A stretch of DNA of 64,000 bases from Buchnera aphidicola (Eriosoma lanigerum) (GTDB lineage Bacteria > Pseudomonadota > Gammaproteobacteria > Enterobacterales > Enterobacteriaceae). The notes under the pieces are model-generated. The model worked only from the letters and a program-made list of their open reading frames with translations. It had not been told where the DNA came from and did not search any database. Both the position numbers and the translations under genes were made by a program. The DNA is taken from positions 562,869 through 626,868 of the forward strand of contig NZ_OZ060395.1 in the NCBI RefSeq assembly GCF_964059125.1, written 5' to 3'. Of the stretch, positions 1-64,000 are shown one piece after another (position 1 is the stretch's first letter; each line of letters opens with the position of its first letter).

Positions 1-105
1 TGAATCATAAAATTCCATATTAAGTTGTTGAGCTAATTGTTTTCCTATAGTACTTTTTCCGGCTCCCATAGGACCTACTAGAAAAATATTTCGTTTTTCT
101 GCCAT
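1..105 (-). CDS. aroK: Shikimate kinase I, 5' part (cut by window edge)
   Basis: The first 35 codons of shikimate kinase, which phosphorylates shikimate with ATP in the chorismate pathway for aromatic amino acids. The visible N-terminus carries the Walker A P-loop GPMGAGKST at residues 11-19 and is nearly identical to E. coli AroK. The gene runs off the left edge on the minus strand, so the rest cannot be judged. In Buchnera this pathway supplies the aphid with essential aromatic amino acids (established knowledge). The ATG is at 105; no strong Shine-Dalgarno is visible upstream. Confidence 0.93.
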
Positions 106-798
106 TGTTTTATTATTTTAATAATTTGTGAATGATGTCCAGCAATAAAATATAAAGCTGGTAGGATATAAAATATATATTGAAATAAATTAAAATAATT
201 ATTAATACTGATACATATTATACACATAATATATATGTATTACACAAAATAGAATTATTTTATATAATATACAAGAATAAATATATTATTTTTATATTAA
301 TAATTCATAAACATGAAATGAAAATATATCAATATAATTTAAATAAAATACACAACTAAACTATACATCAATAATTTAATAATAAAATATTTGGAATAAA
401 TAATATTCTATAACTAAAATCATAAAAATTAATATAAATCATAGTATTCATAAAAATATTATAAATAAATAATTTTATACTATAAATATAACTTTAAAAT
501 TAATTTTATTAATTTAAAATTAATTATAGAATTCTATATTCATACAATATATTAAATGGATTGTACATATAACGTGTTTATAAAAATAATTATTTGTATA
601 TTACATTAATACATGGTAATATTTTTTAAAATTTAATAATAAAATTAAAAATAATAAAATAAATATATTTGATAAAAAATAATTAATAAATTAAATAGTA
701 TTACAATATTTTAAAAAAATTATAATAGAATATTTTAAAATACAATGAATTAATAATAAAATTATTAATAAGAAAAGATCACAAATTAAATTGATTAT
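106..798. other. AT-rich spacer upstream of aroK
   Basis: About 690 bases of almost pure A/T between the aroK start and tRNA-Ser. I see no open frame with protein-like composition, no RNA gene and no convincing promoter or hairpin. It probably holds the aroK promoter, and may be eroded former coding sequence. Confidence 0.6.
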
Positions 799-883
799 GG
801 TGAGATGTCCGAGAGGCTTAAAGAGCATGCCTGGAAAGCGTGTATACGGAAACGTATCAAGGGTTCGAATCCCTTTCTCACCA
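799..883 (+). tRNA. serX: tRNA-Ser (GGA)
   Basis: A class II tRNA with acceptor GGTGAGA paired to TCTCACC, a long variable arm (TATACGGAAACGTATC region) and T-loop GGTTCGAATCC. The anticodon loop CTGGAAA gives GGA, reading UCC/UCU. It is very close to E. coli tRNA-Ser(GGA). The base after the acceptor stem is A, where enterobacterial serine tRNAs have G73, and CCA is not encoded. The symbol is by analogy with the E. coli GGA isoacceptors (serW/serX). Confidence 0.95.
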
Positions 884-973
884 AAATAGTTTATATTAAT
901 TAATATCATTCATGATAACAATATTTTTTATTAATCAATTATAACTATAATTACATAATATATTAGATTTGAT

Positions 974-1684
974 TTAATCTAATACAATAGATTCTAATGC
1001 TAGTAATATCATATCATCAAAAGAGTTTTCCCTATCTTGAGAAGAAATTGTTTCTTTTCTTTTTAAATGATCCGAAACAGTACAAATAGACAATGCTTTA
1101 AAACCTAATTCTGCTGATAATCCATATATTCCAGCAGTCTCCATTTCAATTCCTAAAATATTGAATTTTTCTATTAATTTTAACCTTGTATCGTCATGTG
1201 TACAATAAAACAAATCAGTACTAAACAAATTTCCAGTAAGTATTTTTATTTTAATTTTTTTTGCAATGTTAATCATGTTTAACAACATGCCCACATCAGC
1301 TATAGCAGAAAAATCATAATCATGGAATTTTATTCTATTCACTTTAGAATCTGTACAGGCTCCTACACCCACAATAATATCTCTTAAATTTATCTTGTTA
1401 TTGACTGTTCCACATGTTCCTACTCGAATAATTTTTTTTACATTAAAAAACGTTACCAATTCATATACATAAATAGAACATGAAGGTATTCCAATTCCAT
1501 GACTTAAAACTGAAACTTTACGATTTTTGTAATAACCAGTAAATCCCAACATAGATCGAATATTACTAACTAAAATACTACTCTGTAAATATTTTTCTGC
1601 TATATATTTTGCCCTTTTAGGATCACCAGGCATTAATACTAAATCAGAAAAATCATATAAATTGGCATTAATATGAATGGTCAT
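974..1684 (-). CDS. deoD: Purine nucleoside phosphorylase DeoD-type
   Basis: Cleaves purine (deoxy)nucleosides with phosphate to the free base and (deoxy)ribose-1-phosphate; cytosolic hexamer in E. coli. At 236 residues it matches the E. coli length (239). The phosphate-binding MPGDP is at residues 18-22, LGFTGYYKNRKVSVLSHGIGIPS follows the family pattern in part, and EMETAGIYG and SDH near residue 204 (catalytic Asp) are present. It lies 45 bp downstream of deoB in the same direction, the E. coli deoB-deoD order; deoC and deoA are not next to them. Together the pair recycles nucleosides into pentose phosphates. Confidence 0.96.
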   Translation of the reverse strand: MTIHINANLYDFSDLVLMPGDPKRAKYIAEKYLQSSILVSNIRSMLGFTGYYKNRKVSVLSHGIGIPSCSIYVYELVTFFNVKKIIRVGTCGTVNNKINLRDIIVGVGACTDSKVNRIKFHDYDFSAIADVGMLLNMINIAKKIKIKILTGNLFSTDLFYCTHDDTRLKLIEKFNILGIEMETAGIYGLSAELGFKALSICTVSDHLKRKETISSQDRENSFDDMILLALESIVLD

Positions 1685-1729
1685 TCTAATTAATTTTTCC
1701 TATATTTAAACAATGATACTTTAATATAA

Positions 1730-2974
1730 CTAATAACATTTAGTATTTTCATTAATCATACTTTTACCATATTTCATATTAGAAAGAGAAAAAAAATGAG
1801 CAATTGTTTGAGCTATATCCGAAAAACTATTACGATAACCTAAAAATTTACTTGAAAAAATAGGACTATATAACAAAATTGGAATAAATTCACGAGTATG
1901 ATCAAAACCTTTCCAAGTAGGATCACATCCGTGATCAGCTGTTACAATTAATAAATCTGAATCTGTAATTTGATTAATGATATCCAACAATTTTAAATCG
2001 AAAAATTCTAAACCTTGTGCATAACCAGATACATCTCTTCTATGCCCCCATAAAGAATCAAAATCTGAAAAGTTAGTAAAAACAATTGAATTTTTTTTAG
2101 ATATTTTAATTGCATATGTTGTTTTCTCTAATAAATCTGATAATCCATTAGCAACTATTGTCTTAGTTATTCCTACTCCAGAAAAAATATCAGTTATTTT
2201 CCCAATTCCAATAACTTCACCTTGTTTTTCTATAATTAATTTTTCCATTACATTTATTTCACTAGGTACTACTGAAAAATCTTTTCTATTATTAGTTCTT
2301 TTAATATTTTTAATACTATTGCCAATAAATGGTCTAGCTATTACTCTTCCTATATTATATTTTCTTTTATCTAAAATTTTACGCACAATACTAGATAAAC
2401 AATACAAATTATTCAAACCAAATACTGTTTCATGACATGCAATTTGCACAACAGAATCCGATGAAGTATAAAAAATAGGTTTATTCGTTTGAATATGTTC
2501 TTCAAAAAATTTCTGTATTATTGTTGTTCCCGATGCATGGCAATTACCAAGTATTCCATCAATATTCGATTCTTTAATAATATGATTTACTAATGATTCA
2601 GGAAGACTATTTTTTTTTTCAATAAATTTATCCCATGGCTTAAAACTAGGTATACCCATAATTTCTAAATGACCTGATAAAGTATCTTTATCCATAGAAA
2701 TAGGACTAGCATAAGCATAGCTACCTATTGTATTTTCATATCTATTTAATCCTACAGGATATATTTTAGTTAATTCGTATATTAATTTCCCTAAACCTAA
2801 TGCTGTTAAATTAGGAATATATAAATTTCCATTTCTGTTACAATTAGCTAATCCCAAAAAACAACTTTCATTAACATGTCCAAAAGTGTTTGCTCCTTCA
2901 TCACCAAATTGATTTGAATCTTTACAAGAACCTATTCCAAATGAATCTAATAACATAATAAAAACTCTATTCAT
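1730..2974 (-). CDS. deoB: Phosphopentomutase
   Basis: Interconverts (deoxy)ribose-1-phosphate and (deoxy)ribose-5-phosphate, using two Mn ions. The 414 residues compare with 407 in E. coli. Alkaline-phosphatase-superfamily metal motifs are visible: DSFGIGSC at residues 10-17, FDSLWGHRRDV near residue 306, TADHGCDPTW near residue 345 and a later HTREF. The phospho-acceptor Thr is in GANTFGH near residues 28-34. The start MNRVFIMLLDSFG aligns directly with the E. coli start. First gene of a deoB-deoD pair. Confidence 0.96.
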   Translation of the reverse strand: MNRVFIMLLDSFGIGSCKDSNQFGDEGANTFGHVNESCFLGLANCNRNGNLYIPNLTALGLGKLIYELTKIYPVGLNRYENTIGSYAYASPISMDKDTLSGHLEIMGIPSFKPWDKFIEKKNSLPESLVNHIIKESNIDGILGNCHASGTTIIQKFFEEHIQTNKPIFYTSSDSVVQIACHETVFGLNNLYCLSSIVRKILDKRKYNIGRVIARPFIGNSIKNIKRTNNRKDFSVVPSEINVMEKLIIEKQGEVIGIGKITDIFSGVGITKTIVANGLSDLLEKTTYAIKISKKNSIVFTNFSDFDSLWGHRRDVSGYAQGLEFFDLKLLDIINQITDSDLLIVTADHGCDPTWKGFDHTREFIPILLYSPIFSSKFLGYRNSFSDIAQTIAHFFSLSNMKYGKSMINENTKCY

Positions 2975-3159
2975 ATAGAATACTCTAAAAAATGTTATCT
3001 TGATATAATATCATCATGATTGATTAAAAATATAATAAATATATCAAATTATAATGTTATCAATTGAATTATTAAAAATTATTAATGTTATTCATACATT
3101 TTACTATTATTTAAATATATTTAATTATACATTCTATTAATAAATTTATAATTAATATA

Positions 3160-4755
3160 TTAATTTTCTCTAATTTTATTAAATATAATATTTGGATGTT
3201 TATCTATTATAAGACTCAAATTAAAAAAGCTTGGAACTAGATATACTAAATGATTATTATTATCTAAAGCTAAATTATTTTTATATTTATCTTTAAATGT
3301 TTTCAACTGTAATACATCATTGGAAACAATCCATCTAATTGCTACTATACTAATATTTTTGTAAATAACTTCTATTTTATATTCTATTCTTAATCGTTCA
3401 ACAACAATATCTAACTGTAATATTCCGATTACACCTATAATTAAATTATTATTAGTTATTGGTCGAAATATTTGTATTGCACCTTCTTCAGATAATTGAG
3501 ATAAACCTTTATATAATTGTTTTTTCTGTAAAGGATATTTTAAACAAATTAAACGAAAAATTTCTGGTGAAAAATAAGGAATTCCAATAAAATTTATTAT
3601 TTCACCTTCAGTAAATGTATCTCCAATAAAAACAGAACCATGATTATAAATTCCAATAATATCTCCAGGATACGCACTATCTTCTACAATCTTTCTATCT
3701 CCTGATAAAAATCTCATAGCCTTATGTACAATAATTTTAGATCCTGTACGAACATGTTGTAATTTAATTCCATTATAATATTTTCCTGAAACAATTCTAA
3801 CAAAAGCAATTCGATCACGATGCTTTAAATCCATGTTAGCTTGTATTTTAAAAACAAATCCAGTGAAATGCTTTTCTTCCGGTTGAACAATACGTATGTC
3901 AGTAGATTTATATTTTGGACTAGGTCCGTAATATACTAAAAAATTGAACATATCGATAATACCAATATCACATAATGCACTTCCAAAAAAAACAGGTGTT
4001 GTTATCCTATTAACAAAATCTTTTTTATTGAATTTACAATACGATATATTAATTAATTCAATTTCTTCTCTTAAAATTTTTGCTTCAGTAACACCTATAT
4101 ATTGATCTAATAGCTTATCATATATATCAGATAATTTAATAACCTCATCTTTTTTATTATAATTTCTTGCTTTTAACTTATAAATATATATTTCTGAATG
4201 GATAAAATGATAAATACCATAAAATCTAGAACCAATACCAATAGGCCATGTTATTGGTATACATGTTATTTTCAATTTTGATTCTATTTCATCTAATAAT
4301 TCTATAGGATTTTTACTGTTACGATCTAATTTATTAATAAAAACAACAATTGGAGTATTTTGTTGTTCAATAATGTGCATTAATTTTTTTGTTCTTGTTT
4401 CAATTCCTTTAGCAGCATCAATCACCATAAGACAACAATCTACAGCTGTTAAAATTCTATAAGTATCTTCTGAAAAATCTTCATGACCAGGAGTATCTAA
4501 TAAATTAATAAAATAATTATCATAATTAAATTGCATAATTGAACTAGTTATAGAAATACCTCTTTCTTGTTCAATTTTCATCCAATCAGATTTAACATAT
4601 TTACCAGATTTTTTAGCTTTAACAGTTCCGGTAGAGTGAATGACATTTCCTAAAAATAAAATTTTTTCAGTTATAGTAGTTTTTCCAGCATCTGGATGAG
4701 CAACAATAGCAAAAGTACGTCGTTTTTGAATTTCCATAAAATTAATACTATTCAT
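3160..4755 (-). CDS. prfC: Peptide chain release factor 3
   Basis: A translational GTPase that removes RF1/RF2 from the ribosome after termination. Its 531 residues match E. coli RF3 (529). The G1 loop AHPDAGKTT is at residues 19-27, G3 DTPGHEDF near 87-94 and G4 NKLDR near 141, followed by domain II (FVFKIQANMDPKHRD-like region) and the C-terminal domain. The start codon fits the E. coli N-terminus; MEIQKRRTF seven residues in is a possible alternative. It is transcribed alone, with AT-rich spacers on both sides. Confidence 0.97.
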   Translation of the reverse strand: MNSINFMEIQKRRTFAIVAHPDAGKTTITEKILFLGNVIHSTGTVKAKKSGKYVKSDWMKIEQERGISITSSIMQFNYDNYFINLLDTPGHEDFSEDTYRILTAVDCCLMVIDAAKGIETRTKKLMHIIEQQNTPIVVFINKLDRNSKNPIELLDEIESKLKITCIPITWPIGIGSRFYGIYHFIHSEIYIYKLKARNYNKKDEVIKLSDIYDKLLDQYIGVTEAKILREEIELINISYCKFNKKDFVNRITTPVFFGSALCDIGIIDMFNFLVYYGPSPKYKSTDIRIVQPEEKHFTGFVFKIQANMDLKHRDRIAFVRIVSGKYYNGIKLQHVRTGSKIIVHKAMRFLSGDRKIVEDSAYPGDIIGIYNHGSVFIGDTFTEGEIINFIGIPYFSPEIFRLICLKYPLQKKQLYKGLSQLSEEGAIQIFRPITNNNLIIGVIGILQLDIVVERLRIEYKIEVIYKNISIVAIRWIVSNDVLQLKTFKDKYKNNLALDNNNHLVYLVPSFFNLSLIIDKHPNIIFNKIREN

Positions 4756-5331
4756 TCATAGCAATCTTCTTATTAAAATTAAACATTTGTGAAATAAAAT
4801 TACAAAAACAACATATTTTTTCACTAAAATTATCAATAAAATACATTAATAATGATATAAAATATCAATTTTTTTTACATAAATTTCATACATATTGTTG
4901 TAAACATATATATTTAAATGATAATAATAAAATATTATACGATAATTCATGTTATATATGTACATATATTAACACTTTATTTTATTAATAATAATGAAAA
5001 TTTCTAAATTAATATATATTCAAATTAATCATTACATATATGTAAATCTATAAAAATGTCTATATATCTAAGTTCACATAAATGATTAATATCATTGATG
5101 ATATATATCATAGTTAATAACTAATTAATATAATTAATTTAATATAATATAAAATATTAAAGATAAAAAAATCCATATTAAATTATACAATAATTATATT
5201 GACTTATATAAAATTATTATAATAAATCAATATTTATTAAAACAATTTTTAAAAAATTACAAATATATTTATTAGAATGATATTAAATTTAAATAATATA
5301 CGATATATTAAATATATAAATTCTAATATTT
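4756..5331. other. AT-rich spacer between nfuA and prfC
   Basis: Roughly 575 bases of A/T-rich DNA downstream of nfuA and upstream of prfC. I see no coding frame. A 9-bp inverted repeat (5270-5278 with 5320-5328) lies just past the nfuA stop, but the loop is too long to call a terminator. Confidence 0.5.
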
Positions 5332-5904
5332 TCAATAAAAAGAATGTATTCCATGTTGATGTTCTGTAACATCTTGTACTCCTTTTAATTCAGGAAACTC
5401 TAATAATAACGTTTTTTCAATACCTTCTTTTAAAGTTAATTTAACCATTGAACAACCATTACAACCACCACTAAATTGTAATATTACATAACCTTTAGTG
5501 TTAACTTTAATTAATGTTACCTTGCCTCCATGTGATAATAATTGAGGATTAATTCTATATTCTAAAAACTCTTCTATTCTATTTTGTAATAAATTTCCTG
5601 GAATTATAATATTCTTTGCATATGGAGCTTTTAAAGTTAATCTTTCTTCTAAATTATCTATAATCAAATCAATTTCAGCATTCTTTAAATAAGGTAAATA
5701 CTTTTTATCAATATATATACTAAAACCACAATAGTGAAATACATTATCTGATGATTGTATCTCATCTTTTAAACAATATGTAACTTTCCCTTCAGCATAA
5801 TTAGTACCTACATGTTCTACAAATACTCGAATTTGAGTACCTTTTTCTTCTTTAAGTAATAATTTTCGAAAATATTCTTCTGCTAGTTCTGAAATATAAA
5901 TCAT
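5332..5904 (-). CDS. nfuA: Fe-S biogenesis protein NfuA
   Basis: Carries and delivers 4Fe-4S clusters to apoproteins. At 190 residues it equals E. coli NfuA (191). The degenerate A-type N-terminal domain is followed by a C-terminal Nfu domain with the cluster-ligating CxxC (GGCNGCSMV; Cys148 and Cys151). The last residues (PELKGVQDVTEHQHGIHSFY) are close to E. coli. In E. coli nfuA (gntY/yhgI) lies near bioH, which is also the next gene here but divergently transcribed. With the isc cluster at 57-61 kb it forms the Fe-S supply of the cell. Confidence 0.96.
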   Translation of the reverse strand: MIYISELAEEYFRKLLLKEEKGTQIRVFVEHVGTNYAEGKVTYCLKDEIQSSDNVFHYCGFSIYIDKKYLPYLKNAEIDLIIDNLEERLTLKAPYAKNIIIPGNLLQNRIEEFLEYRINPQLLSHGGKVTLIKVNTKGYVILQFSGGCNGCSMVKLTLKEGIEKTLLLEFPELKGVQDVTEHQHGIHSFY

Positions 5905-6076
5905 AATAAGAATAAAAGTTATATGTAAAATATTTCTATATTAACTGATCAATAACATAAACACAATATTCAAAATATTTAATAAAAATATAATATAAAA
6001 TTTATATGATCATAAATTCAATAAAAGTGCATTACACTATTACATATACATATAATATTTATATATATAAAAAAAA

Positions 6077-6853
6077 ATGAAAAAGTTAATTAAAATTACC
6101 ATGGGAACTGGAGATACTAACCTTGTATTATTACATGGATGGGGAATGAATTCAAAAATATGGTATTCAGTTATTCCTTTCCTGAAACCTTATTTTAAAT
6201 TACATTTAATTGATTTGCCTGGATTTGGAAAGAACTATCAATATAACAACATGACCATTGACGAAATAATAAATTATTTATATTTGAATATTCCACATAA
6301 ATCCATTTTATTAGGATGGTCACTTGGTGGTTTAATAGCTTGCAAAATAGCATTGACTTATCCCGATAATATAATAGGTATTATTACTGTTTGTTCTTCA
6401 CCATACTTTATTAAAGATAACTATTGGCCTGGAATTAGTCCAATGTTGCTACAAGAATTTTCTAATAATATGAAAACTAACTATTTAAAAACTATAAAAC
6501 AATTTTTATTTATTCAATTAGGTTCGTATATTTCTAAAAAAAAAATAGAATATTTACTAAAAATGATATTATCAGAAAAACAACCAACAGTACTTGCATT
6601 AGAATCAACTTTAAATATTCTATATAATACTGATTTAAGAAAATTAATTAAAAAATTTACTATACCATTATTAAGAATATATGGAAAATTTGATTCTATA
6701 GTTCCTCATATAATAAAAAATATCTTAGATCGAGACTGGAAACATACTTATTCAGTAACATTAGAACAATCTGCTCATATCCCTTTTATTTCACAATCAA
6801 TACAATTTTGTAAAATCATACTAGAATTTAATTCTTACATTAAAAATATCTGA
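6077..6853 (+). CDS. bioH: Pimeloyl-ACP methyl ester carboxylesterase
   Basis: Alpha/beta hydrolase that removes the methyl ester from pimeloyl-ACP methyl ester, closing the biotin-specific side route of fatty acid synthesis. The 258 residues match E. coli BioH (256). The oxyanion/HGWGMN motif is at residues 20-25, the nucleophile elbow GWSLGG puts Ser at 82, the acidic residue is in YGKFDSIVP near 207, and the His is in QSAHIPFIS near 235. Other biotin genes are not in this window. The start has a run of A's rather than a clear Shine-Dalgarno. Confidence 0.93.
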   Translation: MKKLIKITMGTGDTNLVLLHGWGMNSKIWYSVIPFLKPYFKLHLIDLPGFGKNYQYNNMTIDEIINYLYLNIPHKSILLGWSLGGLIACKIALTYPDNIIGIITVCSSPYFIKDNYWPGISPMLLQEFSNNMKTNYLKTIKQFLFIQLGSYISKKKIEYLLKMILSEKQPTVLALESTLNILYNTDLRKLIKKFTIPLLRIYGKFDSIVPHIIKNILDRDWKHTYSVTLEQSAHIPFISQSIQFCKIILEFNSYIKNI

Positions 6854-7038
6854 AAGAACAACAATCATTGGTTTATATATAATATAATTAACACAATAAA
6901 TATCAAGAAAATACATTACAATTAATAATTTGTTAATAAAATTACTATACTATCAATAAAAATTATTCATTGATTAATAGTAAACAATTATATTTTAGTA
7001 CACATATTATGTAACCTAAATTACTTAAAAAAAAAAAC

Positions 7039-7076
7039 TGTAACAAATATAGTTTGATATATCTATATTTGTTACA
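7039..7076 (-). terminator. Rho-independent terminator of ssb
   Basis: A perfect 14-bp inverted repeat (7039-7052 with 7063-7076, 10-nt loop) begins 11 bp past the ssb stop. On the minus strand the stem is followed, after C, by an uninterrupted run of T's, the layout of an intrinsic terminator. The stem is AT-rich but long. Confidence 0.85.
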
Positions 7077-7087
7077 TAAATAAAAAA

Positions 7088-7603
7088 TTAAAATGGAATT
7101 TCGTCATCAAAATCTATTGGTGATAAAGTATTCATAACAGAATTTTTCTCTTTATATGAATTTAATGAATCATCTTCCAATACATTTTTTTCTTGTGTCA
7201 TTTTTTTTTGTTCATTATTTTGATTTCTAGAAACAGAAGATATAATATTAGCATTTCTACTACCTAACATTTGCATAGTTCCTGAAACATTTACTACTAC
7301 TTCTGTAGTATAACGATCTACTCCATTCTGATCTTGCCATTTTCTAGTTTGCAAAGAACCTTCAATATAAACTTGAGAACCCTTTCTTAAATATTCTCCA
7401 GTAATTTCAGCTGGTTTTCCAAATAATACAATACGATGCCATTCAGTTTTTTCTTTTAAATCTCCTGTATTTTTATCTTTCCAAGTATCAGAAGTAGCTA
7501 CAGTAATATTAGCAACAGCATTACCATTTGGCATATAACGTAATTCTGGATCTTGTCCTAAATATCCAATTAAAATAACTTTGTTTATTCCTCTACTAGC
7601 CAT
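7088..7603 (-). CDS. ssb: Single-stranded DNA-binding protein
   Basis: Coats single-stranded DNA during replication and repair and recruits partner proteins. It has 171 residues against 178 in E. coli. The N-terminal OB fold ([22 protein letters not shown], then [18 protein letters not shown]) covers about residues 1-112, followed by a short polar linker. The acidic partner-docking tip DFDDEIPF is intact. It diverges from dnaB across an 878-bp spacer. The start is preceded by GAAAGGATATCTAAG, a usable Shine-Dalgarno. Confidence 0.97.
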
Positions 7604-8481
7604 CTTAGATATCCTTTCTGTAAAATAATAACAATAAATATCACTTATAATAATTCATTGGTTCTTAATGTATACATTCTAAAATATATATATATATAAT
7701 TAATCATATAATATACATAAATTCAAAATATAAGATCAAAATCTATATAATTAATCTAAATAATTAATAATTTTATATAATTTTTCAATCGAAAAAAAAA
7801 AAAATTAATATTATGAAAATTTCATAGCGTAAATATGTTTTTATAAATTTTATACTATTATGTTATAAATTAATTAAATTTTAAGTTATAAAAAAAATAA
7901 ATTTTATCACAAACAACTTAAAAAAATATATAAAACAAATACCTACATGAAAAACTACAACACACATATATGTCTAATAAATATAAATTATTAATTACAT
8001 ATTTATATTTTAATTAAATAAATTCATAGTATTAATAATTATAAAAATAAACATTTATTATTCATAAAATTTTTTCTATATGAAATCATAATTGCAATAT
8101 CATACAACATCGACTACAGTCTATATTAAAAATAAGTTTTTTAAATTAAAGAAACAGATATATTATAAGATATAAATCTTATATGATAAATAACATAGAT
8201 AAAAAATAATAACTAAAGTATATTAACTATATAAAATATATTATTAGAAATATTACAATACTATTGAATGATTAATTACCATATATATCAAGTATATATC
8301 ATAATTTTTATATAGTAATCCAAACATAACAAGTATTACATTATATTAACAAAAAATCATAATAAATTATAATTAATCAACTATTATTTAAGAATAAATA
8401 ATAATTCATTAAATATTATTTAATATTATAATTCATTTATTTCATTAACCTTTATAGAAAAATTTTTAATATTTATCTCAT
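7604..8481. other. Long AT-rich divergent spacer ssb/dnaB
   Basis: About 880 bases between the divergent ssb and dnaB genes. There are many short A/T palindromes but no open frame with protein character, no RNA gene and no extended inverted repeat that I can see. It must contain both promoters. The excess length suggests decayed sequence. Confidence 0.5.
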
Positions 8482-9879
8482 ATGACAGATAATAAATTTT
8501 TAAGAATAGAATCTGAAAAAAACATAAATAATATTACAATACCACCTCATTCATTAGAAGCAGAACAATCCGTACTTGGTGGATTGATGTTAGATAATGA
8601 ACAATGGGATAATGTATCAGAACATGTTGTAATAGCAGATTTTTATAGCAAAGCACACCAATTAATATTTTGCGAAATGCAATCTTTATTAAATCTCGGA
8701 TATCCTATTGATTTAATTACACTGTCTGAATCTTTAGAACAAAATGGTAAATTAGAACAAGTAGGAAGATTTTCATACTTAGCTGAATTATCAAAAAATA
8801 CGCCTAGTACTGCAAATATTATTGCTTATGCAGATATAGTTAGAGAGCGAGCTATAGTTAGAGAAATAATTGCTGTAGCTAACAAAATTGCGTATGCTGG
8901 ATATCATCCTCAAGGAAGAAAAAGTGAAGAATTATTAGATTTTGCTGAATCTAGTGTTTTCAATATAGCTGAAAAAAGAACTAAAAAAAATTTAGGACCT
9001 AAAAATATAGAAGAAATATTAGATTCTACAATTGCAAATATTGAAAAATTATTTGATAATCCACATGATGGAATTACAGGAATTAACACTGGGTATCAAG
9101 ATCTTAATAAAAAAACTTCTGGTTTACAACAATCAGATTTGATCATTATAGCAGCACGTCCATCAATGGGTAAAACAACATTTGCTATGAATATTTGTGA
9201 AAATGCAGCAATGCTATATGATAAACCAGTTTTAATTTTTAGTTTAGAGATGCCAGTAGAACAAATTATGATGCGTATGCTATCTTCGTTATCTCGTGTT
9301 CATCAAACTAAAATACGAACTGGTCAACTTAATGATGAAGATTGGGCCAGAATTTCAGGAACAATTAATATTTTATTAAAGAAAAAAAACATTTACATTG
9401 ATGATTCTTCTGGATTGACACCAAGTGAAATAAGATCAAGAGCAAGAAGAATATATCGAGATCATCATGGATTAAGTTTAATTATGGTAGATTATTTACA
9501 ATTAATGAAAATTCCTTCTTTATCAGAAAATCGAACATTAGAAATTGCTGAAATATCAAGAACTTTAAAATCATTAGCAAAAGAACTAGAAGTTCCAATT
9601 ATAGCATTATCTCAATTAAATCGTTCATTAGAACAACGATCTGACAAACGTCCTATCAACTCTGATTTAAGAGAATCAGGATCATTAGAACAAGATGCTG
9701 ATCTTATTTTATTTATTTATAGAGATGAAATATATCATGAAAATAGTGATTTTAAAGGAATTGCAGAAATTATTATAGGAAAACAAAGAAATGGTCCAAC
9801 GGGAACAATTAAATTGACATTTAATGGACATTGGTCTAGATTTGATAATTATTCAGGTACAGAATATAATTACGAATAA
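8482..9879 (+). CDS. dnaB: Replicative DNA helicase
   Basis: Hexameric 5'-3' helicase at the replication fork. The 465 residues compare with 471 in E. coli. The N-terminal domain starts with PPHSLEAEQSVLGGLMLDNEQWD; the RecA-like C-terminal domain has Walker A ARPSMGKTT near residue 230, FSLEMP, Walker B LIMVDYLQLM and SDLRESGSLEQDADLI. No intein or truncation. An ATG preceded by TCATAT follows an AT-rich spacer, and the N-terminal alignment supports this start. Confidence 0.98.
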   Translation: MTDNKFLRIESEKNINNITIPPHSLEAEQSVLGGLMLDNEQWDNVSEHVVIADFYSKAHQLIFCEMQSLLNLGYPIDLITLSESLEQNGKLEQVGRFSYLAELSKNTPSTANIIAYADIVRERAIVREIIAVANKIAYAGYHPQGRKSEELLDFAESSVFNIAEKRTKKNLGPKNIEEILDSTIANIEKLFDNPHDGITGINTGYQDLNKKTSGLQQSDLIIIAARPSMGKTTFAMNICENAAMLYDKPVLIFSLEMPVEQIMMRMLSSLSRVHQTKIRTGQLNDEDWARISGTINILLKKKNIYIDDSSGLTPSEIRSRARRIYRDHHGLSLIMVDYLQLMKIPSLSENRTLEIAEISRTLKSLAKELEVPIIALSQLNRSLEQRSDKRPINSDLRESGSLEQDADLILFIYRDEIYHENSDFKGIAEIIIGKQRNGPTGTIKLTFNGHWSRFDNYSGTEYNYE

Positions 9880-9917
9880 AAAATAAAATATTTTATTTTA
9901 ATTTCATATTATGAAAT
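9880..9917 (+). terminator. Possible AT-only terminator hairpins after dnaB
   Basis: Immediately after the dnaB stop come a 10-bp-arm palindrome made only of A and T (about 9880-9899) and then an 8-bp-arm hairpin (aatttcat/atgaaatt). Stability is low because of the lack of G/C, so terminator function is only an inference. Confidence 0.3.
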
Positions 9918-10180
9918 TAATCATAAAAATTATATTATATAGTATATAATATAAGTTAAATTAAACAAATTAATTAAATAATTAAATAATTCATACTGTA
10001 TAATACGAAAGTTAATTAATAATATTAAAAAAAAATTAATATTAAAATTTAAATAATAAAAAATTGAATGTTATAAATGTTTAATAACATAATTTATTAT
10101 ATTTAATAATAGTATACAATTATGTAATTACTAATTATATAACAATTACATCCATTATAATCAAAAATGTGAATAAAATA
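9918..10180. other. AT-rich spacer before gshB
   Basis: About 260 bases with no coding or RNA signal. It presumably includes the gshB promoter. Confidence 0.45.
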
Positions 10181-11146
10181 ATGAATATCAAATTCGGTAT
10201 AATAATGGATTCAATATCTAAAATTAATATTAAAAAAGATTCTAGTTTTGCGATTCTATTAGAAGCACAAAAAAGAAAATATACCATTTATTATATGGAA
10301 ATAAACGATTTATATTTAAAAAACAACCAAGCATATGCTAAAGCAAAAATTTTAACAGTAACTAATAAAGTAGAAAAACAACATTTTCATGTTATACAAG
10401 AAAAACATGTAGCATTATCTATTATGCACGTAATTTTTATGAGAAAAGATCCTCCTATAAACATGCAATTTATATATGCAACATATATTTTAGAAATTGC
10501 AGAATCAGCAGGAGTATTAGTACTGAACAAACCAAAAAGTTTGCGAGACTGTAACGAAAAACTATACACAAACTGGTTTCCTTCTCTTATTCCTAATACT
10601 TTAGTAAGTAGTCAAATAAATCAAATTAAAGAATTTCTACATGAAAATAAAGATATTATTTTAAAGCCTCTTAATTCCATGGGAGGAGATTCTATTTTTC
10701 GCCTTACTATATCTGATCCTAATGTGTCAGTAGTTTTAGAAGTTATGACCAAAAAAAACAATAATTTTTGCTTAGCTCAAACTTATATTCCAGAAATAAA
10801 AAATGGAGATAAAAGAATAATAATTATCGATGGAAAAGCAATTCCATGGTGTTTAACTAGAATTCCTAAATCAGGAGAAACAAGAGGTAATTTAGCAGCT
10901 GGAGGTTTAGGAAAAATAGAAAAATTAAATGAACATGATTTAAAAATAACACAAAGATTATCAACCACATTAAATAAAAAAGGATTAATATTTGTAGGTT
11001 TAGATATTATTGGTAACAAATTAACTGAAATTAATGTGACTAGTCCAACAGGTATATGCGAAATTCAATCTGAAAAAAATATATCTATTACAGAATTATT
11101 ATTAAATGCTGTAGAAAAAAAAATATATGAAAAACAAAAAATATAA
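10181..11146 (+). CDS. gshB: Glutathione synthetase
   Basis: ATP-grasp ligase that joins glycine to gamma-glutamylcysteine to make glutathione. I place the start at ATG 10181 (MNIKFGIIMD), which aligns with E. coli MIKLGIVMD; an in-frame GTG four codons upstream adds unaligned residues. The 321-residue product compares with about 315. Visible family features: INIKKDSSFAILLEAQ, MRKDPP, the glycine-rich ATP-binding KPLNSMGGDSIF, and GETRGNLAAGG near the C-terminal third, then INVTSPTG. The downstream gene ruvX (108 bp away) follows gshB in E. coli, as here (yqgE is missing between them). Confidence 0.96.
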   Translation: MNIKFGIIMDSISKINIKKDSSFAILLEAQKRKYTIYYMEINDLYLKNNQAYAKAKILTVTNKVEKQHFHVIQEKHVALSIMHVIFMRKDPPINMQFIYATYILEIAESAGVLVLNKPKSLRDCNEKLYTNWFPSLIPNTLVSSQINQIKEFLHENKDIILKPLNSMGGDSIFRLTISDPNVSVVLEVMTKKNNNFCLAQTYIPEIKNGDKRIIIIDGKAIPWCLTRIPKSGETRGNLAAGGLGKIEKLNEHDLKITQRLSTTLNKKGLIFVGLDIIGNKLTEINVTSPTGICEIQSEKNISITELLLNAVEKKIYEKQKI

Positions 11147-11254
11147 TATATATATTCTAATTAATTTTTATATTAATCTACAATTTAATTATAATATATT
11201 TTATATTATTATTAATGAATGCTATTTAATTATCATAAAAATACAAAACACATT

Positions 11255-11665
11255 ATGTATATAATCGGATTTGACTTTGGAACAAAAAATATTGGAGTAG
11301 CAATAGGGCAAACATTAACTTTCACAGCTCAACCATTACAATCTATCCAATCAAAACATAGTATTCCAAATTGGAATATTATTACTAACATATTATTCGA
11401 ATGGAAACCAAAAATAATTGTAGTTGGTCTACCATTAAATATGGATGGAACTAAACAAAATATTACCTATCAAGCTGAAACATTTGCAAATCAAATAGAA
11501 ACTAAGTTTTATTTACAAGTGAAACTTCATGATGAAAGATTAAGTACTATAGAAGCAAAATCTATTTTATTTCAAAAACATGGTTTTAAATCTTTAGATA
11601 AAACTAAAATAGATTCTATATCTGCTATGATTATTCTAGAAAGTTGGTTTCAAAAAAATATATAA
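11255..11665 (+). CDS. ruvX: Putative pre-16S rRNA nuclease YqgF/RuvX
   Basis: RNase H-fold protein implicated in processing the 5' end of 16S rRNA in E. coli. I choose ATG 11255 (MYIIGFDFGTKNIGVAIGQ), giving 136 residues against 138 in E. coli; an upstream in-frame ATG at 11219 would add 12 residues with no counterpart. The acidic catalytic residues are in FDFGTKNIG, LHDERLST and DSISAMIILE, which fits the family. It lies downstream of gshB on the same strand. Confidence 0.92.
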   Translation: MYIIGFDFGTKNIGVAIGQTLTFTAQPLQSIQSKHSIPNWNIITNILFEWKPKIIVVGLPLNMDGTKQNITYQAETFANQIETKFYLQVKLHDERLSTIEAKSILFQKHGFKSLDKTKIDSISAMIILESWFQKNI

Positions 11666-11760
11666 AAATATTCATACATAATGAAATTACAATATATAAT
11701 AACATTATTATACCTAACATATAAATAAATATAATAAATAATAATTATTATTAATTTAAA

Positions 11761-12894
11761 ATGAATAAATTACCACCTTTAAGTTTATATATTCATATAC
11801 CTTGGTGTTTAAAAAAATGTCCTTATTGTGATTTTAACTCTTATCAACTCATAGGAATCATACCGGAAAAAAAATATATATATCATTTATTAAAAGATTT
11901 AGAACAACATACATCATTAATTAAAAATAGAATAATTAATAGTATTTTTATTGGTGGAGGAACTCCTAGTTTAATTCATCCAAATACTATCAAGTATTTA
12001 ATTGATAATATTAAAAATATAGTAAACATATCTGATATAGTAGAAATTACTATAGAAATGAATCCTAAAATACAAGAAATAGAATATATTCCTGAATATC
12101 AATATTCTGGAATTAATAGAATTTCTATTGGTATCCAAAGTTTTGATTCAGATCTATTAAAAAAAATAGGTAGAAACTACAACAAATTCGAAGCACATAA
12201 AGCAATTGAATTAGCTATGAATGTACCATTGATTAATATTAATTTAGATATTATGCATGGATTACCAACACAATCTATACAATCTGGAATATCAGATCTA
12301 CAACAAGCAATTCAATATTCTCCTAATCATCTTTCTTGGTATCAATTAACTATAGAACCTAATACAATATTTCAATATAAAAAACCAAAACTACCTTCAG
12401 AATATAAATTATGGACTATTTTTAAAAATGGAAATAAATTATTAAAACAATCTGGATATCATCAATATGAAATTTCTGCATATTCTAAAACAGGATATAA
12501 ATGCAAACATAATTTAAATTATTGGCGTTATGGAGATTATTTAGGAATAGGATGCGGAGCACATAGTAAAATTACTAATGATAATGGAAAAATTATAAGA
12601 ATAATTAAAAAAAAACAAATTGTTCAATTTATGAATGGCAAATATATTGAAAAAATATATTCTGTTGAACTAAAAGATAGAATATTTGAATATTTTTTAA
12701 ATCATTTTAGAATTTTTGAACCTATTTCTAAAAAAAAATTTCAAGAACATACAGGAATTAATCCAAAAAATATTCAAAATGAAATTAACACTGCAATACT
12801 AAATAAATATTTAATTCAAACTAATACACACTGGAAAACCACAAATAAAGGAAAATTATTTCTAAATAATCTATTAGAAATATTTATAACATAA
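11761..12894 (+). CDS. hemW: Radical SAM haem chaperone HemW (coproporphyrinogen dehydrogenase-like)
   Basis: Radical SAM protein formerly called HemN-like YggW; in E. coli it binds haem and is thought to insert it into respiratory enzymes. The 377 residues equal E. coli (378). The Fe-S ligands of the CxxxCxxC motif are Cys16, Cys20 and Cys23 (PWCLKKCPYCDF), followed by the SAM-binding GGGTPS near residue 63 and RISIGIQSFD. The HemN-type first-cysteine addition of true coproporphyrinogen dehydrogenase is absent, as in HemW. It lies 95 bp after ruvX. Confidence 0.92.
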   Translation: MNKLPPLSLYIHIPWCLKKCPYCDFNSYQLIGIIPEKKYIYHLLKDLEQHTSLIKNRIINSIFIGGGTPSLIHPNTIKYLIDNIKNIVNISDIVEITIEMNPKIQEIEYIPEYQYSGINRISIGIQSFDSDLLKKIGRNYNKFEAHKAIELAMNVPLININLDIMHGLPTQSIQSGISDLQQAIQYSPNHLSWYQLTIEPNTIFQYKKPKLPSEYKLWTIFKNGNKLLKQSGYHQYEISAYSKTGYKCKHNLNYWRYGDYLGIGCGAHSKITNDNGKIIRIIKKKQIVQFMNGKYIEKIYSVELKDRIFEYFLNHFRIFEPISKKKFQEHTGINPKNIQNEINTAILNKYLIQTNTHWKTTNKGKLFLNNLLEIFIT

Positions 12895-12968
12895 CATTCA
12901 TAAAATTAAATTAGATATATTTATACACATATAAGATAATAATTTATATCATATTTTATATAAATAAT

Positions 12969-13691
12969 TTATTTTATACATTGAAACAATAATTCAAAAA
13001 TTTCATGACCTAAGTTTTTTCCTTTTTTTTCAAATTTAGTAACTAAACGAGAATATACACTAAATTTATAACAATCATGTATACATAATTGATGAAATAA
13101 ATTATTATATTTAACATATTTAATAATTTCAATAGCATATGGTTTCCAATCTGTAGCTATATGTAAAATACCATTATCTGATAATTTTTTTGCAATTAAA
13201 GAAATAAAAGATGTTTGTATCATTCTTCTTTTATGATGTTTTCTTTTAGGCCATGGATCAGGAAAAAATATATTTACTTGATTTAATTGATTATCTTTTA
13301 CCATAAATTGAATTACTTCCAATGCATTATAAAAAATTACTCTTAAGTTTTTTATGTTCCTAATATATGCTTGATGCATACAAACAGCTATTCCTGGCAA
13401 ATATAGTTCAATTCCTAAAAAATCTTTTTCTGGATAATTTACAGCCATATTAATTAAATTATCTCCCGTTCCAAAACCAATTTCAACAACAATTGGAGAT
13501 TCACGATTAAATATTTCAATAAAATTAATATATTTATGTTGAAAAGATAAACCAAAAAAAGGAAATAAATTCACAATAGATTGTTTTTGAAATTTAGTTA
13601 ATCGTCCTCTACAAACAGTAGACTTATTATAGTACAATGATGAATAATTTTTATTATTATTATTTTGAAACGTAGAATTATTTTGAAACAT
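12969..13691 (-). CDS. trmB: tRNA (guanine-N7)-methyltransferase
   Basis: Methylates G46 of tRNA variable loops using SAM. It has 240 residues against 239 in E. coli. The SAM-binding VEIGFGTG is at residues 69-76, followed by the substrate motif FFPDPWPKRKHHKRR, HIATDWKPYA and the C-terminal TKFEKKGKNLGHEIFEL. The first 28 residues are Asn-rich and poorly conserved. It converges on hemW and diverges from mutY, the E. coli arrangement (trmB next to mutY). Confidence 0.95.
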   Translation of the reverse strand: MFQNNSTFQNNNNKNYSSLYYNKSTVCRGRLTKFQKQSIVNLFPFFGLSFQHKYINFIEIFNRESPIVVEIGFGTGDNLINMAVNYPEKDFLGIELYLPGIAVCMHQAYIRNIKNLRVIFYNALEVIQFMVKDNQLNQVNIFFPDPWPKRKHHKRRMIQTSFISLIAKKLSDNGILHIATDWKPYAIEIIKYVKYNNLFHQLCIHDCYKFSVYSRLVTKFEKKGKNLGHEIFELLFQCIK

Positions 13692-13811
13692 AATTTTTAT
13701 TCCATTAAAAAAGATTAATTTAAAAATACATATTCAATATACATATATTTTATAAATACATATTTTATGAAATATATAAATAATTATAGAAATTAAAAAC
13801 TAAGAATCATT

Positions 13812-14864
13812 ATGATATTTTCACAATTAGTATTAAATTGGTTTCATCAATATGGAAGAAAAAATTTACCATGGCAAAAAAATAATACTGTATATCATAC
13901 TTGGATATCAGAAATCATGTTACAACAAACTAAAGTAAATACAGTTATTCCTTATTTTAAAAAATTTATACTTATCTTTCCAAATATTCAAACTTTAGCT
14001 AATAGCTCTTTAGATCAAGTAATGTATATATGGAGTGGAATGGGATTCTATAATAGAGCAAAAAATTTACATCGAACTGCTAATATTATAATGAAACAAT
14101 ATAATGGTAAATTTCCGGAAAATTTTTATACAATTATTCAGTTTCCTGGAATAGGAAGAACTACAGCAGGAGCCATTTTATCATTATCATTTAAATTTTA
14201 CTTCTCTATTTTAGATAGTAACATTAAAAGAATACTATTACGATATTACGCTATTGAAGGAATAATTAATAATAAAAAAATAGAAATCAAATTATGGAAA
14301 ATGATTGAATTAATTACACCAATTCATAATACTGACAAATTTAACCAAGCTATGATGGATATAGGAGCATTAATATGCATTCCAATTAATCCCAAGTGTA
14401 CTATTTGTCCATTAAATAAATTATGTATATCTTATAAAACACTAACTTATACCAAATATCCAACAAAAAATAAAAAAAAAAATATTGAAAAACAATTCTG
14501 GTGCATTGTTATACAATATAAACATTATATTTTATTAGAACTCTGTAAAATAAATAATTTATGGAGCAATTTGTTTATCTTACCAACATTTACTAAAGAA
14601 ATTAATATTTTATCTTGGTATAAAGAAAATCAATTAATTGACACAAAAAAAATACCATTAAAACCATCACATCATAAAATAAGTAATTTTTTACTTACAT
14701 TACATACTACGTTAATTACAATAGAATCCAAAAAAAAAATTATTAAAAAAGAAAAAAATATATGGTACAATTTAATCAAACCACAACAAATTGGTATTCC
14801 TAAACCAATAATGATAATATTAAAAAATTTACATAATATAAATAATAAAAATGGAAAAAATTAA
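13812..14864 (+). CDS. mutY: Adenine DNA glycosylase
   Basis: Removes adenine mispaired with 8-oxoguanine, limiting G:C to T:A mutations. The 350 residues equal E. coli. The catalytic Glu34 lies in SEIMLQQTK, the helix-hairpin-helix is FPGIGRTTAGAI (residues 111-122), the active-site Asp135 is in LDSNIKR, and the 4Fe-4S loop has Cys189, 196, 199 and 205 with C-x6-C-x2-C-x5-C spacing. The C-terminal MutT-like domain is diverged but present. The 3' end overlaps yggX by 14 bp, so the two are translationally linked. Confidence 0.96.
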   Translation: MIFSQLVLNWFHQYGRKNLPWQKNNTVYHTWISEIMLQQTKVNTVIPYFKKFILIFPNIQTLANSSLDQVMYIWSGMGFYNRAKNLHRTANIIMKQYNGKFPENFYTIIQFPGIGRTTAGAILSLSFKFYFSILDSNIKRILLRYYAIEGIINNKKIEIKLWKMIELITPIHNTDKFNQAMMDIGALICIPINPKCTICPLNKLCISYKTLTYTKYPTKNKKKNIEKQFWCIVIQYKHYILLELCKINNLWSNLFILPTFTKEINILSWYKENQLIDTKKIPLKPSHHKISNFLLTLHTTLITIESKKKIIKKEKNIWYNLIKPQQIGIPKPIMIILKNLHNINNKNGKN

Positions 14865-15102
14865 AAATCGAATAATTTATTGTACTTTTTTTAAAAAGAA
14901 ATTAGAAGGATTAGTATTTCAAGTATATCCAGGTGAAATTGGGAAGAAAATTTTTAATGAAATTTCTCAATTAGCATGGAAACAATGGATGAATGAACAA
15001 ACCAAAATAATTAATGATAATCAACTTAACATGTTACTTGATACAGATAGAAAAAAATTAAAAAAAATTATGATTAATTATTTATTTCATAATAAATTAT
15101 AA
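14851..15102 (+). CDS. yggX: Fe(2+)-trafficking protein YggX
   Basis: Small protein linked in enterobacteria to iron trafficking and protection of Fe-S enzymes from oxidation. Its 83 residues are slightly shorter than E. coli YggX (91). RIIYCTFFKKKLEGLVFQVYPGEIGKKIF, then AWKQWMNEQTKIINDNQLNM, match the family, with the conserved Cys at residue 11. The start overlaps the end of mutY, as in E. coli, whose product needs a 4Fe-4S cluster. Confidence 0.94.
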   Translation: MEKIKNRIIYCTFFKKKLEGLVFQVYPGEIGKKIFNEISQLAWKQWMNEQTKIINDNQLNMLLDTDRKKLKKIMINYLFHNKL

Positions 15103-15164
15103 ATTTCTATACAATCTATTTTATTTAATATTAATTAATAATTATCAACTATAGTAAATGATAT

Positions 15165-16586
15165 TTATTTATAAATAAAATTCATTATCTTTAAAAAATA
15201 TATATATATTTTTTTTAATAAAAATATTTTTTCTGGATTATATTTATATAACTTAAATAGTGATTTTAATAGTAACTTGTAATCTTTTAAATAATGATCA
15301 TTTAATACAGTTTTACAATATTTTTTCCAAACTAATTGTTCAACATTACTCAAACTAAAAAAATAATTTCTAGCACGATATCGAAATAATAATTCTTTCA
15401 TTCTACAATCATGAAAAGATAACTTTATATTCGCTAATTTATTTGGAATACAATTACGTATTAATCTCATATTCTTTTTATCGTGCGAACTAAAAAAATT
15501 ATTATATAATTGTAAATCAACATTATCTGATTTTGAAATAAAAGTTTTAACAGAAAAATAATTAAATATTTTTTTTTTTATGAAATGTATATTTTTTTTT
15601 ATAACATGAAAATTATTAATAATTAAATTTTTGTCTATAGACAAACGATAATAGTCTTTACTATTAAAAATACTTTCTGAAAATAACGATGGACATTTAT
15701 TAATATATAAAAAATTTAATCCAGATTGATACAACTGAATAAAAGTAATATCAGTAATAATTACACTATTTAAAATATTTAATAAATTTAATACATTATA
15801 AAATAAATCAAAAAAAATTAAAATATTATTATTTTTAGGATGCCATAATATAGGAACAATAATGCTCATATTGTTTCTTTTAGCTCCAAATATACTAGAT
15901 ATATAAATTATTAATTTCAATTCTGGATACTGAATAAAATTTAATATATTTTGTTTCTTTCTTAAATAAAACAAACAATTAAATAATTTATTTTTTTTTT
16001 CTTTTAATAATTTTGCCACTTCTATAGTTGCATATACATCTGATAATGCATTATGAACATCTAAATGTTTAATATTATTTAATTTAGAAAAATAACTTAA
16101 TTTAAATATAGGATAATTAAATTTATCTTTATACCAAAATAAACCGTCAGGAGAAATAACGTAACATGCTCTTAATACATTTATGATATCCCATCTAGAA
16201 TTATTATTTTTCCAAGACCATTCATAAGGATCAAAAAAATTTCGATAGAATAAATTTCTAGTAACTTCATCGTCAAATTGAATATTATTATAACCTAATA
16301 TACAAGTATTACTTATAGAAAAATAATCATGAACTATTTTTGCAAAATCACATTCTTTTAATCCATTTTTTTTAAAAATATCTTGAGGTGTAATTCCCGT
16401 AATTATAACTGATTCAGGATGAGGCAAATAATCTATAGAAGGAATACAGTATATTAAAGATGATACATCAATTATATTAAAATCTAAATCAGTACGAACA
16501 CAGGAAAATTGAGCTATTTTATCTAAAGCAGGACAAATACCAAAAGTTTCATAATCATAAAAAAGAAAATTTTTTGTTAAATTCAT
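15165..16586 (-). CDS. sbcB: Exodeoxyribonuclease I
   Basis: 3'-5' single-strand DNA exonuclease of the DEDD family. It has 473 residues against 475. ExoI motif: Asp11 and Glu13 in FYDYETFG; the second Asp lies in GYNNIQFDDEVTRNLFYRNFFDPYEW and the last in HNALSDVYATI. The C-terminal half is very Lys/Asn/Phe-rich and strongly drifted but open. It is transcribed alone toward yggX. Confidence 0.94.
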   Translation of the reverse strand: MNLTKNFLFYDYETFGICPALDKIAQFSCVRTDLDFNIIDVSSLIYCIPSIDYLPHPESVIITGITPQDIFKKNGLKECDFAKIVHDYFSISNTCILGYNNIQFDDEVTRNLFYRNFFDPYEWSWKNNNSRWDIINVLRACYVISPDGLFWYKDKFNYPIFKLSYFSKLNNIKHLDVHNALSDVYATIEVAKLLKEKKNKLFNCLFYLRKKQNILNFIQYPELKLIIYISSIFGAKRNNMSIIVPILWHPKNNNILIFFDLFYNVLNLLNILNSVIITDITFIQLYQSGLNFLYINKCPSLFSESIFNSKDYYRLSIDKNLIINNFHVIKKNIHFIKKKIFNYFSVKTFISKSDNVDLQLYNNFFSSHDKKNMRLIRNCIPNKLANIKLSFHDCRMKELLFRYRARNYFFSLSNVEQLVWKKYCKTVLNDHYLKDYKLLLKSLFKLYKYNPEKIFLLKKIYIYFLKIMNFIYK

Positions 16587-16725
16587 ATTGTTTATTTTAA
16601 ATTAAAATTAATATATAAAATATATATACAAAAAAAAAAAAAATTTTATAGATAATATTTATTTTTATATATTATCATATAACTTAATCAAAACATTTTT
16701 TGTTAAAAATAATTTTATTTTTTAT

Positions 16726-16801
16726 TGGCTCCTCCGACTGGGTTCGAACCAGTGACATACGGATTAACAGTCCGCCGTTCTACCAACTGAACTACAGAGG
16801 A
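16726..16801 (-). tRNA. asnT: tRNA-Asn (GTT)
   Basis: Full cloverleaf on the minus strand: acceptor TCCTCTG with CGGAGGA (one T-G wobble), D-loop GTTCAGTTGGTAGAAC, anticodon loop CTGTTAA (GTT), T-loop GGTTCGAACC, discriminator G and an encoded CCA (complement at 16726-16728). It lies between sbcB and tRNA-Ile2. The symbol is one of the identical E. coli asn genes. Confidence 0.97.
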
Positions 16802-16967
16802 ACAATTAATTTAAATATATAACAAATATTAATTAAAAAGTCAATACTACTTAATAAAAAATACGTTTGCTAATATTTATCATAGATGTAATATATTTAA
16901 TAAAATATGAAAAGATTACTGGATTATTACAAAAAATTATTATAATATAATATATTATACGTAAAAA

Positions 16968-17040
16968 GGCCCTTTAGCTCAGTGGTAAGAGCAAACGACT
17001 CATAATCGTTTGGTCGCTGGTTCAAATCCAGCAAGGGCCA
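16968..17040 (+). tRNA. ileX: tRNA-Ile2 (CAT anticodon, lysidine type)
   Basis: Anticodon loop CTCATAA gives CAT, which looks like methionine, but the body (GGCCCTTTAGCTCAGTGGT, GACTCATAATCG stem-loop, TGGTCGCTGG, AGCAAGGGCC) is almost identical to E. coli tRNA-Ile2 and unlike elongator or initiator tRNA-Met. It should read AUA after C34 is changed to lysidine by TilS (established knowledge). Discriminator A; CCA not encoded. Confidence 0.93.
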
Positions 17041-17138
17041 AAAATAAATCAATATTTCTTAAAAAATAAAAAGTTCAAAATATATTCTTTATTATGGTAT
17101 ATGTAATCAACAAAATAAAAAATAAAGGATCATATTCT

Positions 17139-17816
17139 ATGCTAGATTTTCAAAAAGAATTTATTGAATTTTCTTTAAAAAAAAAAGCACTAACATTCGG
17201 AAAATATACGTTAAAATCAGGACGAATTAGTCCTTATTTTTTTAATACTAGTGTTTTTTATACAGGTAATGATATTATTAAATTAGGATACTTTTATGCT
17301 CATCTTATCATTTATTCTAAAATAAAATTCAATAGTTTATTAGGACTCGCTTATAAAGGTATTCCTATTGTAGTTTCTACAGCAATTGCATTAAATAAAC
17401 AATTAAATTGTAATATTCCTTACGCTTTCAACCGAAAAGAAAATAAAAAATATGGTGATTACGGTTCTATTGTTGGAAATAATAATTCAAAAAATAATAT
17501 TCTCATTATAGACGATGTAATTACGGCGGGAACAGCCATTCGAGAATCTATTACTCAAATACAAAAAAATCATCTTTCTGTTGCTTCATCATCAACGAAT
17601 ACAAAACGTATTTCTGCTGCAATTGTAGCGTTAAATCGAAATGAAATTGGATATAACAACATTGCTTCTATAAAAGAAATACATACACAATATCATTGTC
17701 CTGTATTCTCAATTATTACCATACAAAATCTACTCCAATTTATGATTGAAGAAAAAATTACATCATATGTGGAACAATTAACATTGTACTTAAAAAAATA
17801 TAGTTCTTCAATCTAA
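17139..17816 (+). CDS. pyrE: Orotate phosphoribosyltransferase
   Basis: Joins orotate and PRPP to form OMP in pyrimidine synthesis. I place the start at ATG 17139 (MLDFQKEFIEFSLKKKAL), which aligns with E. coli MKPYQRQFIEFAL and has AAAGGA about 11 bases upstream; a longer in-frame start at 17094 is unaligned. The 225 residues are slightly longer than E. coli (213) because of insertions (Asn/Ser-rich segments around NNNSKNN and ASSSTNTKR). TLKSGRISPYFFN and the PRPP motif ILIIDDVITAGTAIRES are intact. Confidence 0.96.
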   Translation: MLDFQKEFIEFSLKKKALTFGKYTLKSGRISPYFFNTSVFYTGNDIIKLGYFYAHLIIYSKIKFNSLLGLAYKGIPIVVSTAIALNKQLNCNIPYAFNRKENKKYGDYGSIVGNNNSKNNILIIDDVITAGTAIRESITQIQKNHLSVASSSTNTKRISAAIVALNRNEIGYNNIASIKEIHTQYHCPVFSIITIQNLLQFMIEEKITSYVEQLTLYLKKYSSSI

Positions 17817-17852
17817 AATTTAAATATATTAAGAAAATAATAAAAAACTCTA

Positions 17853-17879
17853 TTGAAAAAAAAAAAATAGACCTCATTA
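17853..17879 (+). promoter_or_regulatory. Sigma-32 (heat-shock) type promoter of ibpA
   Basis: TTGAAA (17853-17858) and CCTCATTA (17872-17879) are separated by 13 bases, matching the RpoH consensus (CTTGAAA, 13-15 nt, CCCCATnT) well in an otherwise A/T-only spacer. It implies a leader of about 80 nt before the ibpA ATG. Position and target gene both fit; function is inferred. Confidence 0.65.
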
Positions 17880-17969
17880 ATAATAACAGATCAGTAATAA
17901 TATTAAAAATAGTATTATTTAAAATATAATTACACTAAACAAATTAAACAAAAAAATGAGGAGAATAAC

Positions 17970-18455
17970 ATGTCTTTCCATTCATTTTCTCTGATTCCAG
18001 AATTAAATAATGATATTTTTTCTGATAGATTTAAAGAAATAGATAAAATGTTTAGTACTATTACAGGTCAAAAACCTATATCCACTATTCCAAATTATGA
18101 TCTTATACAAAAAGATGATAACCACTACCAATTAATAATTAGTATACCAGGATATCATGAAAATGAATTAGATATTGCTGTACATAAAAACCAATTATCA
18201 ATTACTGGAAAAAAAACAGTTAATACTATAATTAATAATGATACAGATAAAAAAAAGATTTTACATAAAGGATTACCACCAAATAATTTTTCTATACATT
18301 TTAATCTTAATTACAGAATACAAGTAAATCAAGCAGAATTAAAACTTGGTTTATTAAATATAGATTTTCAATACCATATACCAGAAGAAGAAAAACCAAA
18401 GAAAATAATAATTCAAAATCAAGAACAAAAAACAATTGAAAAAAATAAAAATTAA
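17970..18455 (+). CDS. ibpA: Small heat-shock protein (IbpA/Hsp20 family)
   Basis: ATP-independent holdase that binds unfolding proteins for later refolding by DnaK and ClpB. The 161 residues are longer than E. coli IbpA (137). The N-terminal region SDRFKEIDKMFSTITGQKP matches IbpA, the alpha-crystallin domain runs roughly from residue 40 to 135 (YDLIQKDDNHYQLIISIPGY, LSITGKK), and the tail is charged. GAGGAG precedes the ATG with good spacing. It has its own heat-shock promoter and a terminator shared with dut. Confidence 0.93.
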   Translation: MSFHSFSLIPELNNDIFSDRFKEIDKMFSTITGQKPISTIPNYDLIQKDDNHYQLIISIPGYHENELDIAVHKNQLSITGKKTVNTIINNDTDKKKILHKGLPPNNFSIHFNLNYRIQVNQAELKLGLLNIDFQYHIPEEEKPKKIIIQNQEQKTIEKNKN

Positions 18456-18507
18456 ATGTAATTAGTTAATATTTACACAGAAGAACTTTGATTAAAAATT
18501 AATATCA

Positions 18508-18536
18508 GCCCTTATTTTATTAAAATAAGGGCTGTT
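18508..18536. terminator. Bidirectional terminator between ibpA and dut
   Basis: A perfect 14-bp stem (18508-18521 with 18523-18536) includes CAGCCC/GGGCTG, unusually GC-rich for this region, and lies between convergent ibpA and dut. Plus-strand readthrough is followed by TTATTATAT; the minus side has ATATTAATTTTT. It probably stops transcription from both sides. Confidence 0.85.
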
Positions 18537-18603
18537 ATTATATAAAAAAAAATTAATTTTAAATTTATAAATAACAATTTTTTCTATACAATAAATAAAA
18601 ACA

Positions 18604-19065
18604 TCACTTTATTCCAGAAGAACCAAATCCATGTGTTCCTCTCATACTTTTATGATTAGAAAAACTTTTTACTAAATTTAATTTTACTTGAATAACAGGA
18701 AGAAAAACAATTTGTGCAATTCTATCTCCTGGCATAATAGTAAATTTTTCTGTACTACGATTCCAAATTGAAACTAACAATTCTCCTTGATAATCAGAAT
18801 CTATCAATCCAACTAAATTACCTAAGACAATACCATGTTTATGACCTAACCCAGATCGAGGTAAAATCATAGCAGTAATAGATGTATCTACAATATGAAT
18901 AGCAATTCCTGTAGGTAATAAATATGTTTCATTTGGAATAAATATTTTTTCTTGATGAATACATGCTCTTAAATCTAAACCAGATGAACCATGAGTTATA
19001 TATTGAGGATACGGAAACTCTGTTCCAATTCTTGTATCCAATATTTTAAAATTAATTTTATTCAT
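18604..19065 (-). CDS. dut: dUTP diphosphatase
   Basis: Hydrolyses dUTP to dUMP, keeping uracil out of DNA and feeding thymidylate synthesis; a homotrimer. I choose ATG 19065 ([12 protein letters not shown]), which aligns with E. coli MKKIDVKILDPR and gives 153 residues (151 in E. coli); an in-frame ATG at 19080 would add five. The five trimeric dUTPase motifs are present: [45 protein letters not shown] and the C-terminal [10 protein letters not shown]. Confidence 0.96.
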
Positions 19066-19080
19066 TATATTTTTAAACAT

Positions 19081-19462
19081 AAATTTTTATTAATTTAGTT
19101 TCGAATATTTACAATAGTATCTATAATTTAGATTGTAGAATAAAATTCATGAATAATATTAGAAAAAAAATTTCAATCTAAATTATAAAAAAATAATTAT
19201 TTAATAAATATGAAATTCATAAATTATATATTTTATATACATTTTATTATAAGTTATCTTATACAATTAAAATATAAATATTTACTCAATATCATAATAT
19301 TAATATATAAAATTGTTTAAAAATACTATATTAATTTATTGATAATAGAATCAATTACATTGATTAAATTAATGAATAATTAAACACAAAATACATTACA
19401 AAAATTTTTAAATAAATATATTTATACATTAGTTTATTTAATTCTCATTTTAAATAAAAAAT
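19081..19462. other. AT-rich spacer upstream of dut
   Basis: About 380 bases between cysQ and dut, both minus strand. There is no gene. Two copies of a similar word, about TCTAAATTATA and ATCTATAATTTAGATT near 19120 and 19175, form a loose inverted pair, but it is too weak to name. Confidence 0.4.
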
Positions 19463-20224
19463 TTATTTGATCAATTTCGAAGATGCATAAAAACTTGGAT
19501 TAATAACAGAAAAATTAGAAGAAGATAAAATATAATTAATTCTTTTATCTATTTGTATACTCTGCATATATCCGCCTGATGCTATAATAATTGCATGTCC
19601 AGCTGCTATATCCCATATTGAAGTTTTTCCAAATCTAGGATATAATTGTACTTTCCCCTCAGCTACTAAACAAAATTTTAAAGATGAACCTAATCTAATT
19701 ATTTGATTAAAATTAATATTCTGAAGATACTGATCTAATAAACGATTATCATGGGAACGACTTACAACTATATTAGGTGGATCATGATCAATTACTCTAA
19801 TTTTTTCTATAATGTTATTTTGTTCTTTCCAAGCAGAATTATTCCAAGAATAATATAAGGTATTATACATTGGTGCATATATTAATCCCAAAACTGGAAT
19901 ACCATATTCAATTAAAGCCATATTCACAGTAAATTCATTATTATGATTAATAAATTCCTTAGTTCCATCTAATGGATCTATCAACCAATATTTATCAAAA
20001 TCATTATAATCAGTATGATCAGCATAATTTTCTTCTGATAAAACAGGAATATCTGGTGTTAATTCTTGTAATCCTGTTATAATAATTTCATGAGAAACAT
20101 AATCTGCATCAGTAACAGGTGATTGATTCTCCTTATAAAAAATCTTACTGGAAAATTCATTTTCATACATATATCTTATTCTATCTCCTGCCTGACGAAT
20201 AAGAAAAACTAATTTTTTTAGCAT
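19463..20224 (-). CDS. cysQ: 3'(2'),5'-bisphosphate nucleotidase CysQ
   Basis: Removes the 3'-phosphate from PAP (and PAPS), the by-product of sulphate assimilation, inhibitory to RNases. The 253 residues are close to E. coli CysQ (246). The Li-sensitive phosphatase motifs are SEEN (Glu64/65), DPLDGTKEF (83-91; Asp83 and Asp86) and WDIAAGHAII near residue 203. It supports cysteine synthesis from sulphate. No operon partner; 207 bp to rplI. Confidence 0.94.
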   Translation of the reverse strand: MLKKLVFLIRQAGDRIRYMYENEFSSKIFYKENQSPVTDADYVSHEIIITGLQELTPDIPVLSEENYADHTDYNDFDKYWLIDPLDGTKEFINHNNEFTVNMALIEYGIPVLGLIYAPMYNTLYYSWNNSAWKEQNNIIEKIRVIDHDPPNIVVSRSHDNRLLDQYLQNINFNQIIRLGSSLKFCLVAEGKVQLYPRFGKTSIWDIAAGHAIIIASGGYMQSIQIDKRINYILSSSNFSVINPSFYASSKLIK

Positions 20225-20431
20225 AATTATTCCATATAATATTTTAATTTAATATTTAGATCATACAATTTTATAAATATTTTAAAATAACATAACAAAT
20301 TAATAAAAAAATAAATAAATGTTATGATATATAATAAATAAAAATATTTTTAATATAATTAATACAATAAAAAAATTATCTATAAACAATATAAAAAAAC
20401 TTTTATATTAATATAATTTCACTCTAAACAA

Positions 20432-20878
20432 TTACGAACTAACATTAATTTTTATTGAAATAGTATGTTCTAAATGTGGTTGAAAAATTACTTCATAAAT
20501 TCCAATATTTCTTATTAATCCAGAAGATAACTTAATTTCACTTTTTTTCACTAATACCCCTAATTCACTAATACGATTAGCAATATCTCTAGCTCCTATA
20601 GAACCAAACAACTTACCTTCTTCTCCTGATTTTACATAAATGTGAATTAATCCTAAATTAATTACTTTATCAGCCCTAATTTTAGCTAAAGACAACTGAT
20701 TTATTTTTTCTAATTCAATTTTTTTTCTCTGTATTTCAAATAATTCAATATTTTTTTTAGTACCTATAACAGCTTTACCCTTAGGAATTAAAAAATTACG
20801 AGCATAACCTGATCTAACTTGTATTAATTCTCCAATTTTTCCAAGTTTATCTATTTTTTCTAATAAAATTACTTGCAT
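20432..20878 (-). CDS. rplI: 50S ribosomal protein L9
   Basis: Binds 23S rRNA near the L1 stalk. The 148 residues compare with 149 in E. coli. The N-terminal domain MQVILLEKIDKLGKIGELIQVRSGYARNF is typical, followed by the long connecting helix (about residues 41-75) and the C-terminal domain. Third gene of rpsF-rpsR-rplI, 33 bp after rpsR. AGTGAG precedes the start. Confidence 0.98.
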   Translation of the reverse strand: MQVILLEKIDKLGKIGELIQVRSGYARNFLIPKGKAVIGTKKNIELFEIQRKKIELEKINQLSLAKIRADKVINLGLIHIYVKSGEEGKLFGSIGARDIANRISELGVLVKKSEIKLSSGLIRNIGIYEVIFQPHLEHTISIKINVSS

Positions 20879-20911
20879 AAATACTCACTTATAATTTTAA
20901 TATATATTATA

Positions 20912-21151
<240 letters not shown>

Positions 21152-21234
21152 TTATTTATGAACTATTACTTGTTAATTAAAAAAATAATTTCTTATGCAT
21201 TTAAAAATTATTAATTTAGAAATATTAATTAATA

Positions 21235-21639
21235 TTACAATGCAACTTTATTTACTTTAGATATATTTGCCAATTTATGATGAATAATAACATTTCCTTT
21301 ATCTTTGTATTCATCTTTATCTTTTAATTTTAACATTGGAGAAGATTCAATAATTGCTTTTTTCATTAATAAAATAATATTTCTAATAATACCATCATCT
21401 AATCGAAATATTTTTTCTAATTCCTTAATAACAATAGTATTAGTAAATATATTCATTAATACGTAATGAGCTTTATGTAGTTTATTAATAGAATATGCTA
21501 ATTGACGTCTTCCCCAATCTTCTAAACGATATATTTTTCCATTCTGATCATAAATAATTTTTTTATATTGATCAATCATACTACTAACTTTTTCACTCTG
21601 ATCAGGATGAACCATAATTAAAATTTCATAATGTCTCAT
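21235..21639 (-). CDS. rpsF: 30S ribosomal protein S6
   Basis: Platform protein of the small subunit, partner of S18. The 134 residues match E. coli (131-135). [29 protein letters not shown] and [25 protein letters not shown] are characteristic. It starts the rpsF-rpsR-rplI cluster, with GAAGGAATATAT upstream as Shine-Dalgarno. The C-terminal tail is Lys-rich rather than Glu-rich as in E. coli. Confidence 0.97.
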
Positions 21640-21899
21640 AAAATATATATTCCTTCAAAAAAAAAATTTTGTATATACAAAATATAATTAAATAATATAT
21701 TCTACTCAACGTAATATTTTATTTCGTATCATAGAAAAAAATATCTATACTTTATAGATACACAATATTATATAAAATATAATATCATATATAAGATTTC
21801 AAAATAATATTAGTAATCTAATTAAATATATTTAAATTATAATATATAATTTAAAAAACATACATAACATCAATGTTATACAACAATAATAATTAAAAA

Positions 21900-24086
21900 T
21901 TACTTTAATAAATCTACTTCTATTTTATAATTAATCATATGAACTGATTTAATACAAACATGTAATATATCACCCAAATGATATTTAAATCCTGTATATC
22001 GACCTACTAACATATACTTTTGAGCATCAAAAATATATGTATCATTGTTTAATTTAGAAATATGTAAAAAAACATCTATCAAAAAATTAGTTAACCGAAT
22101 AAAGCAACCTATACTAGTAATACTGACAATCATACCTTGAAAAGAATGATTAATTTTATCATGCATAAAATCACATTTTAACCAATCAAATACCAATCTT
22201 ACAGCTTCATCTGTACATCGCTCTGTAATAGAACATAAATTACCTATTTTACTTATTCTATTAACATTATAATGAAATCTTCCTATTAAAGAATTATTCT
22301 TACTTAAATAATTTTTATGATTTTTTAATAAATATTTTATGGAACGATGTAATAATAAATCAGAATATCTACGAATTGGAGAAGTAAAATGTACATATGC
22401 TGATAAAGACAAACCAAAATGTCCTCTATTTTCAGAATCATATACAGCTTGTTTTAAAGAACGTAATACTAACAATTGAATAATATGATAATCTTTTCTA
22501 TGAGAAATTGTTTTTAATAAATGATTATAATGAAAAATACTTGGGTTCTTTTCTATTAACCAATTTACGTTTAATTCTTTTAATATTAATTTTAATTTTA
22601 TTATATTATTTATACTAGGAGGATCATGGTCTCTAAATAAAGTAGATTCATGAAATTTTACAAGAAACATAGCCGATACAGTATTTGCAAGAATCATACA
22701 AAATTCAATCAATTTATTTACTTTATTTCCACATTGAAGATAAATATTTTTTATTTTTCCATTCGTATTTAATACAAATTTTGGCTCTATAATATTAAAA
22801 AAAATACCTTTTTTAAATTCTGTAGATTGATTTAAACATGTATATAAATTTTTTAAATTATTGAATTCTAACAATAAATAATTAAATTTTTTAATTAATA
22901 ACTTATCTCCTTTCCATATTTTATCAATTTCAGAATAAGTCATTCTACCATGAGAACGTATAATAGCTTCATAGTGATAATATGATATAATTTTTCCTTC
23001 AGTAGATAGTTTTACTTCACATACTAAAACTAATCTATCTACATGTGGCAATAAAGAACATAAATTTATAGATAATTGTTCAGGTAACATAGGAACTACC
23101 CTAGAAGGAAAATAAATTGAATTTCCTCTTTTTTGTGCTTCTTTGTCTAAAGCACTACCAGGATGAACATAATAACTAACATCAGAAATTGCAATTTTTA
23201 TATTCCATGTAGAACTATTAATTTTATGACAATAAATAGCATCGTCAAAATCATTTGCATAATCATCATCTATGGTAATAAAAGGAAGATGACGTAAATC
23301 TACTCTATTTTGAAAATCAATTTTTGACAAACTTGTACAACGAATAGTATTTAATTCTTTGTGGATATTCTGATTCCATACATCTGAAATTGAATAGTTA
23401 TGAATAGCTATCTTAATTGCTAATTTAAGATTCATTGCATGTCCAATAACACGTAAAATTTGTCCTAAAGCTAAAGATTTTCGTATAGAACGACGTAATA
23501 ACTTTACTGATACTATGGATCCATTAGTAATAGTATGTACTTTACTAATAATTAATATCATAAAACAAAAACGATTATCATAAGGAACCACAAGTATTTG
23601 ATTTTTTTTTATGATACATTGTCCAATAATTGCATGAATATTTGGTTTAAGTATTTTAATAATTTTAGTTTCTATTTTATTTTTTTTACAAGAAAACGAA
23701 TTAGTTGCTAAAACAAAATCTCCATGAATACATAATTTCATGTTCTCAATAGAAATCCACATATCTTGTTTAGAAATATTTGTTTTTAAAAATCCATATC
23801 CATCTCTATGACCTATAATATTTCCAGTAAAAAATTTTAAAAATTCAGGTAAAGTATAAAAATATTTAGATTGACTTACAATCATTCCATTTTGTTCCAT
23901 GGATTTCAATTTTTTATAAAAAATATTTTTATGAATTGTAGTAGAAATATTAAAAATTAGAGCTAATTTTTTTCTATTTATTAATTTTTTAGTTTTGTAC
24001 AACTTGTTATATATTAGTTGTGAATCAGGTAATATATTCTTATTTTTTAAATTTTTTTTAATATGGTAGGCAGATACTACCGTCAT
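21900..24086 (-). CDS. rnr: Ribonuclease R
   Basis: Processive 3'-5' exoribonuclease that degrades structured RNA. Its 728 residues are about 85 fewer than E. coli RNase R (813): the Lys-rich C-terminal tail after the S1 domain is gone (ends NYKIEVDLLK). In order: N-terminal winged-helix, cold-shock domains (GNIIGHRDGYGFL), RNB catalytic domain with the Asp cluster in ITIDDDYANDFDDAIYC near residue 270 and FTSPIRRYSDLLLHR, then S1. It lies upstream of the rpsF cluster in the same direction, but 260 bp away. Confidence 0.95.
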   Translation of the reverse strand: MTVVSAYHIKKNLKNKNILPDSQLIYNKLYKTKKLINRKKLALIFNISTTIHKNIFYKKLKSMEQNGMIVSQSKYFYTLPEFLKFFTGNIIGHRDGYGFLKTNISKQDMWISIENMKLCIHGDFVLATNSFSCKKNKIETKIIKILKPNIHAIIGQCIIKKNQILVVPYDNRFCFMILIISKVHTITNGSIVSVKLLRRSIRKSLALGQILRVIGHAMNLKLAIKIAIHNYSISDVWNQNIHKELNTIRCTSLSKIDFQNRVDLRHLPFITIDDDYANDFDDAIYCHKINSSTWNIKIAISDVSYYVHPGSALDKEAQKRGNSIYFPSRVVPMLPEQLSINLCSLLPHVDRLVLVCEVKLSTEGKIISYYHYEAIIRSHGRMTYSEIDKIWKGDKLLIKKFNYLLLEFNNLKNLYTCLNQSTEFKKGIFFNIIEPKFVLNTNGKIKNIYLQCGNKVNKLIEFCMILANTVSAMFLVKFHESTLFRDHDPPSINNIIKLKLILKELNVNWLIEKNPSIFHYNHLLKTISHRKDYHIIQLLVLRSLKQAVYDSENRGHFGLSLSAYVHFTSPIRRYSDLLLHRSIKYLLKNHKNYLSKNNSLIGRFHYNVNRISKIGNLCSITERCTDEAVRLVFDWLKCDFMHDKINHSFQGMIVSITSIGCFIRLTNFLIDVFLHISKLNNDTYIFDAQKYMLVGRYTGFKYHLGDILHVCIKSVHMINYKIEVDLLK

Positions 24087-24313
24087 GCTAACTCCAAATA
24101 CTAAACTAAAAATTAAAATAAAATTACAAAAATTATATTATATTTCATTACTGTATTAATATATATATAATTAATAATTATTATTTAATTATTAATTTAA
24201 ATAAAAAACAATAAAATTTATATTAATATTATTTTAAAAAATACATATACATATATTATTTAATATTTTTTTAATTTTTTAAATTATACAAATATAGTGA
24301 TAAGACAATAATA

Positions 24314-25642
<1,329 letters not shown>

Positions 25643-25826
25643 TTATTTATCTTATATTTTAATTTTAAATTTACTTATATATAACATTATTAATAGTATA
25701 TATATACATCATAATATGTAATTTATATATATATATTAATAATTTATTTAATATACTACTATCTATATACTATCATCTAATTTTCAAAGTTTTTAACTAT
25801 TGCAATTACAAATTACTATTTTATTA

Positions 25827-26669
25827 TTATAAATCATTTTTTAATTTAAAAATCATTAATTTTTTTTTCATAGAAGACAAGATTTTTGTAGCTTGTATAT
25901 GAGATAAAGATCTAATCTTCTCAGATTCTTCTATAGCACTAGAACGATAACTATTAGCAATAGTATTACACATATCATGTACATAACAAAATACCGTACT
26001 AAAATTACTTATAGGAAAACTAAAATTTTGAATTTTTATATCTAAAATTTTGATTCCTAAAGATTCTAAATTACTATTTTTATGAATACTTTTATAAATA
26101 TTGCTATTCTGATACTGTATTTTATTTATTAAATGAATATCATGAGTATCCGTTTTATCAGTATTAATAAAATTAATTATTTTTTCTGAAATTGGCTTTA
26201 CAAGTAATTGAGTTTTTAACTTATATAGAGAAAATGTATGAATTCCTATTTTGTTAAAGTTTAGACTACTTATTTGATTTTGCAATAAATTATTTAATTG
26301 ATTAATAATTAACAATTTAATTATACTTTTTTTTTGATTTATAGTAGATAAATAAAAATTTTTAAAATTTTTAATTTTCCATTGAATATAAATATTTATA
26401 TATATTTTTTTTTTATCTTTAGTTATAAACCATTTTCCATGATTATCTATTGTTTGTATACGAGAATCAAATAGTCTAACAGATTCTATATATGGTATTT
26501 TTACATGTAATCCAGGTAAAAATAATTGTGTATGTTTTCTATGATTAACAACAATTTTACCTAAATGCAATATAATTGCTCGTTGTCCTTCGTGGACAAT
26601 AAAAAAAGATGAAGATAAAAATATACAAAGAGTAGAAAAAAAAGCAAATATTACTTTATTTATATTCAT
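25827..26669 (-). CDS. hflC: HflC, truncated SPFH-domain subunit of the FtsH modulator
   Basis: Inner-membrane SPFH/prohibitin protein that, with HflK, encloses FtsH and modulates its proteolysis. There is an N-terminal membrane segment at residues 5-24 and then FIVHEGQRAIILHLGKIV. The protein is 280 residues; E. coli HflC has 334. The helical region (SAIEESEKIRSLSHIQATKIL) is started but the conserved C-terminal part ending in the small hydrophobic segment is missing. It lies 232 bp after hflK. Translation of the following spacer shows no continuation. It could be functional with a short tail, or a gene in early decay. Confidence 0.85.
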   Translation of the reverse strand: MNINKVIFAFFSTLCIFLSSSFFIVHEGQRAIILHLGKIVVNHRKHTQLFLPGLHVKIPYIESVRLFDSRIQTIDNHGKWFITKDKKKIYINIYIQWKIKNFKNFYLSTINQKKSIIKLLIINQLNNLLQNQISSLNFNKIGIHTFSLYKLKTQLLVKPISEKIINFINTDKTDTHDIHLINKIQYQNSNIYKSIHKNSNLESLGIKILDIKIQNFSFPISNFSTVFCYVHDMCNTIANSYRSSAIEESEKIRSLSHIQATKILSSMKKKLMIFKLKNDL

Positions 26670-26901
26670 TGAATCCTCTAGAATATTACTAAATATGATT
26701 ATTAATATAATATGTAATTATAATTAAATATATATAATTATATTCAACAAAAAAATAATATTTTTATTAAAAAAAACTTAAATACTAACATTTAATACAT
26801 AAAAACAACTAATACAACACATTATAAAAACAATCAATAATACTGATTTTATTAACATTAAATATAAACAAATAACAACAATTTTAGATATAAATAATAT
26901 T

Positions 26902-27768
26902 TTATTTTCTTATTTCTAAAAATTTACGTATTTTATAGAATTCAATTTCTCGAAACATTTTTCTTTCATGTTCATGCGCTACGTTTAAAACTCTTTTAGA
27001 ATAATTTTCTGCATCCCTGATACATTTTTTTTTATATGCTTTAGCTAAATTTAACTCATTCCAATTACTTGTAATTAACTTAGGAACAGAAATTTTAGTA
27101 AAATATACATTTAAAATTTTTATCCCTAACTGATAATTGCTAATAGATTTTTGTATTTTATTTTTAATATGATTATTAATCAATTTTAAATTATGAAAAA
27201 ATATATCATGCATAGAAATATAATCAGATAAACTATATAATTCACTATTTAAAATTTGATGAAGTATATGAGAAGGTTGAACTGAAGAAAAAGAATACGA
27301 TACAGGATCAATTACAATATATTCTAATTTCATTTTCGTAAAAATAACATTTTTTTCTGTAGTAAATATTATTCCTGAAGAAAATATTTTTTTTATAGAA
27401 TGAATATCAACAATTTTAATTTTTGTAATAAATCTTGGTTTCCAATAAACACCAGGTGATAATATACAACTAAATTTTCCAAAATTTGTCACAACTCCTC
27501 TTTCATTAAATTTAATTATATACCAACTACTTATTATCCATATAAAAAAAAATGATAATAAAAAAAACAAAATAGCATATTTAATTCTATTATTTAACTG
27601 AATATTACAACAATTGTACATTTTTTTTTTAATCATAATTAAAATATTTAACATTTTTTTTGTACAATAAATAATAAAACATTTAATTTTTACTATATTT
27701 TTATTATTTTTTTTATCTTTCCAAGGATTAAAATTAGGTTGATTATTATTGGGTTGATTCCAAGGCAT
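26902..27768 (-). CDS. hflK: HflK, truncated SPFH-domain subunit of the FtsH modulator
   Basis: Partner of HflC in the membrane cage around FtsH. The N-terminus MPWNQPNNNQPNFNPWKDKK resembles E. coli, but the Gly-rich linker is reduced; one membrane segment is at residues 63-82, followed by IIKFNERGVVTNFGKFSCILSPGVYWKP. It is 288 residues against 419 in E. coli: the protein stops after IRDAENYSKRVLN...KIRKFLEIRK, losing most of the long C-terminal helix and tail. GGAG lies upstream of the ATG. In E. coli hfq and hflX precede it; neither is here. Confidence 0.85.
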   Translation of the reverse strand: MPWNQPNNNQPNFNPWKDKKNNKNIVKIKCFIIYCTKKMLNILIMIKKKMYNCCNIQLNNRIKYAILFFLLSFFFIWIISSWYIIKFNERGVVTNFGKFSCILSPGVYWKPRFITKIKIVDIHSIKKIFSSGIIFTTEKNVIFTKMKLEYIVIDPVSYSFSSVQPSHILHQILNSELYSLSDYISMHDIFFHNLKLINNHIKNKIQKSISNYQLGIKILNVYFTKISVPKLITSNWNELNLAKAYKKKCIRDAENYSKRVLNVAHEHERKMFREIEFYKIRKFLEIRK

Positions 27769-28089
27769 TTAATACTCCATAGAAAACGTATGATAATTAT
27801 AATATAATTATATATATACCATATCAAGTTTAATATAGCGAATAAATCCCATCATCTTTAACTAAAATTAAGCTTAAATAATCTTAAAATTATACAATAA
27901 TTCTGTTGTTTACAAAATAAATTATTAAATTAAGTTAAAAATAGTAAAATATTACTAATCAAAAAATAAATTAACATGAAAATACAATATCAACAGTAAC
28001 GATCATTCATACTATAATAGCAACAAATAAATATATATTGAATGTTTGTTAAAATAATAATTTTAATACTATAATTATTAATTAATATT
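27769..28089. other. Spacer where E. coli has hfq and hflX
   Basis: About 320 bases between miaA and hflK with no open frame of protein character. It is slightly less A/T-extreme than other spacers. Given the E. coli order miaA-hfq-hflX-hflK, this is the site from which hfq and hflX were lost (inference from synteny). Confidence 0.5.
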
Positions 28090-29043
28090 TTAATTAAATT
28101 TATTAATATAATCTGATATTATATTATATATAAGAGTTACAGATAAATCTAAATTATCACTATCAATAAAAAACAAATTTTTCCATTTTTGAGACCAAGT
28201 AATTTGTCTTTTAGCAAATTGTCTAGTGGAACAAATACTTTTAAAAATCATGTCATCGTATGTACATTTACCAGATAAATACTTCCACATTTGACGATAT
28301 CCTAAATGTTGTATAGAAGGTAAATTAAAATGTAAATCACCTCTATTAAACAACTTTTCAACTTCTTTTTCAAATCCCATATCTAGCATATTTTTAAATC
28401 TATTTTCAATTCTATTATGTAATATAGATCTACTAAATGGGACTAAAAAAAATTGTAAAACATTATATGGAAAACAATAAAATTCTTTTCTAAAATGAGT
28501 AGTTAAATTTTTTCCGGATGCTAAAAAAATTTCAATAGCTCGTATTATTTTTTTTATATCATTTGGATGAATACTTAATGATGATTGATAATCTATCTTT
28601 TGTAAATATTGATGTAACAGTGATTTTTGATCATGAATTATATTGTTTTTTATTTTCGAACGAAAATTTAAATTACTAGAAGGTAAAGAAACTAAACCAT
28701 TTAGCAAAGATTTATAATATAACATTGTTCCACCTACTAAAATAGGAATTCTCTTATTTAATATTATTTTATTAATTTCATATAAAGCATCTTTCCGAAA
28801 ATCTTCTACTGAATAAATATCAACAGGATCTCTAATATTTATTAATCGATGAGGATGTTTTAATAAATCAGATATGGTAGGTTTTGCAGTACCAATGTTC
28901 ATTTCTTTATATATTAAACCTGAATCTACACTAATAATATCTATAGGTAAATTATTTCTTAAATGTAAAACTACATGAGTTTTTCCACTTGCTGTCGATC
29001 CCATTAAAAATATCACAATAGGTAATGTATTTTTTATATTCAT
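28090..29043 (-). CDS. miaA: tRNA dimethylallyltransferase
   Basis: Adds an isopentenyl group to A37 of tRNAs reading U-starting codons. The 317 residues equal E. coli MiaA (316). P-loop GSTASGKT is at residues 15-22, then DSGLIYKEMNIGTAKP, LVGGTMLYYKSLLNGL, RAIEI and RQFAKRQITW near residue 282. It should modify the tRNA-Trp and tRNA-Ser family members that have A37. Its upstream neighbour in E. coli, mutL, is absent. Confidence 0.96.
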   Translation of the reverse strand: MNIKNTLPIVIFLMGSTASGKTHVVLHLRNNLPIDIISVDSGLIYKEMNIGTAKPTISDLLKHPHRLINIRDPVDIYSVEDFRKDALYEINKIILNKRIPILVGGTMLYYKSLLNGLVSLPSSNLNFRSKIKNNIIHDQKSLLHQYLQKIDYQSSLSIHPNDIKKIIRAIEIFLASGKNLTTHFRKEFYCFPYNVLQFFLVPFSRSILHNRIENRFKNMLDMGFEKEVEKLFNRGDLHFNLPSIQHLGYRQMWKYLSGKCTYDDMIFKSICSTRQFAKRQITWSQKWKNLFFIDSDNLDLSVTLIYNIISDYINKFN

Positions 29044-30101
29044 ATAGTAGTTATTATTAAAATAATTATTAATGTTAATATATTAATTATAAAAAAAAAT
29101 AATAAATTAAAAAATATCATATTTAAAAATATTAATTAGTATTACATAAAAAATTATATATAAAAAGTTTTATACTATATAATATTCTTAAAAAAAATAA
29201 CAATCTTAAACAATAACAATAAATTCTGTTATATTATTAAATAGTAGTTTAGTGAATTTATATTTTAAATATTATTTGAATAATTATTAATAATATTAGT
29301 AATCATTCAAATAATTTTTATATATACATTATAAACATTCCAAAATAATAAATTATTATATATATGTTATTTTATATAATTTCTACTAAAATAACTAAAT
29401 TAATATAAAAATTGCAATATAATTCCACATTGATTATTTTATGAATTAAATTATATTTAATAAAAATAATAATAATAACAAGTTTATAACATTATCATTA
29501 TACAATCATATTATTTTTATATATACATAATTTAATCATTAATAAATGTTTTTTATTATTAAAATCTATAATATTCATAAATAATTAAAAAAAATGTAAC
29601 AAATTTATATTAACATATTTAATTATAAGAATTATGAAAATGTGTTCATAACATTTATAAATATTAATTTATTAAATTATATTCATATTTATAACTTATT
29701 ATTTTTCATTTATAATTTAAATATAATTAAGTACAATACTATTATTTAAAAATTTTTATATTTATCAAATATAAAAACAACAATATTATTAATTTTGAAA
29801 TACTTATTTTTAAATTATATTAATTAATATTTAAATTCATAAAAATTTTAATTTATTAGATATTATATTGAATATACTATTTTTTATTTTTTAATAATTT
29901 AAATATAATTAAAATATATAAATTATTAATTTAATATATATCAGATAATATCTAAATTAAATCAATGAATATTTTAAAAAAAAATACTATTTTTATAAAT
30001 AGTAAAATAAAATATTTATAAATATATATAATTAATAATATCATTTTTTAATTTAATTTATATAAAAATATATAAATAACTTATTTTACCTTAAATAAAA
30101 A
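29044..30101. other. 1.06-kb gene-free region between miaA and pgi
   Basis: Almost pure A/T with no open frame of protein character. One imperfect hairpin is visible: 11-bp arms at 29271-29281 and 29305-29315, extended inward with mismatches. Synteny with E. coli places mutL upstream of miaA, so this may be its eroded remnant, but I could not recognise any MutL fragment. Confidence 0.5.
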
Positions 30102-31751
30102 TTAAGTTTTCCAATTATTATACATATTAATTAAATTCTGAGTCGATGAATCATAATTTATGTTTGATTTTCCTGTTCTTAATTGTAAATAAATTTCAGA
30201 TGCTAATTCTTTTCCTAATTCTACTCCCCATTGATCAAAACTAAAAATATTGAAAATTACTCCTTGAGTAAAAATTTTATGTTCATATAAAGATAATAAC
30301 GATCCTAAAGAATAAGGAGAAATTTTATTTACTAAAATAGAATTAGTCGGTCTATTTCCTTCGCATATTTTAAAGTTAGAAATGTTTTTTAAAGATTCCA
30401 TAGGAATTGTATAATTAACAACTTCTTCAGAATGATCATCTATATACTTACCAAATGCTAATGCTTTTGTTTGTGCAAAAAAATTAGATAATAATCGAAC
30501 ATGATGATCACCTAATTTATTATGTGTACATACTGGAGCTATAAAATCAGCAGGAACAATTTTAGTTCCTTGATGCAATAGTTGATAAAATGCATGTTGA
30601 CCATTAGTTCCAGATTCTCCCCATATAATAGGTCCAGTTTGCCATGAAACTTTTTTTCCATTTCTATTTATTGACTTTCCATTAGATTCCATATTGCATT
30701 GTTGTAAATAAGTGGAAAATTTATGCATATTTTGATCATAAGCAAAAATAGCTTCAGTTTCAAAACAAAAAAAATTATTATACCATATACCAATTAATGC
30801 TAAAATTATTGGAATATTGTTTTCTAAATTTGTATATCGAAAATGTTTATCCATATCATGAGCACCAGATAATAATTCCATAAAATTCTCAAATCCAATA
30901 GAAAGCATAATAGAAAGTCCAACTGATGACCATAAAGAATATCTTCCCCCTACCCAATCCCAAAATTCAAAAAAATGTTCATTATGAATTCCAAACTTTT
31001 CAACTTCTGCAAAATTCATAGATACAGCTAAAAAATGATTACTCATATACTTAATATTACCAGTTTTTTCTAAAAACCAATTTCTAGCACTATATGCATT
31101 AATCATAGTTTCTTCTGTTGTAAAAGTTTTAGAAGTAATAATAAATAAAGTAGTTTCTGGATCAATAACTTTTAATACTTCAGAAATATGAGTTCCATCT
31201 AAATTAGAAACATAATGTAAATTTAAATGATTTTTATATGGACGAAGTGCTTCAGTTACCATATAAGGTCCTAAATTCGATCCTCCTATTCCTATATTTA
31301 CAATATCTGTAATAGATTTTCCAGTATATCCTTTTTGTTTTCCATTAATAACTAACTCAGAAAATTTTTTCATTTTATGTAATACATAACGAATATTAGG
31401 CATAATATCATTACCATCTACAATAATAGATGTATTAATATCATTTCTTAAAGCAGTATGTAATACAGCACGATTTTCTGTATAATTAATTTTACATCCA
31501 TTAAACATTGATTGAATTTGATGTTCCAAATGTAATTCTTGAGCTAAAGTTATTAAAAGTTTAATTGTTTCAACATTAATCCTATTTTTTGAAAAATCTA
31601 CTAGCATTATATTTTTGAATAATAAAGAAAATTTGTTAAATCTATTTTCATCCTGAAAAAATAGATCTTTCATATGAATATTTTTTATCGCTTCAAAATG
31701 ATTTTTTAAATTTTTCCATGAATTAGTTTGAATTGGATCTATAAATGTCAT
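30102..31751 (-). CDS. pgi: Glucose-6-phosphate isomerase
   Basis: Interconverts glucose-6-phosphate and fructose-6-phosphate at the head of glycolysis. Its 549 residues equal E. coli. [20 protein letters not shown], the sugar-phosphate loop [27 protein letters not shown] and [15 protein letters not shown] (catalytic Glu/His region) are intact. It is flanked by gene-free spacers of about 1 kb on both sides and transcribed alone. Sugar comes from the aphid host. Confidence 0.98.
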
Positions 31752-32840
31752 AATTAGGCTCTCTTATAATATTAATATAATAAAAAAATGCAAAATATGA
31801 AAAGTTAATACAACATATTTAGAAATTATTCAATATGAAATTATTAATTTATGTAATAAAATTACGTTAAATTATACTTATTATTAATTATTTTTTTTTT
31901 ACTTTTTTATAAAAAAAATAAATTATAATTAATTATCTCATCAATTAAAGTGATATTTACAATAATAATTATATAAATTAAAATTCGTCATATATATTTA
32001 TATATATTAAAAACAATAGATTATTAATATAAATTAACTATATTTAATTAAATTAATAAATTTAATTTAATTAAATATACATAATATTTATAAAACTATC
32101 ATATATTTTACTTAAAAAAAATAATAAAAATTATATATTATATAACATTTATATTTAAAATACATATTTTATTTTTAAGAAAAATAGTAATTTAATTTTA
32201 TCAATCAATAACAAAATGAAATAATATATCTTAAAATTATGATATACTTTTATGAAAAATATAATATATTTATATTAATAATACTATCATTAATATTAAA
32301 TAATTGAATCATAATATAAAAATTTCATTAAAATAAAATGTACGAAGAATTATTCTTATAAACTTGTATTATATATAACAATAAAATTGTTATCATAATA
32401 AATTATACCATATTATATATATATAAATAATATAAAAATATATGATATAAATCATCAATATAATTAAATTTAAATAAAAGATATTCATCATATATCAATC
32501 TACAATGTATATATTAAATTAAATATTATTCTTGTATAAAAATATTATACTAAATAAAATTCTTACAATACAAAATGTATTTAATTATTTAACATTTATT
32601 TTTCTCGATTCATGTAATGATCATTGAGAAATTATTAATTACTATACTATATATTCAAAAGTAAAAAATTTTTATTTAGGTATAATAATTATATTCAAAT
32701 ATAATAATCACTATTTAATATATATTTTACTTCTCTTTATTATTAAATAAGAAACTTACTTGTTTACTCATAAAAAAAATACTATTAATATTCTATATCT
32801 TATCAATAATATTTATTTCATAAATATAGAAAATTTTTAA
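31752..32840. other. 1.09-kb gene-free region between pgi and orn
   Basis: Extremely A/T-rich; all frames are broken by stops. It must hold the pgi and orn promoters (divergent genes), but most of it looks like decayed sequence. In E. coli psd and rsgA are next to orn, so loss of such genes is plausible; no recognisable remnant is seen. Confidence 0.5.
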
Positions 32841-33386
32841 ATGAATAATAATCAAAAAAATTTAATATGGATAGATCTAGAAATGACTGGATTAAATCCA
32901 GAACAACATCGAATTATTGAAATTGCTACATTAGTGACGAATGCTCAACTAAAAATATTAGCCATAGGTCCTGTCATTCCAATTTTTCAACCTAAATATA
33001 GGTTGAAAATAATGGAAAAAACAATCTATAATATGCATAAAAAAAATGGTTTACTAGATTTAGTAAAAAATAGTAAATTTCATGAAAAAAAAGCAGAATC
33101 ATACACAATTAATTTTCTAAAAAAATGGGTACCTAAAAATATTTCACCAATTTGTGGAAATACAGTTGGGCAAGATAGAAGATTTCTGCATAAATATATG
33201 CCAAATTTAGAATCATATTTTCATTATCGATATATAGATGTAAGTACCATAAAAGAATTAGCATATAGATGGAAGCCTAAAATTTTAAAAAATTTTCGTA
33301 AAAAAAATAATCATTCTGCATTAGATGATATTTATGAATCTATTTTAGAATTACAATTCTATAAAAAATATTTTATAAAAATATAA
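32841..33386 (+). CDS. orn: Oligoribonuclease
   Basis: Degrades 2-5-nt RNA fragments to mononucleotides; the essential last step of RNA turnover in E. coli. It has 181 residues (E. coli 181). The DEDDh signature has Asp12 and Glu14 in WIDLEMTGL, Asp in [12 protein letters not shown], and [12 protein letters not shown] with catalytic His and Asp near residue 158. [14 protein letters not shown] is typical. It is 121 bp upstream of tRNA-Gly, as in E. coli where glyV genes follow. Confidence 0.97.
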
Positions 33387-33507
33387 TATCAAAATAAAAT
33401 ATATAACAAATAACATTTATCTATTATTAAAATAAATAAAAAATTATTAAACAAATACTTGATAAAAATTTAATTTTTAGAATATAATAAACAAATAATT
33501 TATATAT

Positions 33508-33580
33508 GCGGGAATAGCTCAGTTGGTAGAGTACAACCTTGCCAAGGTTGGGGTCGCGAGTTCAAATCTCGTTTCCCGCT
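33508..33580 (+). tRNA. glyV: tRNA-Gly (GCC)
   Basis: Acceptor GCGGGAA with TTCCCGC, anticodon loop TTGCCAA (GCC), T-loop AGTTCAAATCT, discriminator T as in bacterial tRNA-Gly. It is almost identical to E. coli glyV/glyX/glyY, which follow orn in E. coli as here. CCA is not encoded. Confidence 0.97.
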
Positions 33581-33956
33581 AAATATATTTATTAAAAATA
33601 ACACTATCAAAAAAATATAAAAATATATACATAATTGTGTTTAAAAGATACATATAAAAATGATTTTAAACAATCCAATATACAATTTCTCACCAAATGT
33701 AATACAAATCTAATTTTAACATTTTCAATATTTAATTTAAGTATACATATCATTAACATTATATACTTAAATAAAATTTATTTTTTATTTTTATTAAAAA
33801 TTATATTATAAAAAATAATTATTTTTAAATAAGATAAACATACAACATAAATAATAAGTAAATCAATTTATCTAAAAAATAAAAATTATTTATATATACA
33901 ATAAATATAATAAATAATTTCCAATCTATTTTAATTAGATACATTCATAAATTATT
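33581..33956. other. AT-rich spacer tRNA-Gly to rpmE
   Basis: About 375 bases, convergent between tRNA-Gly and rpmE. No gene, no stable hairpin and no T-run terminator that stands out from the background. Confidence 0.45.
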
Positions 33957-34160
33957 TTAAATAATACGAAATTTTTTATTAAATTTTTCAATTCTACCAC
34001 CTGTATCTACTGATCTTTGTTGACCTGTGTAAAATGGATGACAAGCAGAACATACATCTAAAGTAATATTTTTAGAAATAGTAGATAATATTTTTTTTAT
34101 ATCACCACAAGAACAAGTCGCTATAATTTGAAAAATCTTTGGATGAATATTTTTTTTCAT
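33957..34160 (-). CDS. rpmE: 50S ribosomal protein L31 (zinc-binding type)
   Basis: Large-subunit protein bridging the central protuberance to the 30S head. It has 67 residues against 70. The four zinc ligands are kept: Cys16 and Cys18 (CSC), Cys37 and Cys40 (CSAC), so this is the zinc-dependent form. [24 protein letters not shown] is typical. AGGGATTGTT precedes the ATG. Confidence 0.97.
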
Positions 34161-34669
34161 AACAATCCCTTTATAGTATTAATTCATTTGTAAAAAATTT
34201 ATTTTTTTATAATATACTACATAAATATCGTAATACTATATTGTAACGAAAATAAAATTATATAATACATCACACTAGATAATAAAGTTCAAATTTAATA
34301 TTTTAGAATATAATTCTAGCAAAACATTAACTAGTTAAGTAATATACTAAATATTAATATTTAATTAATAAAAAAAATAATATAATATTTGATTTTTATC
34401 TATATAAACGAATAAAAAAATAAATATCAACAATATAAGAATTTAATGTCAATAATAGTAACATAAATTAATTTATGAATTAATAAACAATTCAAGAAAT
34501 TAATAGTTATATAATAAAAATTATATAAATAACAGATACAAATTTAATTTTTATATATTACATATATCATTATTTTATAAAAATTATATATATTTATTTA
34601 ATAAAAAAAAAATAATTTTAATTATTTTAATCTATAACAACAATCACTGTGTATTAAGATATAATAATT
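34161..34669. other. AT-rich divergent spacer rpmE/hslV
   Basis: About 510 bases between divergent rpmE and hslV. In E. coli cytR and ftsN lie here; nothing remains that I recognise. I looked for a heat-shock promoter before hslV (TTGAAA plus CCCCAT) and did not find one. Confidence 0.5.
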
Positions 34670-35200
34670 ATGACAACTATATTGAGTATTAGAATTAAAA
34701 ATACAATTGCTATTGGCGGAGATGGACAAGCCACCCTAGGTAATACAGTAATGAAAAGTAATGTTAAAAAAGTACGTACTTTATATAATAATCAAATCAT
34801 TGCTGGTTTTGCTGGAGGAACAGCTGATGCTTTTACTTTATTTGAATTATTTGAACAAAAATTAGATATGTATCAAGGTCAACTACAAAGATCTGCAATT
34901 GAATTAGCTAAAGATTGGAGAACAGATAGAATCTTACGTAAATTAGAAGCAATTCTCGCTGTTGCTGACCAAAAAAACTCTTTAATTATAACAGGAAATG
35001 GAGATGTCATTCAACCAGAAGACAACTTAATTGCTATAGGATCTGGTGGTCCATATGCACAAGCAGCAGCAAAAGCATTAATGGATAATACTCAATTTGA
35101 TGCTGTTACAATAGTAAAAAAAGCACTTACAATTGCTGCAAATATTTGTATATACACAAATCACAATTTTACAATTAAAGAATTATCTTCCGAAAAGTAA
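34670..35200 (+). CDS. hslV: ATP-dependent protease peptidase subunit HslV
   Basis: Proteasome-like peptidase that degrades unfolded proteins with HslU. 176 residues, as in E. coli. After Met removal Thr2 is the nucleophile ([11 protein letters not shown]). Lys in the [13 protein letters not shown] segment and [17 protein letters not shown] are conserved. Ten bases separate it from hslU, forming an operon that ends at a clear terminator. Confidence 0.98.
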
Positions 35201-35210
35201 GGATGACTCT

Positions 35211-36548
35211 ATGTCTGAAATGACTCCTCAGGAAATCGTAAAAGAATTGGATAAATTTATTATTGGACAAAATGCAGCCAAACGAGCTGTATCGATAGCA
35301 CTAAGAAATCGATGGCGTCGTATGCAATTAAATGATGAATTACGTCACGAAATTACTCCTAAAAATATTTTAATGATTGGACCTACTGGAGTTGGAAAAA
35401 CAGAAATAGCTAGGAGATTAGCGAAACTAGCAAATGCACCTTTTATTAAAGTAGAAGCCACAAAATTTACAGAAGTAGGTTATGTTGGAAAAGAAGTTGA
35501 TTCTATTATTAGAGAACTAACTGATTCTGCAATAAAAATGATAAGGATGCAAGAAATAAAAAAAAATCAAAATAAAGCTAAAGAATTAGCTGAAGAACGT
35601 ATTTTAGATGTACTTATTCCTACTCCTAAAAATAATTGGGATAAAAACAATACTAATGAACGTCCTATTTCTACTATACAATCATTTAGAAAAAAATTAA
35701 GAGAAGGTTCGTTAGATGAAAAAGAAATTGAAATTAATATAGCTAGCATTCCAATGGGAATAGAAATTATGGCTCCTCCCGGAATGGAAGAATTAACTAG
35801 TCAATTACAATCTTTATTCCAAAATTTAAGTGGAAAAAAACAAAATACTAGAAAATTAAAAATTAAAGATGCAATGAAATTATTAATTGAAGAAGAATCA
35901 ACAAAATTAATTAATGCAGAAGAAATTAAAAAAAAAGCTATTAATTCTGTAGAACAAAACGGTATTGTATTTATTGATGAAATAGATAAAGTTTGTAAAA
36001 GAGGTAATAATACTTCTGGTGCCGACATTTCTAGAGAAGGTGTACAACGTGATTTATTACCATTAGTAGAAGGATGTACTGTATCTACTAAACACGGTAT
36101 GGTCAAAACTGATCATATTTTATTCATTGCCTCTGGAGCTTTTCAAACATCAACTCCTTCTGACTTAATTCCTGAATTACAAGGTCGTCTACCAATTAGA
36201 GTAGAATTAAAAGCTTTAACTATAGATGATTTTGAAAGAATTTTAACTGAACCTAATGCTTCAATTACTGTTCAATATAAAGCATTAATTCAAACAGAAG
36301 GAATTACTATTAATTTCACTAAAGAAGGAATACGATCTATTGCTGAAGCGGCTTGGAAAGTTAATGAATCTATGGAAAATATTGGTGCTAGAAGATTACA
36401 CACTGTATTAGAAAAATTAATGGAAGATATATCATTTAATGCATCTAATAATACTAATGAATCCTCAATTAATATCAATCCTGTATATGTCAGTAAACAT
36501 CTTGATCAATTAATATCTAATACTGATCTCAGTCGATTTATTTTATAA
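35211..36548 (+). CDS. hslU: ATP-dependent protease ATPase subunit HslU
   Basis: AAA+ unfoldase that feeds substrates to HslV. I place the start at ATG 35211 ([20 protein letters not shown]), aligned with E. coli and preceded by TAAGGATGA; the frame stays open upstream across the hslV end. 445 residues against 443. Walker [10 protein letters not shown] begins at residue 57, the pore loop [10 protein letters not shown] follows, then an intermediate domain, Walker [11 protein letters not shown], and the C-terminal RFIL tail that docks into HslV. Confidence 0.98.
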
Positions 36549-36582
36549 ATATTGTATATTACATATATATTATGTATTAAAG

Positions 36583-36620
36583 AAATTACCTATCATAAAT
36601 TCATTTAAGATAGGTAATTT
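36583..36620 (+). terminator. Terminator of hslVU
   Basis: A perfect 12-bp stem (36583-36594 with 36609-36620) containing AATTACCTATC with a 14-nt loop lies 35 bp after the hslU stop. It is followed by ACTTATTTTAT, a modest T-rich tract. Confidence 0.75.
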
Positions 36621-36863
36621 ACTTATTTTATAAAAGTATTATATTAAGAATAAAATTTTTATAACTAAATACAAAAAATTAATTATACATACTATCTTAA
36701 AAACTAATTTAGATTAAAAATCTTATATCAATGAACCATTATTAATAAACTGTTTATTTAGTATAATAAAATTATACTTTAAAAATAAAATTTTATTTTA
36801 AAAATATTATTTTTTTTGATATAGTAATTGAATTATATTTGATAAACATAAAAAGATTACCAT
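36621..36863. other. AT-rich spacer hslU to fpr
   Basis: About 240 bases after the hslVU terminator that should contain the fpr promoter. TATAGT near 36820 and a T-rich block before it could serve as core elements, but I would not name them with confidence. Confidence 0.4.
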
Positions 36864-37613
36864 ATGAATAAATGGATTTCTGGAAAAATTATACAAAATA
36901 AAAAATGGACAGAATCTTTATTTAGTATAATAGTACAAGCTCCTATTAATGCTTTTTTATCAGGTCAATTTACTAAATTAGCCATGATAGATATACATGG
37001 AAAAAAAATACAAAGAGCTTATTCTTATGTTAATGCATCTCATAATACTAATTTAGAATTTTATATTACTTTAGTTCAAACAGGATTACTGACAAATTAT
37101 TTATATAAAAAAAAAATCAATGACAGTATTATTATCAATCAAAATTCTTTTGGTTTTTTTACTATTAATGAAATTCAACATTGCGAAATATTATGGATGA
37201 TAGCCACAGGAACTGGAATTGGTCCATATTTATCAATATTACAAGAAGAAAAATGGATACATAAATTTTATAAAATTGTATTAATTCATTCTGTTAGATA
37301 TAAACATGATTTAATTTATTTACCTGTAATACATAAATTACAAAAAAAATATAAAAATAGAATCATTTTAGAAACTATTGTTACTAGAGATACATCAAAA
37401 CAATTCTTACACGATCGTATTCCAACTTTAATCAATAATCATACTTTAGAAAAAAAAATAAAATTAGATATTAATATTCATACTTCTCATGTAATGTTAT
37501 GTGGTAATCCTAATATGATCAAAGAAACACAATTTTTGTTACAAGAAAAAAGACATTTAACAAAAAATTTACGAAAAAAACCAGGACATATTACTACTGA
37601 AAATTATTGGTAA
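36864..37613 (+). CDS. fpr: Ferredoxin/flavodoxin-NADP reductase
   Basis: FAD enzyme passing electrons from NADPH to flavodoxin or ferredoxin, supporting radical SAM and other redox enzymes. 249 residues (248 in E. coli). FAD-binding RAYSYVNAS near residue 52, NADP-binding ATGTGIGPYLS near residue 115, and the C-terminal GHITTENYW ending in the family's aromatic residue are present. It could reduce the ferredoxin encoded at 60.8 kb. It converges with epmA. Confidence 0.96.
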   Translation: MNKWISGKIIQNKKWTESLFSIIVQAPINAFLSGQFTKLAMIDIHGKKIQRAYSYVNASHNTNLEFYITLVQTGLLTNYLYKKKINDSIIINQNSFGFFTINEIQHCEILWMIATGTGIGPYLSILQEEKWIHKFYKIVLIHSVRYKHDLIYLPVIHKLQKKYKNRIILETIVTRDTSKQFLHDRIPTLINNHTLEKKIKLDINIHTSHVMLCGNPNMIKETQFLLQEKRHLTKNLRKKPGHITTENYW

Positions 37614-37690
37614 TTCAAAACAAATCAATTTCTTACTTAAAAAAAAAAATAAATTATTTAATATCCTAGAAATCACATTATTTTTAATTA

Positions 37691-38689
37691 TTATACACTA
37701 TCATGTAATGAAAAAGAAATCACATCTTTAATATGATTACACTTTAATAAAATCATTATTACTCTATCCAATCCTATAGCTACTCCAGAATAATTAGGAA
37801 TATTTTGTAATAGCGAATACAGGAATTTTGTGTCTATTGGATATATTTGATACCCTAAATTCATACGTTCAATATTATCATGCTCGAATCTTTTTTTTTG
37901 CTCATAATAATCAGTTAATTCCTGACATCCATTACCTATTTCTAAACCTTTAAAAAAAACTTCAAATCTATCAGCTACATTAGAATTTAAATTATTTAAA
38001 GTTGCGTTACCAGCTTGAATAGCAGGATAATGATAAATAATAGTTGGATAAACATGACCAATATAGGGTTCTACTCCAAATAAAAAAAGAACCTCTAATA
38101 ATGAATTAAAATTTGTTGTTCCATCTTTGTTTAATAAAACTAAATTATCAACTCCAAGTATTTGAGATTTATTTATTAATTTAATATAATTTTTAATAGT
38201 GGGTTTAATTTGTAAATAACGAAAAAAAATATTTTGATAAGAAAATCTTTTTACATGAGAAACACAAAATATCATTTTTAAAAACAATTCTACTTCTTCA
38301 ATTAAATCATACATATTATAAAATGGACGATACCATTCAAGCATAGTAAATTCAGGATGATGATTTTTTCCAATTTCATTATTTCTAAAACTATGACAAA
38401 TTTGATATATTGGTCCAATATGAGAAGAGATTAATCGTTTCATATAATATTCTGGACTAGTGGTTAACCATAAATGCAATAATGTACTTGCTGCATTATT
38501 AGTTTTATTAAAATATGTAATAAATGATTCTAAATAAACTTCAGACACTCGAAATTGAGATAAAATAGGTGTATCTACTTCTAATATATTTAAATTATAA
38601 AAAAAAGATCGAATTTTATTTATAATTTCAGCACGTTTAATTAAATTAATATTTTTTGCAGTTGGTTTCCAATTATTTATTTTTTTCAT
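37691..38689 (-). CDS. epmA: EF-P lysine-34 ligase (PoxA/GenX)
   Basis: Class II lysyl-tRNA-synthetase-like enzyme that attaches beta-lysine to elongation factor P, relieving stalling at polyproline. I place the start at ATG 38689 (MKKINNWKPTAKN), aligned with E. coli ETASWQPSA; the frame is open upstream to 38734. 332 residues against 325, without the anticodon-binding domain. Motif 2 QICHSFRNNEIGKNHHPEFTMLEWYRP and motif 3 SGVAIGLDRVIMILL are intact. EF-P itself must be encoded elsewhere. Confidence 0.95.
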   Translation of the reverse strand: MKKINNWKPTAKNINLIKRAEIINKIRSFFYNLNILEVDTPILSQFRVSEVYLESFITYFNKTNNAASTLLHLWLTTSPEYYMKRLISSHIGPIYQICHSFRNNEIGKNHHPEFTMLEWYRPFYNMYDLIEEVELFLKMIFCVSHVKRFSYQNIFFRYLQIKPTIKNYIKLINKSQILGVDNLVLLNKDGTTNFNSLLEVLFLFGVEPYIGHVYPTIIYHYPAIQAGNATLNNLNSNVADRFEVFFKGLEIGNGCQELTDYYEQKKRFEHDNIERMNLGYQIYPIDTKFLYSLLQNIPNYSGVAIGLDRVIMILLKCNHIKDVISFSLHDSV

Positions 38690-39755
38690 GTTCAAACCTA
38701 TAAAAAAAAATAAACTCTGATCATTATAAAACATTAATAATATATTTTATATTTAAATTAATTATAAATAATAAAAAAATAAATTAACAATATATTTTAA
38801 ATAAATACTAGTTAATATTATTAATTATACAATATATCAGTATTAAAATTTTATTCTTATAATAATTTTATCTATACTAATTTTAAGAAATCAATATAAT
38901 AAATTATATCTAAAAAATATTTAATAAAAAAATATAATTTTACATTCTATAAATAATATAAATTATATAATTTAATTAAAAATTAAAAATAAACTATTAC
39001 TATAGTAATATAAGAGATACCAAATAAAAAAATAAAACATAAATATTAAAAATTGTTTTCTCAAATACTTTTAATTTAATTAAATGTAGAAATTACAAAC
39101 ATTATAAAAAAAACATAGTTAATATTTAGTTGTATAACAATTATTATTAACTAACACGATCAAAAAAAAAACAATATTTAATTAAAAAATAAAAAGAACT
39201 CAACTAATTCAATACTTTACTATACATCTTAAAAAAAAAACATAAAAAAAGTTTGAATTTAATAATTTATTAGACAATCTCAATAAACAAAAAAAAATAA
39301 ATATATTTGTTAAAAAAAAAATAGATCTAATACTAACTTTCAAAACAAAGAAAAAATGGAAATAATTAATTATAATTTTTATCTAAACATGAAAAGTAAA
39401 AAGTATGTTTTTTTATTTACGTTAAATTATCTATTTTAAATCTATTGTACAATAAAATATCACAATATAAATTAATAACATACAGCAATATTTAATAAAA
39501 TATGCTTCTAATAGATTAGATAAAAAATAAAAAAAAAATTCATATTTATAAAATTAATAATATTAATATTATTTTTTAAATATATAAATAATATATATAT
39601 AACAATTGACTATTTTAATAATTTCTAAAATATTTTTTATAAAAAATAAAATATTAAATAAATTTATTATAGCCCAAAAATTAATTCGGACTATAATAAT
39701 TTGACTATTTAAATTAGTTTACTAAAATTTTGTTTAATTATAGTTTGATAAACTA
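38690..39755. other. 1.07-kb gene-free region between the orphan gene and epmA
   Basis: A/T-rich with unusually many poly-A tracts of 8-10 bases around 39160-39360 and no open frame of protein character. The part next to the orphan's stop holds hairpins listed separately. It could be a decayed gene or a very long 3' region of the orphan transcript. Confidence 0.5.
39666..39697 (-). terminator. Possible terminator downstream of the orphan gene
   Basis: Inverted repeat ATTATAG...CTATAAT, extended inward by CC/GG with one mismatch, about 60 bp after the orphan's stop. It holds the only G/C cluster in the neighbourhood. The minus-strand 3' flank is T-rich but interrupted, so terminator activity is uncertain. 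A second 7-bp hairpin (39740-39756) overlaps the stop codon. Confidence 0.35.
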
Positions 39756-41081
39756 TTACTTAAAGTAATATGAATATTTAATGTTTGGATTTCTATTTGT
39801 AGTTAATATAATAGATGCCCGTAAACCAAAAGAAACAAATTGAATTTCATTATGTTTATTAATAAATTTTAATTTAGCGGTATGCATTACACTTAATTTT
39901 AATAATCCATGATCAACTGGTTTTAGTTCATAAGTAATATTTGTATCTTGTGGTTCATAATGAAAAAATTCAGGAGTAGAAGTTAACATTTTCATATATG
40001 CAGGAGCTAACAATTCTTCATTAGCATATGTAGAAATTAATTGTCTAACTTCTAATTTAGGAAAAGCTAATTTAAATTGTTTTAATATATCTTGTCTTGT
40101 AGGTTCATTAACTATATTATTTTTTATTTTTACAGTAGAACCAGGGTAATCTAACATAAATTTTTTATCTAGTTCTTTCGTTTCTTTTAAACTTTGAAAT
40201 TGATTATATAATTTATGAGAAAATCTCCATGTATCAGGTGAAGTATCTAATTTTACCATACTTCTCCAATTTATATCGTCTGAATCTGCATTAGAAATAA
40301 TAAATTCAGGAGCATTATTTCGATTAATATTAGAATGTGTTTCTAAAAAAAACTTTTTAATATTAGCTAGTTCTTGTTCATATTGTTTTTCTTTTAACAA
40401 TTGTTCTGGAGAAGAATCAATCTTATGTTGAATAAAATCATTTTTTCCACTACTTTTGGATATAATATTATTATCTTCATCAGTACCTATAATATTTTTT
40501 AATACAGCACTTAAAAATGTAGTTCTTTCATAAAGATCAATAGGTTTTTCATCTGAAAGTTCTTGTTGTGGAGCTTGACGTTTACTAATTGAATGATGAT
40601 TAGTTTTGTTCACTAAATGATGAGAATGTGATATATTTTGAGATCTTGTTTGAACAGAAGTTGCTAAATTATGATTTTTATTTTTAGATACAGATTCTCC
40701 TTTTATAAATTCTTTTGAAGATAGTATTCCTACACGTACCGTAGATTTTTTACAATCAACATAATTTGGATGAATAATTACTCTATATAAAGGAACAAAA
40801 TCACTTTTTTCTTCAACTTTTTTTATTTTTGATCCCAAAGATTGAGCATCCAAAATTTTTTCGTATAATTTTATTTTATGTTGAGAAACAGGTTTTACGA
40901 AATACACTATTTGTTCTTGTTTCTTATTTGAATGATGTTTTATTTCATGAGATTTAGAAGAATTAATTTGATCTATTTTATGTTTAATTCTTACTTTTTT
41001 TTTTTCTGAAAGATTTACAAAACTATTACTTTCATTAATATTTATTAATCTAGTATTATTGTCAAGTAAAATTGATGACAT
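39756..41081 (-). CDS. Unrecognised 441-residue protein, possible Buchnera-lineage orphan
   Basis: I do not recognise a family. Residues 1-180 are polar and basic, with a His-rich stretch around 138-166 (SHSHHLVNKTNHHS); residues about 181-260 are charged and helical-looking; residues about 270-441 look globular, with WRSMVKLDTSPDTWRF, FPKLEVRQLISTYANEELLAPAYMKML and a beta-rich end (LKLSVMHTAKLKFINKHNEIQFVSFGLRA in part). There is one Cys, no signal peptide and no membrane segment. The composition is balanced rather than drifted to Lys/Asn/Ile, which suggests strong selection. It has its own promoter. From memory, Buchnera has lineage-specific 'yba' genes at this position; I cannot confirm identity. 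Confidence 0.85.
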   Translation of the reverse strand: MSSILLDNNTRLININESNSFVNLSEKKKVRIKHKIDQINSSKSHEIKHHSNKKQEQIVYFVKPVSQHKIKLYEKILDAQSLGSKIKKVEEKSDFVPLYRVIIHPNYVDCKKSTVRVGILSSKEFIKGESVSKNKNHNLATSVQTRSQNISHSHHLVNKTNHHSISKRQAPQQELSDEKPIDLYERTTFLSAVLKNIIGTDEDNNIISKSSGKNDFIQHKIDSSPEQLLKEKQYEQELANIKKFFLETHSNINRNNAPEFIISNADSDDINWRSMVKLDTSPDTWRFSHKLYNQFQSLKETKELDKKFMLDYPGSTVKIKNNIVNEPTRQDILKQFKLAFPKLEVRQLISTYANEELLAPAYMKMLTSTPEFFHYEPQDTNITYELKPVDHGLLKLSVMHTAKLKFINKHNEIQFVSFGLRASIILTTNRNPNIKYSYYFK

Positions 41082-41116
41082 AAAATTATACCCTATGTTA
41101 AAGCTCTATAATTTCT

Positions 41117-41145
41117 CTTGTACTGCAATTTTATTTTTTAGTCAA
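41117..41145 (-). promoter_or_regulatory. Sigma-70 promoter of the orphan gene
   Basis: On the minus strand, TTGACT (41145-41140) and TACAAG (41122-41117) are exactly 17 bases apart. The -35 box is five of six to consensus, rare in this A/T background. It would give a leader of about 30 nt with AGGGT before the ATG at 41081. Confidence 0.55.
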
Positions 41146-41506
41146 GACATGAAAGTAATATTCAATATAGTATTTTATATATATATTTTTTTTTTAGTTA
41201 TTTATTACAAAAAAATATCTTTTTATATAAATTAATTTAATTCTTTAATATAAATTAATAATTAAAAAAAAAAAATAATAAAAAATCAATAAATATTAAA
41301 AATAATTGTTATATAGTATTGATTTACAATTAAAAAAATATTAAATAAATTTAATTTAATAATTATAATGTTAGATAAATATTTCTTAAAATACATATGT
41401 ATTAATCTTATAATTTTATATTTTAATTAATTTTTTATATTGATTTTTTTAAATAATTAATAGCTAAAAATTATTAAAAAATATTTTTAATAATAACATA
41501 TTTCTG
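41146..41506. other. Divergent spacer orphan gene/rsmJ
   Basis: About 360 bases of A/T-rich DNA between the orphan's promoter and rsmJ. No coding frame and no extended repeat; presumably holds the rsmJ promoter. Confidence 0.4.
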
Positions 41507-42271
41507 GTGATTAAATTGATTATTGAAACTTATAAAATATATATTTTAAATCAAAATACTAATCAAAGTATTTATTTTTTGCATTTACAACATGATGATT
41601 ATACATATTTAACTTTAATATATGATGACAAGAAATATAAAATTTTTAATAGTCAACACAAAAAAATTGAAAAAACATGGATAGAATTTAATTCTAAAGA
41701 ACTAAACTACAGAAGAAAGAATAAAACTAAAAAAGAACATATAGCTAAAGCAGTAGGTATTAAAAAAAACTATTTTCCTAATATTTTAGATGTTACAGCA
41801 GGATTAGGTAAAGATGCTTTCATCTTAGCATCATTAGGATGTCAAGTATTAATGTTAGAACATAACCCAATATTAGCTATTTTATTAGCTAATGGTTTAG
41901 ATCGAGGTTTTCAAGATCCTGAAATAGGAACATGGTTAAAAAAAAGATTGTCATTAATATATACTTCTAGTGAATATTTTTTACTACATACGAAAATAAA
42001 ACCAAATGTAATATATTTAGACCCTATGTTTCCTAAAAAAACAAAAACTGCTAAATCTAAAAAAGATATTCATCTAATAAAATCTATTGTAAGCAAACAA
42101 AAAAATACTAATTTATTATTAACTCTATCTAGACTATTAGCAGAAAATCGAGTTGTTGTAAAAAGACCTATCAATGCTCCATTTTTAAATAATATGATTA
42201 CCTATTCTACAATAAAAACTAAAAATTATCGTTTTGATATTTATTTGCCATTTAGTAAAATTAAAAATTAA
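41507..42271 (+). CDS. rsmJ: 16S rRNA (guanine1516-N2)-methyltransferase
   Basis: SAM-dependent methylation of G1516 in 16S rRNA (E. coli YhiQ). The 254 residues compare with 250. The N-terminal third is heavily drifted, but NYRRKNKTKKEHIAKAVGIKKNYFPNILDVTAGLGKDAFILASLG matches the conserved SAM-binding block in part, followed by VIYLDPMFPKKTKTAKSKKD and VVVKRP near the end. The start is GTG at 41507, no good Shine-Dalgarno; TTG at 41516 is an alternative. It is transcribed alone. Confidence 0.93.
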   Translation: MIKLIIETYKIYILNQNTNQSIYFLHLQHDDYTYLTLIYDDKKYKIFNSQHKKIEKTWIEFNSKELNYRRKNKTKKEHIAKAVGIKKNYFPNILDVTAGLGKDAFILASLGCQVLMLEHNPILAILLANGLDRGFQDPEIGTWLKKRLSLIYTSSEYFLLHTKIKPNVIYLDPMFPKKTKTAKSKKDIHLIKSIVSKQKNTNLLLTLSRLLAENRVVVKRPINAPFLNNMITYSTIKTKNYRFDIYLPFSKIKN

Positions 42272-43410
42272 TTTATATTTTATACATTTATTTATAATTA
42301 CACATTTCAGTAATTCAAAAAATATTCATACAGGGTGTTAACAAAATTATTTATTGATATTAAAAAATAATAATTTATATATAAAGAATATAACTCAAAT
42401 AGTTATCTTTAATATACATAACTTTTAATTATTATAATGAATAAATAAGAAAAATTTTTATAAAAAAAATCAATAAAAAAAAATAAACATTTTTTTATTT
42501 TTTTTTCTTTTAAATAAAATTGATAGTATTAAAATACATAAATTATTATTGAAATAATTTTATTATTATCAAAATAATTTAACAATAAAATATATTTTCA
42601 TACAACAAATTATTAATATAAAAATTAATTCTATTACAATATTTTAAAATAAAATAATTAATTTATTCAAAATAATATATGTAAAAATATTAATAACATA
42701 TATATAATATTAATATTTTTTTTATTAATATATTATTATCATTAATATTTAAAATATTTTTTATTATTAATAATAATTAATTTTAATTAAAATAAAATAT
42801 TGCTAATAGCTTTAATATATTTTCTATTTTTTATTTAATTTAATAAATATCATTTTTTTTTATATATAAAACGATTAATTAAGATTCAAAAAAATAAGAA
42901 TTTTATCAAAATATAAAAAATTAATATAAGTAATAAAACATTAATAGATATCATTATTAATTTAATTACTAATAATTAATTTTTTTATCTAGATCTTGTA
43001 TTAACTTAATTTGTTAGAATTATATTAACATGAATATAATATGTTTATAATTAATAATCTTTTTTCATTTATCGATAAAAATGTTATTAATAAACTTAAT
43101 TAGTATTAATGATCATAATAATATTAAATTTAATCAATATCTTATAATTAATATAAAAAACTAATAAAAAATATTTTTTTTTAAAATAAATTAATACAAA
43201 AAAAAATACTTATATAAAAATATTATTAAAAATTGAGGAATAAATAATACTCATTAACATATATCAATAATATTATTTTATACACAATATTTTTTATTAA
43301 AAATGTTAAAGTAAAAAATAATTATTCTATGATTTAAAATCACATTTATTTTTTAATGATATATTTTAATAAATTATAAAATTATTTATTGTATAAAATA
43401 CTTTTTTTTA
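42272..43410. other. 1.14-kb gene-free region between rsmJ and the MFS gene
   Basis: One of the longest spacers in the window, almost entirely A and T, lying between two convergent genes so that no promoter is needed. In E. coli pitA and usp genes lie near rsmJ; a lost gene is likely, but no remnant could be read. Confidence 0.5.
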
Positions 43411-44607
43411 CTATTTCGTATATAATATTAATTTTAAATTCATTATTAATAAAAAAGAAATAACTAATAAACTAATAACAAAAATAGAAACTCCTAACCA
43501 TCCACCAAAAAACCAAAAATAACCTCCAATACTTCCAAAAATACTTGAACCAAGATAATAAAAAAATAAATATAATGATGAAGCATAACTTCTTAGTAAT
43601 TTAGACTGATGCCCAACCCAACTACTAACTATAGAATGAGCAGCAAAAAAACCTCCAGCAAAACATGTCAAACCTATGATTACACATAATAAATAATTTA
43701 TTTCAGTTATTAATAAACCAATAAACATGATTAATAAAGATATGTTCAAAATACTAATACGACCATAATTTTTTATTAAAATTCCTGCTTTAGGAGAAGT
43801 ATATACTCCCACTAAATATACTACCGAAAGAAATCCTATTAATCCTTGATTTAAACAAAAAGGTTTAACCAACAATCGATATCCTATATAATTGAATATA
43901 GTTATAAAACTACCCATCAAAATAAAACCAATAATAAATAATGTTGATAAGATAGAATCTTTCCACTGTAACATAAAATTATTAATTAAATTATTTAAAA
44001 CAAATAAATTATACTTAAAATTTTTAGATTCTGGCAATAAATATAAAAATAATATTGAACCACATAAAGAAAAAAAACCAACAAACATTAATGCTATATT
44101 CCATGAAAATATATTTGATAATATACTTGTCATGATTCTACCAATAAAACCACCAATAGTATTTCCACTAATATATAATCCTATAGAAAAAGGTAAAACA
44201 CTAGAATGCATTTCTTCACTTAAATAAGTCATAGCAATACTTGCTACACCACTTAAAGACAAACCAGTTAAAATTCGAATAACTATAATTCCTTCCCAAC
44301 TATTCATTATAGAACATAAAATTGTAAATATAGAAGCTAAAAATAAAGATCCTGTCATAACAATTTTACGACCGTACATGTCAGATATAGGACTTATAAA
44401 TAACATTCCAATAGCCATCATAATAGTAGAACTTGATAATGAAAAACTACTTTGAAGAGGAGTTAAATGAAATTCTTTTGAAAATAAAGGTAAAATTGGT
44501 TGTACAGAATATAATATTGCAAAATTAGACAAACCTGCTGAAAATAAAGCTGCTGTCACAGAATAAAATTCTATTGTTCCTTGCTTAATATACATTTTTT
44601 CTTTCAT
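43411..44607 (-). CDS. ynfM: MFS transporter, YnfM-like
   Basis: Twelve-helix major facilitator of the inner membrane, substrate unknown; E. coli YnfM (417 residues) is a putative arabinose/drug-type exporter. Here 398 residues. The N-terminus YSVTAALFSAGLSNFAILYSVQPILPLFSKEF and the cytoplasmic loop motif PISDMYGRKIVM between helices 2 and 3 are diagnostic in part. Helices continue to the C-terminus without disruption. It is one of few transporters kept in such genomes, so a role in host exchange is plausible but unproven. Confidence 0.88.
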   Translation of the reverse strand: MKEKMYIKQGTIEFYSVTAALFSAGLSNFAILYSVQPILPLFSKEFHLTPLQSSFSLSSSTIMMAIGMLFISPISDMYGRKIVMTGSLFLASIFTILCSIMNSWEGIIVIRILTGLSLSGVASIAMTYLSEEMHSSVLPFSIGLYISGNTIGGFIGRIMTSILSNIFSWNIALMFVGFFSLCGSILFLYLLPESKNFKYNLFVLNNLINNFMLQWKDSILSTLFIIGFILMGSFITIFNYIGYRLLVKPFCLNQGLIGFLSVVYLVGVYTSPKAGILIKNYGRISILNISLLIMFIGLLITEINYLLCVIIGLTCFAGGFFAAHSIVSSWVGHQSKLLRSYASSLYLFFYYLGSSIFGSIGGYFWFFGGWLGVSIFVISLLVISFLLIMNLKLILYTK

Positions 44608-44864
44608 TTTATCGATATCTACGATTGGAAGTATTTTTTTTTTATTTTTTTTTTTATAAAATTAACTAATACTGTTAATTTTTGAAAAAATTGCACAGGA
44701 ACTCCTAAAAAATAATAAATAAAATTAATATATTATATTTATAAATAATAAAATATTATATATTTTATATTTAAAATAAATAAAATTTTCTATAATTATA
44801 TATATTATAATAAAAAAAATCATTATATATAAACTATATAATCTAAAAAAAATTATATTAATAA

Positions 44865-45716
44865 CTATATATCAATAATTCCGTCATATACCCGAATAGC
44901 AGGACCATCCATATAAAGAGAACTTCCCATACCTTTCCAATTAATTATAAGTGTTCCACCAATTAAATCTACTTTTACTTTAGAACATAGTAATTGTTGA
45001 TTAATTCCAACAGCAACCGCTCCACATGCTCCACTACCACAAGCTTGTGTTTCACCTACTCCTCTCTCATATACACGAAGTTTTATATGATTATTTTGTA
45101 ATATTTGAACAAATCCAACATTAATATAATTCGGAAATATTGATTTTTTTTCTATTATAGGTCCTAATACATTAATATTAGGATCATTGATATCTTTAAC
45201 AATAATAATACAATGAGGATTTCCTATAGAAACCACCCCAAAATAAATCACCTGATTATTTACATACATAGAATAATAATTATTAATTTTAGAACATAAA
45301 AAAGGAATATTACTAGGTATAAATTCAGGTTCTCCCATATCTACAATTACATTGTTATTATTTAATATTTTACATATCATTCTTTTTTTATTAGTAGCAA
45401 TAGAAAACATTTTTTTATTTATTAATTTATTATAGTATATAAATAGAGCACAACAACGTATCCCGTTACCACATTGAAATACTTCATTTCCATCAGCATT
45501 AAAAATACGACAAAAAAAATCTATGTTATTATTGTTACTTTTTTCAATTAATAATAATTGATCAAATCCTACTCCTAAATTTCGATTAGACAAATTAGAA
45601 ATCATCTCTTTAGATAAATTTAATACTTGATTAGTAGCATTAATAATCATGAAATCATTACCTAAAGCTTGCATTTTTGTAAACTCTATTTTTTTTGTTG
45701 ATTTTTTATTGTTCAT
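44865..45716 (-). CDS. dapF: Diaminopimelate epimerase
   Basis: Converts LL- to meso-diaminopimelate, precursor of lysine (supplied to the host) and peptidoglycan. The 283 residues compare with 274. EFTKMQALGNDFMIINAT near the start, the first catalytic Cys in FQCGNGIRCCALF and the second in GVGETQACGSGACG are intact. TCCTTAAT lies upstream on the plus strand (minus: AAGGATAATAAATG), a good Shine-Dalgarno. It diverges from cyaY, as cyaY and dapF flank each other in E. coli. Confidence 0.97.
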   Translation of the reverse strand: MNNKKSTKKIEFTKMQALGNDFMIINATNQVLNLSKEMISNLSNRNLGVGFDQLLLIEKSNNNNIDFFCRIFNADGNEVFQCGNGIRCCALFIYYNKLINKKMFSIATNKKRMICKILNNNNVIVDMGEPEFIPSNIPFLCSKINNYYSMYVNNQVIYFGVVSIGNPHCIIIVKDINDPNINVLGPIIEKKSIFPNYINVGFVQILQNNHIKLRVYERGVGETQACGSGACGAVAVGINQQLLCSKVKVDLIGGTLIINWKGMGSSLYMDGPAIRVYDGIIDI

Positions 45717-45849
45717 TTATTATCCTTAATATTACTATATTATTTAAAATAATAAATTTATATAATTAATTATCTAATTAAATTTTAAAAATATAATATT
45801 TATTTATCTACATTACTATAAAAATAAATAATGTGAAAGAAAGGTATCT

Positions 45850-46185
45850 ATGCAAATGGATAACAATCAGTACCATCAGTTAGTCGATCATGTAATGTTA
45901 CAAATACAAAATTATTTAGATTTTTATATAAACTCACATGAAATTGATTGTGAAATTAAATACAATATGTTAATAATAGAATTTAAAAATAAGAATCAAA
46001 TTATTATTAATAAACAAGAATTTTTACAAGAAATATGGATGGCAACCAAAGATACAGGATATCACTTTCAATATAAAAATCAAAATTGGATATGCAAAAG
46101 AACTGATATTAATTTTTGGACTATTATATCACAATGTTGTTTTTTAGAATGTAATGTTCCTTTTTATTTTAATCAAAAAAAATAA
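45850..46185 (+). CDS. cyaY: Iron-sulphur cluster assembly protein CyaY (frataxin)
   Basis: Frataxin homologue that binds iron and tunes IscS activity. 111 residues against 106. DCEIKYNMLIIEFKNKNQIIINKQEFLQEIWMATKDTGYHF follows the frataxin fold's conserved strand region in part, with WICKRT after it; the acidic iron-binding helix is less acidic than in E. coli. AAAGGTATCT precedes the ATG. Its partner IscS is at 57 kb. Confidence 0.95.
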   Translation: MQMDNNQYHQLVDHVMLQIQNYLDFYINSHEIDCEIKYNMLIIEFKNKNQIIINKQEFLQEIWMATKDTGYHFQYKNQNWICKRTDINFWTIISQCCFLECNVPFYFNQKK

Positions 46186-46330
46186 AATTATATTACATGA
46201 ATTAATATTTTATAAGATATTAATAATATTCATTTATAAAAAAAATAATTAAGTTAATAATTTACTAAATATTTTTAATAAATTGAAATAATCAATAATA
46301 AATTATTAATTAATAAAAATAATAAAAAGC

Positions 46331-47266
46331 ATGGAAAAAAAAATACTTAGAATTGCTACTAGAAAAAGTCCACTAGCTTTAATACAAGCAAATTTTGTTC
46401 GAAAAAAATTATTATTATTTTATCCAGATTGGTATATATACCTTGTTCCAATAACTACAAATGGTGATATCATTTTAGATCAATCGCTATCTAAAATTGG
46501 TGGAAAAGGTTTGTTTATGAAAGAATTAGAAATTGCACTAATTGAAAATAAAGCAGATATAGCTATACATTCCATGAAAGATGTACCAGTTAAAATAACA
46601 AAAGAATTATGTTTTGCTAGTATTTGTAAAAGAGACAGTGCATTAGATGTATTTATATCTAATTATTACAATTCAATTGATTCCTTACCAAATGGAGCAA
46701 AAATTGGAACTTCTAGTCTTAGAAGACAGTCTCAATTGGTTTCTTATCGTCCTGATTTAATCATAATTCCTATTAGAGGAAATATTGAAACTAGATTAAA
46801 AAAATTAGATGAAGGTCAATACGATGCTATAATTTTAGCAAAAGCAGCTTTAACTCGTTTACGATTAAAAAATCGTATTACTCAAATTATTCCTGCTGAA
46901 CAATCTCTTCCATCTTGTGGACAAGGAGCAATTGGTATTCAGTCTAGATCTAATGATAAAAAAATTATTTGTCTTATAAAACATTTAAATGATCAAACAA
47001 CTAATATAGAAATTACAGCAGAAAGAGCATTTTGTAAAAAATTAAATTCAGGATGTCAAATACCTATTGGTAGCTATGCAATTCTAAAAAATAAACAATT
47101 ATGGTTACGTGGATTTATTGGATTACCTAATGGAAATATCATATTAAAAGGAGAACGTATTGGACCATTAAATATTGCAAAAAAAATTGGATATTCATTA
47201 GCTAAAGAATTATTGAAAAAAGGAGCTAGAAAAATATTACAACAAATTAATATAAGAAAAAAATAA
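46331..47266 (+). CDS. hemC: Porphobilinogen deaminase (hydroxymethylbilane synthase)
   Basis: Joins four porphobilinogens into hydroxymethylbilane. 311 residues (313 in E. coli). [16 protein letters not shown], the catalytic Asp region [17 protein letters not shown] and the cofactor-attachment Cys in [13 protein letters not shown] near residue 242 are intact. Six bases separate it from hemD, forming an operon. Confidence 0.98.
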
Positions 47267-47272
47267 TACAAA

Positions 47273-48043
47273 ATGAAAATATTAATTACAAGACCACATT
47301 TAGAATCCATAGAACTACAAAAAAAACTACGATTAATTGGTATTTCCGCTTGGTCTCTTCCTATTCTTAACTTTTATCCTGGCATTGGACTAAAATATTT
47401 ATCTAAAATTATTTCTACAATAAGTAAAAATTCAATTATTTGCATGACTTCTAAAAAAGCAATTGAATATGCTAGTATGTATTTAAAAAGTTTAAATATA
47501 CCATGGCCTTCTGATGTACAATACTATACTATAGGAAAAGAATCTTCTCTTCTATTTCAAAAAAAAACTGGAAAAAAATCTCAATATCCTATATTAATTG
47601 AAAATAGTGAAAACTTATTAAAATTAATAGATTTAAAAATAATTAAAAAAAAAACAATTCTTATATTAAAAGGTAATCAAGGAAGAAATATATTAAAAAA
47701 TGCTTTTATAACAAAAGGAGCAAACGTTATTCTTATCGAATGTTACAAAAGAAAAATAAAAAAAATTGATTCCAAAAAAGAAACTAAAAAATGGAAAAAA
47801 AAAAAAATTGACACGATAGTTGTTACAAATAGTACAACTTTACATGCATTATACAAAATTTTTTCATCTCGTAATTCTAAATCATGGTTTTTACAATGTA
47901 ATCTATTAGTAATTAGTATAAGATTAAAAATCTTAGCTAAAAATTTAGGTTGGGACAAAATTTATATTTCAAAAAAATCAAATAACAATTCTTTATTAGA
48001 AAAACTATTAGATATAAAAAAAAATGAAAAGAAAGATCTATAA
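47273..48043 (+). CDS. hemD: Uroporphyrinogen-III synthase
   Basis: Cyclises hydroxymethylbilane to uroporphyrinogen III. 256 residues (246 in E. coli). The family is poorly conserved in sequence; ILITRPHLESIELQKKLRLIGISAWSLPIL matches the E. coli N-terminus in part, and VTNSTTLHAL near residue 182 is the conserved TSxxxxxxL region. Lys-rich drift is strong. Identification rests on position after hemC plus these motifs. The 3' end lies 16 bp from tRNA-Pro on the other strand. Confidence 0.92.
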   Translation: MKILITRPHLESIELQKKLRLIGISAWSLPILNFYPGIGLKYLSKIISTISKNSIICMTSKKAIEYASMYLKSLNIPWPSDVQYYTIGKESSLLFQKKTGKKSQYPILIENSENLLKLIDLKIIKKKTILILKGNQGRNILKNAFITKGANVILIECYKRKIKKIDSKKETKKWKKKKIDTIVVTNSTTLHALYKIFSSRNSKSWFLQCNLLVISIRLKILAKNLGWDKIYISKKSNNNSLLEKLLDIKKNEKKDL

Positions 48044-48058
48044 ATATAAAAAATAATT

Positions 48059-48135
48059 TGGTCGGCGAAAGAGGATTTGAACCTCTGACCCACTGGTCCC
48101 AAACCAGTTGCGCTACCAAGCTGCGCTATTCGCCG
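48059..48135 (-). tRNA. proM: tRNA-Pro (TGG)
   Basis: Acceptor CGGCGAA with TTCGCCG, anticodon loop TTTGGGA (TGG), T-loop GGTTCAAATCC, discriminator A and encoded CCA. Close to E. coli proM. Third of a minus-strand tRNA cluster in the order of E. coli argX-hisR-leuT-proM, with leuT missing. Confidence 0.97.
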
Positions 48136-48209
48136 TAGTAATATATATTAATTAAATTTAAACAATAAAAATTAATTCTTTTTTATTTATTATATTATAA
48201 AAATTTTTG

Positions 48210-48283
48210 GGTGGTTAATGGGATTTGAACCCATGACCACTGGAATCACAATCCAGAGCTCTACCAACTGAGCTATAACCACC
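48210..48283 (-). tRNA. hisR: tRNA-His (GTG)
   Basis: Anticodon loop TTGTGAT (GTG). The extra G-1 paired to C73, the histidine identity element, is encoded (48283 with 48210). The body is nearly identical to E. coli hisR. The encoded 3' end reads C73 then CAA, so CCA must be completed or trimmed. Middle gene of the cluster. Confidence 0.97.
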
Positions 48284-48341
48284 AAAAAATAAAAATTAAA
48301 AAAATATAAAAAAAATAAATTATTTATAAACTAATATTGCA

Positions 48342-48418
48342 TGGTGCGCCCGACAGGATTCGAACCTGAGGCCTATACTTTCGGAAAGTATTGCTCTATC
48401 CAACTGAGCTACGGGCGC
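48342..48418 (-). tRNA. argX: tRNA-Arg (CCG)
   Basis: Acceptor GCGCCCG with CGGGCGC, anticodon loop TTCCGAA (CCG), T-loop GGTTCGAATCC, discriminator A, encoded CCA. The acceptor, D-arm and T-arm equal E. coli argX; the anticodon stem has drifted to A/T pairs. First gene of the cluster. It reads CGG, a codon that must be rare in so AT-rich a genome. Confidence 0.97.
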
Positions 48419-48773
48419 GTAGCTACAGCTTTAAATAAATATTTTATTAAAATAATAGTATAATGTCTAGTTTTTTTTCAGGATTCTGTATTTAATTTTA
48501 GTATTTATACTAAATATATAATAAAGTAAATCAAAATATATCAGTTATATCAAAAAAACTTGAAATTAAAATATTATTATTTAGATTTTGTATAATTTTT
48601 AAATTAAAAAACAAAAAAAAATACTATGTTATGTATGTATTTTTAAATAAATTAATATAAATTATTTATAAATTTTATTTATATATAATTTATGTATTAT
48701 TTGTAATAAATATTATTAAAATATTTATAATACTATTATTAATATGAAATAAATTAAAATATATTAATCTAAA
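48419..48773. other. Spacer upstream of the tRNA cluster
   Basis: About 355 bases between rho (3' end) and tRNA-Arg, both minus strand. It should contain the tRNA cluster promoter; TATACT near 48459 with T-rich sequence upstream is a candidate -10. No gene and no strong hairpin past rho. Confidence 0.4.
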
Positions 48774-50033
48774 TTAAGAACGTTTCATCATATCAAAAAA
48801 TTCATGATTGGTTTTTGTCATAGATAATTTATTAATTAAAAATTCCATAGCATCAATTTCTCCCATAGGATGAATAATTTTTCGTAAAATCCACATTTTT
48901 TGTAATTCTTCAGGTATAGTTAATAATTCTTCTTTTCTAGTTCCTGAACGATTATAATCAATGGCAGGAAATACACGTTTTTCTGCAATTTTTCTGGATA
49001 ATGGTAATTCCATGTTACCAGTTCCTTTAAATTCTTCGTAAATCACCTCATCCATTTTAGAACCAGTATCTACTAATGCTGTAGCTATAATAGTTAAACT
49101 ACCACCTTCTTCTACGTTTCTTGCAGCACCAAAAAATCTTTTAGGTCTATGTAATGCATTTGCATCTACACCCCCTGTTAATACTTTTCCAGAAGCAGGT
49201 ACAACCGTATTATACGCTCTAGCTAAACGAGTAATAGAATCAAGTAAAATTATTACATCTTTTTTATGCTCAACAAGTCTTTTCGCTTTTTCAATCACCA
49301 TTTCAGCTACTTGTACATGTCTTGAAGCTGGTTCATCAAAAGTAGAAGCTACTACTTCTCCTTTAACTAATCTTTGCATTTCTGTTACTTCTTCAGGTCT
49401 CTCATCTATTAACAATACCATTAAAACACATTCTGAATGATTATAAGCGATACTTTGTGCAATATTTTGTAACAACATAGTTTTACCTGCTTTTGGAGGT
49501 GCTACTATTAAACCACGTTGTCCTCTTCCAATAGGAGAAGCTAAATCTAATACTCTAGCCGTTAGATCTTCAGTAGAACCGTTTCCTCTTTCCATTCTTA
49601 AACGAGAATTTGCATGCAATGGTGTTAAATTTTCAAATAAAATTTTACTACGAGCATTTTCCGGTTTATCATAATTTACTGCATTAACTTTTAAAAGAGC
49701 AAAATATCGTTCTCCTTCTTTAGGAGGACGTATTTTTCCAGCAATTGTATCACCTGTACGTAAATTAAATCTACGAATTTGACTGGGAGAAACATAAATA
49801 TCATCAGGACCTGCTAAGTAAGAACTATCAGAGGATCGTAAAAATCCAAATCCATCTTGTAATATTTCTAAAACTCCATTACCAAATATATCTTCTCCAC
49901 TTTTTGAGTGTTGTTTTAATATAGAAAAAATTATATCTTGTTTCCGCATACGTGCTAAATTTTCCAGACCTATATTTTCGCCAAGAGTGATTAATTCAGA
50001 AACTGTGGTATTTTTAAGTTCGGTAAGATTCAT
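48774..50033 (-). CDS. rho: Transcription termination factor Rho
   Basis: Hexameric RNA helicase that ends transcription at Rho-dependent sites. 419 residues, exactly the E. coli length, and highly conserved. N-terminal domain [20 protein letters not shown], the RNA-binding cold-shock-like domain ([22 protein letters not shown]), P-loop APPKAGKT near residue 178, Walker [17 protein letters not shown] and the Q-loop/R-loop region all present. It lies downstream of trxA, as in E. coli. Confidence 0.99.
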
Positions 50034-50209
50034 AATGGTGGGTTTCTTAGTAAACTTGAAGTAAATCTTGGAATGAAAATTAAAAATAATTTATTAAATA
50101 ATTGAATATATTTAATAAAATATTTATGTTTTGATAGAATTATTTGTTGATATATGTCATTACTACATGTAATTAAAAAATGATTATAACTTTTTTCATA
50201 AAAAAAATC

Positions 50210-50243
50210 TAGCGGTTTTTCTATTCTATAATTAAAACCGCTA
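50210..50243 (-). terminator. Terminator of trxA
   Basis: Perfect 10-bp stem TAGCGGTTTT/AAAACCGCTA (50210-50219 with 50234-50243), 14-nt loop, 22 bp after the trxA stop. On the minus strand it is followed by GATTTTTTTAT, a classical intrinsic terminator that separates trxA from rho. Confidence 0.88.
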
Positions 50244-50265
50244 ATTGTATATTACATATATAATT

Positions 50266-50598
50266 TTAACTATTTAAATTTATATCTAAAAAATTTTTCA
50301 ATTCTTTTTTGGATATCATACCTATTTTCTTATCTATAACATGATTATTACGAAATAGTAGTAGTGTAGGTATACTTTGAATGGAATATTTTACTCCTAT
50401 ATTTGGATTATTTTCGACATCTAATTTTGCAATTATTAAATGATCATGATATTCTTCTGCAATATTATCTAAAATTGGTGCTAATAATTTACAAGGATTA
50501 CACCAATTTGCCCAAAAATCTACTAGAATTAAACCAGATTGCTTTGAAACATAATTTTCAAAATTATTATCATCTAAAATAACTATTTCATTACTCAT
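50266..50598 (-). CDS. trxA: Thioredoxin 1 with a CNPC active site
   Basis: Cytosolic dithiol reductant. 110 residues (109 in E. coli). The active site is Trp32-Cys33-Asn34-Pro35-Cys36 instead of WCGPC; the cis-Pro SIPTLLLF loop and DFWANW are conserved. The Gly-to-Asn change between the cysteines alters redox potential in model thioredoxins. I recall CNPC in other Buchnera TrxA, so this may be lineage-wide. It lies upstream of rho, 187 bp after rep. Confidence 0.96.
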   Translation of the reverse strand: MSNEIVILDDNNFENYVSKQSGLILVDFWANWCNPCKLLAPILDNIAEEYHDHLIIAKLDVENNPNIGVKYSIQSIPTLLLFRNNHVIDKKIGMISKKELKNFLDINLNS

Positions 50599-50784
50599 AT
50601 AAATCCTATAAATAAATTATATTTAAATATATACTAAATATTACACTAATTTTAAAAAAAATGAACTAAATAAATTATTATACATAAAATATCACAATAT
50701 AATAATAATATTTAATCAACTTTTAATATATCTATACTGATAATAATCAAAAAATTTTAGGTTTATATATATTAAAAAAAAATA

Positions 50785-52797
50785 TTAGTATTTATTTAAT
50801 AATTTTTTTATCTTTTTCAAATATGGAATGCTTAATGTTTTAGCATTTTTTACATATGAAGAATTAAATTGATCAATCCAACATAAATCATCTTGAGGTA
50901 GTTCTAACAAAAATCGACTCGGTATTGCATTATATATTTGACCATATTGATTTCTTTTTTTACATATAGTAAAAACTAATTGTTTTTTTGCTCGAGTAAT
51001 ACCAACATATATTAATCGACGTTCTTCATCTAAATTATCATTATTAATACCATTATAATGTGGTAATATTCCTTCTTCCATTCCAACAATAAATACATAC
51101 TTAAATTCTAATCCTTTAGATGCATGTAAAGTCATTAGTTGTAATTTATCTTTTTTTTTACTTTGATCAATGTCATAGAACATATCTCTTAACATAAAAT
51201 TCGTAATAATTTGAGATAAATTCATAGGTTTTTGAATATAATTTCCTTTAAACATTTCTATGATCCACTTTAAAAATAAATCAATGTTATTCAAACTAGA
51301 TTGAACTTTATGATTATCTTTAATAGATTTGATAATCCATTCTTTATAATTTATTTGAACAATTAATTCTTTTAATCCAATTTCTGGAGATATTTTAAAT
51401 TGCTCAGAAATATTTTTAATCCAAAATGAAAAATTCTGTAATTTTTTTAAACTATAACGATTAATTTTAGTTTGTAAACCTATGTCTAAAATCGAACAAA
51501 AAAGACTTTTTTTATGTAAAATAGACCATTCCATTAATTTTCGTAATGTTATTGTACCAATAGTACGAGAAGGAATATTTACAATTCTTAAAAAAGCAAC
51601 ATCATCATTTTGATTGTTGATTAAACGTAAATATGCTAATAAATCTTTAATTTCTGAACGAGCAAAAAAAGAATTACTACCTGAAATTTCATATTCTATA
51701 TCATTTTTAATTAATTCTTTTTCAAACCAACGGGCTTGATAGTTTCCACGATATAAAATTGCATAATCGCTATATTTATTATTATAACTATTTTTATGAG
51801 AATTTATGACCTCAATAATTTTTTTAGCTTCTTTTTCTTCATTTTCTACTACTAAAATTTTTATTTTAGATCCATAATCTAATTTTGAAAACAATTTCTT
51901 CTTAAATTCATGGTTATTATTTGAAATTAAAATATTAGCTACTTTTAAAATTCTTCCAGTAGAACGATAATTCTGTTCCATCTTTATAATAGTAATATTT
52001 GGAAAATCTGTTTTCAATAAAGAAAAATTTTGAACACAAGCTCCTCTCCAAGAATAAATAGATTGATCATCATCTCCTACTAAAGTAAAATCAGATCTTT
52101 TATTACTTAATAATTTGATAAATTCATATTGACTAGTATTAGTATCTTGATATTCATCTACTAAAAAATATTGAATTCTTTCATTCCATCTAGTTTGTAT
52201 ATCAGTGTTATTTCTTAACAATAAAGTAGGTAAATAAATTAGATCATCAAAATCTAAAATATTATGTGTAAACAAATGTTTATTATATATAGAATAATAA
52301 TTAGAAAAAATATGTTCTATGTCTGTTTTTGCTCTAGTTTGTGCTTCTTGGGGATTAATTAATTGTGTTTTCCATCTTGAAATAGTTAATAGTAATTGTT
52401 TTAATAACAATTTATTTTTTTTAAATTTAGAAACAGTGATATCATCTAATAAATTTAATTGATCATATTCATCAAATAATACAAAATTAGCACTTCTATT
52501 TAAATATTGCAGCTCAGATTTTATTATTTCCATTCCTAATGTATGAAAAGTAGAAATTTTTAATTTATTTAAATATTTTTCTCCAAGAATTGATGCAATT
52601 CGAAACTTCATTTCTTGAGCTGCTTTATTAGTAAATGTCATTGCAGCAATATTTTCTATATTATAATTACATTTATGAATTAAATAAATAATCTTATTAA
52701 TTATCACTTTTGTTTTACCAGATCCAGCTCCAGCTAATACTAAACATGGACCTTTAATACACTGTATAGCTTGTTGTTGAATAATATTAAGATTCAT
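50785..52797 (-). CDS. rep: ATP-dependent DNA helicase Rep
   Basis: UvrD/Rep-family 3'-5' helicase that clears protein from DNA ahead of the fork. 670 residues (673). Walker A LAGAGSGKTK at residues 21-30, AMTFTNKAAQEMK, Walker B FLVDEYQDTN, GDDDQSIYSWRGA, EQNYRS and the C-terminal LMTLHASKGLEFKYVFIVG with DEERRLIYVGITRAKK are all present. The start MNLNIIQQQAIQ aligns with E. coli MRLNPGQQQAV. Confidence 0.98.
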   Translation of the reverse strand: MNLNIIQQQAIQCIKGPCLVLAGAGSGKTKVIINKIIYLIHKCNYNIENIAAMTFTNKAAQEMKFRIASILGEKYLNKLKISTFHTLGMEIIKSELQYLNRSANFVLFDEYDQLNLLDDITVSKFKKNKLLLKQLLLTISRWKTQLINPQEAQTRAKTDIEHIFSNYYSIYNKHLFTHNILDFDDLIYLPTLLLRNNTDIQTRWNERIQYFLVDEYQDTNTSQYEFIKLLSNKRSDFTLVGDDDQSIYSWRGACVQNFSLLKTDFPNITIIKMEQNYRSTGRILKVANILISNNNHEFKKKLFSKLDYGSKIKILVVENEEKEAKKIIEVINSHKNSYNNKYSDYAILYRGNYQARWFEKELIKNDIEYEISGSNSFFARSEIKDLLAYLRLINNQNDDVAFLRIVNIPSRTIGTITLRKLMEWSILHKKSLFCSILDIGLQTKINRYSLKKLQNFSFWIKNISEQFKISPEIGLKELIVQINYKEWIIKSIKDNHKVQSSLNNIDLFLKWIIEMFKGNYIQKPMNLSQIITNFMLRDMFYDIDQSKKKDKLQLMTLHASKGLEFKYVFIVGMEEGILPHYNGINNDNLDEERRLIYVGITRAKKQLVFTICKKRNQYGQIYNAIPSRFLLELPQDDLCWIDQFNSSYVKNAKTLSIPYLKKIKKLLNKY

Positions 52798-52971
52798 AAA
52801 TAATATTTTTATAATTGAAAATAAAATTACTTGTTATGAAAATTTTCTATTTTTATAAAAACAAAATATATAATTTTATATTTAAATATATATTACTTAC
52901 AATAACAAAAAAAATAAATTTTAATACATTTTTTCTGTTATTGTAAAAATCTTAAAATTATATAAAATATT

Positions 52972-54444
52972 TTACGAAATAGAAATTGTTTTCATATTTT
53001 TCATTTTAGTTCTTAATTTTTTACCTACAATTTCAATAGGATGTTGTTCAATTTCTTGGTTTATTTTATATAGATCAAGATTATTAACATGCTGATCTAA
53101 AATCATATGACCCATGTCACCATATTGTAATGTTTTTGTAAATTCTTTTAATAAAGGAACAGCTTGCTTTGAAAAAAGATAATTTCCATATTCTGCTGTA
53201 TCAGAAATTACTAAGTTCATTTCATATAACCGTTTTCTTGCAATAGTATTAGCAATTAAAGGAAGCTCATGTAAAGATTCATAATAAGCTGATTCTGCAA
53301 CTATACCAGCATTAATCATAGTTTCAAATGATAATTCTACTCCTGATTTAATTATTGCTATCATGAAATTTGTACAATCAAAATAATTTTGTTCGGTAAT
53401 AGTACCATTAAAAATAGGAGCATTTTCAAAATTTGATTTTTTTGTTTGATTTCTCCACTGTAATAAATCTATATCATTGTTTTTCCAGTCATTCATCATT
53501 GTAGTAGAAAAATGTCCTGAAATAATATCATCCATATGTTTATGAAATAATGGTTTTAAAATTATTTTTAATTGATTAGATAAATAACATACTCTCATTT
53601 TGGAATTATTAGAAATACGATCTAACATTAATGTAATACCTCCATGTTTTAATGATTCAGTTAATACTTCCCATCCATATTGTATTAATTTACAAGAATA
53701 TGCAGGATCATGTCCTTGTTCTATAAGATATTCATAACAAACTAAACTACCTGTTTGCAACATTCCGCATAATATTGTTTGTTCTCCCATTAAATCTGAT
53801 TTTACTTCTGCAATAAAAGAAGATTCTAACACTCCAGCATGATGACTACCTAATGATACTGCCCATGCTTTAGCTATTTCTAATCCATTTTTTTGATAAT
53901 CGTTAGCATTATGTACTGCTATTAACGTTGGTACTCCAAAATTTCTTTTATATTCTTCTCTTACTTCAGAACCAGGAGATTTAGGGGCTACCATAATTAC
54001 TGTAATATCTTTTCTAATTATTTCTCCCATTTCAACTATATTAAATCCATGAGAATAACCTAAAATTGCATTATATTTCATTAATGGTATTAAAGTTTTA
54101 ATTACAGAAGAATGTTGTTTATCAGGTGTTAAATTAATAACTAGATCAGCATGAGGAATAAGATTTTCATAAGTATCTACACAAAAACCATTAGTTACAG
54201 CATTAACCCAAGATAATCGTTTATTCACAATAGAATCTTTTCTTAAAGCAAAAGAAATATTTAAACCAGAATCACGCATATTTAAACCCTGATTCAAACC
54301 TTGAGCACCACATCCAACTATTACTATTTTTTTATTTTTTAAAATAGCACATTGATTAATAAATTCTTTTCGTTTCATTAATCTACATTTTTGTAATTCA
54401 ATTAATTGTTTTCTAAAATTTAAATTATTAAAATAATTATTCAT
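52972..54444 (-). CDS. ilvC: Ketol-acid reductoisomerase (class II)
   Basis: NADPH-dependent second step of isoleucine and valine synthesis. I place the start at ATG 54444 ([21 protein letters not shown]), aligned with E. coli [21 protein letters not shown]; the open frame extends 49 hydrophobic codons upstream without homology. 490 residues (491). [31 protein letters not shown] and [14 protein letters not shown] in the N-domain and the long C-domain with two KARI repeats. 91 bp after ilvD; they likely share a transcript. Products feed the aphid. Confidence 0.98.
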
Positions 54445-54535
54445 AGTTATCCCAAAAAAAATGAAAATATTGTAATATTGTATATAAATGATAATAATTA
54501 CTACTAAATTAATATTAACAACAATATAAAATAAT

Positions 54536-56383
54536 TTATTTATATATACTACGTATAGCTCCTTGATCTGCACTAGTGGCATGAAAAGCATATGCTTTTA
54601 ATGCATTAGAAATCAATCTTGGACGATTAATATTAGGAGTATATGCTAATTCATTTCTCGATTTTTCTATATTTTTACGTGATAACAATTCTTGATTAGT
54701 AATATTTAAATGAATAGTTCTATCAGGAATATTAATAATAATTTCATCTCCGTCTTTTACTAATGCAATAACACCTTGATTAGCAGCTTCAGGAGAAATA
54801 TGTCCTATAGATAAACCTGATGTTCCTCCCGAAAATCTTCCATCTGTAATTAACGCACAAGATTGATCTAATCCCATAGCTTTCAAGTAAGTAGTAGGAT
54901 ATAGCATTTCTTGCATACCTGGACCACCCTTAGGTCCTTCATATCTAATTACAACAACATCCCCAGATGTAATTTTTTTATTTAAAATAGCATGAACAGC
55001 TGTTTCTTGACTTTCGTATACTTTAGCTTTTCCTTTAAAATTATAATTTTTTTTATGTACTCCAGCTGTCTTTACAATACAACCATGTTTAGCAATATTT
55101 CCATATAAAACAGCTAAACCTCCTTCTTTACTATATGCAAACTGTAAAGAACGTATACATCCAAATTCACGATCAGTATCAAGACTATCCCATCTAAAAG
55201 ATTGCGAAAAAGGAATAATTGTACGTATTCCTAAAGGTCCTGCTTTAAACATTTTTATTATTTTTTGATCTTTAGTAGTTATAATATTATATTTGTTTAA
55301 TGTCTCTTTTAAAGTTAAAGATAAAATATTTTTAACTCTATTATTTAATAAATTAGCCTCATTTAATTCTCCTAATATTCTCATTACACCACCAGCACGA
55401 TGCATATCTTCCATGTGATATTTAGAAGTACTTGGCGCAATTTTACATATATGAGGTATTACCTTAGATAAACTATTAATATCAGACATATTGAAATTAA
55501 TATTTCCTTCTTTTGCAGCTGCTAATAAATGCAATACTGTATTTGTAGATCCACCCATTGCTATATCTAATTTCATAGCATTATAAAAAGCTTGTCTGCA
55601 AGCAATATTTCTAGGAAGTACATCATAATTATTGTTTTCATAATAAGATTTAGTAATTTTAACAATAATTTTTCCAGACTTTATAAATAATTTTTTACGA
55701 TCACTATGTGTAGCTAATAATGTACCATTTCCTGGTAATGCTAAACCTAATGCTTCAGTTAAGCAATTCATAGAATTAGCAGTAAATAAACCTGAGCAAG
55801 ATCCACATGTAGGACAAGCAGAATTTTCTATTTCTTTAGATTCTGAATGAGAGATATTAGGATTAGAACCTTGTGCAATTGCATCAATTAAATCAACTTT
55901 AATAATTTTATTTGTTTGATTTAATATTCTTCCTGCTTCCATAGGTCCACCTGAAACGAAAACAGAAGGAATATTGAGACGCAAAGCAGCCATTAACATT
56001 CCTGGAGTAATTTTATCACAATTAGAAATACAAACCATAGCATCTACACAATGTGCATTAATCATATATTCTATAGAATCTGCAATAAGTTCTCGAGATG
56101 GTAAAGAATATAACATTCCTTCATGACCCATAGCTATTCCATCATCTATAGCAATTGTATTAAATTCTTTAGATACTCCTCCTGATTCTATTATAGAACG
56201 TGCAACTATTAAACCTAATTCACGAAGATGAATATGGCCAGGTACAAATTCTGTAAAAGAATTAACTACTGCAATAATAGGTTTTTTAAAATCTAAATCT
56301 GTCATTCCTGTTGCTTTCCACAAAGCTCGAGCTCCTGACATATTTTTTCCGTGAGTTGTTGTAGTAGATCTATATTTTGGCAT
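54536..56383 (-). CDS. ilvD: Dihydroxy-acid dehydratase
   Basis: Fe-S enzyme dehydrating dihydroxy acids in isoleucine and valine synthesis. I place the start at ATG 56383 ([22 protein letters not shown]), aligned with E. coli; the frame is open to 56437, but that part falls inside the palindrome. 615 residues (616). Cluster ligands in [11 protein letters not shown] and [30 protein letters not shown] and DGRFSGG are conserved. The Shine-Dalgarno AAAGGT (56390-56395) touches the base of the 49-bp palindrome arm, so translation may depend on this structure. Confidence 0.98.
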
Positions 56384-56393
56384 AAATAATACC

Positions 56394-56493
56394 TTTTTAA
56401 GTTTATTGTAGTTTAAATTACAATTAAGGTTTAGCATATCTAGTTAGATATGCTAAACCTTAATTGTAATTTAAACTACAATAAACTTAAAAA
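56394..56493. repeat. 100-bp palindrome: perfect 49-bp arms with a 2-nt centre
   Basis: Bases 56394-56442 and 56445-56493 are exact reverse complements, separated only by GT. It lies between the 3' end of tRNA-Trp (56504) and the ilvD start (56383), both on the minus strand. On either strand the 3' side of the stem ends in AAAAA, not T's, so it is not an intrinsic terminator. Its proximal base overlaps the ilvD ribosome-binding site. Confidence 0.97.
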
Positions 56494-56503
56494 TAAAATC
56501 AAT

Positions 56504-56580
56504 TGGCAAAGGAGGAGGGAATCGAACCCCCAACCCCCGGTTTTGGAGACCGATGCTCTACCTAATTGAGCTACACCTTT
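56504..56580 (-). tRNA. trpT: tRNA-Trp (CCA)
   Basis: Anticodon loop CTCCAAA (CCA), T-arm GGGGG/CCCTC with TTCGATT loop, discriminator G (Trp identity) and encoded CCA. Acceptor AAAGGTG faces CTCCTTT, leaving a T6-T67 mismatch. The body is similar to E. coli trpT. It lies upstream of ilvD in the same direction with only the palindrome between. Confidence 0.95.
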
Positions 56581-56968
56581 AGAATATAAATCAAATATAA
56601 TAATTTCATTTAAAAAAAATTAGAAAATAAATACAAATTTATAATTTATTATATTAACTACCAATATAACATAAAAAAATAATTATTAATATAATATAAA
56701 AACATAAAATTATACATATATTAAAACTAATTTTTTATATATATAAATATAATCTAATGAATAATTTATTAAAAATAATAATATATAGTATAATAAATTA
56801 TTATTCATTATTCAATTAATTCACTGGTATTATCTTTTTTCTATTGATACTAACATGAGTAATACAACAATTTATTTCTATTTTATAAACAAATTATTAT
56901 TGCTTATATGAAAAAAGATACTAAAAATATTAATAATAATTATTCAATTTAAATATTTGAGGTTTCAC
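56581..56968. other. Divergent spacer tRNA-Trp/iscS
   Basis: About 390 bases with no gene. It must hold promoters for tRNA-Trp (minus) and iscS (plus). TTGATA at about 56845 is a -35 candidate for isc, without a good -10 at 16-18 bases. No IscR gene is present upstream of iscS, and I could not identify an IscR site. Confidence 0.4.
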
Positions 56969-58183
56969 TTGGTAAAAAAACCAATTTATCTAGATTATGC
57001 TGCAACCACTCCTATGGAAATAACCATAGCAGAAAAAATGAATCAATACTTAACTTTGTCAGGAACATTTGGAAACTCTGCATCCCGTTCACATGTATTT
57101 GGATGGAAAGCTGAAGAAGCAGTAGATATAGCTCGTCATCAAATTGCAAATTTAATTCAAGCAGATCCAAGAGAAATTATATTCACATCAGGAGCTACAG
57201 AGGCTAATAACCTAGCAATAAAAGGATGTGTTGAATTTTATTTACATAAAGGAAATCATATTATTACTAGTACTACAGAACATAAATCAGTTTTAGATAC
57301 ATGTAGATACTTAGAAAGTAAAAATAATAAAGTCACATATATTAATCCAGAACAAAATGGAATTATTGACATTAACAAATTAGAATCCGCAATTTCAAAA
57401 AAAACAATATTAATATCTATTATGCATGTCAATAATGAGACTGGAGTAATACAACCAATAGAAAAAATAGCACAATTATGTGATAAATATGAAATAATTT
57501 TACATGTAGATATGACACAAAGTATAGGGAAAATTCCTATAAATTTAAAAAAAATTAATATTGGATTAATTTCATTTAGTGCCCATAAAATATATGGACC
57601 AAAGGGTATCGGAGTACTATATGTTAGAAAAAAACCAAGAATTCGAATTACTGCTCAAATCCATGGAGGAGGACACGAAAGAGGAATGCGTTCTGGTACA
57701 TTACCTGTACATCAAATAATAGGTATGGGAGAAGCTTGTAATTTAGTTAATAAAAATATAGAAATTGAACCTATTAGGTTAAATCACTTAAAAAATAGAT
57801 TATGGAATGGAATTAAAGATATTGAAGCAATACATCTTAACAGTAATATTCAATTTGGTTCTCCACATATTTTAAATGTAAGTTTTAACTATGTAGAAGG
57901 AGAATCATTAATTATGGGATTAAAAAATTTAGCAATTTCATCTGGATCAGCATGTACTTCAACTAGTTTAGAACCTTCATATGTTTTACGTGCTCTTGGA
58001 TTAAAAGATGAATTAGCACATAGTTCTATTAGATTTTCTATTGGTTTATTTACTACTGAAGAAGAAATAGATTATACTATTCAACAAATTCATTCGTCTA
58101 TTATTAGACTGAGAGAATTATCTCCTCTTTGGGAAATGTATCAATCTGGAATTAATTTAGAAACAATTAATTGGACAACTTAA
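56969..58183 (+). CDS. iscS: Cysteine desulfurase IscS
   Basis: PLP enzyme that takes sulphur from cysteine for Fe-S clusters and tRNA thiolation. I choose TTG 56969 as start: TTGAGG sits 6 bases upstream as Shine-Dalgarno and the product then has 404 residues, as E. coli. The in-frame TTG at 56957 would overlap that site. [12 protein letters not shown], the PLP-binding Lys in [12 protein letters not shown] near residue 206, and the persulphide Cys in [14 protein letters not shown] near residue 328 are intact. First gene of iscS-iscU-hscB-hscA-fdx; iscR and iscA are missing. Confidence 0.95.
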
Positions 58184-58219
58184 ATTAAAAATATACATAT
58201 TTAAATAAGGAATAATAAT

Positions 58220-58627
58220 ATGACATATAGCAAAAAAGTTATTGATCATTATGAAAATCCTCGCAACGTTGGATCTTTTTCTGAAAATGATATTAATATT
58301 GGAAGTGGATTAGTCGGAGCACCAGCTTGTGGGGACGTAATGAAATTACAAATAAAAGTAAATAATGAAGGAATTATTGAAGATGCTTGTTTTAAAACAT
58401 ATGGATGTGGTTCAGCAATAGCATCTAGTTCATTAATAACAGAATGGATAAAAGGAAAATCATTGCAAGAAGCTGAAAATATTAAAAATACAAATATTGC
58501 TAAAGAACTAGAACTTCCACCAGTTAAAATTCATTGTTCTATTCTAGCAGAAGATGCAATTAAAGCAGCTATATCAGATTATAAAAGTAAAAAATTAAAA
58601 AATCAGCAATTTGACTCAAAAATTTAA
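58220..58627 (+). CDS. iscU: Fe-S cluster scaffold IscU
   Basis: Scaffold on which 2Fe-2S clusters are built. 135 residues (128 in E. coli) with a short charged extension. Ligands Cys37 (GAPACGD), Cys63 (YGCGSA) and Cys106 (KIHC) and the conserved Asp39 are present. The HscA recognition motif LPPVK is at residues 99-103. AAGGAATAATAAT precedes the ATG. In E. coli iscA follows; here hscB does, after 52 bp. Confidence 0.98.
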   Translation: MTYSKKVIDHYENPRNVGSFSENDINIGSGLVGAPACGDVMKLQIKVNNEGIIEDACFKTYGCGSAIASSSLITEWIKGKSLQEAENIKNTNIAKELELPPVKIHCSILAEDAIKAAISDYKSKKLKNQQFDSKI

Positions 58628-58679
58628 TAATTATTAATATAATTTCTTATTCATGATTAATATTATACTTTAGGAATAT

Positions 58680-59201
58680 ATGAATTACTTTAATTTATTT
58701 GGTTTATCTGAAAAATTTCAAATCGACAATGAATTGCTTCTTAAAAATTTTTATTCCTTACAAAAAAAATTTCATCCAGATTTATTTATTTGTTCTTCAT
58801 TACAAAAGAAACAAGAAGCACTACAAAAATCTATTTTAATTAACAATGCATTTCATATTTTACAAGATCCTTATCTTCGTGCAGAATATCTTTTAAATTT
58901 AAATCATATTGATATTAATCATAATAAATTTAGTTTAAATAAAAATACGTTTTTAAAAAAATATCTACAATTATATGAAGAATTTTATTCTATTACAAAT
59001 AACAATGATTTTATACAACAATTAGAATATTTTAATAAAAATAAAATTATTAAAAAAATAGAAAAATATACCCAAAAAATAGAACATGAATTAAATAATC
59101 AAGAATGGAATAAAGCAACTTATACAATACAAAAAATACATTTTTTCTTAAAATTAAAAAAAAATGTAGAACAACAAATAGAAAAAAATAATATTCATTA
59201 A
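58680..59201 (+). CDS. hscB: Co-chaperone HscB
   Basis: J-domain protein that brings IscU to HscA and stimulates its ATPase. 173 residues (171). The J-domain HPD is at residues 32-34 (QKKFHPDLF), with ALQKSILINNAFHILQDPYLRAEYLL following; the C-terminal helical IscU-binding domain is very Asn/Lys-rich. AGGAATAT precedes the ATG. It ends 15 bp before hscA. Confidence 0.96.
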   Translation: MNYFNLFGLSEKFQIDNELLLKNFYSLQKKFHPDLFICSSLQKKQEALQKSILINNAFHILQDPYLRAEYLLNLNHIDINHNKFSLNKNTFLKKYLQLYEEFYSITNNNDFIQQLEYFNKNKIIKKIEKYTQKIEHELNNQEWNKATYTIQKIHFFLKLKKNVEQQIEKNNIH

Positions 59202-59216
59202 TTTGGAAAAATTTAT

Positions 59217-60743
59217 ATGTTGTTATTGAAAAATATGAATCAATCAGATGATGCAAAAAATTCTAAAAAACTATTTTCTATAGGAATTGATTTAGGTACC
59301 ACTTATTCTTTAGTAGCTACATGTTATAATAAAAAACTAAAAATTGTAACCGATCAATTTAAAAATAAGTTATTACCTTCAATTGTACATTATGGAATCA
59401 ATAAAATAACTGTAGGTTTTAATGCGAAACAATATATTAACCATGATAGTATAAATACTATTACTTCCATTAAAAGATTAATGGGATTATCTTTACAGAA
59501 AATTAAGCATTTATATCCTAATTTAAATTATATAATAGAAGAAGATAAAAATAAGAAAATTAGAATTAAAACAAGAAAAGGTAAATTTTCTCCTGCTGAA
59601 ATTTCTAGCTTAATATTAAAAAAGCTAATTGATCAAATACAAAAAAAATATAATAAAAACATTGATTATGCAGTAATTACAGTTCCCGCTTATTTTGACG
59701 ACATACAAAGAAAAGAAACAAAAAAAGCAATATTACTAACAGGATTAACTAATTTTCGTTTATTAAATGAACCAACTGCAGCAGCAATAGCATATGGATT
59801 TCATCATGAAAGAAAAGGAATTATAGCAATATATGATTTAGGAGGTGGAACTTTTGATTTTTCTTTATTAAAATTAAATCATGATATTTTTGAAGTATTA
59901 TCTACTAATGGTAATTCTAATTTAGGTGGTGATGATTTTGATCAAATTTTATTTAATTATATTATATCTAAATTAAAATTATCTCTTAATAATTGTACTA
60001 TTGCTGAAAAACAAAAAATATATACTTTAACACAAACAATTAAAAAAAATCTTTCTACAAGTACCATTGTTTATTTTACATTCAACAATTATTCAAATAG
60101 CATTACTAGAGAAGAATTTAATAAATTAATACAACCTTTAGTACAAAAAACATTAATTAGTTGTAATAATGCAATAAAAGATGCAAACATTAATATTACA
60201 GATATAAATAAAATAGTTTTAGTAGGTGGATCCACTTATATCCCTTTAATTCGTAAAACAGTGCAAAACTTTTTTCAACAACAACCATTAGTTACAATTA
60301 ATCCGGAAGAAACTGTAGTAGTAGGAGCTGCTATTCAAGCTAATAATTTAATTGAACAATCAACCATGAATCAAAAAAAAATTTTGCTTCTTGATGTTTT
60401 ACCTTTATCATTAGGAATAGAAGTAATAGGTAATACAGTAGAAAAAATAATTCAAAAAAATACTAAAATTCCTACTTCTAAAACAAAAGAATTTACTACA
60501 TATAAAGACGGACAGACAGCTATTAGTATTCATATTTTACAAGGAGAAGAAGAAATTACTGAAAATTGTCGTTCTTTAGAACGTTTTGTTCTAAAAGGAA
60601 TTACACCTAAACCAGCAGGAGTTAATAAAATTTCTGTTACATTTGAAATTAATGCAGACGGATTACTAAATGTTACTGCAATAGATCAATTTACTAAAAT
60701 AAAAAAAAATGTAACAATTAATGATATATGTAACATTACATAA
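59217..60743 (+). CDS. hscA: HscA chaperone lacking the C-terminal lid
   Basis: Hsp70-type chaperone dedicated to IscU. The nucleotide-binding domain (GIDLGTTYSLVA near residue 24, VITVPAYFDD, NEPTAAAIAYG, YDLGGGTFDFS, VGGSTYIPLIRK) and the beta part of the substrate domain (LPLSLGIEVIGNTVEKII, ITPKPAGVNKISVTFEINADGLL in part) are complete. The protein ends at residue 508, just after the beta-sandwich; E. coli HscA has 616 residues, so the alpha-helical lid of about 110 residues is absent. The stop is followed by only 60 bp before fdx, so no broken remainder exists. Confidence 0.95.
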   Translation: MLLLKNMNQSDDAKNSKKLFSIGIDLGTTYSLVATCYNKKLKIVTDQFKNKLLPSIVHYGINKITVGFNAKQYINHDSINTITSIKRLMGLSLQKIKHLYPNLNYIIEEDKNKKIRIKTRKGKFSPAEISSLILKKLIDQIQKKYNKNIDYAVITVPAYFDDIQRKETKKAILLTGLTNFRLLNEPTAAAIAYGFHHERKGIIAIYDLGGGTFDFSLLKLNHDIFEVLSTNGNSNLGGDDFDQILFNYIISKLKLSLNNCTIAEKQKIYTLTQTIKKNLSTSTIVYFTFNNYSNSITREEFNKLIQPLVQKTLISCNNAIKDANINITDINKIVLVGGSTYIPLIRKTVQNFFQQQPLVTINPEETVVVGAAIQANNLIEQSTMNQKKILLLDVLPLSLGIEVIGNTVEKIIQKNTKIPTSKTKEFTTYKDGQTAISIHILQGEEEITENCRSLERFVLKGITPKPAGVNKISVTFEINADGLLNVTAIDQFTKIKKNVTINDICNIT

Positions 60744-60803
60744 CTTTTAAGAAATTAATATAGTAATAATTTACTATGATCTAATTCATTGAGATATTTA
60801 ATT

Positions 60804-61139
60804 ATGCCTAAAATTACATTTTTATCTAATAATAAAACAATCTTAAACGATATAGTAATTAATGCAAAATCAGGAGAAACAATTTTAGATGTTGCATTAA
60901 AAAATAATATTAATATAGAACATGCATGTGAAAAATCTTGTGCTTGTAGTACATGTCATTGTATTGTTATAAAAGGATTTCATACCCTTTCTAATATGAC
61001 GGAAAAAGAAGAAGATTTATTAGATAAAGCATGGGGTTTAAATCAATATAGTCGTTTAGGTTGTCAAGCTAAAATAGGAGATCAAGAAGTGACGGTGGAA
61101 ATACCTTATTATACAGTAAATTATAATAAACCAATGTAA
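60804..61139 (+). CDS. fdx: 2Fe-2S ferredoxin
   Basis: Adrenodoxin-type ferredoxin that gives electrons for cluster assembly on IscU. I place the start at ATG 60804 (MPKITFLSNN), aligned with E. coli MPKIVILPH; 111 residues, as in E. coli. Ligand cysteines are in HACEKSCACSTCHC (Cys42, 48, 51) and LGCQAK near residue 87. Last gene of the isc group; iscX is absent. Its likely reductase is Fpr at 36.9 kb (inference). Confidence 0.97.
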   Translation: MPKITFLSNNKTILNDIVINAKSGETILDVALKNNINIEHACEKSCACSTCHCIVIKGFHTLSNMTEKEEDLLDKAWGLNQYSRLGCQAKIGDQEVTVEIPYYTVNYNKPM

Positions 61140-61197
61140 CTAATTCATAACTTACTGTATGTAATCACATTCAATACTAAAAAAATATTAATTTTAT

Positions 61198-62592
61198 TTA
61201 ATATTTTACATAAGGATTTTTATTTTCTTTAAAATATAATTTAATAGGTGTATTTATTAATCTAAGTTCATTTTGGAAATAGTTTTGTAAATAACATTTA
61301 TAAGAACTTAATAATTTATCTAATCGATTTCCGTGGATAATTATTACAGGTGGATTGCATCCCCCAGGATGTGCATACTTAAATTTTATTTTTTTTCCAT
61401 TAATCATAGGAGGTTCATGTTTTTGAACAGCTGTTTGCATAATATTTGTTAACTTAAAACTACTAATTTTCAAAATAGAAGAATTATAAGATTTACGAGC
61501 AAGTAAAAAAATTTGTTTTATATTAATTGAATACAATCCAGAAATAAAATAAATCGTGAAATTTTTTAGAAACTGTAATTTACAACATATTTCAGATTTA
61601 ATAATTTTTCTTTTTTTAATTGATATTAAATCCCATTTATTAATTAAAATAATAATTGATTTTCCTGATTTTATAATAGAATTTAATAAAGATAAATCTT
61701 GATTTGTAATCATATCTTGTACATCAATCACAAATAATACTACATTACTAATATTAATGGCAGATAACGTTTTTATCTTAGAAATGTTGTGAATATAATT
61801 ATTTTTATTTTTTTTTTTAGATATTCCAGCAGTATCAATCAAAATATATTTATTATAGTTTTTAATAACAGGAATAATAATACTGTCTCTAGTAGTTCCA
61901 GCTATCGCATTAGTTAAAACTCTTTGTTCCTTTAGTAAAGAATTAATTAACGTTGATTTACCAACATTTGGTTTACCAATAACAGTTAATCTTAAAAATA
62001 AATCTTGATTTTTTACAATGTGATTCTTATAAGATTTAATAAAAGCATATTGTTTAATATGAGAATTCTCCGTAATAAGAGTATCAACTAAATTCAAACG
62101 ACTTGATAAATATTGATTAATTAATGTAGTAATTCCTATATTATTTAAAGCAGATATACAATGTATATGCTGAAAACCTAAATTATGAAAATCTAATGAA
62201 CTAGTATATTGATTTAATCCATCAATCTTGTTAATTACTAATATAATTTTTTTCTGAAAAGTTCTAATTTTATTAGCTATATAATAATCTTCAGGTAACA
62301 CTCCTTCCCTCGCATTTACAACAAATATAATCATATTAGATTCATTAATAGCTCTAATAGTTTGTTCAATAATATCCTGATCTATTTTATCACTTTTATT
62401 TGATTGACATTTTAATCCTCCTGTATCAATTACAACTATTTCTTTTTTATTAATTGATATAGAACCATATATTCTATCTCTAGTAGTACCATTAAAATTT
62501 GCTGTTAAAGAATCTTTAGTTTGAGTTAATTTATTAAATAATGTAGATTTTCCTACGTTAGTTCTACCAACTATTGCTACAATTGGAATCAT
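61198..62592 (-). CDS. der: Ribosome biogenesis GTPase Der
   Basis: Double-GTPase needed for 50S subunit maturation. 464 residues (490 in E. coli). First G domain: GRTNVGKST at residues 9-17, DTGGL, NKIDG. Second: GKPNVGKST near residue 207, DTAGI, NKWDL. The C-terminal KH-like domain ends KYAHPGGCNPPVIIIHGN...TPIKLYFKENKNPY. The acidic linker of E. coli is shortened. It is 87 bp after yfgM; bamB, between them in E. coli, is missing. Confidence 0.97.
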   Translation of the reverse strand: MIPIVAIVGRTNVGKSTLFNKLTQTKDSLTANFNGTTRDRIYGSISINKKEIVVIDTGGLKCQSNKSDKIDQDIIEQTIRAINESNMIIFVVNAREGVLPEDYYIANKIRTFQKKIILVINKIDGLNQYTSSLDFHNLGFQHIHCISALNNIGITTLINQYLSSRLNLVDTLITENSHIKQYAFIKSYKNHIVKNQDLFLRLTVIGKPNVGKSTLINSLLKEQRVLTNAIAGTTRDSIIIPVIKNYNKYILIDTAGISKKKNKNNYIHNISKIKTLSAINISNVVLFVIDVQDMITNQDLSLLNSIIKSGKSIIILINKWDLISIKKRKIIKSEICCKLQFLKNFTIYFISGLYSINIKQIFLLARKSYNSSILKISSFKLTNIMQTAVQKHEPPMINGKKIKFKYAHPGGCNPPVIIIHGNRLDKLLSSYKCYLQNYFQNELRLINTPIKLYFKENKNPYVKY

Positions 62593-62679
62593 AAATATGT
62601 TTCCTTAGAAAATAAGAATCAATGTAACATATGAAACAATATAATATGTTTTTTAATATTATTAATAATAATATATTAA

Positions 62680-63276
62680 TTATTGTATAATTGAACATAT
62701 TTTAAATTTCATAATGTTTTTTATTGTTCGATTAGTTTGAAGAAATAAACTTTTTTTCCATGAATGTAATGCTGATTTATTATTATTTTCTAATATATAT
62801 ATATATCCTTGAATATCTTCTATCATATTTCTCCAAGAATCATCTTTAATAGTATACAAGGTTGCTCTAGCATGATTAATGTCATGTTGTTCCAATTGTA
62901 TTCTAGAAATTCTTAATTGAATAATAGTATATAAATTTGAATCTAGAGTATAAGGAAGACAAAATTGTAATATTTTTATAGCGCTATTTAGATTATTGGA
63001 ATCAACATAAATTTTAGCTAATCTAAGAGCTAATAATATCCCATAAATATTTTTATTTTCTATTATAAATTTGTTAATTTCATTAGTATATGTAGAATTA
63101 TTTTCATGGTTTTTCATTATAAAATTTTCATAATTATTTATAATTATATTATTTTTATGATTTTCATTTTTTTTCAAAAAAAATATTACTATACAAAAAA
63201 ATATCAAAAAATAAATAAAAAAAATAACTATTTTTCGATATATGATTAAATTAATTAATTTAAATTTATTTAACAT
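62680..63276 (-). CDS. yfgM: Ancillary SecYEG translocon subunit YfgM
   Basis: Inner-membrane protein with one N-terminal membrane segment (residues 15-34) and a periplasmic TPR-like domain; in E. coli it works with PpiD at the Sec translocon. 198 residues (206). ILLALRLAKIYVDSNNLNSAIKILQFCL and DIQGYIYILENNNKSALHSWKKSL fit the family's helical repeats in part. Sequence is heavily drifted; identity rests on length, topology and its place before der. Confidence 0.88.
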   Translation of the reverse strand: MLNKFKLINLIIYRKIVIFFIYFLIFFCIVIFFLKKNENHKNNIIINNYENFIMKNHENNSTYTNEINKFIIENKNIYGILLALRLAKIYVDSNNLNSAIKILQFCLPYTLDSNLYTIIQLRISRIQLEQHDINHARATLYTIKDDSWRNMIEDIQGYIYILENNNKSALHSWKKSLFLQTNRTIKNIMKFKICSIIQ

Positions 63277-63317
63277 ATATATCCTCTTATTATTAAAAAT
63301 TAAATGTTATAAAGAAA

Positions 63318-63564
63318 TACATGCATCTACTTTCCTCTCTTTCACATCTGGTGAGAGAGATACATGCATCTACTTTCCTCTCTTTCACATCTGGTGAGAG
63401 AGATACATGCATCTACTTTCCTCTCTTTCACATCTGGTGAGAGAGATACATGCATCTACTTTCCTCTCTTTCACATCTGGTGAGAGAGATACATGCATCT
63501 ACTTTCCTCTCTTTCACATCTGGTGAGAGAGATACATGCATCTACTTTCCTCTCTTTCACATCT
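63318..63564. repeat. Tandem array of a 43-bp unit (5 full copies plus 32 bp)
   Basis: Identical head-to-tail copies start at 63318, 63361, 63404, 63447 and 63490, with a 32-bp partial copy at 63533-63564. Each unit contains ATGCAT and a hairpin with 10-bp arms (TCTCTTTCAC/GTGAGAGAGA, one T-G pair, loop ATCTG). The unit is far richer in C and G than the surroundings. It is not a multiple of three and not coding. Confidence 0.98.
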
Positions 63565-63566
63565 AT

Positions 63567-63918
63567 TTATTTTATTCAATTATATTACAGCAATTCATTG
63601 TATTTCATTATAGTTAATATTTTTTATGATATTGGTTTTATTATTTTATTCAATTATATTACAGCAATTCATTGTATTTCATTATAGTTAATATTTTTTA
63701 TGATATTGGTTTTATTATTTTATTCAATTATATTACAGCAATTCATTGTATTTCATTATAGTTAATATTTTTTATGATATTGGTTTTATTATTTTATTCA
63801 ATTATATTACAGCAATTCATTGTATTTCATTATAGTTAATATTTTTTATGATATTGGTTTTATTATTTTATTCAATTATATTACAGCAATTCATTGTATT
63901 TCATTATAGTTAATATTT
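63567..63918. repeat. Tandem array of a 74-bp unit (4 full copies plus 56 bp)
   Basis: Copies begin at 63567, 63641, 63715, 63789 and 63863, the last ending at 63918 after 56 bp. Copies look identical. The unit is AT-rich and contains CAGCAATTCATTG. It begins only two bases after the 43-bp array, so the two arrays abut. Not coding: the period is not a multiple of three and the frames have stops. Confidence 0.97.
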
Positions 63919-64000
63919 ATTTGAATATTTTTCTTTTTATTTGTATAATCTAAATTCTTTTTTTTTTACTATCGAATTTTTAAATTAAAAATATATTACA
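63919..64000. other. AT-rich sequence to the right edge
   Basis: Eighty-two bases past the repeats with no recognisable feature. From memory of Buchnera gene order, mnmG and the origin region may follow beyond the edge; this cannot be seen here. Confidence 0.4.

Follow-up and report, generated by a model that had tools for sequence, protein, structure and literature searches.

Large palindromes are a described feature of reduced insect-endosymbiont genomes. In three Blochmannia genomes, 20, 10, and 6 of them are reported, 62 to 136 bp in size and all but two at least partly intergenic, and the authors argued that such palindromes would decay without selection (PMC3017870, in extract). Perfect inverted repeats are also known from nematomorph mitochondria, where few are decayed, the two arms change in concert, and template switching is one possible mechanism (PMC6649704, in extract). 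On a smaller scale, quasipalindrome mutations in yeast and bacteria are described as those that "universally perfect the palindromic sequence," one arm serving as the template for the other (PMC6357072, in extract), and template switching has been put forward more generally as a process that both makes and keeps perfect hairpins (PMC8794818, in extract). As for Buchnera itself, the BCc genome is reported to rank first among 1,565 genomes in inverted-repeat frequency (PMC10434271, in extract), and terminators and conserved hairpins were reported in Buchnera spacers in an article in whose available text the words "ilvD" and "inverted" do not occur (PMC3164680).

Here, we describe a perfect palindrome between the tRNA-Trp gene (trnW) and ilvD of a Buchnera-type genome of 637,734 bp in three contigs (G000). 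The window, that is, the whole stretch of 64,000 nucleotides that was analyzed, is part of its 626,868-bp chromosome, and the closest IlvD among the named loci compared is that of Buchnera aphidicola of Pemphigus obesinymphae (74%). The palindrome adds a case to a kind already described, together with comparative evidence on mechanism. It belongs with the Blochmannia palindromes as these were delimited (arms of at least 30 bp, gap of at most 20, at most 3 mismatches, intergenic, in an endosymbiont genome), and both sets are long, mostly intergenic, and found in reduced genomes of insect endosymbionts; however, the Blochmannia search tolerated as many as 3 mismatches, and its authors argued for selection, whereas here the mirrored change seen in two sister genomes suggests that copying is a further means of upkeep (PMC3017870, in extract). 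The nematomorph palindromes lie inside protein genes and have arms of up to 142 bp, whereas those of Buchnera lie between genes save for overlaps with gene ends (PMC6649704, in extract). The correction seen in Escherichia coli, which likewise makes a palindrome perfect, was measured on an 18-bp laboratory reporter, whereas for the arms of 25 to 76 bp in Buchnera it would be deduced from genome comparison (PMC6357072, in extract). Also, the BCc survey counted repeats of at least 6 bp, a measure sensitive to base composition, and its available passages do not deal with long perfect palindromes (PMC10434271). No mention of the trnW-ilvD palindrome was found in the titles and abstract openings of a literature search that lay mostly outside subscription journals. 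Our main reading, to which we give about two chances in three, is that this palindrome would be a by-product of replication that arose by template switching and is tolerated without SbcCD, rather than a dedicated regulator.

Structure and position of the trnW-ilvD palindrome

Direct inspection and an inverted-repeat scan of the window give two arms of 49 nt that are 100% complementary around a 2-nt center, in the place where the first-pass annotation had put them (Table 1). The spacer between tRNA-Trp and ilvD is 120 nt long, 100 nt of which are palindrome, and both genes are on the minus strand. The annotation had also placed the base of the hairpin over the ilvD Shine-Dalgarno, which is right only in part: the last A's of the palindrome abut the GG of the likely motif (AAAAA/GG) and are shared with it, but the GG stays outside, and 10 nt lie between the palindrome and the ATG. 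Within the palindrome, a further in-frame ATG (56435-56437) makes the mechanically predicted ilvD open reading frame run on to 56437, with 18 additional residues; it is not taken as the ilvD start, and the matches to homologues stop at or near 56383. A small predicted hairpin (GGUAU/AUGCC, window 56379-56393) adjoins the palindrome and would pair the Shine-Dalgarno GG with the start-codon region.

Table 1. Features around the trnW-ilvD palindrome (window positions) and perfect palindromes with arms of at least 25 bp in the sampled genomes
Feature or genome	Position or length sampled	Strand	Remarks
ilvD	54536-56383	minus	start ATG 56383-56381; homologue matches stop at or near 56383
GG of likely ilvD Shine-Dalgarno	56392-56393	minus	just outside the palindrome; read from sequence
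ilvD-proximal arm	56394-56442		3' arm in the ilvD-sense transcript
Palindrome center, 2 nt	56443-56444
tRNA-proximal arm	56445-56493		5' arm in the ilvD-sense transcript
tRNA-Trp (cca)	56504-56580	minus	upstream neighbor; ARAGORN; Rfam RF00005 at 56507-56580
G001	200 kb		9 palindromes; arms 76, 67, 66, 65, 54, 50, 28, 27, 25
G000	264 kb		3 palindromes; arms 49, 36, 26
G032	200 kb		2 palindromes; arms 46, 31
G020	100 kb		2 palindromes; arms 42, 39
G205	100 kb		1 palindrome; arm 44

Arms of 49 bp are far beyond chance. In 30 simulated windows from each of the order-1, order-3, and order-5 Markov models and in 30 shuffles of 100-nt blocks, the longest arms were of 11 to 20 nt. The second-longest perfect palindrome of the window itself has arms of 18 nt (gap up to 30), in agreement with the earlier remark that nothing else in it comes near this length.

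When folded as RNA, the ilvD leader reaches -68.6 kcal/mol (z -16.35), and RNase III is encoded in all eight genomes searched, G000 included. Both points would suit a functional hairpin in a tRNA-Trp-ilvD-ilvC transcript, in which cleavage of the 49-bp duplex by RNase III separates the tRNA from the mRNA, or the stem shields or restrains the ilvD message. If transcribed, the hairpin may well be cut by RNase III, which would be a consequence and not a proof of purpose. Among 16 Rfam matches, only the tRNA passes its gathering score, those of miRNA and other families to the stem being far below theirs, and a known leader or cis-regulator was rejected on this basis.

A bidirectional terminator or the remnant of an insertion element would also leave an inverted repeat between genes, although both are very unlikely. 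As already proposed at first pass, the palindrome is not an intrinsic terminator, since no terminator-like site, with a G+C-rich stem and then a T-run, was found in 56300-56960; moreover, ilvD, directly downstream, would need read-through or a promoter of its own. In G000, a 221-nt query has no match besides itself and its mirror image, so that a repeated element (REP, MITE, or IS end) was discarded. A search of E. coli genomes gave no match. The observation that speaks for this explanation comes from another locus, the 39-bp-arm perfect palindrome between ptsH and ligA of G020 (L194:1236-1318, L222:11682-11764), with a core of GCACCC/GGGTGC followed by T's. This core looks terminator-like, as though the stem of a terminator had been extended outward, and some palindromes may derive from terminators.

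The same spacer in related genomes

The comparison of the trnW-ilvD spacer, suggested with the first-pass annotation, covers 35 genomes of Buchnera type in which tRNA-Trp is upstream of ilvD at a distance below 400 nt. This set leaves out G122, G224, and G294 (genomes of 800-900 kb with spacers above 790 nt), loci with no tRNA-Trp nearby, duplicate loci of one genome, and 79 loci taken from a collection of genome contigs. A long perfect palindrome is present in three genomes: G000 (arm 49, gap 2), G001 (arm 65, gap 0), which is of the same genus, and G032 (arm 46, gap 2), of a different genus. In the other 32, the longest perfect arm is of 17 nt with gaps up to 30 and of 14 nt with gaps up to 12, and G002, the third genome of the G000 genus in the comparison, has an arm of 13 nt. 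The arm alignment reveals no homology of the G032 palindrome with those of G000 and G001. Three occurrences at one spacer are, by our informal judgment, more than expected for pure chance, and this recurrence is the other point in favor of the functional hairpin.

However, in G000 and G001 the palindrome reaches up to the likely Shine-Dalgarno, whereas in G032 it stops well short of it. Because the palindrome is rare among relatives and its position relative to the Shine-Dalgarno is variable, a conserved ilvD switch is unlikely; the translational switch was set aside as the main reading on the count of 32 of 35 relatives with no long palindrome.

Long palindromes elsewhere in Buchnera-type genomes

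Of 19 genomes scanned, with 80-264 kb sampled from each, five contain perfect palindromes whose arms measure 25-76 bp (Table 1), counts in which the G001 and G032 stretches were picked to contain trnW-ilvD, so that one palindrome in each is nonrandom, and the G000 figure includes the window. Samples from the other 14 genomes have no arm of at least 25 bp, and nine further 20-kb stretches of G000, G001, and G002 yielded no additional one. Long palindromes are thus confined to few of the lineages sampled.

The neighbors of these palindromes, named from a reading of their translations, are unrelated: gapA/fldA, ahpC, cysK/ligA, rnhA/gloB, glyQ/nfo, and others, with 14 palindromes placed between named neighbors. 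Some of the similar palindromes lie between convergent genes and one lies over the ligA start, locations that are not expected of an RNA hairpin serving trnW and ilvD. Therefore, the role in ilvD translation or tRNA-Trp processing offered at first pass finds no support in this distribution, since equally long palindromes occur between genes that have nothing to do with either. The trnW-ilvD palindrome does not look like an ilvD-specific device.

Besides trnW-ilvD, the only shared site is upstream of ligA, where 3 of 21 Buchnera-type loci carry a long palindrome (G001 66, G205 44, and G020 39), the other neighbor in G020 being ptsH and not cysK. For the remaining palindromes of G000 and G001, no partner of at least 25 was found at the reachable orthologous spacer of the other genome (G001 L154 being outside the coverage).

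All 17 palindromes with arms of at least 25 bp are centered outside genes, in stretches that are covered to 80.2% by open reading frames of at least 80 aa. Ten have no base in an open reading frame and four overlap one by 4-17 bases; larger overlaps are those of the window palindrome (44 of 100 bases, via the upstream ATG), a G032 palindrome (32 of 69), and the rnhA-gloB palindrome (28 of 113). The G032 case, with arms of 31 bp (L162:12572-12640), has of all 17 the center nearest to a gene, 3 nt beyond the end of an open reading frame of 207 aa, and one arm occupies the last 32 bases of that frame.

Perfection of the arms and probable mirrored change

Long palindromes with slightly imperfect arms are nearly lacking. 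A mismatch-tolerant scan (+1/-3, score of at least 22) of 964 kb from six genomes, window included, found no arm of at least 30 nt with any mismatch and a single 28-nt arm with one mismatch, a result that holds for slight imperfection, the scan being blind to strongly decayed palindromes (e.g., arms of 40 bp with 5 mismatches). If selection acted on an RNA hairpin alone, G-U pairs would be tolerated, and palindromes that decayed slowly after their birth should be found in slightly imperfect form. Therefore, either the arms are corrected or the palindromes are young and do not last long. For the functional hairpin, the same scan is adverse, as no long stem has a mismatch or a G-U pair. Taken with its rarity in relatives, the variable Shine-Dalgarno position, and the unrelated neighbors of similar palindromes, this leads us to regard a functional RNA hairpin as unlikely, despite its folding energy, the presence of RNase III, and the recurrence at one spacer.

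In a GyrB tree of 19 rows, G000 and G001 are sisters (support 100/100) and G002 adjoins them (99/97). The arms are perfect in both sisters, which agrees with the first-pass view that identity of the arms means recent origin or strong maintenance. When the trnW-ilvD arms of these two genomes are aligned from their outer ends, 27 of 38 columns are identical, with nine substitutions and two 1-nt gaps. None of 1543 genomic and none of 2000 shuffled controls scored as high in this anchored alignment, the anchoring having been chosen after the unanchored result, in which 58 of 2000 shuffles were as good; of nine arms from unrelated palindromes, the highest score was 12, versus 14 for the G000-G001 pair. 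As each genome has perfect arms, the differences between the two are present on both arms. On this evidence, the two palindromes are probably homologous, and the mirrored change between the sister genomes would be partly established. One ancestral palindrome with subsequent correction appears to be the best fit to the aligned arms. Alternatively, a shared single-copy sequence could have been duplicated into arms separately in the G000 and G001 lineages; a comparison of the arms of each palindrome with the orthologous spacers of the other genome gave no result, the sequences being too diverged.

The apparent homology of the G000 and G001 arms also bears on an artefact of assembly or library preparation, that is, a fold-back chimera. 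Such artefacts would likewise give perfect arms, the present case rests on assembled sequence, and long palindromes hampered assembly and Sanger sequencing in Blochmannia (PMC3017870, in extract). Nonetheless, fold-back of a sequence A-X should yield A-X-X'-A' and not the arrangement observed, A-X-X'-B, which continues into the next gene; moreover, palindromes at the same spacer in three genomes and the avoidance of coding sequence would not be expected from it. We consider an artefact extremely unlikely.

Repair and processing enzymes

Profile searches of 34 genomes, this one included, found no SbcD match in any of them, whereas E. coli, the positive control of each search, was matched. SbcC is over the cut-off in none, with five weak matches of 23-41 profile positions, and the expectation voiced at first pass that SbcCD would be missing is thus borne out. 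RecA and XseA are also over their family cut-offs in none of the 34, with one and three weak matches, respectively. A recombination-gene study reports RecA as missing from Buchnera (PMC1193525, in extract). Because SbcD is absent from all 34 genomes, yet 14 of the 19 sampled have no arm of at least 25 bp, its loss would be at most permissive.

ExoI (PF08411) is matched in 33 of the 34 genomes, in a single frame in 32, and has no match in G102. According to a study in E. coli that is cited in PMC6357072, this enzyme reportedly aborts template switching. Its loss as the driver of palindromes was rejected: it predicted a palindrome-rich G102, yet 200 kb of that genome contain no arm of at least 25 bp. 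In G001, the ExoI gene (sbcB) is in two pieces in different frames near an A run (L230:397-1814; G001:C1:554001-556500). Rescue by slippage at such runs occurs in Buchnera, and the disruption could be overcome in this way or be a sequencing error; nothing is built on it here.

Proposed origin

From the combination of perfect arms, intergenic placement, restriction to few lineages, and absence of SbcC, SbcD, RecA, and XseA matches, we infer a replication mechanism and selective neutrality. In the proposed sequence of events, the nascent strand would fold back at a small inverted repeat and copy one arm onto the other. Template switching, or quasipalindrome correction, would then lengthen the inverted repeat and rewrite one arm from the other, and with continual rewriting both arms would change in step. 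As SbcCD is missing, the hairpins would stay uncut and the palindrome would survive, and selection would mainly exclude palindromes from coding sequence. A more specific account, which we offer tentatively, is that the trnW-ilvD palindrome may be self-perfecting: it would have been born before the split of G000 and G001, its sequence would have changed in both lineages, and arm-on-arm copying, in cells lacking RecA, would have kept it symmetric, some Buchnera lineages being in palindrome bursts.

When long perfect hairpins show mirrored changes, this is normally taken to prove that an RNA structure is under selection. In the present case, the copying machinery itself is the probable source of such a signature, which calls for caution in claims of RNA structure in reduced genomes. 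Moreover, genomes with no detected SbcD that differ strongly in palindrome load provide a natural comparison. If the self-perfecting account is true, the lineages in palindrome bursts would be natural settings in which to test how palindromes are born, how their arms evolve in concert, and how gene ends change as a side effect, as at the rnhA tail and the ligA and gloB starts.

Palindromes at gene ends

The 54-bp-arm palindrome of G001 between rnhA and gloB (L150:19368-19480) contains the start of gloB, and the mirror image of that start makes up the final codons of rnhA (NSSSN and the stop). The RnhA tail of G001, IDNINNSSSN, is unlike the eight other RnhA tails found in sequence, although not in length, since it extends 10 residues past the conserved GY versus 9 in G000. 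Of those eight tails, seven end 1-9 residues past the conserved region and that of G012 runs on for 32. Both RnhA tails and GloB starts vary among the other genomes. Because both gene ends vary and the tail length is ordinary, either arm may have been the donor at this locus.

Finally, in G001 the ligA start codon lies inside a palindrome. A perfect inverted repeat with 22-bp arms is also present within the ligA coding sequence of this genome (L181:1797-1851), and part of the same region also has a match on the opposite strand of G000 and G112 at the corresponding place.
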